Below, piece after piece: positions 1 to 51,231 of a stretch of 51,231 nt of DNA (within the stretch, counting starts at the first letter, position 1; the number at the start of each line of letters is the position of its first letter). The translations under genes and the position numbers were made by a program. Source of the stretch: Phycisphaerales bacterium (lineage in GTDB: Bacteria; Planctomycetota; Phycisphaerae; Sedimentisphaerales; Anaerobacaceae); assembly GCA_020352215.1 (NCBI GenBank), contig CP070675.1:4164330-4215560 (forward strand). The letters are read 5' to 3'. Below the pieces are notes generated by a model, which ran no database searches, was not told where the DNA came from, and saw only the letters and a list, made by a program, of their open reading frames with translations.

Positions 1-1
1 G

Positions 2-820
2 AGACGCGAGGGACGCTACGATGTGGCCGAAGCGCTCGTCGAGGAAGCACTGGAACTGGCGCGGCAGGGGGAAGACCACCCCCGTGTATTCACTTCCATG
101 AGTCTACTCGGAGAAATCTACTCGCGACAGGGTCGCTACCGGGAGGCCGAGCCTTTGCTCACTGAATCGGTGGCGAGGGATCGTACGCTGTTCGGTCACT
201 ACGAATTGTATAACGTGAATCCGCTGGCTGAACTGTACGAGGAGCAGGACAAATATACCGAAGCAGAAAAATGGTTCAAAGAAGCGATCCAAAGTGGAAA
301 GGAACAGTCTCGCGCAGAACATCCCGAAACACTCAGGGCCATTAATGGTTTGGGACGGGTCTTGAGCAAGCAGGAACGTTACGAAGAGGCGAAGCTAACC
401 TTCAAGGACGCGCTGAACAAGGGTCGTAATCGGCTTGGGCCGGAACATCCTGAGGTCCTGGAGTCGATGAACGAGCTTGGCGTGCTTTACACAATACGGG
501 GCCAATACGAAGAGGCGCACCGGTTAATCAGCGATGTGCTGCAGGCAAGAGATAAGAAGCTCGGCGCCGACCATCCCGACACGCTGGAATCCAAGAACGA
601 TTTGGCTCTGCTATACAAAGAGGAAGCCCGGTATGATGAGGCGGAAAGTCTTCTGATTGAAGCACTGGAGGGCAGACGACGCAAGCTCGGCGATCAGCAT
701 CCGCATACGTTGGAGTCGCGGAACAGCCTGATCGAACTCTACGAGGCCTGGGACAAGCCTGAGAGAGCGGAACAGTGGCGGGCAAGGCTATCTCGGAGCC
801 AGGATGCGGAAGGGCGATAG
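2..820 (+). CDS. TPR-repeat protein, C-terminal part (kinesin-light-chain type TPRs)
   Basis: The open frame reaches the left edge of the window: codons before the first GTG (23) read as the end of another repeat (..GRYDVAEAL), so the gene starts upstream. It carries about six tandem 42-residue TPRs of the kinesin-light-chain kind, each with an LG.(E/D)HP...LES.N.L..LY....(R/Q)Y.EAE.L motif. Such repeats are protein-protein scaffolds; in planctomycetes they often form the C-terminal half of Ser/Thr kinases or secreted proteins. No kinase domain is visible because it would lie outside the window. The frame ends at 820, and a dockerin-like sequence follows immediately in another frame, suggesting the protein was once longer. 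The TPR assignment is secure; the overall function is unknown. Confidence 0.9.
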   Translation, partial: RREGRYDVAEALVEEALELARQGEDHPRVFTSMSLLGEIYSRQGRYREAEPLLTESVARDRTLFGHYELYNVNPLAELYEEQDKYTEAEKWFKEAIQSGKEQSRAEHPETLRAINGLGRVLSKQERYEEAKLTFKDALNKGRNRLGPEHPEVLESMNELGVLYTIRGQYEEAHRLISDVLQARDKKLGADHPDTLESKNDLALLYKEEARYDEAESLLIEALEGRRRKLGDQHPHTLESRNSLIELYEAWDKPERAEQWRARLSRSQDAEGR

Positions 821-959
821 CGAATCCGGGCCATATCCCGCCCCGGCCGATCTGGACCCGGCCTCGAACGGCCGCGTTGATCTCGGTGACATCTCAGTTC
901 TTACGGCGTTGTGGTTGGACAGGCCGTATACCACGGGTGGTGTGCCCGGCCGCTATTAG
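804..959 (+). pseudogene. Dockerin-like tail, frame-shifted from the TPR gene
   Basis: A 51-codon frame overlaps the end of the TPR gene by 17 nt and ends at TAG 957-959. It contains ADLDPASNGRVDLGDISVL followed by TALWLD, the Ca-binding loop plus helix typical of the dockerin-like or EF-hand tails at the C-termini of secreted planctomycete proteins. It lies in another frame from the TPR gene. Removing one G from the GGG at about 812-814 would fuse the two into a single protein. It has no ribosome binding site of its own. It is either the shifted C-terminus of the TPR protein or the product of a sequencing error in a G run. Confidence 0.55.
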
Positions 960-1001
960 GATGGCGTTGCTCGCCGATAGATGCTCCTCTATCGGCGGGC
1001 C

Positions 1002-1202
1002 TTAGGATACCTCTCGCTCGAACTCTCCACAGCAGCAGTCGGCGTCAACTTCGGGCCATCGTGGTTCACGCCCAACGTCTTTACCGCCTATCTGAAAGCT
1101 CGGCCCCGGTCGCGGCGAGTGTCTGCGGCATTCGCCCTTGCCGTCCTCCGCCTTCTCAGGTACAAAGAACCGACATTGGCCACATTTCTCATTGTCTTTC
1201 AT
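1002..1202 (-). CDS. Small Cys-rich protein (66 aa)
   Basis: The 66-residue protein opens with CGQCRFFVPE, then GECRRHSPRPG, then WPEVDADCCCGEFE. The arrangement CxxC...C...C(C)CG with conserved WP and RFF resembles a small rubredoxin-like or zinc-ribbon-like family in which four Cys bind a metal. The start is supported by GAGG upstream of the ATG at 1202. It is a separate gene between the TPR gene and the alpha-galactosidase, on the strand of the latter. There is no signal peptide, so it is probably cytoplasmic. The specific function is not recognised. An extra Cys (CCC) near the end is unusual. Confidence 0.7.
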   Translation of the reverse strand: MKDNEKCGQCRFFVPEKAEDGKGECRRHSPRPGPSFQIGGKDVGREPRWPEVDADCCCGEFEREVS

Positions 1203-1339
1203 ATTGACCTCATCTCAAATGAATCTCTGGGCCTTAGATTTGGGGCTTCTCGGGCCTTCTGTCCACACAATTGTTGGTTGGCAACCGTCTATGCGCACGG
1301 CAAGATTCGGCGCACTGCTGTCTGGACCTTGGCTGAACT

Positions 1340-3355
1340 TCAGCGGACTGGGAACAGGCGGACGAGGACGGCGCCGTGGCGGGGGACCTCCGCGCTGAAA
1401 CTGCTCTCGAATATCCCGATGTCCTTCTGGCGCCACAGGTCGCGGACCCGCTGCTTGCCGGAGATGCCTAAGTCGGGCCACCGGGCCGTCACGGTGGTGG
1501 CGATCTCGCCGGTGTTGAACAGGCCTACGGCCTTTGAGCCGTCTTCCATGTCCTTGGCCCAGACGTGACGGTCATCTTCTTGCGAGATGCGGCTTGCCTG
1601 GCGCCCGAGCGGGTCCTGGTCTATCTCAATGACCTCATCGTTGGTGAGCAGGCTGAGCGTGAATTCGTCCAGTTTGGTCATGTCACCGCTGAAGATCAGC
1701 GGGGCGGCCAGCAGGCACCAGAGTGACACATGTGTGTACTGCTCATTCGGGCTCAGAGGCGTGGGCCTCAGCGCTCCCTTCCAGCCGATCCATCCGATCA
1801 GAAGATAGTCGGGGTCGTTCCAGTGGCCTGGGCCGGCCCACTTTTCCTTGCCGTCGTGGAAGAAGCCGTATCTGACGACGTTGTCATAGAGGCTGGTCGC
1901 GATGCCGAGGTCGCCGGTCGTCCGCCAGCAATGCCCGCCGACTTCGGCTCCCCACTCCCAGACATTGCTCATCCCGTACTGACAGAGATTGTAGATGAAG
2001 TCACGGTCCAGCTTGGCGAGGGCCGCCTTCATAACAAAATACGGCTTCTGCCGTTCGTCCAGGCTGTTGTCCTTGGCGATCCTGCCGTACGAGCACCAAT
2101 CGTACTTGAGGAAGTCGAATCCCCACTCGGCAAATCGCTGGGCATCCAGTTCTTCGTGCTGATAAGTCCCGGTATATCCAGCACAGGTCAGCGGGCCCGG
2201 TGAGGTGTACAGTCCGGCCTTGAGGCCCTTGCTGTGAATGTAGTCCGTCAGACCTTTCATATCCGGGAAGTTGCGGTTGGAATTGATTTTGCCTGCGGCG
2301 TCTCTGGGCTCGCCGCCGATGGCGGGGTCGTTCGAGTCCGGCTTTATCATCCAGCCGTCATCGATATTGACGTACGAGTAACCGTGATTGATCATGCCAG
2401 TATTGACCATCGCATCGGCTGCATCCCGCATCATTTTGTCGGTGACCGTTGTAAAGAAACAGTACCAGCTGTTCCAGCCCATCGGTGGCGTCAGCGCCAG
2501 CTTGTCCCCAACGACAATGCGCAGTTCCCGCTCGGTTTCGCCCAGGGCATTTTTGGCGCCAAGAGTCGCAACGTACTTACCCCTCTTAGCGACCGAGCCT
2601 GTGATTCGTCCGGTCCGTTTATCCAGCCGCAAACCGTCCGGCAATCGCTTGGCAGAGAACTCCATCGGCCGGTTACCCGTTGCGGGGATCGTGAACAAGA
2701 AGGGCGAGCCCGGCCGGACACCAAAAACCTTCGCGCCGTTTATTCGCGGCTTGGGTGATGGCTTCGGCGTGAGAATAATCGCCTTCTCCACGGGCGGGTC
2801 AATCGCCTCGGGCTTATCACCGACGATTTCGAACTTTGCATCCGCCCAGTTCGCGTGGTCGTAGCTGACTCCGTCGCCGCCCGACTTGACAAGGAGCATC
2901 AGTGTCTTGACCCCGCGGAGATCGACGTCAGCCTCTCGGGCGCGGTCGCCGGCCTTGATGAGACCGCTGGTCCATAGCAGCTTATGGTCGCCGTAAACGC
3001 GGAACTCCACGCTTCCCACGTTGCCGTTTACCTCGTCATCCACGCCGACAAAGGCCGAAAATCGCTTCGCGTCCCGTTTGAGATCGATGTACATTGCGCT
3101 TGTGGCGTGCGTCCCCACCCCCTTGTCGAATCTCTTGCCTCCGATCGAGATGGGTTTCTCCTGGACCGACCGGTCAATCTGGGGCTCGCCCCATCCGGCC
3201 GTCATTTTGCCAAGGTCCAGCGAAGATAGCCAGACGGTCTCTCTTTCGGCTGAATCGGCCGCCCACGTCGGCAGCACCAACAGCATCAGGGCCGCGCCGG
3301 CTGCCATAGCACGCGACAGAAACGACTCTTTTTTAACGCCATACTCCGGATTCAT
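1340..3355 (-). CDS. Secreted GH27 alpha-galactosidase with NPCBM and Ig-like domains
   Basis: A signal peptide (residues 1 to about 33, ending ..LPTWAADS) is followed by an NPCBM/NEW2 carbohydrate-binding domain (about 40-175, with KRFDKGVGTHATS), a putative Ig-like domain (about 215-285, LPDGLRLDKRTGRITG) and a GH27 catalytic barrel from LTPPMGWNSWYCF. Visible active-site landmarks are DDGWM, the nucleophile region FLKYDWCSYG, CWRTTGDLG holding the acid/base Asp, and the NDPDYLLIGW region. The family releases terminal alpha-galactose or related residues from glycans. A clear TTAGGAG ribosome site precedes the ATG at 3355. The protein is full length at 671 aa. It probably acts outside the cytoplasm on plant or algal polysaccharide. 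The substrate cannot be read from the sequence. Confidence 0.95.
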   Translation of the reverse strand: MNPEYGVKKESFLSRAMAAGAALMLLVLPTWAADSAERETVWLSSLDLGKMTAGWGEPQIDRSVQEKPISIGGKRFDKGVGTHATSAMYIDLKRDAKRFSAFVGVDDEVNGNVGSVEFRVYGDHKLLWTSGLIKAGDRAREADVDLRGVKTLMLLVKSGGDGVSYDHANWADAKFEIVGDKPEAIDPPVEKAIILTPKPSPKPRINGAKVFGVRPGSPFLFTIPATGNRPMEFSAKRLPDGLRLDKRTGRITGSVAKRGKYVATLGAKNALGETERELRIVVGDKLALTPPMGWNSWYCFFTTVTDKMMRDAADAMVNTGMINHGYSYVNIDDGWMIKPDSNDPAIGGEPRDAAGKINSNRNFPDMKGLTDYIHSKGLKAGLYTSPGPLTCAGYTGTYQHEELDAQRFAEWGFDFLKYDWCSYGRIAKDNSLDERQKPYFVMKAALAKLDRDFIYNLCQYGMSNVWEWGAEVGGHCWRTTGDLGIATSLYDNVVRYGFFHDGKEKWAGPGHWNDPDYLLIGWIGWKGALRPTPLSPNEQYTHVSLWCLLAAPLIFSGDMTKLDEFTLSLLTNDEVIEIDQDPLGRQASRISQEDDRHVWAKDMEDGSKAVGLFNTGEIATTVTARWPDLGISGKQRVRDLWRQKDIGIFESSFSAEVPRHGAVLVRLFPVR

Positions 3356-3524
3356 TGCTATCTCCTAAGAACAAACGAGAACTCGGCCTGCTCGGCAGGG
3401 CGGTCGGCATTCTTCGACAGTGGATACGATACCGTCAAATCAGGCGGTTATCAATAGGGGCCTTTTGGCTTTCCACATGGGAATCTCTTGCCCGGAAGAC
3501 AAGTTGCCGGTATGATCTACGATT

Positions 3525-4673
3525 ATGAAGACGGTGCGTTTCGGGATCATCGGCTGCGGGGTGATGGGCCGTGAGTTCGCAAGCGCTGCGGCTCGCTGTT
3601 TTCATCTGCCCGAACTGAGATTGCGCCCGGAGGTAGTGGCGATCTGTAATCGCTCTCTTACGCCCGAGAGAATCGATTGGTTCACCGACAACATACCGAC
3701 TATTGAGCAGGTCACAGGCGACTATCGCGAGCTCCTGGCGAACCCGGACGTCGACGCGGCGTATATCGCGGTCCCCCATAATCTACACGAGGAGCTATAC
3801 TGTGCAGCCGTACGGGCGGGCAAGCACCTGATGGGGGAAAAGCCCTTCGGCATCGACCGCAAGGCGAACAACGCGATCCTGGCCTGCATTGAGAAGCACC
3901 CCGATCGTCTTGTCCGGTGTGTGTCGCAGTTCATGTTTTTCCCGGCGGTGCAGCGAATAGGGCGGATGGTTGAGGCCGATGCCTTCGGCGAAATCATTGA
4001 GGTGAGCGCGGGATTTCTGCACTGCAGCGACCTGAATCCCGACAAGCCCATTAACTGGAAGCGAATGGTCGAGTACAACGGGGAATATGGCTGTATGGGC
4101 GACTTGGGTTCGCACGCCAGTTATGTCCCTATCCGGGCCGGCTGGGAACCGCTGAATGTTCGGGCCGTTCTGTCCAACATAGTATTGGAGCGTCGCGATG
4201 GAAAAGGCCGAACAGTCCCGTGTGACACCTGGGACAATGCAACCCTTGTGTGCGAGGCCGGCGCCGCCAATTCAGCGCGTGTATTTCCGCTGACTCTCAA
4301 GATCCAGCGAATCGCACCCGGTGAAAAGAACAACTGGTACCTGCAAGTATTAGGCACGAAGGCTTGCGCCAGATTCAGCACGAAAAGTGCCAACACGCTC
4401 GAAATCCTGGAGTACACCGGCGGTGAGCAGGCCTGGCAGAGAATTGACATGGGACATGAAGTTGCGTACAGGTCGATTACGCCAGAGGGACATCAGTTTG
4501 GTATGTCCGATGCGATCTTGCAGATGCTGGGGGCATTTCTGCACGAGCTTGGCGAAGGTAAGTCCCCATCCCGGTTCGCCGGCTGTGTCACCCCTGAGGA
4601 AACAGCCCTGGCTCACCGGCTTTTCACGGCCGCCTTGGAGTCGCACAACAAAGGCACAGTTGTCGCCCTATGA
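3525..4673 (+). CDS. Gfo/Idh/MocA family oxidoreductase
   Basis: The N-terminal Rossmann motif GIIGCGVMG (residues 7-15) binds NAD(P); the EKPFG motif around residue 105 carries the conserved Lys of the family. The C-terminal alpha/beta domain (about 130-370) is full length. These enzymes reduce or oxidise sugars, inositols and related polyols. The gene is divergent from the alpha-galactosidase (about 170 bp apart), so both may serve sugar catabolism, which is inference. No strong ribosome site is seen before the ATG. There is no Tat signal, so it is cytoplasmic, unlike many secreted planctomycete members. The exact substrate is unknown. Confidence 0.93.
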   Translation: MKTVRFGIIGCGVMGREFASAAARCFHLPELRLRPEVVAICNRSLTPERIDWFTDNIPTIEQVTGDYRELLANPDVDAAYIAVPHNLHEELYCAAVRAGKHLMGEKPFGIDRKANNAILACIEKHPDRLVRCVSQFMFFPAVQRIGRMVEADAFGEIIEVSAGFLHCSDLNPDKPINWKRMVEYNGEYGCMGDLGSHASYVPIRAGWEPLNVRAVLSNIVLERRDGKGRTVPCDTWDNATLVCEAGAANSARVFPLTLKIQRIAPGEKNNWYLQVLGTKACARFSTKSANTLEILEYTGGEQAWQRIDMGHEVAYRSITPEGHQFGMSDAILQMLGAFLHELGEGKSPSRFAGCVTPEETALAHRLFTAALESHNKGTVVAL

Positions 4674-4724
4674 CGAGCGGGTCAAGTGGCTTGGGGGCAG
4701 CTGAGGCAAAATCTTTGAGGGGAT

Positions 4725-5303
4725 ATGAGCACTACCGTCCTTCAGATTGACGGGCTTGGCCCGGTCGAAGTAGCCGTCGCAAGATCCAGCAGAGCCAAAC
4801 GGGTCAGTGTCACGATAAAGCCCGATCAGACTGTATCGCTGACGGTCCCACGAAGAAGGGCCTTGGCGGAGGCCCATGAGTTTCTGCAGTCTAAAATCCC
4901 TTGGATCGCGAAGCATTTGCAGAGACTGCGGAGGTCGGCACAGGCGCCGGGTGGGGCCCAACCGGCCCAAATAGACAAGGCAAAGGCCGAGACTTTTCTC
5001 AAGGCCAGATTGCAGCAATTGGCGGCGCGTCACAATTTCGGATGCGCCAAGGTCACGATCCGAAATCAGAAGACAAAATGGGGCAGTTGCTCGGCCAAGA
5101 ACAACATCAGTCTGAATGTGAACCTGGCCAGACTGCCTGCAGACCTGAGAGATTACGTGATATTGCATGAACTGTTGCACACCAGGATAAAGAACCACAG
5201 CCAGAAATTCTGGCGGGAGATGGACAGACTGCTCGGTGACGGAAAAGGCAAACAGAAGAGGCTGAAGGAGTGTGGATTGCACCCGATAATTGACTGCGGT
5301 TAG
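4725..5303 (+). CDS. YgjP/DUF45-type metal-dependent hydrolase
   Basis: The 192-aa protein has the SprT/YgjP zinc-metallopeptidase core: KTKWGSCS around residue 117, then HELLH at 148-152 and a downstream H158 in KNHSQKFW, giving three His for Zn with Glu149 as catalytic base. The N-terminal beta-rich part (RAKRVSVTIKPDQTVSLTVP) is typical of the family. GAGGGG lies just upstream of the ATG. It lies 51 bp downstream of the oxidoreductase on the same strand and may be co-transcribed. Family members are sometimes found next to restriction systems; none is visible here. The physiological substrate is unknown. Confidence 0.9.
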   Translation: MSTTVLQIDGLGPVEVAVARSSRAKRVSVTIKPDQTVSLTVPRRRALAEAHEFLQSKIPWIAKHLQRLRRSAQAPGGAQPAQIDKAKAETFLKARLQQLAARHNFGCAKVTIRNQKTKWGSCSAKNNISLNVNLARLPADLRDYVILHELLHTRIKNHSQKFWREMDRLLGDGKGKQKRLKECGLHPIIDCG

Positions 5304-5437
5304 GCCTTTGGCCCGGCGGTCGAGACGGAAAGGGGTTGTCACAGCCCGCAGATGGTCCTTGCGCAGGTAGGGGACACATGGCAAGGTTGCCAGAAATGGC
5401 CCGCTGCGTTCTTGCTTCGCCCGCGATGCCCGCTGCC

Positions 5438-5944
5438 CTATTGGACCTGTGTTTTGGCCCAGTAGAGCACGGCGATTGTCACCGCGATCAGCAGTATCAA
5501 AAAGAGCAGGCCGTACATCCTGCGGCGGTCGCCAGATGATGCTTTCAGACCAAACAGGCCGCAGACCGTGCTGCATACCCAAGTCCAGTGAAGGCAAACA
5601 TGTATGACTACGAGGGTCACCGTTGCCACGGCGAGATAGAAGTGTACCTTGCCGAAGTCGTGCCGGTCCAATCCCCATAGGGTGAGGGCGTTCTCTTGTG
5701 TGCACCCGCTGCCCGAGCAACTGCCGCAAGGGGGCAGCACATAGTGAATCAACAGGCCCGTTACGGCCAGGGCAAAGAGCACCGCGAACGAAGCCAGGTC
5801 TATCCAGAAGTTCAGTGTGTTGACTTTCACCGGCGCACGCCTGATGCCTGTTCCAAAAAAGGTGCGAGTTGCTGATCGGCGCCTACTGTGACCCGATTCG
5901 ATTGCTTCACGTTCATTGTTGCGGGGCCCGCGGCCTTTGTTCAA
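5438..5944 (-). CDS. DUF4405-like four-helix membrane protein (cytochrome b-like)
   Basis: A short membrane protein with about four helices: LASFAVLFALAVTGLLIHY, a short extracytoplasmic loop PPCGSCSGSGC, FYLAVATVTLVVIHVCLHW, and GLLFLILLIAVTIAVLYW. His residues sit inside or next to helices (LLIHY, GKVHFY, VIHVCLHW), as in di-haem cytochrome b561 and DUF4405 proteins. The longest frame starts at a TTG (5944) with a weak AAGG. A GTG at 5830 just before the first helix would give 130 residues, closer to the usual family size, so the start is uncertain. It lies 81 bp downstream of a membrane-anchored Cys-rich protein and both face the outside with Cys clusters, suggesting a joint redox or metal role (inference). 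Confidence 0.8.
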   Translation of the reverse strand: MNKGRGPRNNEREAIESGHSRRRSATRTFFGTGIRRAPVKVNTLNFWIDLASFAVLFALAVTGLLIHYVLPPCGSCSGSGCTQENALTLWGLDRHDFGKVHFYLAVATVTLVVIHVCLHWTWVCSTVCGLFGLKASSGDRRRMYGLLFLILLIAVTIAVLYWAKTQVQ

Positions 5945-6025
5945 GCGCCTTGTCGTCGTTACCGAGCAGCCTGTCCGAGTCTGGTCCGGAGTCTCGGACC
6001 GATAGCACGGATGTACCTGGCCACT

Positions 6026-6418
6026 CTATTCCTGCGAAAGGCCCGTGGCTTTTTCCACGCAAGATGGCTGGTCCGGGCAGCGGGCCTCTTCCACAAAGGG
6101 GCATCCAACCTGTTTGTCACAGCAGCCATCGGCCGCGGACGCTTTCGTGCAAACACCCTGTTCGCCGGCCTGGCCCGGCTGCTCCGCCGAACACTTCACG
6201 CCGGAAGGGCAGGAGGCACAGGAGGCTGCTTCGCCGCAGGGCAAGAGTCTTTCTGACGTGCCTGCATCTGTCAGCAGGCCGTGGCCTACAACGGCGCCGA
6301 CCAGCAGGATCGAGGCCACCAACAACATCATTCTCCAGCTCACATTAACCTTGCTTGCCGAAGCCGGTTCAGAAGCGGGTCGGACATCCTCAAAATCTTC
6401 GTCGCTGTGTCTTTTCAT
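6026..6418 (-). CDS. Membrane-anchored Cys-rich protein (130 aa)
   Basis: The start at ATG 6418 is fixed by a strong AAAAGGAG seven bases upstream; a longer frame to 6484 lacks this. An acidic N-tail (KRHSDEDFED) is followed by one membrane helix (WRMMLLVASILLVGAVVGHGLL) and a roughly 70-residue domain with ten Cys, including CASC, CC and paired C..C spacings, but no CxxCH haem motif. The protein is probably exported and anchored, with Cys forming disulphides or metal/Fe-S sites. It lies directly upstream of the DUF4405-like gene on the same strand. No known family is recognised. Confidence 0.75.
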   Translation of the reverse strand: MKRHSDEDFEDVRPASEPASASKVNVSWRMMLLVASILLVGAVVGHGLLTDAGTSERLLPCGEAASCASCPSGVKCSAEQPGQAGEQGVCTKASAADGCCDKQVGCPFVEEARCPDQPSCVEKATGLSQE

Positions 6419-6484
6419 CAAAGTTCTCCTTTTCAAAACATAGTCGCGGTATTTTGCTGAGCTACCCGGCGACAGGTCTTTCAC

Positions 6485-7064
6485 CTGATGTCTGGACTTC
6501 GCGACATGTCTCTACTCAAAGCCCCTCGTTCACCACGAATCCACAAAACTGCCCCAGCTCAACTTCAGCATATGATACTATATTCGCGTTGGGGATGCAA
6601 ATGTCCCGATTGGCCGGCCGAATTGACGGAGCGCCCGCATGGGGGGCTGTTCGCTGCTGCTGTGGTGTCCGGGTGTTGCGCCGCACGACCTGGAGAGAAG
6701 CGGGCTGAGGTAGCGGAGGGAGAGGAGTGGAAAGACAACCCCAGCCCGCAATGTGGCAAAACTCAGTGGTCCTTAAACGTTCTCATACGTCCGGCCCAGT
6801 TCTCAATCGACCTTCTGAGGAACTGAAGAGCCGCTCAGGTTCATCAGATTCTCCTCCATTCTGCCCTTGTCATCTCTTGTTCACGTTAAGAACGGTGCAG
6901 CCCAGTCATAGTCGTTACGACCGGTTGTTCGATGAGGGTGAGCACTCTCCGCCGCCCAACAGTAGGGCTACGGACGCCCCGCCATTTTCTCCCGCAGTTC
7001 ATGGTAGTCTCCCTGCCAAGTCGGGTCGATTATACAGCGCGGCCCATAGGGAAATCAAGGAAAG
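6485..7064. other. Intergenic region with no supported gene
   Basis: About 580 bp between the Cys-rich protein gene and the tRNA terminator. Open frames here have no ribosome site and no protein-like composition. On the minus strand TTGCAT (6600-6595) and TATCAT (6577-6572), 17 bp apart, form a weak promoter candidate for the Cys-rich gene. Otherwise I see nothing. Confidence 0.4.
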
Positions 7065-7098
7065 AAAAAAGCGTCGGGGGGGCAAAATCCCTCGACGC
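7065..7098 (-). terminator. Intrinsic terminator of tRNA-Pro
   Basis: On the minus strand GCGTCG-A-GGG pairs across a short ATTTTG loop with CCC-CC-CGACGC and is followed at once by TTTTTT (7070-7065). It lies about 18 nt past the tRNA 3' end in the direction of transcription, so it is the expected rho-independent terminator of the single-gene tRNA unit. Confidence 0.85.
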
Positions 7099-7115
7099 CA
7101 CGTGCGTTGCACAAG

Positions 7116-7190
7116 TCGGGGCGACAGGACTTGAACCTGCGACCTCTTGACCCCCAGTCAAGCGCGCTAGCCAAACTGCGCCACGCCCCG
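7116..7190 (-). tRNA. tRNA-Pro (anticodon GGG)
   Basis: The minus strand folds as a full cloverleaf. The acceptor CGGGGCG pairs with CGCCCCG plus discriminator A. The D arm is GCGC..GCGC. The anticodon stem CTTGA/TCAAG encloses the loop CTGGGGG, giving anticodon GGG (proline). The T arm contains GGTTCAAGTCC. The 3' CCA is not encoded. The length is 75 nt. A TATTAT box lies about 17 nt upstream as a possible -10. A terminator follows. Confidence 0.97.
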
Positions 7191-7354
7191 CACTTTTGAC
7201 CGTATTCTATAATAAAGCGTCCAGCAGACAAAGGCATTTCGGCGGAAAATTCCGGGAATTTCTGTGCCGAAATGGTGCAAACGCACGTTTTTTCGGGTTT
7301 TCTCGCCGATCGCGGGGATTTGCAGAAAATTTCCAGGAAATACGTAAAGAGGGC

Positions 7355-7384
7355 TTGACAAAGTTAGGCGAGCCTAACTATAAT
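7355..7384 (+). promoter_or_regulatory. Sigma-70 type promoter of the dtxR-feoB operon
   Basis: TTGACA (7355-7360) and TATAAT (7379-7384) are both perfect consensus boxes with an 18-bp spacer. Transcription would begin near 7391, about 45 nt before the DtxR-family gene. The spacer is almost entirely filled by a perfect palindrome. Confidence 0.9.
7362..7379. promoter_or_regulatory. Palindromic DtxR/IdeR-type metal box
   Basis: AGTTAGGC-GA-GCCTAACT is a perfect 8-2-8 inverted repeat placed between the -35 and -10 boxes. The half-site TTAGGC/GCCTAA closely matches the TTAGG..AGCCTAA core of DtxR/IdeR iron boxes. Binding there would exclude RNA polymerase, so metal-loaded DtxR protein encoded just downstream probably represses its own operon with feoB. 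Confidence 0.85.
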
Positions 7385-7435
7385 CAGTGAGATGGTCTGT
7401 TGTGGACCCCTGTGTTGCAGTAATCGTGAGAAAGG

Positions 7436-8173
7436 ATGGCAGCTGTGGCTTCGGCCGAGAGCCATAATCTCAGTGCCTCGTTGGAGGACTACCTTGAAGC
7501 GATTCTCAATCTTGAGCGAACGTCCAACGTTGCGCGTAGCAGAGATATCGCCAAACTGCTCGGCGTGTCCAAGTCCTCGGTTACGGGCGCACTTCGAGTC
7601 CTGAAGAAGAAAGGTTTGGCGAACTACGAGCCGTACGACTATGTCACCCTGACCGATTCGGGTCAGGCGGTCGCGCAGGAGATCGCGAAGAAACATGACG
7701 TTCTGACTTCTTTCTTCGTGGATGTCTTAGGTGTGGAAGCTGAAGCTGCGCAGCGGGCCGCTTGCGAAGCCGAACATGCTCTCGGCTCGGAGATCATATC
7801 GAGACTCTTGTGTTTTATCGAGTACATGACCGAGAGCGGAAAGAACGGCCGTGACGTGGCGGGTGAGTTTGGGCGATTCTGTGAGAAGCGGCTGGGCAAC
7901 GGAGAATACGAGCCGCGCAAACAGATGGCAATAGATTCGACGGAAGAGAAGCGGAAAAGACCGTTGTCAACGGTCAAGGCAGGCGAGACGGTCAGGGTGG
8001 CTGGCGTAGTGGCCGGGCGAGACTTGAACAACAGACTTGCCTCAATGGGCCTTGTACCCAACGTTGAGATAAAGGTCATGAGCAACCAGCATCCGGGGCC
8101 TTTTGTGATAAGCGTGAAAGAGTCCCGGATGATGTTGGGCAGGGGGATGGCTCAGAAGATCATGGTACTGTAA
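7436..8173 (+). CDS. DtxR-family metalloregulator fused to a FeoA domain
   Basis: The N-terminal winged helix (residues about 14-75, LEDYLEAILNLE then RDIAKLLGVSKSSVTGALRVL) is followed by the DtxR dimerisation/metal domain. CEAEH at 110-114 supplies Cys110, Glu113 and His114, the iron-type metal site (MntR has Glu in place of the Cys). A FeoA/SH3-like domain ends the protein (about 172-245, LNNRLASMGLVPNVEIKV). The ATG at 7436 abuts AAAGG with no spacing; a GTG at 7445 would place AAAGG nine bases upstream and may be the true start. It precedes feoB by 85 bp under a promoter bearing a DtxR-like box, which suggests an iron-sensing autoregulator of ferrous uptake. Whether the FeoA part also assists FeoB is open. 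Confidence 0.94.
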   Translation: MAAVASAESHNLSASLEDYLEAILNLERTSNVARSRDIAKLLGVSKSSVTGALRVLKKKGLANYEPYDYVTLTDSGQAVAQEIAKKHDVLTSFFVDVLGVEAEAAQRAACEAEHALGSEIISRLLCFIEYMTESGKNGRDVAGEFGRFCEKRLGNGEYEPRKQMAIDSTEEKRKRPLSTVKAGETVRVAGVVAGRDLNNRLASMGLVPNVEIKVMSNQHPGPFVISVKESRMMLGRGMAQKIMVL

Positions 8174-8258
8174 GATATGTCGGCCCTCGGCGTATGCGGT
8201 GTTTTTGCGGACACATAATCCGGCACATCCAAATCTCTCGAATGGGGTAGTCGCGATC

Positions 8259-10316
8259 ATGAAGAAAATCACTGTGGCATTGGCGGGGAATCCCAACAGC
8301 GGTAAGAGCACCCTGTTCAACATGTTGACCGGTGCGCGGCAGCACGTGGGCAACTATCCCGGCGTGACGGTGGAAAAGAAGGAGGGAGTATGCAGATACG
8401 GAGACTACGAGATAACGGTGGTGGATTTGCCGGGTACGTACAGTCTCACGGCGTATTCCACCGAAGAGCTTGTTGCCCGCAACTTCATCATCGATGAGGA
8501 GCCTGATGTTGTGGTTGATATCATCGATGCGTCGAACATCGAGCGCAACCTGTACTTGGCGACTCAGCTTATCGAAATGGATGTTCCGCTGGTCTTGGCC
8601 TTCAACATGGCCGACATAGCCGAGCGGCGGGGGACGGTGTTTGACATCGAGCAGCTGTCGAGGCTGATGCAGGCGGTGATAGTCCCCACCGTGGGCAGCA
8701 AGGGCAAAGGCAAGGCGGAGCTGCTCGATGCCGTCGTTGAGACCGCCGCTCGCGGCAGGAGCGAACGCACACACAGAGTCAGCTACGGAGAGGAGATCGA
8801 AGAAGAGCTGCAGGCAATCGAGGCCGTGGTTGCCGGCAAGGAGAGCTTGTTGGCGGAGAAATATGGCAGCAGGTGGCTGGCCGTCAAGCTGCTGGAGCAG
8901 GACGGTGACATCACGGCGAAGGTCACCGATAAAGAGGTGCTCGACGTTGCAGCGGCAAGCATCGAACATCTCACGACTATATTCGGCGACGAGCCCGAGA
9001 TGGTGATCGCCGATCGACGCTACGGCTTCATATCAGGCGCGTGCCAGGAGACGATCAAGAGCACCGTCGAGTGGCGTCATACAACCAGTGACATGATTGA
9101 TGCGGTGGTGACACATCGCGTGTTTGGCTTGCCGATTTTTCTGGCGTTCATGTACTTGGTTTTTGTTTTGACGTTTAGGGTGGGTGAGTATCCGATGCGC
9201 TTGCTCGAGCTGCTTTTCGAGTGGCTTGGTGGGGGCATATCCGGCCTTTGGCCGGCCGGCAGCGAGAGCTGGCTGAAGTCGCTTCTGCTTGACGGCGTAA
9301 TAGGCGGTGTCGGCGGGGTGATTGTTTTTCTGCCTAATATTCTGCTGTTGTTTCTGAGCATAGCGCTGCTGGAAGATTCGGGGTACATGGCCAGGGCGGC
9401 CTTTGTTATGGACCGGATCATGCACAAGATAGGTCTGCACGGCAAGAGCTTCATACCGATGCTCATCGGTTTCGGGTGTTCCGTGCCCGCCATCATGGGC
9501 ACGCGAATCCTTGAGAACAGGCGAAGCAGACTGACCACGATCATGGTGATTCCCTTGATGAGCTGCGGGGCCCGATTCACGATCTATATGCTGATCATAC
9601 CGGCCTTCTTCCCGGAGCGATGGCGCGGCCCGGTGCTGTGGCTGATCTACTTGATAGGAATTGCTATCGCAATTGGCTGCATCAAAGTCTTACGCCTGAC
9701 ACTTTTTAAGGGCGAGACAACGCCGTTCGTAATGGAGTTGCCGCCTTATCGTGTCCCCACGCTCAAGTCGCTGCTGAATCACACGTGGCATCGAGGGTGG
9801 ATGTACCAGAGAAAGGCGGGCACGATTATCCTCGGCATTTCGATTGTGCTGTGGTTGCTGATGAGCTTTCCGAGACCCGCGCCGGAGGTGCTGTCAGACC
9901 TGGATGATGGGCAGGTCCAGCGAGTGCGTTTGGAGTATTCGGTCGTCGGCCGGTTGGGCAAGGCGATAGAGCCGGCGCTCAAGCCGCTCGGCTTTGACTG
10001 GAAGATCGGCACCGCTCTGATTGGCGCGACGGCCGCAAAGGAAGTCTTTGTCTCGCAGTTGGCGATTGTGTATGCCGCAGCAGGGGGGCAAGAGCATGCG
10101 CAGACGCTAAGGGAGAAATTGCGAGCCAGCTACACGCCGCTGACCGGCTTCTGCATCTTGTTGTTCTGTCTGATCAGCTCGCCGTGCGTGGCCACCGTGG
10201 CGATGACAAGGCAGGAAACGGGCTCATGGCGCTGGGCGCTGTTCCAATTCTTCGGCCTAACCGCCCTGGCATACGTCATCACCCTCATCGTCTTTCAGCT
10301 CGGCAGTCTTGTCTAA
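8259..10316 (+). CDS. feoB: Ferrous iron transporter FeoB
   Basis: The G domain shows G1 GNPNSGKS (10-17), G2 T37 in GVT, G3 DLPG (56-59) and G4 NMAD (116-119). It is followed by the guanine-dissociation-inhibitor-like helical region and the polytopic membrane part with both Gate motifs: GFGCSVPAIMGTR plus SCGARFTIYMLIIPAFF in the first, and GATAAKEVFVSQLAIVY in the second. The start is set at MKKITVALAG, the usual FeoB N-terminus, rather than the upstream GTG at 8199. The 685-aa length is normal. It imports Fe(II) across the inner membrane, driven or gated by GTP hydrolysis. There is no separate feoA: the FeoA domain is on the DtxR protein upstream. Confidence 0.97.
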   Translation: MKKITVALAGNPNSGKSTLFNMLTGARQHVGNYPGVTVEKKEGVCRYGDYEITVVDLPGTYSLTAYSTEELVARNFIIDEEPDVVVDIIDASNIERNLYLATQLIEMDVPLVLAFNMADIAERRGTVFDIEQLSRLMQAVIVPTVGSKGKGKAELLDAVVETAARGRSERTHRVSYGEEIEEELQAIEAVVAGKESLLAEKYGSRWLAVKLLEQDGDITAKVTDKEVLDVAAASIEHLTTIFGDEPEMVIADRRYGFISGACQETIKSTVEWRHTTSDMIDAVVTHRVFGLPIFLAFMYLVFVLTFRVGEYPMRLLELLFEWLGGGISGLWPAGSESWLKSLLLDGVIGGVGGVIVFLPNILLLFLSIALLEDSGYMARAAFVMDRIMHKIGLHGKSFIPMLIGFGCSVPAIMGTRILENRRSRLTTIMVIPLMSCGARFTIYMLIIPAFFPERWRGPVLWLIYLIGIAIAIGCIKVLRLTLFKGETTPFVMELPPYRVPTLKSLLNHTWHRGWMYQRKAGTIILGISIVLWLLMSFPRPAPEVLSDLDDGQVQRVRLEYSVVGRLGKAIEPALKPLGFDWKIGTALIGATAAKEVFVSQLAIVYAAAGGQEHAQTLREKLRASYTPLTGFCILLFCLISSPCVATVAMTRQETGSWRWALFQFFGLTALAYVITLIVFQLGSLV

Positions 10317-10430
10317 ACATCCTGGGTCCGTTTCCAGCCAGACGGCTTGCTCTCTGTCATTGCCGCGCGGGCCGGAACCAGTTCCTGCTCTTCGTACAGC
10401 TTTGGCCTTCTTTCTACTCCATCGCTTGCC

Positions 10431-10928
10431 CTACCTTGCGGTAAAGGCCCGGACGGCCGTATTATTCTGCTCGTTGCCATCCCTAAAGCCGAAGGGCTGG
10501 ATTTCCACGTGCACCTGATAGGCCCCAGGATCATTGACCAGCCTGTCCGTCGATGAGTAGGCGGGTATGTCCTCCCCCGGCTGCATCCGCTCTTTGCGAA
10601 AGGTTCCAACGGGGTACGTAGATCCGCGCGAAACGTCCTTGATAAACATCGCCAAATCGTATTGACCCGATGGCGCCTGCCCCGCATTCTTCACGTACAC
10701 GTTGAGGGCAAAACGCTGTCCTGCCTGCGGCTCGGCAGGCAACACTTGGATGGCAGAAATCACTAAGTCTGGAAGACGCTCTGGTGGGGGCGGCTGCTCA
10801 CCGCCGCCCGCAGGGGGTTGCGGGGGCGGTGTTTCCCGTTTATCGCAGCCAGTCCAGACTATTGCGCCGATCAAGAGCAGCGTGAGCAGACTCACCGCGT
10901 GCAATCTGAAATATGCTTGCGCCTTCAT
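10431..10928 (-). CDS. CARDB-domain lipoprotein
   Basis: The start at ATG 10928 has AAAAGGAG eight bases upstream; the longer frame to 11078 is not supported. The signal peptide ends in a lipobox (IVWTGC, Cys about residue 27), followed by a Pro/Gly-rich linker (PPPQPPAGGGEQPPPPE). A CARDB-like beta-sandwich follows (LPDLVISAIQVLPAEPQAGQ ... NVYVKNAGQAPSG ... DPGAYQVHVEIQP ... NNTAVRAFTAR). CARDB domains are adhesion-like modules in secreted bacterial proteins. It is convergent with feoB. The role is probably in the envelope; the ligand is unknown. Confidence 0.85.
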   Translation of the reverse strand: MKAQAYFRLHAVSLLTLLLIGAIVWTGCDKRETPPPQPPAGGGEQPPPPERLPDLVISAIQVLPAEPQAGQRFALNVYVKNAGQAPSGQYDLAMFIKDVSRGSTYPVGTFRKERMQPGEDIPAYSSTDRLVNDPGAYQVHVEIQPFGFRDGNEQNNTAVRAFTAR

Positions 10929-11177
10929 GTTACACTCCTTTTCTTGTTTCACCGGCCCGACTATTGATTCTGTAGTTTCGCTACAACGTCCGAGCCTCCC
11001 GGCGGCCTTGGCGCAACTTTCCCGGGATGTTTCAGAGCGAACTGATAACAACGCTCTCACAACACGCCGAATAAGCACATCCCCAGTGAATTTGCTGGGC
11101 TCCTTCTGCCAGGCACAAACGCTGGCGGACCAATATGTCGCGTGACTCTGTCAAATTCGCCCGGCTAAACCTGGGCG

Positions 11178-11372
11178 CTACTTCGCTCCGACGAGGACGA
11201 AGGCAGGACCATAGACCTGCTCTCCGTCGCCGTGCTTTGTGGCGTCAACGCCCACCAACTCTGCCTCACCTTCGTATACGATGGCGTATTCGGCACCTAT
11301 CAGTTCCCCTTTGACTTCTTCCGCCAAATCAGGTTCATTCTTGTCTATCAGCCTTATGACGATCGAATCCAT
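11178..11372 (-). CDS. Small hypothetical protein (64 aa)
   Basis: A 64-aa acidic protein (MDSIVIRLIDKNEPDLAEEV...) with a strong AGGAGGT site upstream of the ATG at 11372. It shows alternating beta-like stretches (IVIRLI, AIVYEGEAELVG, AFVLVGAK) and no membrane or signal segment. It lies 36 bp downstream of the 331-aa lipoprotein gene on the same strand and is likely co-transcribed. No family is recognised. Confidence 0.65.
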   Translation of the reverse strand: MDSIVIRLIDKNEPDLAEEVKGELIGAEYAIVYEGEAELVGVDATKHGDGEQVYGPAFVLVGAK

Positions 11373-11408
11373 GTGCGTGACCTCCTGTTGTTATGCAGAC
11401 TTGCCCCA

Positions 11409-12404
11409 TCACAGCGCCTTGTGAAGTGCTGAGATTATGGTTCCGTTCATCCCCGCGTCGAGATCCAGGCGTCTGGTAATCTTGACCAAGTCATCAAAGG
11501 CCTTGAGACTCGACTTCTGCTCGGCCGAGAGATCCGAGCTGTCAACCAGAGCATCCCACTTGGCCATGTCGAAGACTCCTGCCGGTGCTATTGAGGACAA
11601 TATCTGTGCCTGCTTGGCCTTCCTTGATTGCGCCCGGAGCATCCCTTTTCTTACGGATGTTGTTGCCGTATCCTTGATTCGCTGAGTCAAGCCGGCTTTG
11701 GTCTGGCGAATGGCGACAAGGTGCGGTGTAAGTTTTGTATCCTCCTCGTATATCTTTGTCTTTATTGACGCCAAAGCCTGCAGCGCAGCTTGAATGGCCG
11801 TCTGGTCTATCTCCGATGTCAATGGTATCAGGTTGGTAACAGCTTCCGAGTCTATCCCAATGACATCTACGGAAATGCCGCCTCTCAGGTTTCCTTGTTG
11901 GGCTTCCACGCCAATCACCAGCAGACTGCCGAGATTCAGGTTGGCCTTGCTTGTCACAAGAACCGCTTCTATTCGCAATCCTACGCCTATCCTGGCATTG
12001 CCGATGGACGTGCCACTCGCATCATCTACAATATCCTCCACCCGATATTTCATGTAATCCATTGTGACCGTGTAGCTGCCCGTTTCGCCAGTAACAGACG
12101 CGGTCAGATAACTCATCTTGCCTGAGACATCGGTTTTCCGTACGTACACCTGGGCGGATTGCAGTGGTAGCAGATCTCGTATGGTAGCTTCATCGGCAAT
12201 CGCTGCCCAGTAGACCTCCTTCAGCTCATCCGTCGATTCCTCGTAGAGCATGACCTTGTCAACCGGCAATGGAGGGATTGCCTGGTAACCCAGGAAGTTC
12301 TCAGGTGATCTGGTGTCCTCTTTTGCCACAGGCTTGCCCTTATTGTTGGTCGCGGCACAGCCTGCCAATAGCACGGCAGCCGCTACTGCGATTCTCTTGT
12401 TCAT
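11409..12404 (-). CDS. Hypothetical lipoprotein (331 aa)
   Basis: The ATG at 12404 follows AGAAAGGAG. The signal peptide ends in the lipobox LLAGC (Cys16). The mature part has a beta-rich middle (YLTASVTGETGSYTVTMDYMKYRVEDIVDD; GVGLRIEAVLVTSKANLNLGSLLVIGVEA) and a helical C-terminal half (QALASIKTKIYEEDTKLTPHLVAIRQTKAGL...). It is probably anchored in the outer or inner membrane facing the periplasm. No family is recognised. A small gene follows it. Confidence 0.8.
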   Translation of the reverse strand: MNKRIAVAAAVLLAGCAATNNKGKPVAKEDTRSPENFLGYQAIPPLPVDKVMLYEESTDELKEVYWAAIADEATIRDLLPLQSAQVYVRKTDVSGKMSYLTASVTGETGSYTVTMDYMKYRVEDIVDDASGTSIGNARIGVGLRIEAVLVTSKANLNLGSLLVIGVEAQQGNLRGGISVDVIGIDSEAVTNLIPLTSEIDQTAIQAALQALASIKTKIYEEDTKLTPHLVAIRQTKAGLTQRIKDTATTSVRKGMLRAQSRKAKQAQILSSIAPAGVFDMAKWDALVDSSDLSAEQKSSLKAFDDLVKITRRLDLDAGMNGTIISALHKAL

Positions 12405-13147
12405 AGCTTCTCCTTTCTGTTTTCAGCTGATACGTTGGCTCCCTATGTGTCGCATTGTGTCAAAGGCCACATCTCCCGCGATATGGCGTGTTGCCGCAAG
12501 CTGCCCGCTTGGCAGCGCTCGGTTGCTACTTCAAAAGTCCGCAGCCCGGGTTAGGCCTGGCCTCGATCCGGGTATTGCACCTTCAGGAACTGGGAGATAC
12601 CCGGCTCTCCAAACCTTGATTTGGACAATCAAATATCTACATTCACTGTCCTCTTCTCTTGGTTAAGGCGATGGCCGGCGGCCGGATATGGACGGTTTTC
12701 CCGAAAAAAATGCAAAAAAGATATATCCGATCCAAGTCTCTGCCGCGGCGCACTGCCCCGCCAGCGACCCCGCAGATAGCTGCAGATCGTGGTTGTTGAA
12801 CGTGGGCAGCGGTGCCGGCAGTTGCCATAGGCCATCCGTCTTGACTTTTTGCCGTCTCGAAGAAGCGTTCCGCTCGTGGGTGCATGTGCCTTTCACGAGT
12901 TAAGATAGCAGAGAAACGTGAGAAATCAACGGGAGAATGGAGCGATTTGGAGAGAAATTAGCCCGCCAGCGGGGTGGTTTGCGGGCCGGAATGATCTGAG
13001 AAGTGGAGCAAGGGCTATGGGCCGATAGGAATGGCTTGGCCTGCAAGTGAGCCGGGAGAAACTATGCCCACGAAGGGCCATCACAGTCTATCTGATGCGC
13101 CAAACACGAGACTTGCGGCACGCTGCCGTGCTGCACTGCCCTTGGCG
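12405..13147. other. 743-bp region without a supported gene
   Basis: Open frames on both strands lack ribosome sites and look non-coding. Two dyads can be seen: CCGGGTA (12568-12574) with TACCCGG (12598-12604), and GCCCGC (12961-12966) with GCGGGC (12981-12986). Neither is followed by a T run, so they are not convincing terminators. An A-rich stretch lies at about 12704-12720. Confidence 0.4.
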
Positions 13148-13360
13148 CTATCGGGAAAGAGGTTTTCGGCCGTAGACTCTTGTGTGAGAGGCCCAGGCCG
13201 GACACCATGTGCGGTGCCAGCGCATGAGTCTGCCAAAAGCGGAGTCCGGCCTTCTGTCCGCGTACGGGCATATTTCGCATCTATGGCAAATGCCCGCCAG
13301 AAATCGAGTAGTTATTCCCAATTGATCCTTTACCTGTGCAGTGTCTTCATTAGCAATCAT
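13148..13360 (-). CDS. Small Cys-rich protein with CxxCPYA and WHxxWCP motifs
   Basis: A 70-aa protein with a strong AAAGGAG before the ATG at 13360. The N-terminal third is plain; then comes CHRCEICPYADRRPDSAFGRL followed by MRWHRTWCPAW. The compact set CxxCxxCPYA...WH..WCPxW looks like a conserved small metal-binding protein. I recall similar short proteins in planctomycetes and deltaproteobacteria but no function. Four Cys plus one His are candidates for Zn or Fe-S binding. It is a single gene in an accessory region. Confidence 0.7.
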   Translation of the reverse strand: MIANEDTAQVKDQLGITTRFLAGICHRCEICPYADRRPDSAFGRLMRWHRTWCPAWASHTRVYGRKPLSR

Positions 13361-13455
13361 CTTGTCTTTCTCCTTTCTACTACCGTAGACGGGCCAGACT
13401 GGAGAAAGGATACACCCGATTTTGGGATTTTAATGACTGGAGCAGAAGCGAGGTC

Positions 13456-14265
13456 TTAGAAGCCTGATGTCAACGGTCGGCGGCCGTTTGCGTCGGCTAT
13501 ACCAGATTGTTCGGCGTTCTCTTTGCCCAAGATCCAAATCATGAAAGCGCTATTGTTCTCATCGAATGCCGAATGTGAGTAATCGCCATGGAGGTTGAGG
13601 GTATCCAGACCCTCCGACTGAACGAGCTCTTGGAACTCATCCTTTTCATGGAGGTAGAACTGAACATCTACGGAGTCTTTGAAACACGCGGTCCCATCCG
13701 TGTCGTAGACTTCGTAGAACTGAGTTCCTTTGACGATATGATTGGCTACATCGTAGTGCTCGACGGCCGACAAAGACAGTGTCCCCTTGCCATCCGGCAG
13801 CGGGTGTTTGCCCAGTTGAACCAATTCTCCATTTACGGATCTCAGCCTCACGGGGGGATTGTGTAGCGTGCAGATGAACCGACCGCCCTCTGCGAGAAGC
13901 CTGCGAATGCCCGCCAGTGCCCTTCGCTGGTCGTTGCGCGGGAAAATCTCAGCGAACGAATGGAACGGAAGGATGATAAGGTCATAGGTTTCCGTCAGTG
14001 ACAGATTGCATACATCCATCTCATGCACGCGGCCCGATAGCGCCTTGTCTGCAAGCTTGGCCCGTAAAATGGCGAGCATGTCGGGGCAGTTGTCCACACA
14101 GGTCAAGCGCACGCCGGCTTGTATCAGCGGAATCGACAGCCGGCCTGTGCCCGACATCAACTCCAGCACCTGCGAGGCGACTTCCGCCTCCTTCAAGAAG
14201 AAGGGAATGTCGAATTGCGTTCCTGCATAGGCGTCGTAGAGATGCGCTACTCGTGAGTAATCCAT
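13456..14265 (-). CDS. Class I SAM-dependent methyltransferase
   Basis: The protein opens MDYSRVAHLYDAYAGTQFD and has the SAM-binding motif I VLELMSGTGRLSIPL (about 32-46), the acidic loop CVDNCPDML, and motif II/III regions (HEMDVCNLSL, DLIILPFHSF). A beta-rich C-terminal insertion (VKGTQFYEVYDTDGTACFKDSVDVQFYL) is typical of small-molecule methyltransferases of the YdaC/CrpP-like kind. The 269-aa length is normal. It lies 15 bp downstream of the GFA-family gene and is probably co-transcribed. The substrate is unknown. Confidence 0.9.
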   Translation of the reverse strand: MDYSRVAHLYDAYAGTQFDIPFFLKEAEVASQVLELMSGTGRLSIPLIQAGVRLTCVDNCPDMLAILRAKLADKALSGRVHEMDVCNLSLTETYDLIILPFHSFAEIFPRNDQRRALAGIRRLLAEGGRFICTLHNPPVRLRSVNGELVQLGKHPLPDGKGTLSLSAVEHYDVANHIVKGTQFYEVYDTDGTACFKDSVDVQFYLHEKDEFQELVQSEGLDTLNLHGDYSHSAFDENNSAFMIWILGKENAEQSGIADANGRRPLTSGF

Positions 14266-14280
14266 CGCGGGCGTGATCTT

Positions 14281-14715
14281 CTAATGCTCCTCTTCTGTTG
14301 GGCTGGGGCCACCTTTTGCAAAGCCCGGCAGATTCGCATCAATGTATGCCCACGGCACAGCGTAATCTGTCCACGTCTGGTGGGTCGGCTTGACTAATTC
14401 CGGCTCGTCCAGGCTTCCCGCCTTGACCCAGACTAGGTGCGGAAGCACAGCGGCCCTCGTGAATAAGGGCGAACCACACTCCGGACAGAACTGCCGGGTG
14501 ATCGGGTTGCCGCTGTCCGCCGTCTTCGTGTATTCCTTTACGCTTCCGGAGAGAATCTTGAGGGCGTCTGTGTCGACTGCTACGCCCACGCAAAACGCGC
14601 TGCCCGTCGTCTTTTGGCAATCAGTACAGTGACAGTATGTCACCTCTTTCGGCTCGCCGTCACATTCGTATCGCAGGGCGCCGCAAAGGCACCCGCCGGT
14701 CAACTTCTTTGTCAT
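14281..14715 (-). CDS. GFA-family (CENP-V/glutathione-dependent formaldehyde-activating-like) protein
   Basis: 144 aa with the full Zn-ligand set of the Mss4-like GFA fold: GGCLCGALRYEC, YCHCTDCQKTTGSAF, and QFCPECGSPLF. These bind two zinc ions (CxC, CxxC and CxxC). The family is named for formaldehyde-glutathione condensation, but most members are uncharacterised. The length matches the family. It sits directly upstream of a methyltransferase gene. Confidence 0.94.
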   Translation of the reverse strand: MTKKLTGGCLCGALRYECDGEPKEVTYCHCTDCQKTTGSAFCVGVAVDTDALKILSGSVKEYTKTADSGNPITRQFCPECGSPLFTRAAVLPHLVWVKAGSLDEPELVKPTHQTWTDYAVPWAYIDANLPGFAKGGPSPTEEEH

Positions 14716-14798
14716 ATCTCTCTACTCCTTGTACCCCCGGTCCTCTAATAAACTCGCCGACTTTACCCCTGCGAAGCCGGGGCGCCATACTGGCATCG

Positions 14799-16349
14799 TC
14801 AGACTACTACGAGCTCAAAACCCACGACCGTGCTCAGATCCTCCATAGCTTTGACATAATCGCCGTACGCCATAATCAAGTGGCCGCCGTAGTCCGCCGC
14901 ATTTCGGAACAGCTTGAGGGTGTCTTGGAGCTTGATCCGAACGCCCAGCGAACATCCAATCATGTTCACGCCGAAACCGTCCAATATCTCGCCCTTCGTG
15001 ATCAAGATCTTGCTCTGGCCAGGGTCGGCTCGGGCAATCGTTACCGGTTGCCCTTTGTCTGCATTGAAATCGTATCGAAAGGTGACTCCCCACCCGCCGA
15101 CCGTGAAGTTGCGAAGCTCGTAGGGCAAGGGGGCGGATTCGAAGCCCTTCATCTTCAGACCGGCTACATCGTGAGAGATAGTCAGGATGTTGTTTCCCAC
15201 GTCGAACAGTGGATTACCCATGTAGACGGTCCTTCTGCCGAAATACGATAAGGCCATCATGGGGATCAAGGCGTTGATGTCGGTTTGGCATACTGCGGGG
15301 AATCCCTGGTCTTTCAACAGCGAGTGAGTCATGCAGGGAGTGAAATGGTATTTGGCTGCGATTTCCAAGGGGCAGATCTCCCGGCACTCAATTGTAAAGG
15401 CATTGCAGCCATACCGGTTCATCAGCCTCTTTACAGCCAGATAGAAGTTGGCCGAGCCGACCACGTGCTTCTCGTCCATATGGACGGCCCTCGCATTTCC
15501 CATCAGGTCCTTCGCTATCTGTGCAGCCTGCTTTTGTCCGGCCTCGGAGCCGATGATTGAGTCCATCTCCTCCGTGAGTTGTTTTGTGGATACACGGTGG
15601 TGGCGCATTCCGTACAACGCGTGAAGCCGGTCAAAATCCTGCATCGCACTTGCCAGGCCGAACGGAGCTTGTCCGGGCCGATCAGTCACTATGAGAAGCT
15701 TGGTCAGGGAAAAGGCCTTTCGGACCCATAGTAGGCGAACCAGGTGGTTGAAGTCTTCCCAATCCAGGGCAATATAGCTTTCGTAGCCCTTGTGCCTCAG
15801 CGTGGCAGGGACGTCAACGACCCAGCTGTTGCCAATCGTTGCAACCGGCTTGTTGAACCGCTCAGCGACCTTCAATGCAATGTCAGATGCAAACCCGTGA
15901 AGCACGACTATCAAATCCGTGTTGGCGATGTCTTCTTCGATCTGCGCGAAGTACTTCCGGGGAAACTTGAAATCGACGTCCTTCTCCTTAACCAATATTC
16001 GGAAGCCAACAGGACTCAATATCCGTGCTTCCCTCGGGAACTTCCTCTTGTTGAGTTCGTTTGCGAACTGGGTGAACTGGTTCTGGAAACCCTGTGACTC
16101 TGCCTCATATGTCAGGTGCTCCAGCTTGCCCGTCCTGCACGGGCCCTCGTGTGCGGTCTCGTGAACCATGCCACCCAAAACGAACTTGATTCCCAGCTTC
16201 GTCTCAAGCAGGGGATTAACCCGCACTTGCTGGAAATGTTCAGGTGGCGCAGTGCTTGGCATGCATGCCCCAAGTATCCCCAAGCAAGAGCAGCCTAAGA
16301 AGTCACGCCTTGATATGCCGCCGCATGTCTCATTCCGGTTGGCTCCCAT
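14799..16349 (-). CDS. Tat-exported L-fucose-isomerase-like protein
   Basis: The ATG at 16349 follows AAAGGGGAAA. The N-terminus has a twin-arginine signal (SRRDFLGCSCLGILGAC) with a lipobox-like end, so the protein is exported folded and perhaps lipid-anchored. The rest resembles the sugar-isomerase fold of FucI/AraA: LIVVLHGFASDIALKVAERFN, then a C-terminal half with EICPLEIAAKYHFTPCMTHS, QTDINALIPMMALSYF and VYMGNPLFDVGNN. Cytoplasmic isomerases of this group convert aldoses and ketoses using a metal held by Glu/Asp/His; E in ECRE and D in QTDIN are candidate ligands. An extracytoplasmic location is unusual for the fold and the reaction is unknown. Confidence 0.75.
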   Translation of the reverse strand: MGANRNETCGGISRRDFLGCSCLGILGACMPSTAPPEHFQQVRVNPLLETKLGIKFVLGGMVHETAHEGPCRTGKLEHLTYEAESQGFQNQFTQFANELNKRKFPREARILSPVGFRILVKEKDVDFKFPRKYFAQIEEDIANTDLIVVLHGFASDIALKVAERFNKPVATIGNSWVVDVPATLRHKGYESYIALDWEDFNHLVRLLWVRKAFSLTKLLIVTDRPGQAPFGLASAMQDFDRLHALYGMRHHRVSTKQLTEEMDSIIGSEAGQKQAAQIAKDLMGNARAVHMDEKHVVGSANFYLAVKRLMNRYGCNAFTIECREICPLEIAAKYHFTPCMTHSLLKDQGFPAVCQTDINALIPMMALSYFGRRTVYMGNPLFDVGNNILTISHDVAGLKMKGFESAPLPYELRNFTVGGWGVTFRYDFNADKGQPVTIARADPGQSKILITKGEILDGFGVNMIGCSLGVRIKLQDTLKLFRNAADYGGHLIMAYGDYVKAMEDLSTVVGFELVVV

Positions 16350-16559
16350 GATTTCCCCTTTTTCGCTATACAAAATTCAGGTCGAATGTCGCCGTTGCTG
16401 GCCTTTCACTTCTGAGCAAGTTGCCCGACCAAGATACAACTTGTTAGGCTCCCACGCCAGAGAACTTTCTCGATAGACTCAGAGCAAAAGTCTGTTGTCC
16501 ACGACGCTTCATTAGTCCAAGGGTGACCAAGGGTGATTAGACCGGTGCCTCCTCTCGAA

Positions 16560-16934
16560 CTAAAGGCAACAGCCTAACAGAATCACAATCGAAGAGGTCG
16601 TGAAGATCACCGGACAGAGCTTGTAGGGCAGGAAGCTGACCTTGAACCCCGTGAACAGCGAGATGACCGACAACGTGTTGAGCATCGCGAAGGAGATCAA
16701 GTAGACCGCTTTCGACACGGCACTGGTGTAGTCGATGTATGTAACCCCGGAAACGACGACGCCGATGAAGATCAGCGACACCCCCTCGATGATCCACTCC
16801 ATTGTGATGATTCTCCTGTTGTCGAGGGATATGTCTCCAAAACCTTTGACTACCGACCTTGTCGGGAACAGATGGGCTGTGCCCCAAAAGATGGTTAGAA
16901 CTGAACCTAGATAAAGCAAAACTTGATTGACCAT
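16560..16934 (-). CDS. Four-helix membrane protein (124 aa)
   Basis: Four predicted membrane helices: VLLYLGSVLTIFWGTAHLF, IIEGVSLIFIGVVVSGVTYI, AVYLISFAMLNTLSVISLF and CPVIFTTSSIVILLGCCL, joined by short loops. A T-H-x-FPTRSVVKGFG motif follows the first helix. It resembles uncharacterised conserved small membrane proteins. It is monocistronic in a run of minus-strand accessory genes. Confidence 0.75.
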   Translation of the reverse strand: MVNQVLLYLGSVLTIFWGTAHLFPTRSVVKGFGDISLDNRRIITMEWIIEGVSLIFIGVVVSGVTYIDYTSAVSKAVYLISFAMLNTLSVISLFTGFKVSFLPYKLCPVIFTTSSIVILLGCCL

Positions 16935-17011
16935 AGTGCCTCCAGTTGCTTTCGTTAATCCTGTGCTCAGGGCTTCTGGTCGTCGATGAGCAGTTTACCT
17001 GGAGAGGGCCG

Positions 17012-17368
17012 TCAATGCAACGAGCGTTTCTTGGATACGACCGTTTCTGCTTCGTCGAAGAAGATACGATGCTGCCAAGGGTGTTCGCCTCTATAGTACA
17101 GATAGAATCTGGCGTTTGGAGTTGCCGCCAGTTGCTGATGATCGACGCGTTCCAATTGGCGTGACATCTCATGGGGAGCAAGTGGCTCATAGGCTTTCCG
17201 GACTTGTTCGGCCGTCATCCCGACCCGTATCGAGTCAAAGGTTTTGGCCCAGGCGGCAGGCTCGTGAAGGGGATCCCACAACCAGAACAGAAACAAACAT
17301 GCGCCGAGCAGGAGGCAGGTGATAACCACGGCAGCAATCACCAAGAGTCGTCGTCTCCATTTAGGCAT
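17012..17368 (-). CDS. BamE/SmpA-like small membrane-anchored protein
   Basis: The start at ATG 17368 has GGAGG eight bases upstream. One N-terminal membrane helix (LLVIAAVVITCLLLGACLFLFWLW) is followed by a short domain with FDSIRVGMTAEQVRKAYEPL, the pattern (I..GMT..qV...lg.P) of the SmpA/OmlA (BamE-like) fold, and a beta-rich end (ARFYLYYRGEHPWQHRIFFD). It is next to a second, frame-shifted gene of the same kind, pointing to a local duplication. Function unknown; the fold often mediates envelope protein contacts. Confidence 0.7.
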   Translation of the reverse strand: MPKWRRRLLVIAAVVITCLLLGACLFLFWLWDPLHEPAAWAKTFDSIRVGMTAEQVRKAYEPLAPHEMSRQLERVDHQQLAATPNARFYLYYRGEHPWQHRIFFDEAETVVSKKRSLH

Positions 17369-17444
17369 AAGGCAACCTCCAGGCTCGCGCCTCACCCGCG
17401 CAGCTTCCCGCGGCACCGTGCAGCCGTTTGCCGGCCGTTCTTTC

Positions 17445-17731
17445 TCAATCAAAATAGGGTTTACGGATCACCTTTCCTGTTCTGTCGAATTGAACGTCGA
17501 GAATTATACTCCAACGGGGCCTATCGAGGTAACGCCACGGCTGTCGTCCCGCTTACGATGTGGCTCTCCAAGGATGGTAATTACCTCGCGTTCCGACATC
17601 CCAGGTTCGATCTTGGCGATCTCCTCCGAACCGAAGCGAGGAAATGCCACGTGCCACCAAACGACTGCTCCAATGGCAGCCACGACAGCCGCAAAGAACA
17701 CGCAAAGCAAGAGCCTCTTCTGGTGGGTCAT
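17445..17731 (-). pseudogene. BamE/SmpA-like gene with a frameshift near 17540
   Basis: The first frame (start ATG 17731 with GGAG nine bases upstream; an ATG at 17746 is also possible) encodes a membrane helix and IAKIEPGMSEREVITILGEP, then ends early at 17504. Shifted by one base, the next frame reads QPWRYLDRPRW, SIILDVQFDRTGKVIRKPYFD and stops at 17445. That is the expected C-terminal strand (VQFD..GKV) of the family. The intact protein would be about 95 aa. Either a real indel has inactivated the gene or the sequence has an error near 17535-17550. Confidence 0.65.
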
Positions 17732-17790
17732 TCCCGTTTTCTCCATCTCTAAATCACGGCTGACTACTAATTATACGGTTTCCGCACCAC

Positions 17791-17896
17791 ACTCCAAGTC
17801 TCTCGTCGTCCATAGGGCGTTTGCCTGCGGATCACGACTGAAAGGCCCACCGGCTCACACTCAACGTGTCAGGTGGAGCGGTTGGTCCGCGGTTCA
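17791..17896. repeat. Intergenic repeat, copy A
   Basis: Shares with copy B (18613-18701) the order ACTCCAAG..CT.TCGTCGT.CATAGGG, TGCC, CACCGGC and finally GCGGTTCA. It overlaps the last codons of the 17869-18609 gene. No transposase or CRISPR spacing is present. Confidence 0.55.
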
Positions 17897-18609
17897 GCTT
17901 TTGAGCAACTGCTTGTTTGTCTCCGCCTGATCTTGACCGACGACCGTTGTGTCCGGAGAGCGGCCGCGAACAACGCCACTCCAATTAGGGCCATCAGAGC
18001 GGTGTCCGATAGTCTGCAGCCGGCAATGGGGTATCCCTTCAGGGACCCCCATGTCCGTACTAGTAGTGTCGGACCAAACTCATTTACGGCCTCATTTGGC
18101 TGTTCTATCGTGGCGACGAGTGAATACTGGGTTCCGGGCTCAAGTGGGGATAAGCCCCAAGCGCGCTGGTAGTAGACGTGATCTCCCCTGGCCCACGCCT
18201 TGAGATCAGAGGCACACACGGTCCCTTCCGCCAACACGTCGCCCGCACGAAGAAGTTGCCAAGACATCTCAAAACTCTTTCCGGCGAGGGATCTTTCAGT
18301 AACCTCGCGAGGCAAGAATTTGTTTTCCCCACGGTACTTGGCCAGATCTCCCCGCAGTGGAGCACGCAGAGTAAACCGGGCGGAATGTGACCTAAAGACG
18401 ACAGGTAGAAACGTCGTGAAGAGAGTCCTCTCTTCGCTGAGGTCGATCGTGAGCTTTGCCGCCCAGGCATTGATCTTGCTCTCAGACCACCTCACCACCG
18501 AAGCGTATGTTTGAATACCGATCGCCAGGGCGAGGACTAATATCCCAAGCACGCACAGGACCGTCGCTCGAATTATGCAGATTTGTCGTAGCCATTTCGC
18601 GATCCGCAT
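17869..18609 (-). CDS. Membrane-anchored hypothetical protein (two helices)
   Basis: The start is placed at ATG 18609 (RIAKWLRQICIIR) after GGAGTG; the longer frame to 18672 runs through an intergenic repeat. A first helix (ATVLCVLGILVLALAIGIQTY) is followed by a roughly 150-residue extracytoplasmic domain of beta-rich character (SARFTLRAPLRGDL; YSLVATIEQPNEAV) and a last helix (DTALMALIGVALFAAAL) with a basic Arg/Lys-rich tail. The C-terminus lies inside repeat copy A, so the true end may have been altered. No family is recognised. Confidence 0.65.
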   Translation of the reverse strand: MRIAKWLRQICIIRATVLCVLGILVLALAIGIQTYASVVRWSESKINAWAAKLTIDLSEERTLFTTFLPVVFRSHSARFTLRAPLRGDLAKYRGENKFLPREVTERSLAGKSFEMSWQLLRAGDVLAEGTVCASDLKAWARGDHVYYQRAWGLSPLEPGTQYSLVATIEQPNEAVNEFGPTLLVRTWGSLKGYPIAGCRLSDTALMALIGVALFAAALRTQRSSVKIRRRQTSSCSKAEPRTNRST

Positions 18610-18612
18610 AGC

Positions 18613-18701
18613 ACTCCAAGCCTTTCGTCGTTCATAGGGAATCTGCCCCCTGACCGCGAACGAGAAGCTCACCGGCGCGTCGGTGGTCGGTTAGCGGTTC
18701 A
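18613..18701. repeat. Intergenic repeat, copy B
   Basis: Diverged partner of copy A (17791-17896), lying between a GNAT gene stop and the start of the next gene on the minus strand. The shared blocks ACTCCAAG, TCGTCGT.CATAGGG, CACCGGC and GCGGTTCA occur in the same order and nearly the same spacing. Confidence 0.55.
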
Positions 18702-19176
18702 ATTCCTTTTTCATTATGGAAATCCATTGGTCGCAATACTGCGTCCTCTCAAGCAGTGACCATCCCAATCTCGAATAGAGCCTTTCAGCCGACGGTGTCC
18801 ACAGATATAGCTCGGACAAGCCGAGCTGCCTCGCCTCTTCCAGCAGTCTGGCCACGAGTAGTGAACCCACTCCATTGTCTCGAAACTCACGCAGCACGTA
18901 AAGGCCTGCTAACCACGGAGAGAACTGGGGTCTTATGTCAAGATCATGCGGCTTGATGGCGCCGGTGCCAATCACCTGGCTGCGGTAAACGGCAACGAGC
19001 GCCAGCGGAATAGAATCGGTATTCGCTTTTGCTCGCATATACGCAGTCACCTGCTCAGCAGTCCTGCCCGTGGCCTCATAGAATTGCTGCCACTCTTGCC
19101 AAAAAAGATCGGCGAGGCGAGGAATGCATGACTGATGATGCTTCAGGTAGTCGATCCGGATAAGTCCAAGATCCAT
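18691..19176 (-). CDS. GNAT-family N-acetyltransferase
   Basis: 161 aa with the GNAT core: a beta strand LALVAVYRSQVIGTGAIKPHD, then LAGLYVLREFRDNGVGSLLVARLLEEA containing the acetyl-CoA-binding (R/Q)xxGxG/A loop (RDNGVGS), and the C-terminal LSELYLWTPSAERLYSRLGW. It transfers an acetyl group from acetyl-CoA to an amine; the substrate is not predictable. Upstream of its start lies GCGTTAGGC, discussed as an attC-like remnant. It is one of three GNAT genes in the cluster. Confidence 0.9.
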   Translation of the reverse strand: MDLGLIRIDYLKHHQSCIPRLADLFWQEWQQFYEATGRTAEQVTAYMRAKANTDSIPLALVAVYRSQVIGTGAIKPHDLDIRPQFSPWLAGLYVLREFRDNGVGSLLVARLLEEARQLGLSELYLWTPSAERLYSRLGWSLLERTQYCDQWISIMKKELNR

Positions 19177-19269
19177 AGTGCCATGCCTAACGCAGAGGCT
19201 CGCCTGTGGCGATGAGGTGGGGCAGGATTGGCGTCGGATATAGCGTTTTGTCGGCCCGTATACCCTTCA

Positions 19270-20058
19270 CTATTTCCTCTGAACATTGAATTCGGCGTAT
19301 GTGGCGACTTTCTCAAATCCCAGCTTCTCGTAGCACGACAGGGCGGGGATGTTGTCGGATTTGACATTCAAGCCGATGTGGCTGACTTGCCTGGACAGAG
19401 ATTTACAGAGCTTCGCTGTGACTCTCTTGGCGTAACCTTTGCCCCTGTATGAGGGCAGTGTGGCAATGTTCCCCAGTGCCGCCACCTTGTATTTGGCGGA
19501 ATGGACATGGACTCCGGCAACGCTGATCAGAGCTGTATCTTTCCGTACGCCAAAGTACTGGCCGGTTTCCAGCATTCGACCGTCGAACCAGTTGCCGGGA
19601 TAGCTCTGCTCGTAGAACGTCTCAATATCGTCCAAATCCGCTCTGCTCAGGCTGACAACTCCCGAGCAATCGTATTTGGAGATAGCAGTCTTGTCACGCA
19701 GGGCCATCTTGTAGTGCTCACCATGTGGATCGAGATCATAGTCGTCGAGCAGGACAGCCTCAACGCGCGGACTCAGGTGCGCATGGAACCGTTCGGGAAG
19801 AAGGTGCCTTATGGACCCCACCAACTCCTTCATGACATCGCATTCGTCGGAAAGTGCAACGAGCGTAGGCGGTGACTTGCCCTCATAAAGCAGGGCTACC
19901 GCGTCAATATAGCCGCCGGTATTCAAGCCGTACCACGTTGTATATGGCCAGAAGAAATCATCTAAGTCACCAATGCAGTAGATATAAAGGTAGACATTCC
20001 TTCGCAGGAACTGCTCTATTTCTTCCCTGTCGTCCAAACACAAAAAAGTCATCGGCAT
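19270..20058 (-). CDS. GNAT-family N-acetyltransferase with N-terminal extension
   Basis: 262 aa. The N-terminal half (FLCLDDREEIEQFLRRNVYLYIYCIGDLDDFFWPYTTWYG) matches the GNAT extension domain seen in two-domain acetyltransferases. The C-terminal half has the acetyl-CoA site in VAALGNIATLPSYRGKGYAKRV (RGKGYA) followed by IGLNVKSDNIPALSCYEKLGFE, a textbook GNAT end. It is cytoplasmic and catalyses acetyl-CoA-dependent N-acetylation; the substrate is unknown. Confidence 0.92.
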   Translation of the reverse strand: MPMTFLCLDDREEIEQFLRRNVYLYIYCIGDLDDFFWPYTTWYGLNTGGYIDAVALLYEGKSPPTLVALSDECDVMKELVGSIRHLLPERFHAHLSPRVEAVLLDDYDLDPHGEHYKMALRDKTAISKYDCSGVVSLSRADLDDIETFYEQSYPGNWFDGRMLETGQYFGVRKDTALISVAGVHVHSAKYKVAALGNIATLPSYRGKGYAKRVTAKLCKSLSRQVSHIGLNVKSDNIPALSCYEKLGFEKVATYAEFNVQRK

Positions 20059-20172
20059 TTTCTCTTTCTGGCTGTTCTATGCAATCTGGCTGCCGATCAT
20101 ATGGTTTCCGTATAACAGGAACGTCCAGTGAACAGGTGGCTCCGATGCGGTTCGCTGAGATGCGGTGTTTGC

Positions 20173-20562
20173 TCACGGCGACCGCTTCTGCTCACTGTGA
20201 TCCTTTGCGAAACACTCTCGGTGATAATATACGTCAAGTGACTTGTTATAGTAGAGTCCGGCCTTTGGGACGACCTTTCTGCATCCGAGACACATTGCCT
20301 CTCCTTCCGCGTCCCGAAGGACCCTGAACTCGCCGACCACAGTTTTGACTACATCAGCTTCGCTGGTGTCGCTGGACAAACTGAGCAGCCTTTCAATCTT
20401 GGAAATACGTTCAAGAATCCTCGACAGAGACAGAAGAACAATCCCAACTATGAATAGGATGGGAACGAACGGCAGAAGTCCAGGGTCTCCAACGCAAAGC
20501 ACGAGACATACTACAGCTAAGATTATGAATATGTGACCTGACACTCCCAGGACTGCCTGCAT
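20173..20562 (-). CDS. Membrane protein with C-terminal CxxC zinc-like domain
   Basis: Two N-terminal helices (FIILAVVCLVLCVG and LLPFVPILFIVGIVLLSL) are followed by a short coiled stretch (RILERISKIERLLSL) and a cytoplasmic domain with CLGCRKVVPKAGLYYNKSLDVYYHREC. The pattern CxxC-x(n)-YHxxC looks like a LIM or zinc-ribbon-type metal site. 129 aa. Function unknown. Confidence 0.7.
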   Translation of the reverse strand: MQAVLGVSGHIFIILAVVCLVLCVGDPGLLPFVPILFIVGIVLLSLSRILERISKIERLLSLSSDTSEADVVKTVVGEFRVLRDAEGEAMCLGCRKVVPKAGLYYNKSLDVYYHRECFAKDHSEQKRSP

Positions 20563-20646
20563 GATAATTTCCTTCTGAAAGCAAACACTCGGAATCAGTG
20601 AGGCGGCAGCGCCGGCACCATTGCCTGAAACAACTCGCTGGGCACG

Positions 20647-21315
20647 TCACGGCAGTTGACTTCGGGTCCCGCCTGCCGGCTCTCGGGACTTCTTATTCCG
20701 GCCGCGATACGCCAGTATGGCCGCGCCTCGCGTTAGCCAGTACTGCAGCAGCATTAGCACACCGCACAGGATCAGAATTAAGCCTATTCCCGCCGGACCG
20801 GAATAAGGCACCCCGGTGGCTTCCACGAGCGACCTTGCAATCTGTTCTTCGCCGGCGAAAAGTGCAAGAAACCCAACCGGCAGTGCCACCGCTCCCACCA
20901 CGCCGGCAGCGAGTAGTGCCACCCGGCGAGAAGCAGCCGCGAATGCCTCGGGTTCTCTTGCTGCATGATGACTTCGTCGTCCCACATAAAGGCCTGCGAC
21001 TACTCCCAAAGCGAGGTTGCCGATCGGTACGCCCATAAACATTGCAATCGAAAACAGCGAGCAGATCAGGAAAAGGGAAACCATCAACGCCATGTTGGCT
21101 CGGTAGAAGCCTCTTACCCACCTGCGCACACAACAGATATCTATCACGATTCCAGCAAGAATGCTTGCGATGAGTAAGGCAATGACTGCACTATCGGGGA
21201 TTCTGTCAAGCGCCAATATTATGACACAGAACCAGCACAGAATCAACAGCAGCAGCGGCGTGGCGACCGCAAGGGTCGAACCAATAACAAACGATTCCAA
21301 TCTATTCATGTCCAT
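20647..21315 (-). CDS. Multi-pass membrane protein (222 aa)
   Basis: About six membrane helices, starting with LAVATPLLLLILCWFCVIILAL and VIALLIASILAGIVIDICCV, then two helices near residue 80-110, one near 135-155 and a last one GLILILCGVLMLLQYWL. The C-terminus is basic. No motif of a known transporter family is visible. It is a standalone gene in the accessory run. Confidence 0.7.
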   Translation of the reverse strand: MDMNRLESFVIGSTLAVATPLLLLILCWFCVIILALDRIPDSAVIALLIASILAGIVIDICCVRRWVRGFYRANMALMVSLFLICSLFSIAMFMGVPIGNLALGVVAGLYVGRRSHHAAREPEAFAAASRRVALLAAGVVGAVALPVGFLALFAGEEQIARSLVEATGVPYSGPAGIGLILILCGVLMLLQYWLTRGAAILAYRGRNKKSREPAGGTRSQLP

Positions 21316-21345
21316 GTCCCAAACTGTACCCTGTTGTTCGGCGCG

Positions 21346-21858
21346 TCACATGGCTTCGGCGAATTCCGGCCGATACCTGGCTACTCCCGAAATGCCGTCC
21401 ATCTCGGATTCATCGAGCACCAATATCATGAACGCCTCATCCGGCACTTCCCACTCGCTTCGAATCCCGTAGCGACTCGCGGGCTCGAAGCCAAAACGAG
21501 GGTAGTATTCTACATGGCCCAGAACAATTATGAAAGGAGATCGCCTGCTCTTCAGTCTGGCAATCCCCGCCCGGATCAGTTCCGAGCCTATTCCCTGACG
21601 CTGATATTCAGGCAGTACGGCCATTGGTGCCAGCCCCATTCCATGAGCCGTTCTGTCTTCGCTCTCTATTGTGGCGGGAGTGAAGAGAATGTGGCCGACT
21701 ATTGTGTCCGCCTCCGTAGCCACCAGCGACAGCAGTTCATTGCAGTTCTGCCGCAGCTTGTCCACGACATTGGCCTCTTGTGGTTGACCGAAGGCCCTAA
21801 TATTGACCTCACGGATTGCCTGACTATCCTGCGGCTGTTCTTGGCGAATACCAATCAT
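21346..21858 (-). CDS. YhbS-like GNAT N-acetyltransferase
   Basis: The start at ATG 21858 (IGIRQEQPQDSQAIREVN) overlaps the stop of the upstream gene as ATGA, a translational-coupling arrangement. It has the YhbS pattern: VVDKLRQNCNELLSLVA, GHILFTPATI, GLAPMAVLPEYQRQGIGSELIRAG (acetyl-CoA loop QRQGIG) and FIIVLGHVEYYPRFGF. 170 aa. Cytoplasmic acetyltransferase of unknown substrate. Confidence 0.93.
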   Translation of the reverse strand: MIGIRQEQPQDSQAIREVNIRAFGQPQEANVVDKLRQNCNELLSLVATEADTIVGHILFTPATIESEDRTAHGMGLAPMAVLPEYQRQGIGSELIRAGIARLKSRRSPFIIVLGHVEYYPRFGFEPASRYGIRSEWEVPDEAFMILVLDESEMDGISGVARYRPEFAEAM

Positions 21859-22109
21859 CCCATAATCTTCTCGATCAGGTGCGCCTCCAAGATGACGCAT
21901 CCAATGGACAAGAGGACCCAAAAGCCAAGCTTCATTTCAGCCCAGCAATCATCCCAGTACTCTCCCTTGAACAAGGACCACAGATCGGGCGTAAACCAGA
22001 ACCGTATTGCCTCCCAGAAATCATCCCAAGTCCTGAACAGCACCCAGCCGATCCCAAAGTATACCGGGACATTGACGACCGCAAGTATGATCCATCCGGC
22101 CGGTGTCAT
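21855..22109 (-). CDS. Small two-helix membrane protein, coupled to a GNAT gene
   Basis: 84 aa starting at ATG 22109: GWIILAVVNVPVYFGIGWVLF is the first helix, then an aromatic, acidic loop (RTWDDFWEAIRFWFTPDLW, KGEYWDDCWAEMK) and a second helix (LGFWVLLSIGCVILEAHLI). The Trp/Asp-rich loop is protein-like and distinctive. Its TGA overlaps the ATG of the GNAT gene. A longer upstream frame (to 22226) overlaps the FG-GAP gene and is not favoured. Function unknown. Confidence 0.65.
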   Translation of the reverse strand: MTPAGWIILAVVNVPVYFGIGWVLFRTWDDFWEAIRFWFTPDLWSLFKGEYWDDCWAEMKLGFWVLLSIGCVILEAHLIEKIMG

Positions 22110-22189
22110 TTCATCTTCAACTCGATAGTTGCACGCGCCACGGTTTGTCCGCGACCAAGAAATCTCGCTGAGGAATCTTCCGGCCGCAT

Positions 22190-23545
22190 CTAATCTGCTC
22201 TTGTACGCAGGAACAGCCAGACCCATCCGTGAGTTTCGTACTCGCGGGGCAGTCTGGCACGCAGGTTCTCCTGGCGTTGGCGAATCTCCTCCATCTCTTT
22301 CTGGATTCGCTCGAGTTCCTCCTCTGTTCGCGCGCGTGATGGGCCGTGCAGCTTCTCAGCCAACTCTCCGTAACGCTTTCTGAGCGGCTCCAGCTCCTTA
22401 CGGATCCGGTCATATTCAGCCTCCTGCTCAGGCGTAGGGTCGGCAAGGTCGGGCTTCTGGCTGGCGCGATCACCGACGAGTAGATCGAGCCAGCCGTCAC
22501 CGTTCCAATCGGCAACGCAGATCTTCGACCGGGTTCCCCTACGCACATCCTTGGGGGACTGCGCTCCGGTGGCGCTCTCACCGGGCGGCACGAGCTGGAC
22601 GGCCGAAGCCAATTCCGGCGATCGCGCAGAGCCTGTGTTGCGAAACAGCCGAACGCTGCCGTCGTCGGCGCCAACGAGCAGATCGAGGTCGCTGTCACCA
22701 TCCCAGTCGGCGGTAAACGGCCCGGCACTTCTTTCGACATCTATCGGTTTGCCGCCGACCTGGATCTGCTTTTCCTTGCCGAAGGCGTATGACTCCGGCG
22801 TCCCCGCGTTGGGCACCAGGAAGACCTTGCCGCGTATGTCGCCTATTATCAGGTCGTAGTCGCCGTCGCCATCCCAGTCGGTAACATGGGCCGCCGAGGC
22901 CGTGCCCGTAATCCCGATCGGCCTCTCCGGCGTACTCTCGAACCGTTGGCCATGGTAATTGACGAATATCCCCTCGGGTGTGTACTCGAACTTGGCGTTT
23001 CCGGCAATGAGCATCATGTTGTTCATGCCGTCCAAGAAAGCCATACTGCGGGACTCCTCTCGAATCCCGCCGCCGATGTTGATGATCTTGCCGTCCTTGT
23101 CCTTGATTATCTCGGGGGCTGCAAATGAACCGTCCGCCCTGCCCCGGAACAAGAATATCTCGCCGGGCCAAGAGCCGGAGATGATGTCACGGTATCCGTC
23201 GTTGTTAATGTCCACAACATGTGGACCGAATCCGATGCATCACCCGCTGGGCACGCGGCCGTCATCCTTGCCCTCCTTGAATTTGACCCCGGCCGCCAGC
23301 TTGGGTGAAGAGTTCGTGCCCTCATTGCGGTAGACCCAGAGGATACCGTCTCCGAACTGACCGACCAGCAGATCTTGAACTCCGTCCCCGTCAAAGTCGC
23401 AGACGAACGGTGCAGCGTGGCCTGCATCGGTGTCGATCGGCTCCCCGGCCGCCTCGATCCTGACCGGCGGCGCCAAGTCCGGCGCCAAAGCGGCGCCTTC
23501 AGCCGGGATCAGTCCCGCCAAAACAAATAGAAATGTTCTCAGCAT
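22190..23545 (-). CDS. FG-GAP/VCBS repeat secreted protein interrupted by one in-frame UGA (possible selenoprotein)
   Basis: The start at ATG 23545 has GAGGAG nine bases upstream and a signal peptide (RTFLFVLAGLIPAEGAALA). FG-GAP/VCBS beta-propeller blades follow: FVCDFDGDGVQDLLVGQFGDG, VDINNDGYRDIISGSWPGEI, VTDWDGDGDYDLIIGDI, TADWDGDSDLDLLVGAD and VADWNGDGWLDLLVGD. A helical, charged segment (RIRKELEPLRKRYGELAEK) and LPREYETHGWVWLF end it. Codon 102 is TGA (23242-23240) within VPSG-stop-CIGFG, and the same frame continues for 349 more codons with intact blades. Total 451 residues if UGA is decoded. Options are selenocysteine, a disabling point mutation, or a sequence error. The C-terminal part could also be expressed from the GTG at 23215. 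Confidence 0.85.
23210..23226 (-). promoter_or_regulatory. SECIS-like hairpin after the in-frame UGA
   Basis: On the coding strand GTCCACA-TGT-TGTGGAC is a perfect 7-bp stem with a three-base loop, beginning 13 nt after the UGA, with the loop 20 nt from it. The second loop base is G. A small apical loop with an early G, 16-37 nt past UGA, is what published descriptions of bacterial SECIS elements require. It lies inside coding sequence, as bacterial SECIS elements do. Confidence 0.45.
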
Positions 23546-23906
23546 AACTCGTGCTCCTCTATGTGGCACATCTGCCTATCGATGAAAGTCACAACCTGAG
23601 ATTGTATATCTTTTGGCAGCGATGCCAAACCTATCGTTTCCCATGTTATCGTCTGATCAGCAGCGCACAGAATGAGTGGGGCCGCGCGGAGCAGCAGCTT
23701 GCGTCTATTCATTAGCCAACCCACCATCAATCTCCCTTCCAACCACTGTTTATATGGTTTCGGCATAGATGCCCGACTCGCATTGTCATGTCGAGCCCGT
23801 TCGAGACATCCGGTCACACACTTTGCTCGTTCTATGTGACGGCTTGGTTGTGATAGAAGTCACTGCGATACTGTTACAAATGTTCGCTCACTTGACTTGG
23901 GCCTGC
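23546..23906. other. Intergenic region, no supported gene
   Basis: It carries the ribosome site of the FG-GAP gene. A minus-strand frame (NRRKLLLRAAPLILCAADQTI...) overlaps the FG-GAP start but has no ribosome site or family resemblance. Nothing else is seen. Confidence 0.35.
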
Positions 23907-24311
23907 TCAAGCGAGTGGTCGGGCGTTTTTCTGTTGTTGGCTTGAGCGGCGAAGCAGGAAGGAGGCCATAGAGAGAAATCCCGGCGCTGCGATAAGTGCG
24001 AAGGACGGCCCGCGCGGCAGTCTGCCGTTGAACAGCCCGAGTGCTGCATAGAATCCGAAGAAGCTCGCCAAGCAGATGATGCCCCCCAAGCCCTCCCACC
24101 GCCAAGCCAGTAGTATGCCCAGACAGACTCCGAAGGGGAACAGAGCGAGTCCGACGACATCCCGCGCCGAGGTTGGCGGCGTCGCGTGCGGAAATAGGAC
24201 CTCGCCTGCGAACATAACTGCGACGAACAGCAGTACCGGAATGCTCCAGATCCTTGCGACCCACCGGATGACCACAGCCGCCCGGCGCCTGCGAGTTGCT
24301 TCGCATGCCAT
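23907..24311 (-). CDS. Four-helix membrane protein (134 aa), paralogue of the 27.4-kb fragment
   Basis: A perfect AAGGAGG precedes the ATG at 24311. Basic N-tail, then IRWVARIWSIPVLLFVAVMF, GLALFPFGVCLGILLAWRWEGLGG, ICLASFFGFYAALGLF and FALIAAPGFLSMASFLL. The LLAWRWEGLGG motif after helix 2 is characteristic of a widespread uncharacterised small membrane family. A repeat element with a hairpin (24388-24520) lies upstream, and a diverged copy lies upstream of the truncated paralogue at 27.4 kb. Function unknown. Confidence 0.8.
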   Translation of the reverse strand: MACEATRRRRAAVVIRWVARIWSIPVLLFVAVMFAGEVLFPHATPPTSARDVVGLALFPFGVCLGILLAWRWEGLGGIICLASFFGFYAALGLFNGRLPRGPSFALIAAPGFLSMASFLLRRSSQQQKNARPLA

Positions 24312-24387
24312 AAGTGACCTCCTTCTCAGACAACCAGCATGGGCTGACGACCACGCTGCGTTGCCGAATCTTGCCTTTTTCGTTTTG

Positions 24388-24520
24388 TCAAGACCCCGTC
24401 CGCGTCGGCGTCACGCCACCTCCGAGCGGCATCAGGGACAATCTCGCACAATAGCTGCAAATCAAGATGTCTCCGCTGCAGGAAATCTATGCTTAGCCGA
24501 CGGGATTTTCAAGAAAAAGA
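24388..24520. repeat. Hairpin-bearing repeat, copy C1
   Basis: About 130 bp resembling copy C2 (27566-27694) over its length; the shared AGCTGCAAATCAA and CGGGATT/GGGATT blocks are clear. It contains a hairpin: CCGC-G-TCGG (24400-24408), a 13-nt loop and CCGAGCGG (24422-24429). The equivalent stem in C2 differs at paired positions but still pairs. It lies about 80 bp upstream of the membrane gene start. Confidence 0.6.
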
Positions 24521-24725
24521 ATCCGTACAGCGAATACTAACGACTAAGTACCGGCGACTCACGACAGGCGCATTCTCCACCTGTCGCTCAGCGCTTGGCG
24601 TCGAGGTTTGCGAGGATTTCTTGGGCCAATTTCTTGGATTCCTCTGTTTCCATCTCCGAATCGACGACGGACCTTAAGTACGGCCGGGATTTCTCTGTGG
24701 CCACGCTGCGCGGCGTCCGGCTGTG

Positions 24726-25052
24726 TTAGCCTGGCAGCAGAAGAATGGAGCGGATTCTTCTGCGCTGGCAGCGCATCAGGTAGGCGATGAAGTCGCCTGT
24801 GATCCGGTCGGGGGTGCTTCGGCCTTTGGTGACGACTCTGGCCATGAGCGTCTTTGTCGGCGGATCCCATTCGAGGTTGATCGCTCCGGGGACCTCGGGG
24901 TCCAAGCTGTGCAGCTTGGACCAGCCCGGGTTGCGCCCCGACATCTTCTGACTCGACACGGCAAGGTCGTACTTTTCCAAACGCTTGTCGTTGGCGACCC
25001 CCTCACGGAGGCTCCCGCCGTGGTAGCAGGTCACTTCGATCACGGTCTGCAT
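24726..25052 (-). CDS. Hypothetical protein (108 aa) with an in-frame downstream extension
   Basis: The start is ATG 25052 with a GGAG close by. Beta-rich N-terminus (QTVIEVTCYHGGSL), KLHSLDPEVPGAINLEWDPPTK, then TLMARVVTKGRSTPDRITGDFIAYLM. No family is recognised. After its TAA (24728-24726) the same frame remains open for 45 codons to TGA 24588, and the last part (ATEKSRPYLRSVVDSEM, ETEESKKLAQEILANLDAKR) looks like real protein. This may be a second small gene from a GTG or a tail cut off by a stop. Confidence 0.65.
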   Translation of the reverse strand: MQTVIEVTCYHGGSLREGVANDKRLEKYDLAVSSQKMSGRNPGWSKLHSLDPEVPGAINLEWDPPTKTLMARVVTKGRSTPDRITGDFIAYLMRCQRRRIRSILLLPG

Positions 25053-25071
25053 TGCTCCGAATCCTTAAGTT

Positions 25072-25560
25072 TCAGTCCAATCGAAAAAACCTTATTGACA
25101 GGGGATAGGGCCATACTTGGCCACTGTTTGCTTTGACAGCGCCGATGATTGGGAATACTATTCCTAATGCTGCAAGCGCCAATAGCAACGGTATTCCGAT
25201 CAGGATCATAGACAATAGGGCGAAGGCAATCGCGAGTATGAATTCCGTTATGATCCAGTTGACGACGATTCTTCCGTGCAGGTCGATGATTTCGGACTCG
25301 TCCTTCTTCATCTGCCACAACACGATGGGGACAATCAGTCCGGCCAATGGAACGATATAACCGCAGAACTGTGACAGATGGAGAAACATCGACCACATGT
25401 TGACATCTGACGAGATATTATCCACAGCCTTGCCAAATCTCTCTCCCGCAGAAGGACCTTTCTGCAAGAGTGACTCCTTTGCCTTTTGATATTCATCCTC
25501 GGAGATAGCGCCTGTTTGCCTCAGATTGTTCAACTTCTCGATTTCATCTGCGATACCCAT
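25072..25560 (-). CDS. SHOCT plus DUF4870-like membrane protein
   Basis: Residues 1-35 form a SHOCT motif (IEKLNNLRQTGAISEDEYQKAKESLL). Then a DUF4870/Tic20-like domain of three to four helices: MFLHLSQFCGYIVPLAGLIVPIVLW, the short motif HGRIVVNWIITEFILAIAFALL, and LIGIPLLLALAALGIVFPIIGAVKANSG. 162 aa. The family is widespread and of unknown function; SHOCT may mediate oligomerisation. It lies 19 bp upstream of the 108-aa gene and is probably co-transcribed. Confidence 0.88.
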   Translation of the reverse strand: MGIADEIEKLNNLRQTGAISEDEYQKAKESLLQKGPSAGERFGKAVDNISSDVNMWSMFLHLSQFCGYIVPLAGLIVPIVLWQMKKDESEIIDLHGRIVVNWIITEFILAIAFALLSMILIGIPLLLALAALGIVFPIIGAVKANSGQVWPYPLSIRFFRLD

Positions 25561-25577
25561 TGGAAAACTCCTTGAGA

Positions 25578-26066
25578 CTAAAGGTCCGGCTCACCGTTGG
25601 ATTCACTGCTTCTGGCCCGCGGTGTCTTGCCGGATATCGGACCCGGCAGGCCGGTGTCTACTCCCAGTGTGCGGAGGCTTCCCTTGAAAACCAACGTTGC
25701 AATAGCACCGGCGAGTATCAGATTTACTATCCGCGGAATGGTGAACACGTTCACAATCTCCCAATCTGCATCGAGCACGTCATCTGTATGCGTGACGTAT
25801 TGGACATACGGCACGAACAGACCCATTATAGTCATTAGAAAGTTTATTGCACTTTCAAAGAGGGCAACGATTGCCGTGCAGCGAGGAACTGCATACATAC
25901 TGACTGCACAGACGATGCAGAATCCGTAGTAGAGGTTCTTGTATACCGGCATCGAGTCGAGAATAGCCGCTCGGACACTTGTTACACCAAGGTAATCGAG
26001 CAGAATGAACAGGGGTGTGACGTAATAGTACAATTTCGCAATAGAATGCCTGGCGTCGGTATCCAT
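25578..26066 (-). CDS. Four-helix membrane protein (162 aa)
   Basis: The ATG at 26066 is preferred to a TTG at 26084; GGAG lies 12 bases upstream. Helices: YVTPLFILLDYLGVTSVRAAIL, LYYGFCIVCAVSMYAVP, ALFESAINFLMTIMGLFVPY, and IVNLILAGAIATLVFKGSL. The tail is hydrophilic and Pro/Arg-rich. It is 17 bp upstream of the SHOCT/DUF4870 gene, forming a minus-strand operon of membrane proteins. No family is recognised. Confidence 0.72.
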   Translation of the reverse strand: MDTDARHSIAKLYYYVTPLFILLDYLGVTSVRAAILDSMPVYKNLYYGFCIVCAVSMYAVPRCTAIVALFESAINFLMTIMGLFVPYVQYVTHTDDVLDADWEIVNVFTIPRIVNLILAGAIATLVFKGSLRTLGVDTGLPGPISGKTPRARSSESNGEPDL

Positions 26067-26141
26067 GTTGTGTGACAGCTCCAAGCACGATGTCGGGATC
26101 GCTACGACAGCGGTATCTCCCGCCGCGATTGGCCGGCCGCG

Positions 26142-27305
26142 TCACGGCAGACGGCCCGGGAAGATCTCCTGTAGCGTGACTGCGACGTCCACGCGTTCAG
26201 CGCCCCGCATGATTCCAAGAGTGAGCTTTGTGCCCGCCGGCCGTGACCAAAACCGGCTAAGTGGCAAAACCCTCGGATCTGTCTGCCACTTTGTCGCATC
26301 CAGTCCGTCGATACTGAGCAGAATGTCGCTGTTGCGAATCCCGGCTTCGTATGCGGGTCCGGCCTCCACCACGTGCGCTACAAGGTCGGCGCTTGTCGCA
26401 TCTTTCGGCGCAAAGGCAGCCCCGAGTCTGTTGTAGTTATAATCTGCAGGTGTCACAGCAGAAGTATCGGTCTTCAGGTACATCTTCCCGTTCTTTGCAT
26501 CCACGAGCAAAATGAGCTGACGCAGGGCGTACATACCCAGGGTCGCGCCGTAATCTTCCCCGACGAAAGCCTGTGCATCTACATTCTTGTCGTTGATTGG
26601 TACCTCCCGGAGGACAAGCCCGCCCATGCGTACTTCGTTTGCCCACTTTTCCTCCGTGACGTACACTCCTGCGGCCGGAGAAAACAGGGCAGAGACGGTC
26701 GAGGGCCGGCCGGGATGCTCGCGGACCCACTGGCCCCATCGCCGCGAATTCAGGTGTACGCCGCCCGGAGCCCCGCTGTCGATCAGAACTGCCTCCCTTT
26801 TCCCGGCATTCTCTGATATCTCCGCGATGAGGCAGTTGGAGTCTGGACGGACAGTCCAACACAGCCACTGTGAGACATCTGTCGCCAATTCGCTCCGTAT
26901 CTCTATCTCTCTGCTACCGACTCGGATTTCGACGACGCAATGGCTGATGCCTCCCCATCCCAACACTCCGTGGATTTTGGGCCGGATGTAACTGGGTAAA
27001 TCAACGACCGCGAAGCGCAGTGTGCTGGTGGTCTCCCCGATCTCCAGAGAGCATCTCTCTGCCAGAGCGAACATCACTTTCCCGGGCTCGGGCTTGATGT
27101 CTTTCGGGGGCTCTTTCAACTTCAGACCAAGCTGCACTGCGGCCCTGCGAAACAGGATTGGTAACTCCGCTCCGGTATCCAATGCAAGGCGGACGGGATG
27201 ACCGTTGATTTTGGCGTCGAATGACATCCGTTCTTCAGCGGCGGTTGCGACGCCCGTCAAGAAACAGGCACCTATTAGAACCGACAACAGAATTCGTCCA
27301 CCCAT
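26142..27305 (-). CDS. Secreted retropepsin-like aspartic protease with PDZ domain
   Basis: A signal peptide (ILLSVLIGACFLTGVATA) precedes two aspartyl-protease-like halves: RLALDTGAELPILF with Asp43 in DTGA, and AVLIDSGAPGGVHL with Asp in DSG. A PDZ domain (about 300-387) ends the protein, with VVEAGPAYEAGIRNSDILLSIDG and KLTLGIMRGAERVDVAV. This architecture (two retropepsin-like lobes plus PDZ) is known from bacterial envelope proteases. 387 aa is full length. It is likely periplasmic; the substrate is unknown. Its 5' end overlaps a truncated paralogue ORF by 31 bp. Confidence 0.88.
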   Translation of the reverse strand: MGGRILLSVLIGACFLTGVATAAEERMSFDAKINGHPVRLALDTGAELPILFRRAAVQLGLKLKEPPKDIKPEPGKVMFALAERCSLEIGETTSTLRFAVVDLPSYIRPKIHGVLGWGGISHCVVEIRVGSREIEIRSELATDVSQWLCWTVRPDSNCLIAEISENAGKREAVLIDSGAPGGVHLNSRRWGQWVREHPGRPSTVSALFSPAAGVYVTEEKWANEVRMGGLVLREVPINDKNVDAQAFVGEDYGATLGMYALRQLILLVDAKNGKMYLKTDTSAVTPADYNYNRLGAAFAPKDATSADLVAHVVEAGPAYEAGIRNSDILLSIDGLDATKWQTDPRVLPLSRFWSRPAGTKLTLGIMRGAERVDVAVTLQEIFPGRLP

Positions 27306-27517
27306 TTTGTTTCTCCTAAAGCCGAGGCCAGTACGCCTGAGAACGCGACCTCATCCACAAGCAAGGCTGCGCCGGACAAAACCACCGCAATAAGACAGAT
27401 TCCTGCGACCCATCGGGTAATGGTAGCGGCAGGGCACCGAGTAACCATTTTGCCGGTTGTCGTCAGCTCCTTTGTGGACGATTCGCATGGGCATTCGGGA
27501 AGACCTGTCCATGCCAT
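27275..27517 (-). pseudogene. Truncated paralogue of the 23.9-kb membrane protein
   Basis: The segment ITRWVAGICLIAVVLSGAALLVDEVAF aligns with IRWVARIWSIPVLLFVAVMFAGEVLF of the intact gene at 23907-24311, but the remaining three helices are missing and the frame runs into the start of the protease gene. A diverged copy of the upstream repeat (C2) precedes it. It looks like a duplicated gene cut short at its 3' end. The start could be ATG 27448 or an upstream codon. Confidence 0.6.
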
Positions 27518-27565
27518 ACGAGTTTCCTCATTCTACCTTTCAACTTGTGCTTTAAACGCTTTCTA

Positions 27566-27694
27566 TAGACTCCGTCCCCGTCGGTGTCATGCTAACGCCG
27601 ACGGAGCCGGGGCAATCTGTCACAAAAGCTGCAAATCAAATTGCCTCCGTCAAAGGAAAGGTAAACCGAGCCGGTGGGATTCGCAAGGAAAAAA
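27566..27694. repeat. Hairpin-bearing repeat, copy C2
   Basis: Counterpart of C1 (24388-24520). Its hairpin is CCGTCGG (27578-27584), a 13-nt loop, CCGACGG (27598-27604). The AGCTGCAAATCAA block is at about 27628-27640. Confidence 0.6.
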
Positions 27695-27739
27695 CAGGAG
27701 TGCACGAGCAAAGTTCGGGGCCCTACGCGGAGACGCTGG

Positions 27740-28801
27740 TTAGGGGATTGAGTGATCGTCGAGCCAGTGGACGGCGAAGTGGGCCAAGTCCAGCCAGTCC
27801 ACGTCCCCATCGGGTTCGGAGTCCGCCCTGAGGCAGAAATCGGGCGGCTGACAATCTGTCCTTAGCCACCGCAGGCCAAAGACAGCGAGATCGAAAGAGT
27901 CGACGCGGTCGTCGCCGTTCAGGTCACCCGGCGGGACGGAGGGCAGCATGTCACTTATCCACTTAGCGTAGGAGCCGAGGCGCACCGCGTCGAGGTAATC
28001 GGGCCGGGGCTTGGTTGGGTCGGCCCGATCGCGAAACCAGGCCTCGTAGACAATGTAGTTCGGGTCATCTTCATGCCCCTCCTCAAAGTGCGTGTCCACG
28101 GCACGCGACAGGCCGGCCAGCTGCCAAGTCTCGCCCACCTTGATGAACCACCCGCTGCCGGAATCATGGTTGGCGGGAATACTCTCGTAGATAGTGGAGT
28201 CGCCCTCATTAAGGCCGTCGAAGTCGGCAATTAGTATGTCCGAGGTGAACGGGTCAACGGTGTTCTGATCTTTGATGTCTTCGATCAAGTTGGTCCCAAA
28301 ACGCAAGGTAGTGTTGCCGGAATCATCCCATGCGTGACCGTAGGTGATGCCTTGATTTTGGAGCAGCTCACCTCTGCCGTTGCCGTAACCGCCTATCACT
28401 ATTTTCTTGACGATCTCATCGGTGGATTCGTAGACGCCGACGAAGCTCGCAAGGTTTGCTCCGTAAAGTCTCGCTATTCGCAGATCGGCTGTGTCGTGAT
28501 TCCATATTTCGCTGACGGTGTATGTATTGCCGGCGATTTCCACAAGCGTATCCGCTTTGGCCTTCTGGTGTTGGGTGGTTATTACACAGTTTGAGGAAAT
28601 GGCTACGCACGAGGCGTTATTTCCCCAGCGTCCGACCACATCCTCGTGCGGCCGATCAGTCCAGGCCGCAAGGTTTGGCTCCCCATCGGGATGCAGGATT
28701 ATCCCCAGAGCGCAGCTGCTCTGCCAAAGTACAAGTGCCGCCAAGAGCGGCCCAAACGCGCGCCTGTTTTGTGCCGGTAGCTTCATGACAACTGAGATCA
28801 T
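27740..28801 (-). CDS. Secreted trypsin-like serine protease with dockerin-like tail
   Basis: A signal peptide (AFGPLLAALVLWQSSCALG) is followed by a trypsin-like domain: CVITTQHQ supplies the His, DTADLRIARL the Asp and NHDSGSGWFIK the Ser (a GDSGGP variant), in the right order. From about residue 295 two EF-hand-like loops follow, GDLNGDDRVDSFDLAVF and EPDGDVDWLDLAHF, forming a type-I dockerin-like tail typical of Phycisphaerae exported proteins. 353 aa. The start is ATG 28801 or the in-frame ATG five codons later. It probably acts outside the cell, with the tail for Ca-dependent attachment. Confidence 0.88.
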   Translation of the reverse strand: MISVVMKLPAQNRRAFGPLLAALVLWQSSCALGIILHPDGEPNLAAWTDRPHEDVVGRWGNNASCVAISSNCVITTQHQKAKADTLVEIAGNTYTVSEIWNHDTADLRIARLYGANLASFVGVYESTDEIVKKIVIGGYGNGRGELLQNQGITYGHAWDDSGNTTLRFGTNLIEDIKDQNTVDPFTSDILIADFDGLNEGDSTIYESIPANHDSGSGWFIKVGETWQLAGLSRAVDTHFEEGHEDDPNYIVYEAWFRDRADPTKPRPDYLDAVRLGSYAKWISDMLPSVPPGDLNGDDRVDSFDLAVFGLRWLRTDCQPPDFCLRADSEPDGDVDWLDLAHFAVHWLDDHSIP

Positions 28802-29104
28802 ATATTTGCCGATCGTGGCCGTCTTCCTTCGGCTTGCCCATCCTCCTTGCTCTGATGGCGAAGAAGCAATATGACCTATTATCCCATATTTCCCAGATAA
28901 AGCATTGTAAAAAATGCGCGATGTGACAGTATAGGCAACATCAAGGGCATTACTCGGCGGTTTTCCTTTCAGAAATAGGGTGGCCTGGTTATCAATAGAG
29001 TGAAATGATTTGAAAGTGGCTTGGCAACGTAGCTAAGCAGAAACATAAGATGTTATATTGGAAATCCCAGTTTCAGAGGGATTTCATTGAATTACAGGTA
29101 GGAT
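28802..29104. other. Divergent intergenic region with a leader hairpin
   Basis: About 300 bp of locally AT-rich DNA between divergent genes, expected to hold both promoters. GAAATCCC (29061-29068) and GGGATTTC (29078-29085) form a perfect 8-bp stem with a 9-nt loop, 20 nt upstream of the plus-strand start codon, with no T run. Confidence 0.5.
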
Positions 29105-30121
29105 ATGATTAAGGCAAAACCAAGCACCGTCAAACGAAAGCGTAACCATTTCCTACTCGTATCACTTTTTGTCCTCACATCGTATGCCTCTATTTATGCG
29201 GGCAATTACGCGTTCAGTGTCAAAGGCGAAAGAACATATCTAAACGGTCGGGAGATCCTGGTGGTCGGTCTGCGTTGCTCCAATGCTTTGCAGTCCGATG
29301 AAACCACCGAGCAACTGATCGACAACCTGGACACCTTTGCTTCCTACGGCGTAAATACGATAAGTGTTTACTTCATGGGCTCACGCTTTGGCGACGTGAA
29401 AGGATACAACAAAGACGGCACGTTGAATCCGATTTATGCATCTCGCATGGGTAAGATTATTAAAGCCGCCGACAAACGCGGTATGATCGTCCTGGTTGGC
29501 TGTTTGTACTGGAGCAACTCCAAAGCCAAATGGGAACACTGGACGCAGACCGAGGCCGACGCCGCCGTCGCTAATACCGTTGGGTGGCTCAAGAAGAATA
29601 ACTATCGCAACGTGTTCGTCGATGTGGACAACGAAGGGATGTCCCGCAAGCCGAAAGGTTTTGACAACCGCCAAATGGTTATCGCCGGCAAGAAAGTCGA
29701 TCCCGATTGTGTCATCGCTACCAATTATCGAGGCGATCCACCCCCCGAAGCCGATCTTGCTATTCATCACAGCAATAAAGTCAAAGGAAAACCCTACATC
29801 GAAAGCGAAGGTACCCCCGGCATTGCCCCCGGCGGTTATTGGGGTTCCTATAGCAAAAAGAAAGGGTACTACAACTACATTAACGTCGGATTGTACAACG
29901 AAGATATGAAGCGCAACCAGATCGAGCAGACGAAATCCAACCTGTCCCGTGGCTCAGGATACATGTGCGCCTCGACCTGGCTGCAATGTGTAGCACCGTA
30001 TGGGCCCAATCACAAGCCGGGCGGCGACGGTTCGGCGAATCAACCCGGCATCCGCTGGTGGCTGGAATTTATTCGTGACACCTATGGTCCCTATCAACCT
30101 TCGGCGGAAATACAAAAGTGA
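29105..30121 (+). CDS. Secreted clan GH-A (GH5-like) glycoside hydrolase
   Basis: A signal peptide (FLLVSLFVLTSYASIYA) precedes a TIM-barrel hydrolase. FASYGVNTISVYFMGS lies early in the barrel. NVFVDVDNEGM gives the NE motif (acid/base Glu at the end of strand 4), and KPYIESEGTPG gives the likely nucleophile Glu on strand 7. GFDNRQMVI and TWLQCVAPYG lie around the barrel. This order matches clan GH-A cellulase-like enzymes. 338 aa. AGGTAGG lies upstream of the ATG. The substrate is unknown. It stands alone next to the polysaccharide operon. Confidence 0.8.
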   Translation: MIKAKPSTVKRKRNHFLLVSLFVLTSYASIYAGNYAFSVKGERTYLNGREILVVGLRCSNALQSDETTEQLIDNLDTFASYGVNTISVYFMGSRFGDVKGYNKDGTLNPIYASRMGKIIKAADKRGMIVLVGCLYWSNSKAKWEHWTQTEADAAVANTVGWLKKNNYRNVFVDVDNEGMSRKPKGFDNRQMVIAGKKVDPDCVIATNYRGDPPPEADLAIHHSNKVKGKPYIESEGTPGIAPGGYWGSYSKKKGYYNYINVGLYNEDMKRNQIEQTKSNLSRGSGYMCASTWLQCVAPYGPNHKPGGDGSANQPGIRWWLEFIRDTYGPYQPSAEIQK

Positions 30122-30293
30122 CTGCCGGCCCGAGGCCTTCAGGTTCAGACGTTGGGTGTCGCAGCTGTCTCGCTTGGTGGTGTATGGATCAGTTCCTGAT
30201 CCTATTGGGTGGTCCGAGTAAATAGTAGAAGGAGTCCACCTGGTATCACAGCAAATGCAGCCAGCCGGTTGTGGACGAATAGATGTGCGGTTG

Positions 30294-31247
30294 TCAGCTC
30301 ATCAGGCCTTCGTGCCTAAGCCAATCGACAAACTCGGCAAGCCCTTCTTCAAAGTTCGTGGCGGGATCGTAACCCAGTTCGGCAGTGGCTTTAGTGACGT
30401 CGGCGTAGGTGCGTTCGACGTCACCCGGTTGGGGTGGGAGATGTTCTTTGACAGCTTTCTTGCCCAGCGCGATTTCGATTTTGGCTACTAGATCGTTGAC
30501 TGATATGGGCCTGGACTCACCGAGGTTGTAGATTTTGAAACCGCCGGCTTTGTCTATTGCTGCAACGGTACCTTGTATGATGTCGTCAATGTATGTGAAG
30601 TCACGCATCATGGTGCCGTCACCGTACACGGGTATAGGCTTGCCCTGTTCGATTAAGCTGGCGAATTTGTGGATAGCCAGATCCGGTCTTTGCCGAGGGC
30701 CGTAGACAGTGAAGAACCGCAGGCAGGTTATGGCGATTCCGCAGAGATGGTGATATGTGTGGCAGATAAGCTCACAGGCCTTTTTCGTAGCCGCATAGGG
30801 GGAGATTGGAAAGTCCACGTTGTCGTCTTCGGAGAAGGGGACTTTTTTGTTGTTGCCGTAGACGCTCGAGCTTGAGGCGAAGATGAACCGTTGCACGTTG
30901 TGTTTCTTAGCCGCCTCGAGCAGGACGATTGTTCCGTTCACGTTAACGTCAGCGTACAATTGCGGCTGAGCGATCGATGGTCTTACGCCGGCCCTGGCGG
31001 CCAAGTGCACAATCGTATCGATTCCTCCGGTCGTAGCCTCCTCGACCGCTGACCTGTCACGGATGTCTGCCTCGATCAACTGAAAGTTGCTGTTATTCTG
31101 ACAGCCGGTGATGTTTCTGCGTTTGATCTTGGGGTCGTAGAAGTCGTCGAAATTGTCGAGGCCGATCACCTGCCGGCCGTCGGCAAGGAGACGCTCGCTG
31201 AGGTGTGAGCCGATGAAGCCGGCCGCACCTGTCACTAATACCTTCAT
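30294..31247 (-). CDS. UDP-glucuronate 4-epimerase-type NAD-dependent epimerase
   Basis: The start is ATG 31247 (KVLVTGAAGFIGSH) with GAGGGG upstream; the longer frame to 31439 overlaps the neighbouring gene. Extended SDR features: the TGAAGFIGSH NAD site (6-15), DNFDDFYDPKIKRRNI typical of GalA-forming epimerases, SSSVYGNN, and YAATKKACE holding the catalytic Tyr-x3-Lys. Members convert UDP-GlcA and UDP-GalA at C4. 317 aa. It is the last gene of the minus-strand sugar-nucleotide operon, 14 bp after the small membrane protein. Strict substrate choice is inferred from the FYD..K..N signature. Confidence 0.9.
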   Translation of the reverse strand: MKVLVTGAAGFIGSHLSERLLADGRQVIGLDNFDDFYDPKIKRRNITGCQNNSNFQLIEADIRDRSAVEEATTGGIDTIVHLAARAGVRPSIAQPQLYADVNVNGTIVLLEAAKKHNVQRFIFASSSSVYGNNKKVPFSEDDNVDFPISPYAATKKACELICHTYHHLCGIAITCLRFFTVYGPRQRPDLAIHKFASLIEQGKPIPVYGDGTMMRDFTYIDDIIQGTVAAIDKAGGFKIYNLGESRPISVNDLVAKIEIALGKKAVKEHLPPQPGDVERTYADVTKATAELGYDPATNFEEGLAEFVDWLRHEGLMS

Positions 31248-31261
31248 AGCCTGCCCCTCTG

Positions 31262-31627
31262 CTACGCCGCGTAGATTATGACGGCCCCGATGATCAGGAT
31301 CAAAACAGCAATGCTCCGGACGACCAGAGCCGATTGCTTCAGGAACCAATCGATCATGGGTGTCGTTCTTTTGGGACCAAGCGCGAATGTCAGAAGACCC
31401 GCCAGCAGGAACAGGACTCCGAAGCAGCCTATCACCCACGGCATGTCACACTCCCTCGCTGCGAGCAAAAAGACAATCGCCAGCGCAAAGCGAGTCAGCG
31501 CTGCCAGGTATATGCGTTTTCCTTTCCTGAAGAATTGCAGCAGAGGCCTGAACACGGCGGGTTTCAGCAGGACCACAAGGCCGAGGCACACAAAGGCCAC
31601 GCCGAGTATCTTTATCACAAGCTCCAT
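31262..31627 (-). CDS. Small three-to-four-helix membrane protein (121 aa)
   Basis: Helices: VIKILGVAFVCLGLVVLLKP, LTRFALAIVFLLAA, VIGCFGVLFLLAGLLTFALG, and SIAVLILIIGAVIIYAA. The RKGKRIYLAALTRF segment lies between the first two. It resembles an uncharacterised conserved small membrane family. It sits between galU and the epimerase with 10- and 14-bp gaps, so it is surely in the operon. Function unknown. Confidence 0.8.
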   Translation of the reverse strand: MELVIKILGVAFVCLGLVVLLKPAVFRPLLQFFRKGKRIYLAALTRFALAIVFLLAARECDMPWVIGCFGVLFLLAGLLTFALGPKRTTPMIDWFLKQSALVVRSIAVLILIIGAVIIYAA

Positions 31628-31637
31628 AATCGCTCCC

Positions 31638-32504
31638 TTACGTATCGTCCGCCAAACGCTTTATGTATTTCCGCAGACCCGTGGCAATATCGTCACGCCT
31701 GAGCGCGAACTCGATATTTGCCCTTATGAATCCTTCTTTGTTGCCAATGTCACATCGTCTTCCTGCCAACCGCAACCCGTACACGGGTCGCTTTTTCACC
31801 ATAATGCGCAAAGCCTCTGTGAGCTGGATTTCCCCTCGTTCGTCGAGGCTTACCTGTTCTATGCAGCGGAAGATGTCGGGTGTCAGCAGGTACCTGCCCG
31901 AGATCGCAAGATTGGACGGGGCCTGTTCGGGCGACGGTTTCTCGACGAAATCCCTTATTTTGTAAACCCCGGGCTCGATCTCTTCGCCATCTATGACTCC
32001 ATACCGGCTCACCCTGCTGGGCTCCACTTCTTCGAGCAGGACAAGCGGATCGCCCAGCCGCTCGAACGATTCCACCAGCTGCTTTGTCGCCGGCTTGTCG
32101 GCGTCTATTACGGTGTCACCAAGCAGCACCGCAAAGGGCTCTTCCTGCACATGGTGTCGGGCACAGTACACGGCGTCGCCGAGCCCCTTCATTTGCTTTT
32201 GCCAGACAAAGTGGATATCTGCCAATTCCGATATTTGGCGAACCTGTTGCAGTTCGGCCTCTTTGCCGTTCTCGAGCAATTGGCTCTCCAGTTGAAAGCT
32301 ACGGTCGAAGTGCTCTTCGATCGAGCGTTTTCCCTTGCCGATAATCATCAGGACATCGGTGATCCCGGAGCCGGCCACTTCTTCCACGACGTACTGGATC
32401 ACGGGAGTGTCGACAATCGGCAGCATTTCCTTAGGTTGTGACTTCGTGGCGGGCAAGAAGCGAGTTCCGAAACCCGCTGCGGGGATAACTGCTTTGCGAA
32501 CCAT
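31638..32504 (-). CDS. galU: UTP--glucose-1-phosphate uridylyltransferase (GalU type)
   Basis: N-terminal nucleotide-binding loop AVIPAAGFGTRFLPATKSQPKEMLP, then GSGITDVLMIIGKGKRSIEEHFD, QKQMKGLGDAVYCARHH, FAVLLGDTVID and VEKPSPEQAPSNLAISGRY, all signatures of bacterial UDP-glucose pyrophosphorylase. 288 aa. It joins UTP with a sugar-1-phosphate. Position 15 bp after a glucuronokinase-like gene raises the possibility that GlcA-1-P is also accepted (inference). The symbol rests on family resemblance. Confidence 0.93.
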   Translation of the reverse strand: MVRKAVIPAAGFGTRFLPATKSQPKEMLPIVDTPVIQYVVEEVAGSGITDVLMIIGKGKRSIEEHFDRSFQLESQLLENGKEAELQQVRQISELADIHFVWQKQMKGLGDAVYCARHHVQEEPFAVLLGDTVIDADKPATKQLVESFERLGDPLVLLEEVEPSRVSRYGVIDGEEIEPGVYKIRDFVEKPSPEQAPSNLAISGRYLLTPDIFRCIEQVSLDERGEIQLTEALRIMVKKRPVYGLRLAGRRCDIGNKEGFIRANIEFALRRDDIATGLRKYIKRLADDT

Positions 32505-32519
32505 GCCTGGGCCTTTCTC

Positions 32520-33521
32520 TTAACCGGGAGCAATTCTCGGCTTTATCACCTTGACTTTCATCTTGCCGAGTTCTTTCTTCAGCTGCCTAAACATTTGCTC
32601 GCCCTGATACGTGCCGACGATTGCCCCGCCTGAGCCTGTGAACTTGGCGCTGGCGCCTGCCGAGCGGGCCGTCTCAACCATGCGCAAATTCTGTTCGCTC
32701 AGCCTATATAGCTTGCGTCTGCGGTCGAAGTTGGCATTGAGAACCTCTCCTATGTGGTGGACCTCGTGTTTCAGGAGGTGCCGCTTGACCCGGGCGGCAA
32801 GTTTGGCCCAATACTGCATCGCAGTGACTACCTTCGGCTCACCTCGGTTGAAGCGGTCCCGGATGTTGTTGTGAAAGACCTCTGTTGGCTCGCTGAAGTC
32901 GGCACGATAGGCCACGTAGAGCTCTGGAAGCAGCTTGGTCTCAAGTGGCTCGTAGATGCCGTAGCCTTGCCTGGTCATAATGTCTTTCGCGAAATCCATA
33001 TAGACCAGGCCTTCGTAGACTTGGATCACACGGTCCTGAAGTCCGGCTGCAATGTGGAGCTCGTCGACCTCGGCAGAGAGGACGAGGTTCGCCTGTATGT
33101 ACTTGGCAATGCTGACGCCGTAGAAGGCCATGAGTGCTCTGAGACAGGCCGTTATGATGGCGCTGGAGCCGGCCAGGCCGACGCCGTGCGGTATGTTCGA
33201 GTTATAGCGAATTGTGAAGTTCTGTTTGTGCAGCTCGATCTGGTGCTCCGAGCAGTATTCGTAGAATTTCTTCACGGTTGCTTTGAGCAGCCGAATGCCA
33301 CCGTAGTATCCGTGCAGGTTTACGTCCCTGACCAGTTCTGTAATCCCCGAGAATCGTGAATGGTCTTTCTCGCTGGGCAGTATCTCCAACTCCGGCGTCT
33401 CGTACAAAACTACCCCAGCAGAGAAATTGCTGAACGTGAAAGAGATTGTTTTGCCGAAGTATCCGTCCGATGGGTTTCCAATCAGTCCGACTCGCGGATA
33501 GGCTTTAGTACGGATAATCAT
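32520..33521 (-). CDS. GHMP kinase, glucuronokinase-like
   Basis: The start is taken as ATG 33521 (IIRTKAYPRVGLIGNPSDG) with AGGGA nine bases upstream; an upstream ATG at 33587 lacks a ribosome site. Features: GLIGNPSDGYFGKTISF, matching the N-terminus of plant glucuronokinases; the GHMP ATP motif NIPHGVGLAGSSAIITA; and the C-terminal KFTGSGGAIVGTY. The reaction would be glucuronate + ATP to glucuronate-1-phosphate. It is followed by galU and an epimerase, which could carry the product to UDP-GlcA and UDP-GalA. Other GHMP sugar kinases are alternatives. Confidence 0.85.
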   Translation of the reverse strand: MIIRTKAYPRVGLIGNPSDGYFGKTISFTFSNFSAGVVLYETPELEILPSEKDHSRFSGITELVRDVNLHGYYGGIRLLKATVKKFYEYCSEHQIELHKQNFTIRYNSNIPHGVGLAGSSAIITACLRALMAFYGVSIAKYIQANLVLSAEVDELHIAAGLQDRVIQVYEGLVYMDFAKDIMTRQGYGIYEPLETKLLPELYVAYRADFSEPTEVFHNNIRDRFNRGEPKVVTAMQYWAKLAARVKRHLLKHEVHHIGEVLNANFDRRRKLYRLSEQNLRMVETARSAGASAKFTGSGGAIVGTYQGEQMFRQLKKELGKMKVKVIKPRIAPG

Positions 33522-33612
33522 GACGCTTGTCCCTGGCTCAAACACGCAGGAGCCGACTTTGGCCGGGCGTAGCTGCGTTTCGCTCATGGCCGAAGTGACC
33601 CCGCCGATTTGG

Positions 33613-34161
33613 CTAATCGATAGTCTCTATCATATCGGTATCTATTTCCACACTGGCTGCCTGACCGAGCATATCGATTTGCAGGACCAGGCGAAAGGCA
33701 CCCTTTGTATTGACCACGATGCCTTCCAGACCAAGCAGGGGCCCTGCAATTACGCGACACATCTGGCCTATCTTTACATACTTGTGCGGTGTCAGACAGG
33801 CGCCTGCCCGAACAGCCTGCTCGATCCGCGATAGTTCGTCAAGCAGTCTCAGCTGGTCGCTCACTTCGATCAGATTGGCGACACGATTCGTTCGCAGCAA
33901 TTCGATGCGCTGGCTCTCTTGGCCGCAAAAGAACAGGTATCCCGTGAATACCGGCAATAGAGAACGCATCGTTCTGTGGCTGCGGCGCCGAACCTTCCAG
34001 GTCATCGGAAGGAAGTAGCTGATGTTCTTGCTCATCAGGTCGTGGGCCAGCGCCTTCTCGTTTCGGCTTCTCGTATGTGCGACCCACCACAAACCGGTGA
34101 AGTCCCGGATTGAGTGCGCCTCGGGCCATATCATCGGTGGATTCTCGCTTGCTTTCAGCAA
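33613..34161 (-). CDS. NusG-like (RfaH/UpxY-type) transcription antiterminator
   Basis: TTG start with AGGAG seven bases upstream. NGN domain: LWWVAHTRSRNEKALAHDL, ISYFLPMTWKV, LLPVFTGYLFF. Linker, then a KOW domain: YVKIGQMCRVIAGPLLGLEGIVV and IDMLGQAASVEIDTDMIETI. Specialised NusG paralogues travel with long polysaccharide operons and help RNA polymerase pass terminators. Here it is the second gene of the minus-strand operon, after the dehydrogenase. The binding site on DNA or RNA is not recognised. Confidence 0.9.
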   Translation of the reverse strand: MLKASENPPMIWPEAHSIRDFTGLWWVAHTRSRNEKALAHDLMSKNISYFLPMTWKVRRRSHRTMRSLLPVFTGYLFFCGQESQRIELLRTNRVANLIEVSDQLRLLDELSRIEQAVRAGACLTPHKYVKIGQMCRVIAGPLLGLEGIVVNTKGAFRLVLQIDMLGQAASVEIDTDMIETID

Positions 34162-34282
34162 CTCAATTCTCCTGCAGTTCTGTCTCGCACCTGAAATTGA
34201 TACCGAGATCGTTTGAGTCAGCGTCGGCTGGTCTGACTTGCTGACATGAAATCGGTCCCTGCATGAAAGTCCCTCGCAAATC

Positions 34283-35596
34283 CTACGCCATCACGACTTT
34301 CTTGCCGGTCGCGGCGGCTTTCTTCGTGGCGTTTCGTGTATCAACCACGAGTTTCGCGTTTCTCACAATGCAATCATAGTCGTAGTCAGTGTGGTCGGTA
34401 GCGATCAAGACCACGTCGTACCGAGCAAGCATTCTTGCAGACAGCGGCTTACTGGTCATTTTCAGGTCATGTTCGCGTTGCCTGTGTGTTCTTGGGACGT
34501 AGGGGTCGTTGTAGTCGACCTTGGCCCCTTTCCGACGCAGCAGCTCGATCAGTTCTATGGAGGGCGACTCACGTATGTCGTCTATGTCCTTCTTATAGGC
34601 CAAACCAAGTACGAGCACCTTTGCGCCCTTAAGACTCTTCTCATGCTCGTTCAGCGCATCCATCACTTTTGCGATGACGTAGTGGGGCATGTCGGTATTG
34701 ATCTCACCGGCCAGCTCGATGAAACGAGTGGCCATCCCGTATTGCCTGGCTCTCCAGGTCAAATAGAACGGATCGATAGGTATGCAGTGACCTCCGAGTC
34801 CCGGGCCCGGGTAAAACGCCTTGAAGCCGAACGGCTTGGTGCTGGCCGCCTTGACCACCTCCCAGATGTCGATGCCCATTCTGTCGAAGACGACCTTGAG
34901 TTCGTTGACCATCGCTATGTTGACACAACGATAGACGTTTTCGAGAATTTTTGCCGCCTCGGCTGCTTCGAGACTCGATACTGGGACCGTCTCGACGATG
35001 GCAAGGTTGTAGAGACTGCATGCTATGTCGCGACACCTCTTTGTGAGGCCGCCGACCACCTTGGGGATCGTCTTGGTTGTGAAATCCTTATTGCCCGGAT
35101 CTTCCCGCTCGGGCGAGTACGCCATGTGGAAGTCTTTGCCTGCCTTCAACCCACTGCTTTCGAGTATGGGTGCCATGAGCTCGCGGGTCGTGCCGGGATA
35201 GGTCGTGCTTTCGAGAACGACCAGTTGGCCGGCCTGAAGGTATTTGGCAATCGTTTCGCAGCTCTTGACGACGAATTGCATGTCCGGCTCACGGTTGTGC
35301 GTCAGCGGAGTAGGAACACAGATTAGGACCGCATCGACGCTCCTGAGACGAGCCATGTTGGTTGTGGCATGGAAGCGACGGCTATTGACAAGCTGCTTGA
35401 CTTGCGCATGAGGCACGTGTTTTATGATGCTCCGGCCGGAATTCAGCGTCTTGACCTTTTTCTCGTCGACGTCAAAACCGATCACGTTCACCCCCGCAAA
35501 GCCAAACTCCCTGGCCAGGGGCAAGCCAACGTAGCCCAGGCCGAGTACTCCAACGGTCACTCTTCTATCTTTGATCTTTTGTTTCCACTGTTTCAT
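34283..35596 (-). CDS. Nucleotide-sugar 6-dehydrogenase (WbpA/UDP-GlcNAc type)
   Basis: The start is ATG 35596 with AGGA upstream (a TTG lies one codon earlier). NAD site GVLGLGYVGLPLA (17-29), VDAVLICVPTPL, VVLESTTYPGTT, AYSPEREDPGN (a mark of the UDP-GlcNAc/UDP-ManNAc dehydrogenase branch), catalytic Cys in GLGGHCIPIDP, and GLAYKKDIDDIRESPS near the end. It oxidises C6 of a UDP-N-acetyl-hexosamine to a uronate using two NAD. 437 aa. It is the first gene of the operon. UDP-glucose as substrate cannot be excluded. Confidence 0.93.
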   Translation of the reverse strand: MKQWKQKIKDRRVTVGVLGLGYVGLPLAREFGFAGVNVIGFDVDEKKVKTLNSGRSIIKHVPHAQVKQLVNSRRFHATTNMARLRSVDAVLICVPTPLTHNREPDMQFVVKSCETIAKYLQAGQLVVLESTTYPGTTRELMAPILESSGLKAGKDFHMAYSPEREDPGNKDFTTKTIPKVVGGLTKRCRDIACSLYNLAIVETVPVSSLEAAEAAKILENVYRCVNIAMVNELKVVFDRMGIDIWEVVKAASTKPFGFKAFYPGPGLGGHCIPIDPFYLTWRARQYGMATRFIELAGEINTDMPHYVIAKVMDALNEHEKSLKGAKVLVLGLAYKKDIDDIRESPSIELIELLRRKGAKVDYNDPYVPRTHRQREHDLKMTSKPLSARMLARYDVVLIATDHTDYDYDCIVRNAKLVVDTRNATKKAAATGKKVVMA

Positions 35597-35863
35597 CAAT
35601 TCATCCTGTGCTCATACTCGGCTACCGTCGAACCTGACGCACTGCGAGAAGGCTGCAATACTCCAGTTTCACGCGGCTTCCTAAACCGGCATCCTATTTC
35701 AGTCGATTAGTTAGACTGGAGCATCAGTTTAGTCGTGCGTGCCCGAAATGTCAAAAGATTTGGCAACAGCGGCATTGGTTGTTTTTGCTTGACGCTCTGT
35801 GACCGACGATTTACCATTGAGTACATCGCTTTGTTTGGCAATTATAGTGTTTTAGGAGCAACG

Positions 35864-36958
35864 ATGGCTAAGTCCCGATCCGGATCGGCAAAGCCTCTCG
35901 GGAACCGTGTAGGACACAGTACCAACCAAAAGGTCCGCCCATCGATCCGATCCAGGCGTCTGGCCGTTCTCTTCACTTGTATCGGCAGACGAGTCTCATT
36001 ACTGAACAGTTTTCAGCGGGCGGCAAGGCAACTGAGAATAAACGCGTTGTTCTTTGGCACCGACACCAGTCAATTGAGCTCGGCACTTCAGCTGTGCGAC
36101 AAGGGCATTCGGGTCAGACCGACCACGCACCCCGGTTACATTAGAGACCTGTTGTCGATCGTCAAGGCCAACAGGGTAAAGCTGCTTGTTCCAACGGTTG
36201 ATCTGGACTTGCGATCGCTGGCTCTGAACAGATCGAAGTTCGCTGCGTTGGGCTGCCGTGTGCTCGTTTCAGCTCCGGACGTTGTCGATATTTGCCAGGA
36301 TAATCGAAAGACGTACCGATTTATGTTGAAGAACGGTTTTGATACTCCGCGTACCGTCAGCATTCGCACGGCCTCGGCAAAGATGCCAGCGGGGGGACAA
36401 CTTAGCTGGCCTTGCTTTCTGAAGCCTTGGGATGGTTACGCAAGCAGGGGAAATGCCGTGGTCAAGAATCGCAAAGAACTTCTGTTCTTTGGATCCAGAA
36501 TACCTAACGCCATCTGCCAGGAGTACATTACCGGTGCAGAGCATACCTGCGACGTATATGTCGATTTCGGCATGAAAGTCCGGTGCGTTGTGCCGCGACA
36601 GCGTATCGAGATAAGGGCCGGAGAGGTGAGCAAATGGCAGGTGGTCAAGAATCCCCACATCATGGCTGAGGCTGCAAGATTGGTCGAGGAGCTCGGGGCC
36701 GGACCTGGCGTCATTACTCTGCAACTGTTCTTGACTCCAGACGACAAGGTGAAATTCATCGAGATAAACCCGCGGTTTGGGGGCGGTGTTCCGCTGTCGA
36801 TAAAGGCCGGTGCCAACTTTCCAAAATGGATATTGCAGGAACTAACCGGCAGGAAGCCCACCGTGCGCTTCGACGGCTTCAAAGACAATCTGGTCATGCT
36901 TCGGTACGACGGCGAGGTCTGGCTTGAAAACCCTGATATGGAAAGAGCCGGTAAATGA
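35864..36958 (+). CDS. ATP-grasp domain protein, probably polysaccharide-linked
   Basis: The start is ATG 35864 with AGGAG nine bases upstream; the frame extends further but without a ribosome site. An N-terminal pre-ATP-grasp fold (LAVLFTCIGRRVSLLNSF; ALFFGTDTSQLSSALQLCD) is followed by ATP-grasp: FLKPWDGYASRGNAVV, the ICQEYITGAEHTCDVYVD lid, and KFIEINPRFGGGVPLS with the Mg-binding E..N. Such proteins ligate carboxyl and amino groups and occur in capsule clusters, for example in amino-acid decoration of sugars. It overlaps the next gene by four bases (ATGA). Specific substrates are unknown. Confidence 0.9.
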   Translation: MAKSRSGSAKPLGNRVGHSTNQKVRPSIRSRRLAVLFTCIGRRVSLLNSFQRAARQLRINALFFGTDTSQLSSALQLCDKGIRVRPTTHPGYIRDLLSIVKANRVKLLVPTVDLDLRSLALNRSKFAALGCRVLVSAPDVVDICQDNRKTYRFMLKNGFDTPRTVSIRTASAKMPAGGQLSWPCFLKPWDGYASRGNAVVKNRKELLFFGSRIPNAICQEYITGAEHTCDVYVDFGMKVRCVVPRQRIEIRAGEVSKWQVVKNPHIMAEAARLVEELGAGPGVITLQLFLTPDDKVKFIEINPRFGGGVPLSIKAGANFPKWILQELTGRKPTVRFDGFKDNLVMLRYDGEVWLENPDMERAGK

Positions 36959-38145
36959 TACTTGCTAGTTTACTGGACAATTTCATTGGGCCGTACCGAT
37001 CCGTTGGGTGGGCCTTCAGGTTTTGGCCTGTACCTGTCGTTGCCTTTGCCAGTGCGCTGGCGGCTACCTGGCTGTGCAAGAGGATCGCCCTGCAGTTCGG
37101 AATCGTTGACAGACCCGACAGCCTCGTCAAGACGCACAGGGAACCAATCGCCTATCTCGGAGGCATCGGCATGCTTGTCGGCTTGACGGTGGGCATATTG
37201 GCCGGCATCTTCTGCTTGAGGGATGAGGTGTTCTTCGGCGGTGCGCTGAAATGGCTGCTGGGAGTGCTTGCCGGTGGCTCGATCGCTTGCTTCGTCGGCC
37301 TTGCCGATGACATACTTGATATGAGGCCGTCACAGAAGATATTGGGCCAGATATTGGCTGCGGTCATTCTCGTACTTGTCGGTATCACGCCGAACCTGCA
37401 TCGTGTGGCAGAGCCCTTAGGTTTGCCGATGCCTCATAGATTAGATGTGCTGTTTGGCATAGCTATTGTGATGTTCTTTGTGCTGGGCGCTACGAACTCG
37501 CTGAACCTACTTGATGGGCTCGATGGGCTTTGCGGAGGCGTGACTGCGATCATAACTGTTGCGATGCTTGTTCTGTCTGTGCATTTGGCCACGTGGGGAT
37601 ACAGTGCGCGGTACAGCGAGGTCGGTGACTCCGTGCGGATCGTAGTCTGTCTCGGTTTGGTCGGGGGTGTGTGTGGCTTTCTGCCCTTCAACCGGTATCC
37701 GGCGAAGATATTCATGGGTGATGCGGGCAGCATGCTTCTTGGATTTGTAATGGCGGCTCTGATGCTCATGTTTGCCGAAGGGGTTCCGCGATGGTGGCTG
37801 GCTTCGATTGTCGTGTTCGGTCTGCCGATTCTCGATACCGCTGTGGCGCTTGTGAGGAGATTGCTCAATCATCGGCCTCTGTTTGTTTCTGACCGGGGTC
37901 ACATTTACGATCAGATGATCGACCGCGGGATATCATTGCGCAAGACCGTGGCTATCTGTTATGCGCTCGCCGGCATATATGCTCTGATCGGCTTGGTCAT
38001 GAGCCAGATAAAGACGCGGTACGCCGCCGCGGTGCACGCGTGTGTTCTTGTTGTGTCCGCTCTGGTTGTGTGGCAGAGAGGTTACCTGAAGATGGAAGGG
38101 CTGCGCGGGGCTGTTCGGGATGGCGACACGTCCTTGACTGATTAG
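36955..38145 (+). CDS. Undecaprenyl-phosphate sugar-1-phosphate transferase (WecA/TagO family)
   Basis: About eleven membrane helices. Landmarks: VDRPDSLVKTHREPIAYLGG (cytosolic loop 1), the Mg-binding FVGLADDILDMRPSQK with D118 D119, NSLNLLDGLDGLCGG (181-195), FMGDAGSMLLGF, and HRPLFVSDRGHIYDQMIDRG. Members transfer GlcNAc-1-P or a related sugar phosphate to undecaprenyl phosphate, starting surface-polymer synthesis. 396 aa. It overlaps the ATP-grasp gene by ATGA, so the two are translationally coupled. Confidence 0.95.
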   Translation: MILASLLDNFIGPYRSVGWAFRFWPVPVVAFASALAATWLCKRIALQFGIVDRPDSLVKTHREPIAYLGGIGMLVGLTVGILAGIFCLRDEVFFGGALKWLLGVLAGGSIACFVGLADDILDMRPSQKILGQILAAVILVLVGITPNLHRVAEPLGLPMPHRLDVLFGIAIVMFFVLGATNSLNLLDGLDGLCGGVTAIITVAMLVLSVHLATWGYSARYSEVGDSVRIVVCLGLVGGVCGFLPFNRYPAKIFMGDAGSMLLGFVMAALMLMFAEGVPRWWLASIVVFGLPILDTAVALVRRLLNHRPLFVSDRGHIYDQMIDRGISLRKTVAICYALAGIYALIGLVMSQIKTRYAAAVHACVLVVSALVVWQRGYLKMEGLRGAVRDGDTSLTD

Positions 38146-39083
38146 ACGGTCACGGTCAGGTATTGTGTATCATCGGCGAATCTTATAGCCCCTTCGTACG
38201 CGGCAGGTATTAGTATGCAGTCGCCTGCTCTGAATTCCACTGGGTCGGCGGCAGCTGCGAGAATTGCCCCGGAGCCGGACAAGAAGACCAACACTCTCAG
38301 TTCACCCGCCGAGAGCAGCACTTCGCATCGTTCTGACTGATGTCCCTTGTCTATCTTGAAGTATTCGTTATCCACGAGCCGGCCAATGGTCGTTACCGGC
38401 AGCGCGTCGGCCGATACGCCGAAGTGGATGCTTTCCAGAGCTTGCTCGATGTGCAGCTGTCTCGGCTTGCCGGTGTCGTCCACGCGGTTGAAGTCGAAGA
38501 CACGATAAGTCGTATCCGACGGGGTCTGAATTTCGGCGATGAGCAAGCCTGCTCCAATGCTATGTGCTGTGCCGGCGGGGAGGAAGTGACACTCGCCGGC
38601 AGTGACATTCACTTTCGCCAGCAATTCGGCGACGTTGCCTTTCGTTATCGCGCTGGCAAATTGCTCTCTTGTCACCCCGTCTTTGAGTCCCTTGTAGATC
38701 ATGGCGCCCGGCTCAGCGGATATGATGTACCAGCACTCTGTCTTTGGCTCTCCCTGGCCCATGCGCTCGCAGGTTTCCGGGTCCGGGTGAACCTGGACAC
38801 TCAGGACTTCCTGTGCGTCCAAGAGCTTGATCAATAAAGGGAAGGGCCGGGGGAAGTCTTCGTCGCCTACTATTTCTTTCGGATGCGCCTCGATCGCAGC
38901 CGCAAGCGTCTGTCCGGCCAGTTCGCCGTTCGCGATTACCGATTTGTCGTTCGGCAAGTCGGCCAATTCCCAGCTCTCCCCGATCTTCTCAAACGGCGGA
39001 ATGTCCTTGCCGAAGACCTCGCGCAGCTTCTGCCCGCCCCAAATCCGCGGCTTAAATATCGGCTCGAACTTTAGCGGATACAT
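38142..39083 (-). CDS. manA: Class I mannose-6-phosphate isomerase
   Basis: The start is ATG 39083 (YPLKFEPIFKPRIWGGQKL), the standard N-terminus; the longer frame to 39260 is not supported. Zn ligands lie in SVQVHPDPETC and KTECWYI and in PAGTAHSIG; the second cupin ends with EFRAGDCILIPAAYEG. It interconverts fructose-6-P and mannose-6-P, feeding GDP-mannose. 313 aa, a short bacterial-type form. It is convergent with the WecA-like gene, overlapping by four bases at the stops. Confidence 0.93.
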   Translation of the reverse strand: MYPLKFEPIFKPRIWGGQKLREVFGKDIPPFEKIGESWELADLPNDKSVIANGELAGQTLAAAIEAHPKEIVGDEDFPRPFPLLIKLLDAQEVLSVQVHPDPETCERMGQGEPKTECWYIISAEPGAMIYKGLKDGVTREQFASAITKGNVAELLAKVNVTAGECHFLPAGTAHSIGAGLLIAEIQTPSDTTYRVFDFNRVDDTGKPRQLHIEQALESIHFGVSADALPVTTIGRLVDNEYFKIDKGHQSERCEVLLSAGELRVLVFLSGSGAILAAAADPVEFRAGDCILIPAAYEGAIRFADDTQYLTVTV

Positions 39084-39383
39084 ACTCACGCGGCCATTGT
39101 AACTTTGGAATGTACGCCTGTCCATAAGGCGACTGCAGCATTCTCTCGGCGGCCCGGAATTGGGAGAGGACAGCAGCGAGCCGCGAGTAAGGGCGGATAG
39201 CCGAATTCTTAGTGGCTTTGGCGTTAACATCCTCGGAAACGTGGCTCCTGACCGTTGCAATGAGGCGAAGATGTCGATACTCTTACGATGTGGTCAGGGA
39301 TGGCTGCTGCGATGGCAGGATTGCAGGGTCGAACGCCGTCTCTAACAGCAGTAAATGCAGAACGCCGGATAAAGGGAAAAATT

Positions 39384-40403
39384 ATGAAAGAGCATCTATC
39401 GCGCCGTGAGTTCCTTACCACAGCAACGGCTGCCGCCACGATTGCCGCCGCAGATAGAGTGGTGCGACCCGGCATGGCTGCTCAGGCAGCAACGAAGCCG
39501 CAAAAGGCAAGGATGAAGATCGGACTCTATACCATTACCTATCTCGGTATATGGTACGAAGGTGAAGCAATCGAGCTCAAGAGGCTGATGCATCTGATCA
39601 AGACCGGAGGTTGGGAGGGTGTGGAATTCGACACGAAGCGTCCCCATGCTGCTCCCATGGGCCTTTCTGAGGATGCTAGAAAAGAGCTGCGAGACTTGGC
39701 CGGCCAACTGGAACTGCCCATCAGTGCGGTGTCCCCTAACTGTGATCTCTCCAGCCATATTCCTGAACAGCGTGAGGCAATGATTTGCTATGTACGGGAG
39801 TGCATAAAGCTAACGCGCGACCTTGGCTCACCGATATGCAAAATATTCGCCGCTTGGCCCGGCGTGATTGTCCGCGATGGACTGGGCTACTACCATTACA
39901 CTCGCGAAATTCCGTTTCCCTACCCGGACTGGGCAGCCGAGCGTTGGGACAACGTTCGGCAGTCACTGATAGAGTTGTCCAAGTTCGCCGGAGACCACGG
40001 GGTTGTTCTTGCGCTTCAGAACCACCGGCCCGTTGTCGACAGCTACAAAGACGTACTATCCATGATCGAGCAAGTCGGCTCGCCGGCCTTGAAGGCATGT
40101 CTTGACCATGCGCCACCGGAAGCTGTTGGAGAAGCGGGAGCGCTGCTTGTGCATTCGCATTACAACGGCGAATTTCGAAGGGGCTCGGAAGGTCGCCTGC
40201 GCAGTACGCACAAAGTCGGCTACGCCCCTTATGTCAACGCCCTGGTAAAGGCTGGCTTCAATGGCTTTATGAACTGGGAGTTCTGCCATCCGGCGATGCA
40301 GTACGGTGCGCGAGCCGGGATCGATTACGTGCATGAGCAAACGCGCCTGGCCCTGGAATACATGAGACGACTCCGATCTGAAGCTGAGGCAAGCTTGTCG
40401 TAA
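39384..40403 (+). CDS. Tat-exported sugar phosphate isomerase/epimerase-like protein
   Basis: ATG 39384 follows AAAGGGA. The N-terminus has a twin-arginine signal (HLSRREFLTTATAAATIAAAD). The remainder is an AP-endonuclease-2/xylose-isomerase-like TIM barrel: KIGLYTITYLGIWYEGE, GWEGVEFDT, LPISAVSPNCDL, VLALQNHRP, LKACLDHAPPE, LLVHSHYNG, and GFMNWEFCHP, with Glu/His/Asp metal ligands. Planctomycetes export many proteins of this group; their reactions are mostly unknown. 339 aa. It is not clearly in an operon. Confidence 0.88.
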   Translation: MKEHLSRREFLTTATAAATIAAADRVVRPGMAAQAATKPQKARMKIGLYTITYLGIWYEGEAIELKRLMHLIKTGGWEGVEFDTKRPHAAPMGLSEDARKELRDLAGQLELPISAVSPNCDLSSHIPEQREAMICYVRECIKLTRDLGSPICKIFAAWPGVIVRDGLGYYHYTREIPFPYPDWAAERWDNVRQSLIELSKFAGDHGVVLALQNHRPVVDSYKDVLSMIEQVGSPALKACLDHAPPEAVGEAGALLVHSHYNGEFRRGSEGRLRSTHKVGYAPYVNALVKAGFNGFMNWEFCHPAMQYGARAGIDYVHEQTRLALEYMRRLRSEAEASLS

Positions 40404-40488
40404 CCGGCAGAGTACCAGCCCATGTTGAATGTTGAACAAAGGGCGGCCGCTCCATCTTATTTATGAGCAGCTGGAGGCGATCGTAGAT

Positions 40489-41016
40489 ATGCCCAAAGCA
40501 GTGGTTCCGTTCTCAGTTGCCCTCGCCATGACTCTGCAGTCCTGTGGGCCGCATGGGGACACGTGGATCTTCTCCGGCGGCGAAGTACCCATCATCAGCG
40601 CTGAGGTCACGAACATACGTGGGAGGCCCTCAAAACTCTTCTGCGATTGCGACAACATTGTCGGCCGCGATCTCGTATTTGACCTGACGGTCACAAACAA
40701 AAGCGCACGACGACAGGCGGTCTACGCCTTCATCTGGTTTACGACGAAGAGCACCTCACCACCGGAACGGGCTCTCTGGCCCTCAACAGCCGTGAAATGT
40801 TGCCTGACACCAGCCGGAGAGCTGAATGTCACAGATCCCGGGGCTGGCAAGAAGATAGACGTTCCCGGCCGAGGCTCGTTTACAGAACCAGCAAACGCGA
40901 TCTTGCAGCCGATAGGGTACTACGAGGACAGGCTCATTGGCTTCGACGAGCTGCGAATAGAGCTTTGGACGGAAGCCGAAAATCGCATTTTTAGCAAGAC
41001 CGTGGGCCTGAAGTAG
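40489..41016 (+). CDS. Putative lipoprotein (175 aa)
   Basis: The start is ATG 40489 with GGAGG upstream. A short signal (AVVPFSVALAMTLQSC) ends in a lipobox-like LQSC. The mature domain is beta-rich, with DLVFDLTVTNKSARRQAVYAFIWF, resembling an Ig-like fold, and FDELRIELWTEAENRIFSKTV. No family is recognised. It is a single gene between two units and probably faces the periplasm. Confidence 0.65.
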   Translation: MPKAVVPFSVALAMTLQSCGPHGDTWIFSGGEVPIISAEVTNIRGRPSKLFCDCDNIVGRDLVFDLTVTNKSARRQAVYAFIWFTTKSTSPPERALWPSTAVKCCLTPAGELNVTDPGAGKKIDVPGRGSFTEPANAILQPIGYYEDRLIGFDELRIELWTEAENRIFSKTVGLK

Positions 41017-41093
41017 CGGCCCGATAGCTGGTGAGACAGTTCCGGTACTTGCGAGTTGAGGCGGCGTATGAATACGTTTCCTGTTGCCCTCAA

Positions 41094-42290
41094 TCAGAAG
41101 TAGTAGGCGAGTTCGAGACGTGCGAAGTCGTCGTCGCGGACGTTGTAAAGCAAGTCGTCTTGCGCCGGGTTCAGGAACAGCCAGAGCTCCAGGGACAGTC
41201 TCCAGTTTGAGCCTATGCGCCGACTGGCCTCCACTTGCAGGCCGCGAGTCGGACTGTCTAAATCCTGCATCACACCCGCCAGGATTTCGGTACTGGCGAT
41301 GTCGTTTAGGCCGAGCCGACAACCGAGCACGACGTCGTTTTCATAGGGTGTGGTGGCGGCGGCGCCACGATCATCGTAGGCGTATTCACCGACGATGCTC
41401 AAGTCCGCCGCGCTATCGCGCACACCGACGAAGGTGTATTCGAAGCCGCCGATCCCTGCGAAAAAGCCCCGTCCCTGTCCCGTCCGATAGAGGGCTTCGA
41501 GCTTCCACAGCCACTGTCCGGCCACAAACTGCGCATCGAGTCCTGTCTGGTTGATCTGCGGATAGAAGGGAGTCAGAACAGGCCTGCCGATGCTGTCGGT
41601 GCCCGGCAGCAGCGTCGGCTCGCGCCCGGTCCCGGTAAAGTGGGAGATTCCAATGTCCCAATCCCCGATCGTGCGACTGTAGCGCGCGGCAAAGTCGATG
41701 TGACGCTCTTTGTCACCGCTTTCGTACGTCGTCTGGCTCGTGTCAACGTACATGCCGGGGCGCAGCCGTCCCCTTGGACCCGGGAACGTACGCTCACGGA
41801 AGTAGGGCAGCACAAACAAATCAACAACGCCCCAGTCACGCGGCACGGATAGGTGCACCATCGGTTGGCCGAGCTTGTCCTCGGTGTCGATGTGCTCAAT
41901 CAGGTCGGTCTGGTTGATGATGTCCACCAGGTGCGCGAATTCGGTGACCCCCCAGAACACCTTGCCCACGCCGAGGCGGAGCTCCCAGTCGTCCGTGAGC
42001 CAGAGGTAGTTCAACTCGCGCACGTCGAAATGGCTTCGCCTTGGGTCGGCACTGTCGAGCCTCGCGAAGGGGGCGAAGATGAAGCTGGAGCCGCTTTCCC
42101 ATTCGTGATAGTACTCGGGCTGAGCTGCGATCGAGACGTTGTATGCCTCCTGGCCGCCATACAGCGGATCGTCGAAGAATATCCTGCCTTCGGCTGCCAC
42201 GTATCCGCTGAATTCGTGCGCCGCTGTCACCGGGGTAGCCGAAACACAAACCGCCAGCGACAATGCGATCCCGGTAAATGGTATTCTCAT
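41094..42290 (-). CDS. Outer-membrane beta-barrel protein of the RND operon
   Basis: A signal peptide (IPFTGIALSLAVCVSATPVTA) is followed by many alternating amphipathic strands (FSGYVAAEGRIFF, ELRLGVGKVFWGVTEF, AARYSRTIGDWDIGISHF, VVLGCRLGLNDIAS) and a C-terminal strand ending in aromatic residues (ARLELAYYF), the assembly signal of outer-membrane proteins. GKVFWGVTEFAHLVDIINQTD resembles the DUF1302-like porins that pair with RND/LolA-like genes. Its ATG overlaps the upstream stop (ATGA), so it is coupled to the LolA-like gene. Confidence 0.88.
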   Translation of the reverse strand: MRIPFTGIALSLAVCVSATPVTAAHEFSGYVAAEGRIFFDDPLYGGQEAYNVSIAAQPEYYHEWESGSSFIFAPFARLDSADPRRSHFDVRELNYLWLTDDWELRLGVGKVFWGVTEFAHLVDIINQTDLIEHIDTEDKLGQPMVHLSVPRDWGVVDLFVLPYFRERTFPGPRGRLRPGMYVDTSQTTYESGDKERHIDFAARYSRTIGDWDIGISHFTGTGREPTLLPGTDSIGRPVLTPFYPQINQTGLDAQFVAGQWLWKLEALYRTGQGRGFFAGIGGFEYTFVGVRDSAADLSIVGEYAYDDRGAAATTPYENDVVLGCRLGLNDIASTEILAGVMQDLDSPTRGLQVEASRRIGSNWRLSLELWLFLNPAQDDLLYNVRDDDFARLELAYYF

Positions 42291-43111
42291 CTGGCTCGCC
42301 TCAAGCTGTTCTGGTTGAAGTCACTGTCTTTAAGGCCGGTGCGGAACTTGTAGTCCGACATCAAGAGCTTGGTGCTTTTGCCGGTCTGGTGGTTGACCAT
42401 GTACATCTCGTCGGCCCGCCAGTATTTGTCAAGGTACTCCTTGTATCCCATGATCGTAAGGGTCTTCAGGTGCGACTTCTTTCGATCGTAATACTCGACT
42501 TTGAGTGGCCGGTAGTGGGTCTTGTCCATCCAAGTCACCTGCCTGGTGTATCCGGAGTTCTTCTTGTCCACCGGGTAGAATTCGACTACGAAACACTCCT
42601 GGCCCTCATACGTCTCGTCTCGGATCCACTTGTACGTGTACTTCTCGATTTCCTGACTGGCGATGTCCTCATAAGAGAATTCGCTGCCCATAAACGAGCC
42701 CGACTTGGCGCGAGAGCTTATTCGCTTGACTCTTTTGAGGGCCGGCAGGTAGAGCCATTGGTCGTCGTCGCCCACCTTGTGGCTGAACGTAAGAAAAGCC
42801 GTTCCCTTTACGTCCCTGGGCGTATCGAATATCGACAGGCTCTTGTCGCCGTCTTCCTGGACCTCCAGTGTGCGAACGCGGATTCTTCGCACGCTTTCCT
42901 GGCCCTGCTTGTTTCTGAGGATCATCTGCATGCTGGCAGTTGTGTCTCCGAATCCTGCATCGCGCTTGTCGGCCTCCTTGGCAATGGCCAGTCCCTTCTC
43001 TTCAGGCGTCTGGGCTGTGGTCGGCGTTTGCATAAGTAGCATAGGTAACGTCATTGCCAGTATCAGAGACACTGATGGACGTTGCAGAGCTTCTGTGCGT
43101 GCTTGTCTCAT
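42287..43111 (-). CDS. LolA-like outer-membrane lipoprotein-sorting protein
   Basis: ATG 43111 follows GAAGGAG. A signal peptide (SLILAMTLPMLLMQTPTTAQ) precedes a half-barrel LolA-like domain: GLAIAKEADKRDAGFGD, SMQMILRNKQGQ, QWLYLPALKRVKRISS, SGSFMGSEFSYEDIA, and VTWMDKTHYRPLKVEYYD. This form is found with RND/MMPL transporters and is thought to shuttle lipid-like cargo through the periplasm. 274 aa. It lies 13 bp after the RND gene and overlaps the barrel gene by ATGA. Confidence 0.92.
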   Translation of the reverse strand: MRQARTEALQRPSVSLILAMTLPMLLMQTPTTAQTPEEKGLAIAKEADKRDAGFGDTTASMQMILRNKQGQESVRRIRVRTLEVQEDGDKSLSIFDTPRDVKGTAFLTFSHKVGDDDQWLYLPALKRVKRISSRAKSGSFMGSEFSYEDIASQEIEKYTYKWIRDETYEGQECFVVEFYPVDKKNSGYTRQVTWMDKTHYRPLKVEYYDRKKSHLKTLTIMGYKEYLDKYWRADEMYMVNHQTGKSTKLLMSDYKFRTGLKDSDFNQNSLRRAR

Positions 43112-43124
43112 TTGATTTCTCCTT

Positions 43125-45479
43125 CTATCGGCCGGTAAGCCTATCACTTTTCTTCTCGATTCTCATCAACAAAGTGGGCAAAAGCAAGAAGTCCATGGCC
43201 AGAGCTATGGCTATCGTTATTGCCGACATCAAACCCATGTCGGAACCCATTCTGTAGTGGGACAAAGTAAGGACCAGGAAGCCCGCGACCAGGGCGGCGG
43301 TTGTCACCCACATAGCGGTGCCCACGGTGTTGAAGGCGTACCGGATCGCATCGGCCGGGCTCATATTGTCTTCTCGCCGGGCACGAGTGTACTTGCTCAA
43401 GAAATGCACAGTGTCATCGACCACGATGCCGATGGTCATCGAGACGACCACCGACAAGCCAAGGCCGATCTGGCCTGCGATCACTCCCCATACGCCAAAA
43501 GCCATCAGTGCGGGTGTAAGGTTCGGGATCAGGCTTATCAGGCCGAGCCGCAGGCTCCGCAGAGCGACCATCAGGATGCCGGAAATCAGCACGAGTGCCC
43601 ACAAAGATGCCCACAGCATGCTTCTGATGTTGCGTCCCGTTATGTGGGCCCAGATCATAGACAGGCCGGTCCCGTAAGTAAACATGTTCTCAGGAGCGTT
43701 GGCCTTGAGCCATGCCATGGCACGCTCGTCGATCTGCCGTACCTCTGTTGAGCTAACACTCTCCAAGGTCACTGTCATGCGGGTCGACGATTTGTCGATG
43801 TTCATCCGGTTGTTAAGATCGAGACCGAATGGCAGTGACATCTCATACAGCAGCAGGTACTGGGCCACTAAGTCACGCTGGTTTGGGATTCGGTGGTACG
43901 ATTGATCGTCCCCGTGCATGTTCTTGTTCAGACGTTTGATTGTGTCGGTTATTGAAGTGACGTGCACGACCTTGGGCTGCTTGCGGTACCAATTCGCGAA
44001 ATCCTCGACCGTTCGCAGGTACTCTGGATTGTTGATTCCGCCGGGTTCCCCGGATTCCAGGGAATACTCGATGATATCCCAACCGGAGAGGTTATCTATG
44101 ACGAAATCGCTGGCCCTTCGAAACTCATAGCTCTGGTCAAAGTACGTGAGGAAGTTGTCGTTCAACTCGATCCGCCAGGCCCCCGCAGTCACAGCTAAGC
44201 CTATAGCCAGCGTCCCCCAGAATACGAGCCTGCGTCTGCGGACCACGAAGCTCGCCAAACGGTCGCAATGGGGGCAATCCGCTTCTTTCGGATTCGGTTT
44301 TACCTTGGACCTTACGGGAAGGACCGCCGCCATCGCGGGTAGAAGACAGACCGAGTAGACAAATGCTGCCATCACACCGATCGCCACGATGTTGCCCAAG
44401 TCGCGGAAGGGCGGCGCATCGGAGAAGTTCATGGTCAGAAAGCCGATGGCCGTAGTGGCGCTGGTGAGGAACACCGCGTGGAGGTTGACCCGCAGGGCCT
44501 CGGCGATGGCCTCGTGTTTGGGTTTGCCCGAGCGCATCAGATGAGACATCGTTACGAGTATATGGACGCTATCCGCGACGGCAAGAGTGAGAATCAGTAC
44601 AGGTGCATTGACCGAGGCGGCGTTCAGCGACAAGCGGAGCCACCCCGCTGCTCCGAGGCCCGTGGCCATGGAGATTAAGATGATCACAAGCGTGGCAAAA
44701 GTCCCAAAGAAGGATCGCAGCGCCAAGCCGATGATTACGACCAGTGTGAGAAACATCAAGGGGAGCAGAGTGGACATGTTCGCCTTGCTGGCCTCACCAA
44801 AGGCATTATCCATCATTACCCCACCGGTAAGGTACAGCTCGATGTCCGGGTGCTTCTTTCGGAAGTCGTCCGCAAGGTTGCGGGCAAAAGCAGCAACCTC
44901 GGGTACTTCTGTGCGAGATTTCTCCGGCATGAGAATATTGACACTGACCCCTGTCGCATGCCCGGAAGGCGAGACCAGACGCTTTACGAGCAAGGACTCA
45001 GACAGGGCGATATTCTTTATCCGTGCGAGATCGGCATCCACTAACGCGTTGGCGTCCTGCACAAGGTCTTCGACGATGAGGTCGTCCTCTTCGGCCCGGG
45101 CATGCTGAAAGTTCGTGATCGAATCCACCCTGCTTGAGTAAGGCACTTGCCATGAAGCCTCGGTCAATTCCTCGACTGCTTTGAGTGTTTGCCGGGTAAA
45201 GACGTTACCGTCCTTAGGCGCCAGGGCAAAGAAGATGGTGTTGTACTTGGTAAAAGTGTTTTCAAGGGTCTGCAATGCTTCCAACTGAGGATTTTTCTTG
45301 CTGAAGAAGACCCGGGTGTCATTGGTGACCGTCAGAAACCGCATCCCGCTTGACGCGACGGCTACGATCAGCATGGTGGTGACGATGACGAGCCAGCGAT
45401 ACCTTACTACCGCGTGCCCGAAGGCGGCTTCAAAGTGGGCCAGACGGGTATTCTGTCTATGAGAATTGGAGCTTTCCAT
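43125..45479 (-). CDS. RND/MMPL-family transporter
   Basis: Twelve-helix layout in two repeats: a first helix (WLVIVTTMLIVAVASSGM), a large periplasmic loop (RVFFSKKNPQLEALQTLE...), five helices (LLPLMFLTLVVIIGLAL ... LTLAVADSVHILVTMSHL), then the second half ending with VVVSMTIGIVVDDTVHFL and the last helices. Intramembrane acidic residues in VADSVH and VVDDTVH fit a proton-driven RND exporter. 784 aa is normal. With the LolA-like and barrel genes it probably moves a lipid or hydrophobic compound to the outer membrane. Confidence 0.93.
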   Translation of the reverse strand: MESSNSHRQNTRLAHFEAAFGHAVVRYRWLVIVTTMLIVAVASSGMRFLTVTNDTRVFFSKKNPQLEALQTLENTFTKYNTIFFALAPKDGNVFTRQTLKAVEELTEASWQVPYSSRVDSITNFQHARAEEDDLIVEDLVQDANALVDADLARIKNIALSESLLVKRLVSPSGHATGVSVNILMPEKSRTEVPEVAAFARNLADDFRKKHPDIELYLTGGVMMDNAFGEASKANMSTLLPLMFLTLVVIIGLALRSFFGTFATLVIILISMATGLGAAGWLRLSLNAASVNAPVLILTLAVADSVHILVTMSHLMRSGKPKHEAIAEALRVNLHAVFLTSATTAIGFLTMNFSDAPPFRDLGNIVAIGVMAAFVYSVCLLPAMAAVLPVRSKVKPNPKEADCPHCDRLASFVVRRRRLVFWGTLAIGLAVTAGAWRIELNDNFLTYFDQSYEFRRASDFVIDNLSGWDIIEYSLESGEPGGINNPEYLRTVEDFANWYRKQPKVVHVTSITDTIKRLNKNMHGDDQSYHRIPNQRDLVAQYLLLYEMSLPFGLDLNNRMNIDKSSTRMTVTLESVSSTEVRQIDERAMAWLKANAPENMFTYGTGLSMIWAHITGRNIRSMLWASLWALVLISGILMVALRSLRLGLISLIPNLTPALMAFGVWGVIAGQIGLGLSVVVSMTIGIVVDDTVHFLSKYTRARREDNMSPADAIRYAFNTVGTAMWVTTAALVAGFLVLTLSHYRMGSDMGLMSAITIAIALAMDFLLLPTLLMRIEKKSDRLTGR

Positions 45480-45568
45480 ATGTGTACATGCCTCTACCTC
45501 TTAGGTTGTCTGTCCGTCGGGTGCGGGCATTGCCACATGGCAAAGAGTGTCCCCCACGGCGAGCCGTG

Positions 45569-45918
45569 CTATCTCTTGGCCAATATGCTCACTGCACCCA
45601 TCATTGTCAAGCCAAAAGTCCCTGGCAGTGCCATGAGACCTGCAACTACAAGCCACAATACCCGGAGTGTCCCAGCGTCCAGATAGTGGCCAGCAGCAGA
45701 AACAAAATCCCAAGCACGAAAACCGCGAGAGGAAACCATCTACAGCCCCTCATAAAGCTCCACATCATTCGCCCCGTTCGGGCATGTTCATCTGCACCCG
45801 TGGGGCTTTGACAACAATTGGCCATCATGTTGGAAAAGCCCCGGGACCACCAGTCGCACATTTTGGGATTGGTCTCAGTCGACGTGCTTTCGTTAGTGTT
45901 CTTCTCTTTGTCAGTCAT
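45569..45918 (-). pseudogene. Small membrane protein with a frameshift near 45690
   Basis: ATG 45918 has GAAAGGAG upstream. Frame one encodes a hydrophilic Cys-containing N-tail (KMCDWWSRGF, NMMANCCQSP) and a helix (WFPLAVFVLGILFLLLA), then stops at 45646. In the next frame the DNA continues as HYLDAGTLRVLWLVVAG, LMALPGTFGLTMMGAVSILAKR and stops at 45569: a natural second helix and tail. The intact protein would be about 112 aa. It is first in the RND operon, so loss would be of interest; a sequence error is equally possible. Confidence 0.7.
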
Positions 45919-46121
45919 CGTTTTATCTCCTTTCTGCCCTCTTAGACGAAGGTGGGCAAAAGGAGGATACACCCGGTCTCGATCTTTTTTCGGCGGGGCT
46001 CAGTCACGTCTGTAACCCAACCATCGGGTTACTCCTGTGGCCTGACCGTCTCAATGGTGGCTGAAAACCGCATAGTCTTCGATCTTCCCCCGGGACATGT
46101 TGTGTGGCGACCATTCCAACT

Positions 46122-46544
46122 TCAGGCGCACATGGGGCACAGACCTTCAAGCCGAATTTGCTGGCGCCGGATGACGAAGCCCTTGTGCGGGCTCTTTGGC
46201 ATCGGCAGTGATATTTCCGTCAGGCAATGCGTGCTTCCGCATTTCGTGCACGTCAGGTGAGGGTGACATTGAGTCTCGGTGCAGTTGTCGGCAAGCTCAA
46301 AATAGCAGGCTCTCTTATCCACAAAGGCCTTGTGCACAAGCCCGACATTCGACAGAGTGGCCAGAGTCCGGTATATCGTGACTTTGTTGAAGTGTTTCTT
46401 GCCCAAACGTTGTTTCATCTGATCGTGACTGAGGGCCCCACCTGCCTCGATCAGCACGTTTAGAATCGCCATTCTGGCTTCGGTGCAGTATAGCCCGGCA
46501 GCTTTCAGCATTGCGCGGGCCTGAGAGGACGGCTTGCACTTCAC
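46122..46544 (-). CDS. Fur-family metal-responsive regulator
   Basis: Winged helix: LYCTEARMAILNVLIEAGGALSH, then HFNKVTIYRTLATLSNVGLVHK (recognition helix). Metal part: CHPHLTCTKCGSTHCL, with the structural zinc sites C99-C102 and C136-C139 (CPMC). The central His cluster (HPH) provides the sensing site. 140 aa is usual. The iron-versus-zinc class is not certain. It lies 16 bp downstream of a His-rich membrane protein, and a 7-1-7 palindrome lies upstream of that pair. Confidence 0.94.
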   Translation of the reverse strand: MKCKPSSQARAMLKAAGLYCTEARMAILNVLIEAGGALSHDQMKQRLGKKHFNKVTIYRTLATLSNVGLVHKAFVDKRACYFELADNCTETQCHPHLTCTKCGSTHCLTEISLPMPKSPHKGFVIRRQQIRLEGLCPMCA

Positions 46545-46560
46545 GATTGCACCTCAAGAG

Positions 46561-47220
46561 TTACCTGTGGACGTGTACCGGCACGTCACCGGATTTGACA
46601 AACAGTAGCGGAAACACAATGTCGCTGATGCAGCAGGGCAGCCACACAGCCAAGAACAGAAATCCAAAGCTACCCACAGCCTTCAGAATAGAAAGTTGCC
46701 CGGCCATCGCCATCAGCATGTGGAACGACGAGGCCCAGGTACTTAGCAGAACGTGGCCGGCGTGGGGGAACTTTGTCTTTGGCTTGAAGTACGCTATCAG
46801 CACGCCAATAACGGCGGCCGGTATCACGACGTACCAGGCCTCGATAAAACCGATGTGCGCTTGCTCGGCGAAGCCTGAGTGCTCGTGGGAATGGCCCTCG
46901 ATGTGCATGCCCAACAGCAGCTCGCCGACGTGGGGAATCAGCGAATCGCTCAAAGTCGTGATTCCGATCGAGCCGAACAGACCCACCAGAAGGATAACAA
47001 TGAACTTGCGCTTCCGGGCATGGAGCTCAAACATCGAAGCCGTCACCATGGCGCTTAGCACCACGTGGGCGGGGTGGAAGATATAGAACAGCTTGAAGCT
47101 GGCCTCGTGGGAGAGACCCTTGAACAGCAACATGCAGATGATACCGGTAAAGGCCCCAAAGAGGGTGAACGGTGCGTGACCTTTCAACTCTGTCGAGATA
47201 ACCGAAAGTCTGTTTTGCAT
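46561..47220 (-). CDS. His-rich polytopic membrane protein, candidate metal transporter
   Basis: About six helices: FTLFGAFTGIICMLLF, LFYIFHPAHVVLSAMVTASMF, FIVILLVGLFGSIGITTL, YVVIPAAVIGVLIAYF, STWASSFHMLMAMAG, and SFGFLFLAVWLPCCISDIVFPLLF. A loop with GMHIEGHSHEHSG and further His (HPAH, ELHARK, HVHR) suits metal handling. It is in an operon with a Fur-family gene and behind a Fur-type operator. I do not recognise a named transporter family, so transport is inferred from context. Confidence 0.75.
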   Translation of the reverse strand: MQNRLSVISTELKGHAPFTLFGAFTGIICMLLFKGLSHEASFKLFYIFHPAHVVLSAMVTASMFELHARKRKFIVILLVGLFGSIGITTLSDSLIPHVGELLLGMHIEGHSHEHSGFAEQAHIGFIEAWYVVIPAAVIGVLIAYFKPKTKFPHAGHVLLSTWASSFHMLMAMAGQLSILKAVGSFGFLFLAVWLPCCISDIVFPLLFVKSGDVPVHVHR

Positions 47221-47296
47221 CTAAATCAAGTCCTTGCAGGTGGCGTACCAATTTGGCTTCTAATCCGACACACGTCTTACCGCTATACGCACGAAT

Positions 47297-47311
47297 TGCA
47301 ACTAAGTTGCA
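47297..47311. promoter_or_regulatory. 7-1-7 palindrome, putative Fur-family operator
   Basis: TGCAACT-A-AGTTGCA is a perfect inverted repeat with 7-base arms and one central base, the geometry of Fur, Zur and PerR boxes. It lies 77 bp upstream of the His-rich membrane gene, which is followed by the Fur-family gene, so an autoregulated metal operon is likely. Confidence 0.7.
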
Positions 47312-47768
47312 TATTTTTTGCGATCTTTGGCTGCGGCGGTCGATTTTGCGCGGCCGGCTCCCACTGCGTTCAGATAATTCTGTGTCATAAGTGCTTTATT
47401 GGCAGTCGCATACGGCTACTCTTTACACATCTGAACCTCAGCTGGGCCCGCCGAACATTTCTCGGATCTCGCTTGAGCGTGTCATCCTCATCCGGTCGCT
47501 CCGACCGAAGGGAGCCCGCGGGCGTTGCCGTAGTGGCGGAGTCTGCCGGCGATAAGGTGCAAGCCTTGGTCTTGGGCAGACGTCTCGACTCCGTTTTGCT
47601 CTCCCTACGGGCGCCTCACGGTGCGCTTGGATTGACAAGCAGAGGGTGGCTGGCCCTTCGACTGAGTTTGCCGCTTCGACTATGTTCGGGCCGGGCTCCG
47701 AATCGCAGACGGGATCGGGGTGATACAAGGCCATTGCTGAGCCTGGCAGACGCGGGTAGACTGTTGCA
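47312..47768. other. Intergenic region upstream of ribF, no supported gene
   Basis: About 450 bp, GC-rich. A plus-strand open frame covers it and ends overlapping the ribF ATG (ATGA), but its composition (Arg/Ser/Leu runs) and the lack of motifs argue against coding. No tRNA or terminator is seen. Confidence 0.35.
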
Positions 47769-48785
47769 ATGAAGATCTTACGAACAATTGCAGACTTCGA
47801 GCAGATAAGACCGGGTTGTGTACTGAGCATCGGCAACTTTGACGGCGTTCATCTGGGACACCAGGAGATTCTGACCGCTGCCAGCGGCATAGCACGGCAG
47901 CGGAATGCCGAGATTGTCGCGTTGACTTTTGAACCTCATCCCGTGGCTATATTGTATCCCGAGAGGGCCCCTGGTGTGCTGACGCCGTTGCCGCTCAAAT
48001 TGAACCTTTTGCAAGACTACGCCGACGATTGCGTTATTGTCCTTGAAGACAGCAAGGAGCTGCTGTGCCTCGGGCCGGAAGATTTCGTCGACAAGTTCTT
48101 GGCCGAGACTATCAAGCCCGCGGTGATTGTGGAAGGTGATGATTTCAATTTCGGCGCCGCAAGGAAAGGTGACATAGAGACCCTCAAAGAGCTTGGGGCC
48201 CGAAAGGGTTTCGAGGTGTTTGTAGTTGGTTCGAGACGAATTCAGCTTGCGACCGGCCAGACCTTGAGGGTCTCGAGCACGATGATTCGCTACATGCTCG
48301 AAAGTGGGCACGTCTCTGAGGCTGCTGTAGCACTGTCACGACCTTACCGCCTTGTCGAAAGGATCACAACCGGCAGGGGCAAAGGTAAAGAGCTGGGATT
48401 TCCCACACTGAATATGCAAAAGCCGAAGCAGATCATCCCTGCGGAAGGTGTCTATGCGGGATTCGTTGAGATGGCAGATTCGCAAGAGCACATACTTAAG
48501 AATGAGGAACACATTCCGGCCGTGTTCAGTATCGGCCAGGCCAGGACGTTTGGCGACGAACATCCTTTGCTGATCGAGGCGCACCTGCTAACGGGACAGG
48601 CTCGCGACGCGTCGGAACAGTGGATGGCGATGGATTTCGTGCAGAGAATCCGCAGCCAGCACAAGTTCACCACGCCGGAAGAGCTCTCGCGCCAAATCGC
48701 AAAAGACTGCGAGCAGGCGAGGGCGATATTGGCGAAAGGGAAACGCCGGACAAATGAAGTGTTTGGCAGGCGAGCGCAGCCTTGA
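47769..48785 (+). CDS. ribF: Bifunctional riboflavin kinase/FAD synthetase RibF
   Basis: FAD synthetase N-domain: SIGNFDGVHLGHQEIL (20-35), LTFEPHPVAIL, VEGDDFNFGAARKGD, and VSSTMIRYMLESGHV. Riboflavin kinase C-domain: GRGKGKELGFPTLNM with PTLN, then EGVYAGFVEM. It phosphorylates riboflavin to FMN and adenylylates FMN to FAD. 338 aa, slightly longer than usual at the C-terminus. It stands apart from other riboflavin genes. Confidence 0.96.
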   Translation: MKILRTIADFEQIRPGCVLSIGNFDGVHLGHQEILTAASGIARQRNAEIVALTFEPHPVAILYPERAPGVLTPLPLKLNLLQDYADDCVIVLEDSKELLCLGPEDFVDKFLAETIKPAVIVEGDDFNFGAARKGDIETLKELGARKGFEVFVVGSRRIQLATGQTLRVSSTMIRYMLESGHVSEAAVALSRPYRLVERITTGRGKGKELGFPTLNMQKPKQIIPAEGVYAGFVEMADSQEHILKNEEHIPAVFSIGQARTFGDEHPLLIEAHLLTGQARDASEQWMAMDFVQRIRSQHKFTTPEELSRQIAKDCEQARAILAKGKRRTNEVFGRRAQP

Positions 48786-48823
48786 AAGTCTCTATTAGTT
48801 AGTGATTTGTGAAGGGGCATCCG

Positions 48824-49909
48824 GTGAGGAAAATTGTCGTCAGGATTGGTCTGGTTGCCTTGGCCTCGCTGCTGACGGTATGCCTGTTTGAACTTGTGTT
48901 GCGATGCTTCTTTCCCGTTCATCTGACGGGTGGGGTCATCGGGCTCTATCGATATGATGAGGAGCTTGGCGTTCGCCTGCAGCCCGGCATCCGTTTCTTG
49001 AGGACGACGGACTACCAGCAGGAGATGCACACGAACCGGCTCGGGACCGTGAATTTTCAGGAGTCCTTCGATGGTTACGAGCAGTTGGTCTTTGCGCTCG
49101 GCGATTCGTATACCCAGGGCACCGGCCTGCCGGCCGACGCCTCGTATCCTTTCCAGCTTGATCTCATGCTGAACATGCAAGATGGAACGTATCACAAGAA
49201 ATACGGCGTGGCCAATTTAGGTCTTGCCAGCTTTGGCGGCGAACAGACTCTGCTTTGTTTGCGTCGATACGCAGACATCTTGGGCAAGCCCGACCTGATC
49301 CTGTTCCTGGGATGTGAAAATGATCATGTGGACGATGTTCTCTTCAAAGACGGATACCGGCATCGGCACCTCGTACAGGGAAATCCTCGTTGGGGACTCT
49401 GGGTAAAGCCGCTGCAATGGTTCTCAAACGGGACGGAGATCGGCAAACGACTCAAGCTCCTTGTCGGGCGCATCCGGATTAGCCGCAGAATAGCTGGCCC
49501 GCCGGAGCAAGAAACTACCTCCGAAATGCCTTGCGTGGCCCAGCTGCAGGAGTCTTGCCTGCAGCGGCTCGTTTCTGCCTCGCAAGAGCTCGGCGCCGAG
49601 CTCGTTGTCGGCTGGGCCAGTCTTCCGGAAGATTCATCCCATTCATATCAGTGGCTGAAGGAATGGGCCCGTACCAACGACGTTGCTTTTGCGGATTGGC
49701 ATCGGCCACTGCAGTCGGTCCGCCGGGCCATCCCCGAATTAACCGTTACAAACCCACACTCCGGGGCCCACCACCGGACCTGGGTCAATACTGTGATCGC
49801 CCGGGCCTTCGCCGAGCAGATTCGTGCCTATGAGGCCCTGGGTCTGGGGGACACAGTGAAATCAGGCGTAGAGGGGAAATCTCGGGTGGCAAAGTTCTCT
49901 GCGAACTGA
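48824..49909 (+). CDS. SGNH/GDSL-family hydrolase, membrane-anchored
   Basis: The preferred start is GTG 48824 with AAGGGG six bases upstream; an upstream GTG at 48809 would add five residues. N-terminal anchor (VVRIGLVALASLLTVCLFELVLRCF), then a block I catalytic Ser in FALGDSYTQGTG, ANLGLASFGGEQT, LFLGCENDHVDD, and a C-terminal block V (NPHSGAHHRTWVN) with catalytic His; DWHRPL lies just before. Probably an envelope esterase or O-acetyl-transferase-related enzyme. 361 aa. It is 38 bp after ribF. Confidence 0.88.
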   Translation: MRKIVVRIGLVALASLLTVCLFELVLRCFFPVHLTGGVIGLYRYDEELGVRLQPGIRFLRTTDYQQEMHTNRLGTVNFQESFDGYEQLVFALGDSYTQGTGLPADASYPFQLDLMLNMQDGTYHKKYGVANLGLASFGGEQTLLCLRRYADILGKPDLILFLGCENDHVDDVLFKDGYRHRHLVQGNPRWGLWVKPLQWFSNGTEIGKRLKLLVGRIRISRRIAGPPEQETTSEMPCVAQLQESCLQRLVSASQELGAELVVGWASLPEDSSHSYQWLKEWARTNDVAFADWHRPLQSVRRAIPELTVTNPHSGAHHRTWVNTVIARAFAEQIRAYEALGLGDTVKSGVEGKSRVAKFSAN

Positions 49910-49963
49910 TGCCGTCAAATATCGCGACAGGATTTTCGGGGCGATTATTCGTCCGGGGAATGC

Positions 49964-49992
49964 TTGCAGTGTAAACGGCCGGGCTGTAGAAT
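49964..49992 (+). promoter_or_regulatory. Candidate sigma-70 promoter
   Basis: TTGCAG (49964-49969) and TAGAAT (49987-49992) with a 17-bp spacer. It would drive the secreted repeat protein gene at 50121 with a leader of about 120 nt. Confidence 0.45.
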
Positions 49993-50120
49993 CGTTGCCC
50001 TCTCTACAAGATTGGACTCAGAGATTTTGTTGCGGACTGTTATCCGAGGCGCCGTCTGGCACCTCAGGGCGAGCATATAAGCCGCCAATGACAGAAGGAA
50101 CTTTTTTCGGGAGGCATACT

Positions 50121-51231
50121 ATGAACCAGGTGACATGTAACAAGAGTGTGGGAAGGTGTCTGTGTTTGGCCTCGATTATCTTGTCGGTTGTTGCCACATC
50201 ACAGGTGTTTGCGGCCGACGAGGTCACGGGTGACTGGGACATCGCGACGAGATACGGCAGCAGGGACAGCTTCACGAAACTGTCCGTTTCCAAGAAAGCG
50301 GAAGGCACCCTTGCCGGCACGTGGGGCGACGACGAACTGTCCGAGTTCAAATTCCAAGATGGAAAACTCAGCTTTGTTCGCGTGGTCCGGAGAGGAGATC
50401 AAGAGTTCAGAATGAGCTATGCGGGCACTCTCCAAGGCGGCAAGCTCGTGGGCACGGTGACAACCAATTGGGGTGAGTTTCCTGCCACTGGTACCCGCAT
50501 GAAGCCCATGCCGGCCGCCCTTGGCACCTGGGACATCAGCTACAGTATCGGCGAAAGAGATATCAAAGGAAGACTGACAATATCCGAGAACGCGGACGGT
50601 GCGCTGCGGGGCAAGTGGTCCGGCGAGCGGGGCGAACATTCAATTGCGAACGTCAAATGCGAGGACGGCAAGCTGAGTTTTTCTCGAACGAGCAAGTTCG
50701 GTGAGCGCGAGTTCAAATCGACGTACGAGGGGACCGTCAAGGGTCACAAGCTCACCGGGAAGTTCACGAGTCAGCGAGGTGAGATCGAGGCTAACGGCGA
50801 GCGCTTCGGGGCCGAGCTTGTGGGCAAATGGGAGCTGACAACCACTTCCGATCGAGGTACTCGTACGAGCACTCTGACTGTTTACCCGGACATGACCGCA
50901 CGGTACCGACTTTTTGGCGGAGCGATGGCTGTCGACGAGCTCACCCTCGAAGGCGATCAGGTGATGTTCAGGATGGAGGCGGGCTTCGGAGATCGCACGT
51001 TCGAGATGAAGTTCAACGGTAAGCTCGATGGAAAGACCCTCAACGGCCAGCTCGTGACATCCCGAGGCACCAGTGACGTAACAGGCAAGAAGATCGATAC
51101 GGCCTCTGCCCTCGTCGGCAAATGGGAGTTCACAAGGGAAAGCTCGCGAGGTACGCGCACGAACACGCTGACGATCAAAGAGGACATGACCGGAACGTAC
51201 ACAGTTCGGGACAGCGAGGTAGATGTCACGG
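50121..51231 (+). CDS. Secreted protein with about 98-aa tandem repeats (runs off the window)
   Basis: ATG 50121 follows GGGAGG. A signal peptide (CLCLASIILSVVATSQVFA) precedes at least four repeats of about 98 residues, each starting G(T/D/K)W(D/E)(I/L/F), then a TLT/LS strand, an (A/E)G.L.G.W strand, a DGKLSF strand and a K(L/T)(T/N/V)G strand, with a linker of G(T/E)R. The pattern is a small beta-barrel or lipocalin-like module. Later repeats keep SRGTRT..TLT. No catalytic residues stand out. The frame is open to the last base, so the C-terminus is outside the window. Function unknown. Confidence 0.85.
   Translation, partial: MNQVTCNKSVGRCLCLASIILSVVATSQVFAADEVTGDWDIATRYGSRDSFTKLSVSKKAEGTLAGTWGDDELSEFKFQDGKLSFVRVVRRGDQEFRMSYAGTLQGGKLVGTVTTNWGEFPATGTRMKPMPAALGTWDISYSIGERDIKGRLTISENADGALRGKWSGERGEHSIANVKCEDGKLSFSRTSKFGEREFKSTYEGTVKGHKLTGKFTSQRGEIEANGERFGAELVGKWELTTTSDRGTRTSTLTVYPDMTARYRLFGGAMAVDELTLEGDQVMFRMEAGFGDRTFEMKFNGKLDGKTLNGQLVTSRGTSDVTGKKIDTASALVGKWEFTRESSRGTRTNTLTIKEDMTGTYTVRDSEVDVT

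Follow-up and report, generated by a model that had tools for sequence, protein, structure and literature searches.

A UGA-containing family of FG-GAP/VCBS beta-propellers in Planctomycetota that is probably decoded with selenocysteine

A gene that is intact but for one in-frame UGA raises the question of whether that codon ends the protein or is decoded within it. Such a gene lies on the minus strand of the window, by which we mean the whole 51,231-nucleotide stretch of Phycisphaerales DNA analyzed here: 101 codons are followed by TGA, a further 349 codons and TAG, and the product carries FG-GAP/VCBS repeats (Table 1). The first-pass annotation had reported a TGA at codon 102 of an otherwise intact propeller gene, next to a cysteine codon and with the frame open for 349 codons beyond it, and translation reproduced each of these points. 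On the basis of comparative sequence analysis, we conclude that this TGA is very probably read as selenocysteine (Sec), giving a single predicted-exported propeller of 451 residues with a Sec102-Cys103 pair.

Table 1. Features of the UGA-interrupted propeller gene, in window coordinates
Feature	Position	Strand	Remarks
UGA-interrupted gene, 451-residue FG-GAP/VCBS beta-propeller protein	22190..23545	-	ATG at 23545, TAG 22190-22192
In-frame TGA, codon 102, predicted selenocysteine, context VPSG*CIGFG	23240..23242	-	
TGC, Cys103, adjoining the predicted Sec102	23237..23239	-	
Predicted bacterial SECIS	23210..23226	-	Stem 23226-23220 with 23216-23210, UGU loop 23219-23217
N-terminal hydrophobic segment, presumed signal peptide	23480..23545	-	Assigned by eye; pLDDT <50 at residues 1-16
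GAGGAG, Shine-Dalgarno-like, 8 nt 5' of ATG	23554..23559	-	
Helical hairpin insertion, residues 372-430	22256..22432	-	From the structure model
Truncated 341-aa GTG-start ORF, the gene's protein-database entry (P0001)	22190..23215	-	

The identity of the product as a beta-propeller, also proposed at first pass, is supported by Pfam matches over the cut-offs, namely FG-GAP_3 (PF13517; 89.3 bits, cut-off 26.9) and FG-GAP (PF01839; 49.8 bits, cut-off 22.1), and by a structure model that forms a beta-propeller with a pLDDT of 93. The same PF13517/PF01839 repeats are seen in FG-GAP/VCBS propellers such as integrin alpha, CRTAC1 and ITFG2, and a profile matches CRTAC1 (1.7e-08) and integrin alpha-IIb (2e-07). 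The closest folds of the model are glycosidase propellers (VIA-align, 6-15% identity), with Foldseek giving TM-scores of about 0.3 and a large rmsd; no selenoprotein is named among the fold matches listed. The window protein has no GH Pfam match, and its likeness to GH43/GH62 is one of fold only. A count of five blades is suggested by the fold matches together with the number of DG motifs, likewise five. The model places the Sec-Cys pair in a loop just before strand 107-111, and we presume from propeller topology that the pair faces away from the calcium-type DxDxDG loops and lies near the central channel. These structural data bear on the reading that the locus encodes two proteins, an N-terminal fragment of 101 residues and a second one initiated downstream at the internal GTG at 23215, which is the form taken by the database gene calls. 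Such a split would fall inside the modelled propeller, separating strand 69-72 from strand 107-111, and homologues with cysteine in place of the UGA are single full-length proteins; we consequently reject the two-protein reading, which we consider very improbable.

The alternative that UGA is a sense codon throughout the organism is contradicted by the window itself: TGA terminates 19 of the 42 long non-overlapping ORFs in a mechanical ORF list, and is thus an ordinary stop in the source genome, in agreement with the first-pass exclusion of a code change. Genes matched in other genomes likewise hold one TGA, not many. This reading is refuted, and the probability that we assign to it is negligible.

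A protein database search with the window protein gave 2136 relatives. Among the best 120 of these 2136, one is the window gene's own truncated ORF; none of the other 119 starts before query residue 104, and 105 start at residue 111. These entries have the form that gene calling would give to a gene interrupted by a UGA. When genomes were searched directly, 12 of 89 from the same family, the source genome included, gave a match at E<=1e-30, and TGA occupies a single column in all 12 rows of their alignment (A1); in one of these genomes the extreme end of the match additionally includes a TAG. At the level of the phylum (Planctomycetota, judging by how named records are labelled), a search with the window protein matched 18 of 392 genomes at E<=1e-40, 17 of them with TGA. 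With a Cys homologue (P0162) as query, 106 places were recovered in 87 of the 392 genomes at E<=1e-25, a total that was counted by hand and equals the summed match column. Exactly one TGA is present at 99 of these places (80 genomes, source genome included), always in the same kind of motif, and the other seven have a Cys codon. These phylum counts are lower bounds, since three to four candidates were scored per genome. The UGA family is far larger in scale than the first-pass annotation had suggested. That annotation had also allowed for simple mutation or sequencing error, and a recent nonsense mutation, a pseudogene or an error of sequencing or assembly at 23240-23242 can be entertained as a general possibility. 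It did not hold up: the TGA recurs in 12 of the 89 genomes of the family and in 80 of the 392 of the phylum, which excludes sequencing error in practice and, together with the covarying hairpin described below, refutes this whole class of explanation for the family, leaving it only a minute probability for the window gene.

The named records in which the closest relatives lie carry the label Planctomycetota or that of one of its orders or families. Two close relatives bear labels from outside the phylum, L047 (Abditibacteriales, on a 6.8 kb contig), which is one of the 112 hairpin sites considered below, and P0009 (Woeseiaceae); both may be misbinned, and we base no statement about taxonomic range on them. 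A plasmid collection yielded five records, all at about 30-32% identity, and no close relative.

The motifs surrounding the UGA (U) define several subfamilies: VPxG-U-CIGFGPQ, IPTT-U-CISFxPQ, PGVW-U-CTSSTPQ, which forms a large sister subfamily, and NNW-U-CIGMxPQ, which forms another. Loci L134, L139, L140, L147-L149, L165, L180, L182 and similar ones carry the PGVW-U-CTSSTPQ or the NNW-U-CIGM motif. The residue following the UGA is Cys in 113 of 114 sites and Arg in one, a count that is partly built in, as the site pattern allowed only Cys or Arg there; no UGA place was lost through it, the loci that yielded no site being Cys forms or duplicates of a place already counted. These 114 sites correspond to 112 distinct 60-mers, after two spurious TGA sites followed by Arg (L013, L060) had been dropped by rule and a genuine one (L146) kept. 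The latter (L146:779-838) is the only UGA site with a following Arg codon (TGACGC), and its core hairpin is intact. Two or more propellers of this family occur in no fewer than 18 of the 87 matched genomes, and several have two or more UGA propellers (e.g. G207, G253, G113 and G135). A tandem pair of UGA propeller genes, each with the hairpin, is found in L018:1501-4194 (= L041:4606-7299).

A hallmark expected at first pass for a Sec position was Cys in most homologues at codon 102. Full-length homologues were gathered by a search with residues 34-162, which favours uninterrupted genes and for which 120 of 147 matches were listed, and by a second search with one of the proteins so obtained; 23 chosen proteins were then aligned (A3, with P0175-P0188 left out). 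As read by eye, the Sec column of this alignment holds Cys in 19 of the 23, bearing out the expectation, Ala in two and Gly with an adjoining deletion in two (the four non-Cys proteins being P0127, P0159, P0173 and P0174), and thus the residue at this column can be lost. In proteins with Cys, the residue after it differs from one to another (C, Q, L, Y, V, N or H), which identifies the Sec/Cys column as the constrained one. At least five changes between Sec and not-Sec are needed on a FastTree phylogeny of 140 sequences. Six loci (L118-L123, from G269, G326, G438, G473, G387 and G477) belong to near-complete genomes of one genus, have the Cys form IYCCVG and give no selB match; these genomes are a natural Sec-less comparison group. 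Another Cys-form propeller, P0161 (525 aa), has WD40-type repeats in its precomputed Pfam list, which suggests a fusion of two propellers.

The second line of evidence is the RNA downstream of the UGA. In the window gene, 13 nt (UGCAUCGGAUUCG) separate the UGA from GUCCACA-UGU-UGUGGAC, and the perfect 7-bp stem with its UGU loop noted at first pass is thereby verified. As given in a 2026 review (PMC13188914), bacterial SECIS (bSECIS) elements have a loop of 3-9 nt, a stem of 4-16 bp, G in the first two loop positions, a spacing of 16-37 nt and an MFE <= -7.5. The window hairpin has a loop of 3 nt starting 20 nt past the UGA, a 7-bp stem, G as the second loop base and an MFE of -11.0 kcal/mol (45 nt), in keeping with the bacterial SECIS geometry previously claimed for it, and 105 of the 112 distinct UGA sites likewise lie within all five published limits. 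Folding energy by itself is unremarkable: for the window hairpin z is -0.87, with 31 of 200 shuffles folding equally well or better, and z ranges from -2.04 to +0.38 against shuffles in the six hairpins folded. As the energy of the window hairpin is not significant alone, the case rests on comparison. All seven pairs form in 0.6% of 2000 draws of a synonymous-codon null for the window gene alone.

This null, in which the codons of each gene are swapped for synonymous ones at its own usage and related sequences are treated as independent, was applied across the family. Over the 112 distinct sites, 547 of 560 core pairs form, against a null mean of 350 and maximum of 376 in 1000 draws, so that homologues with UGA and a conserved hairpin, the other hallmark anticipated at first pass, are present in abundance. 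All five core pairs are found in 99 of the 112 sites (null maximum 13, 1000 draws), and the 7-bp stems of the first 36 sites have 229 of 252 pairs formed (null mean 153, maximum 170, 2000 draws). Sliding the partner columns by 1 to 3 lowers pairing from 97.7% to 22-51%. With regard to covariation in the 112 sites, the 28 cells changed on both sides are equalled in none of 500 shuffles, while the number of further pair types is reached by 24 of 500; in the 36-site set neither of these weaker measures is exceptional, the corresponding figures being 31 and 292 of 500. Matched stems accompany HVVD, HVAD, RVVD, RVAD, CVMD and SVMD, and hence the compensatory changes alter the protein. Pair 21-29 alternates between A-U and G-C with at least 14 changes on a tree computed after removal of the Sec and hairpin codons; on well-supported branches there are 10 independent contrasts, of which a mean of 6.4 go the expected way, none the opposite way and 3.6 are without difference (median p 0.03). 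The seven genomic Cys forms keep 4, 3, 3, 3, 2, 2 and 2 of the five core pairs, i.e. a degraded hairpin. Judged from these alignments, the hairpin is under selection as RNA.

The third line of evidence concerns the Sec decoding apparatus. The 6.2 Mb contig of the source genome that carries the gene also encodes a tRNA-Sec with anticodon TCA (78.6 bits, gathering score 47), and profile searches of this contig recovered selA (548 bits, cut-off 268), selB (363 bits, cut-off 242) and selD (369 bits, cut-off 125), with 59 bases between the selA and selB matched stretches. Hence the genes whose presence the first-pass annotation had wished to see checked, selA, selB, selC and selD, are all there above curated cut-offs. 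In the phylum, 73 of the 80 UGA genomes have a selB match at E<=1e-70, versus 162 of the 312 others (Fisher p 7e-12), and among same-family genomes selB is over cut-off in 9 of 12 with UGA versus 22 of the 77 others (p 0.003). Six of the seven Cys genomes have no selB at E<=1e-70; the seventh, G276, has the Cys form despite selB and tRNA-Sec.

The UGA genomes include some in which the apparatus was found in part or not at all. The seven UGA genomes of the phylum with no selB at E<=1e-70 are G237, G313 and G393, where selA and tRNA-Sec were found, G219, G234 and G325, and G300. A contig-end piece of selB occurs in G073, with tRNA-Sec and no selA over cut-off, and in G080, with selA and no tRNA-Sec over cut-off. 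Searches for selA, selB and tRNA-Sec gave nothing over the cut-offs in G300 (77% complete) and in G031 (CP070678, a single 5.8 Mb contig, 87% complete), whose UGA gene (L011/L034) has an intact frame. G031 is the clearest exception, and reflects either an assembly that lacks the Sec genes or a recent loss of the Sec trait. G031 and G300, by retaining the UGA without detected Sec genes, are also what speaks for another interpretation. In it, readthrough would insert some residue other than Sec, or the UGA would for the most part end translation; the relevant product would be the short one or both, and the hairpin would serve readthrough or regulation. This interpretation sits poorly with the replacement of the UGA by Cys in 19 of 23 homologues, with the missing selB in six of seven Cys genomes and with the bSECIS geometry of 105 of 112 sites, and we regard it as improbable.

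We thus return to selenocysteine insertion, to which four observations point: conservation of the UGA, covariation in the hairpin, replacement by Cys, and co-occurrence of the Sec genes. If insertion proceeds as in other bacteria, the hairpin starting 13 nt past the UGA would be bound by SelB with its Sec-tRNA(UCA), which would deliver Sec at the ribosome. In the product, Sec presumably acts as a redox nucleophile with Cys103 as its partner, metal binding being the alternative.

Genomic context provides no functional hint, because, the propeller aside, neighbours are common to few of the 13 loci compared (some with short flanks): a cluster of overlapping ORFs on the opposite strand is present in five loci, and any other neighbour gene in at most three. 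Elsewhere in the window there are a retropepsin-like aspartyl protease domain fused to a PDZ domain (26142-27305, minus strand), a sugar-nucleotide gene cluster (30294-36958) with a GDP-mannose dehydratase-like protein, a GHMP kinase, a UDP-glucose dehydrogenase and a PylC-like ATP-grasp protein, and a tRNA-Pro (GGG) at 7115-7190 (minus strand), which is the sole RNA gene that ARAGORN and Rfam (at gathering scores) recovered in the window.

How does this family compare with known selenoproteins? The 119 prokaryotic selenoprotein families and subfamilies catalogued in 2026 (PMC13188914) include no entry named FG-GAP, VCBS or beta-propeller, and none is found in a 2022 selenoprotein list (PMC9312934) or a 2025 table of nine new families (PMC12013277); to the extent of these names, the first-pass view that a Sec-Cys pair would be new to FG-GAP/VCBS proteins stands. 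Open-access literature contained no paper on an FG-GAP/VCBS selenoprotein among the matches listed, and no NCBIfam family scored over its curated cut-off in the six proteins scanned. PMC13188914 gives a thioredoxin-like fold for most characterized selenoproteins. The bSECIS selenoproteins treated there resemble the present family in having Sec/Cys homologue pairs, a UGA with a stem-loop, and SelA, SelB, SelD and tRNA-Sec in the genome; the propeller sets ours apart, in a comparison by catalogue entry names rather than folds. Vicinal Sec and Cys residues are also known, from the same catalogue, in HgcA, the MerB-like SaoL, SaoC and KCU-star (motif CU), and in form 1 of the CopZ family (GxUC), which shares the U-C order. 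However, the listed vicinal proteins mostly have the C-U order, and their named domains are others, whereas the pair of the window protein lies in a predicted propeller loop. The planctomycetes P1 and P2 from Porphyra (PMC4807772) share the inferred phylum and the Sec machinery; the part of that report available to us names fdhA and fmdB, but no propeller. The mechanism is ordinary bacterial Sec decoding, as predicted here from sequence, while the family appears to be new when judged against the open-access literature and these lists.

Since 80 of 392 phylum genomes keep the same stop, it is probable that a large family of selenoproteins, apparently in none of the catalogues, has so far been overlooked. 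In that case gene calling cuts these genes at the UGA, and the listed database entries lack both the key residue and the first quarter of the protein. We lean towards the view that the window protein is the founding member of what are maybe the most widespread selenoproteins of Planctomycetota, secreted propellers in which a Sec-Cys pair at the channel mouth forms a new extracytoplasmic selenoenzyme or metal site. If the proposed decoding is true, about one fifth of the sampled phylum genomes would encode a selenoprotein family cut at its UGA, and selenium chemistry would extend to FG-GAP beta-propellers, which the 2026 catalogue does not name as a class. The 112-site hairpin set offers good data on how a SECIS within a coding region constrains protein evolution, and the natural Sec/Cys pairs provide a test of what selenium adds. 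The family could also help explain why many planctomycetes retain the Sec trait.
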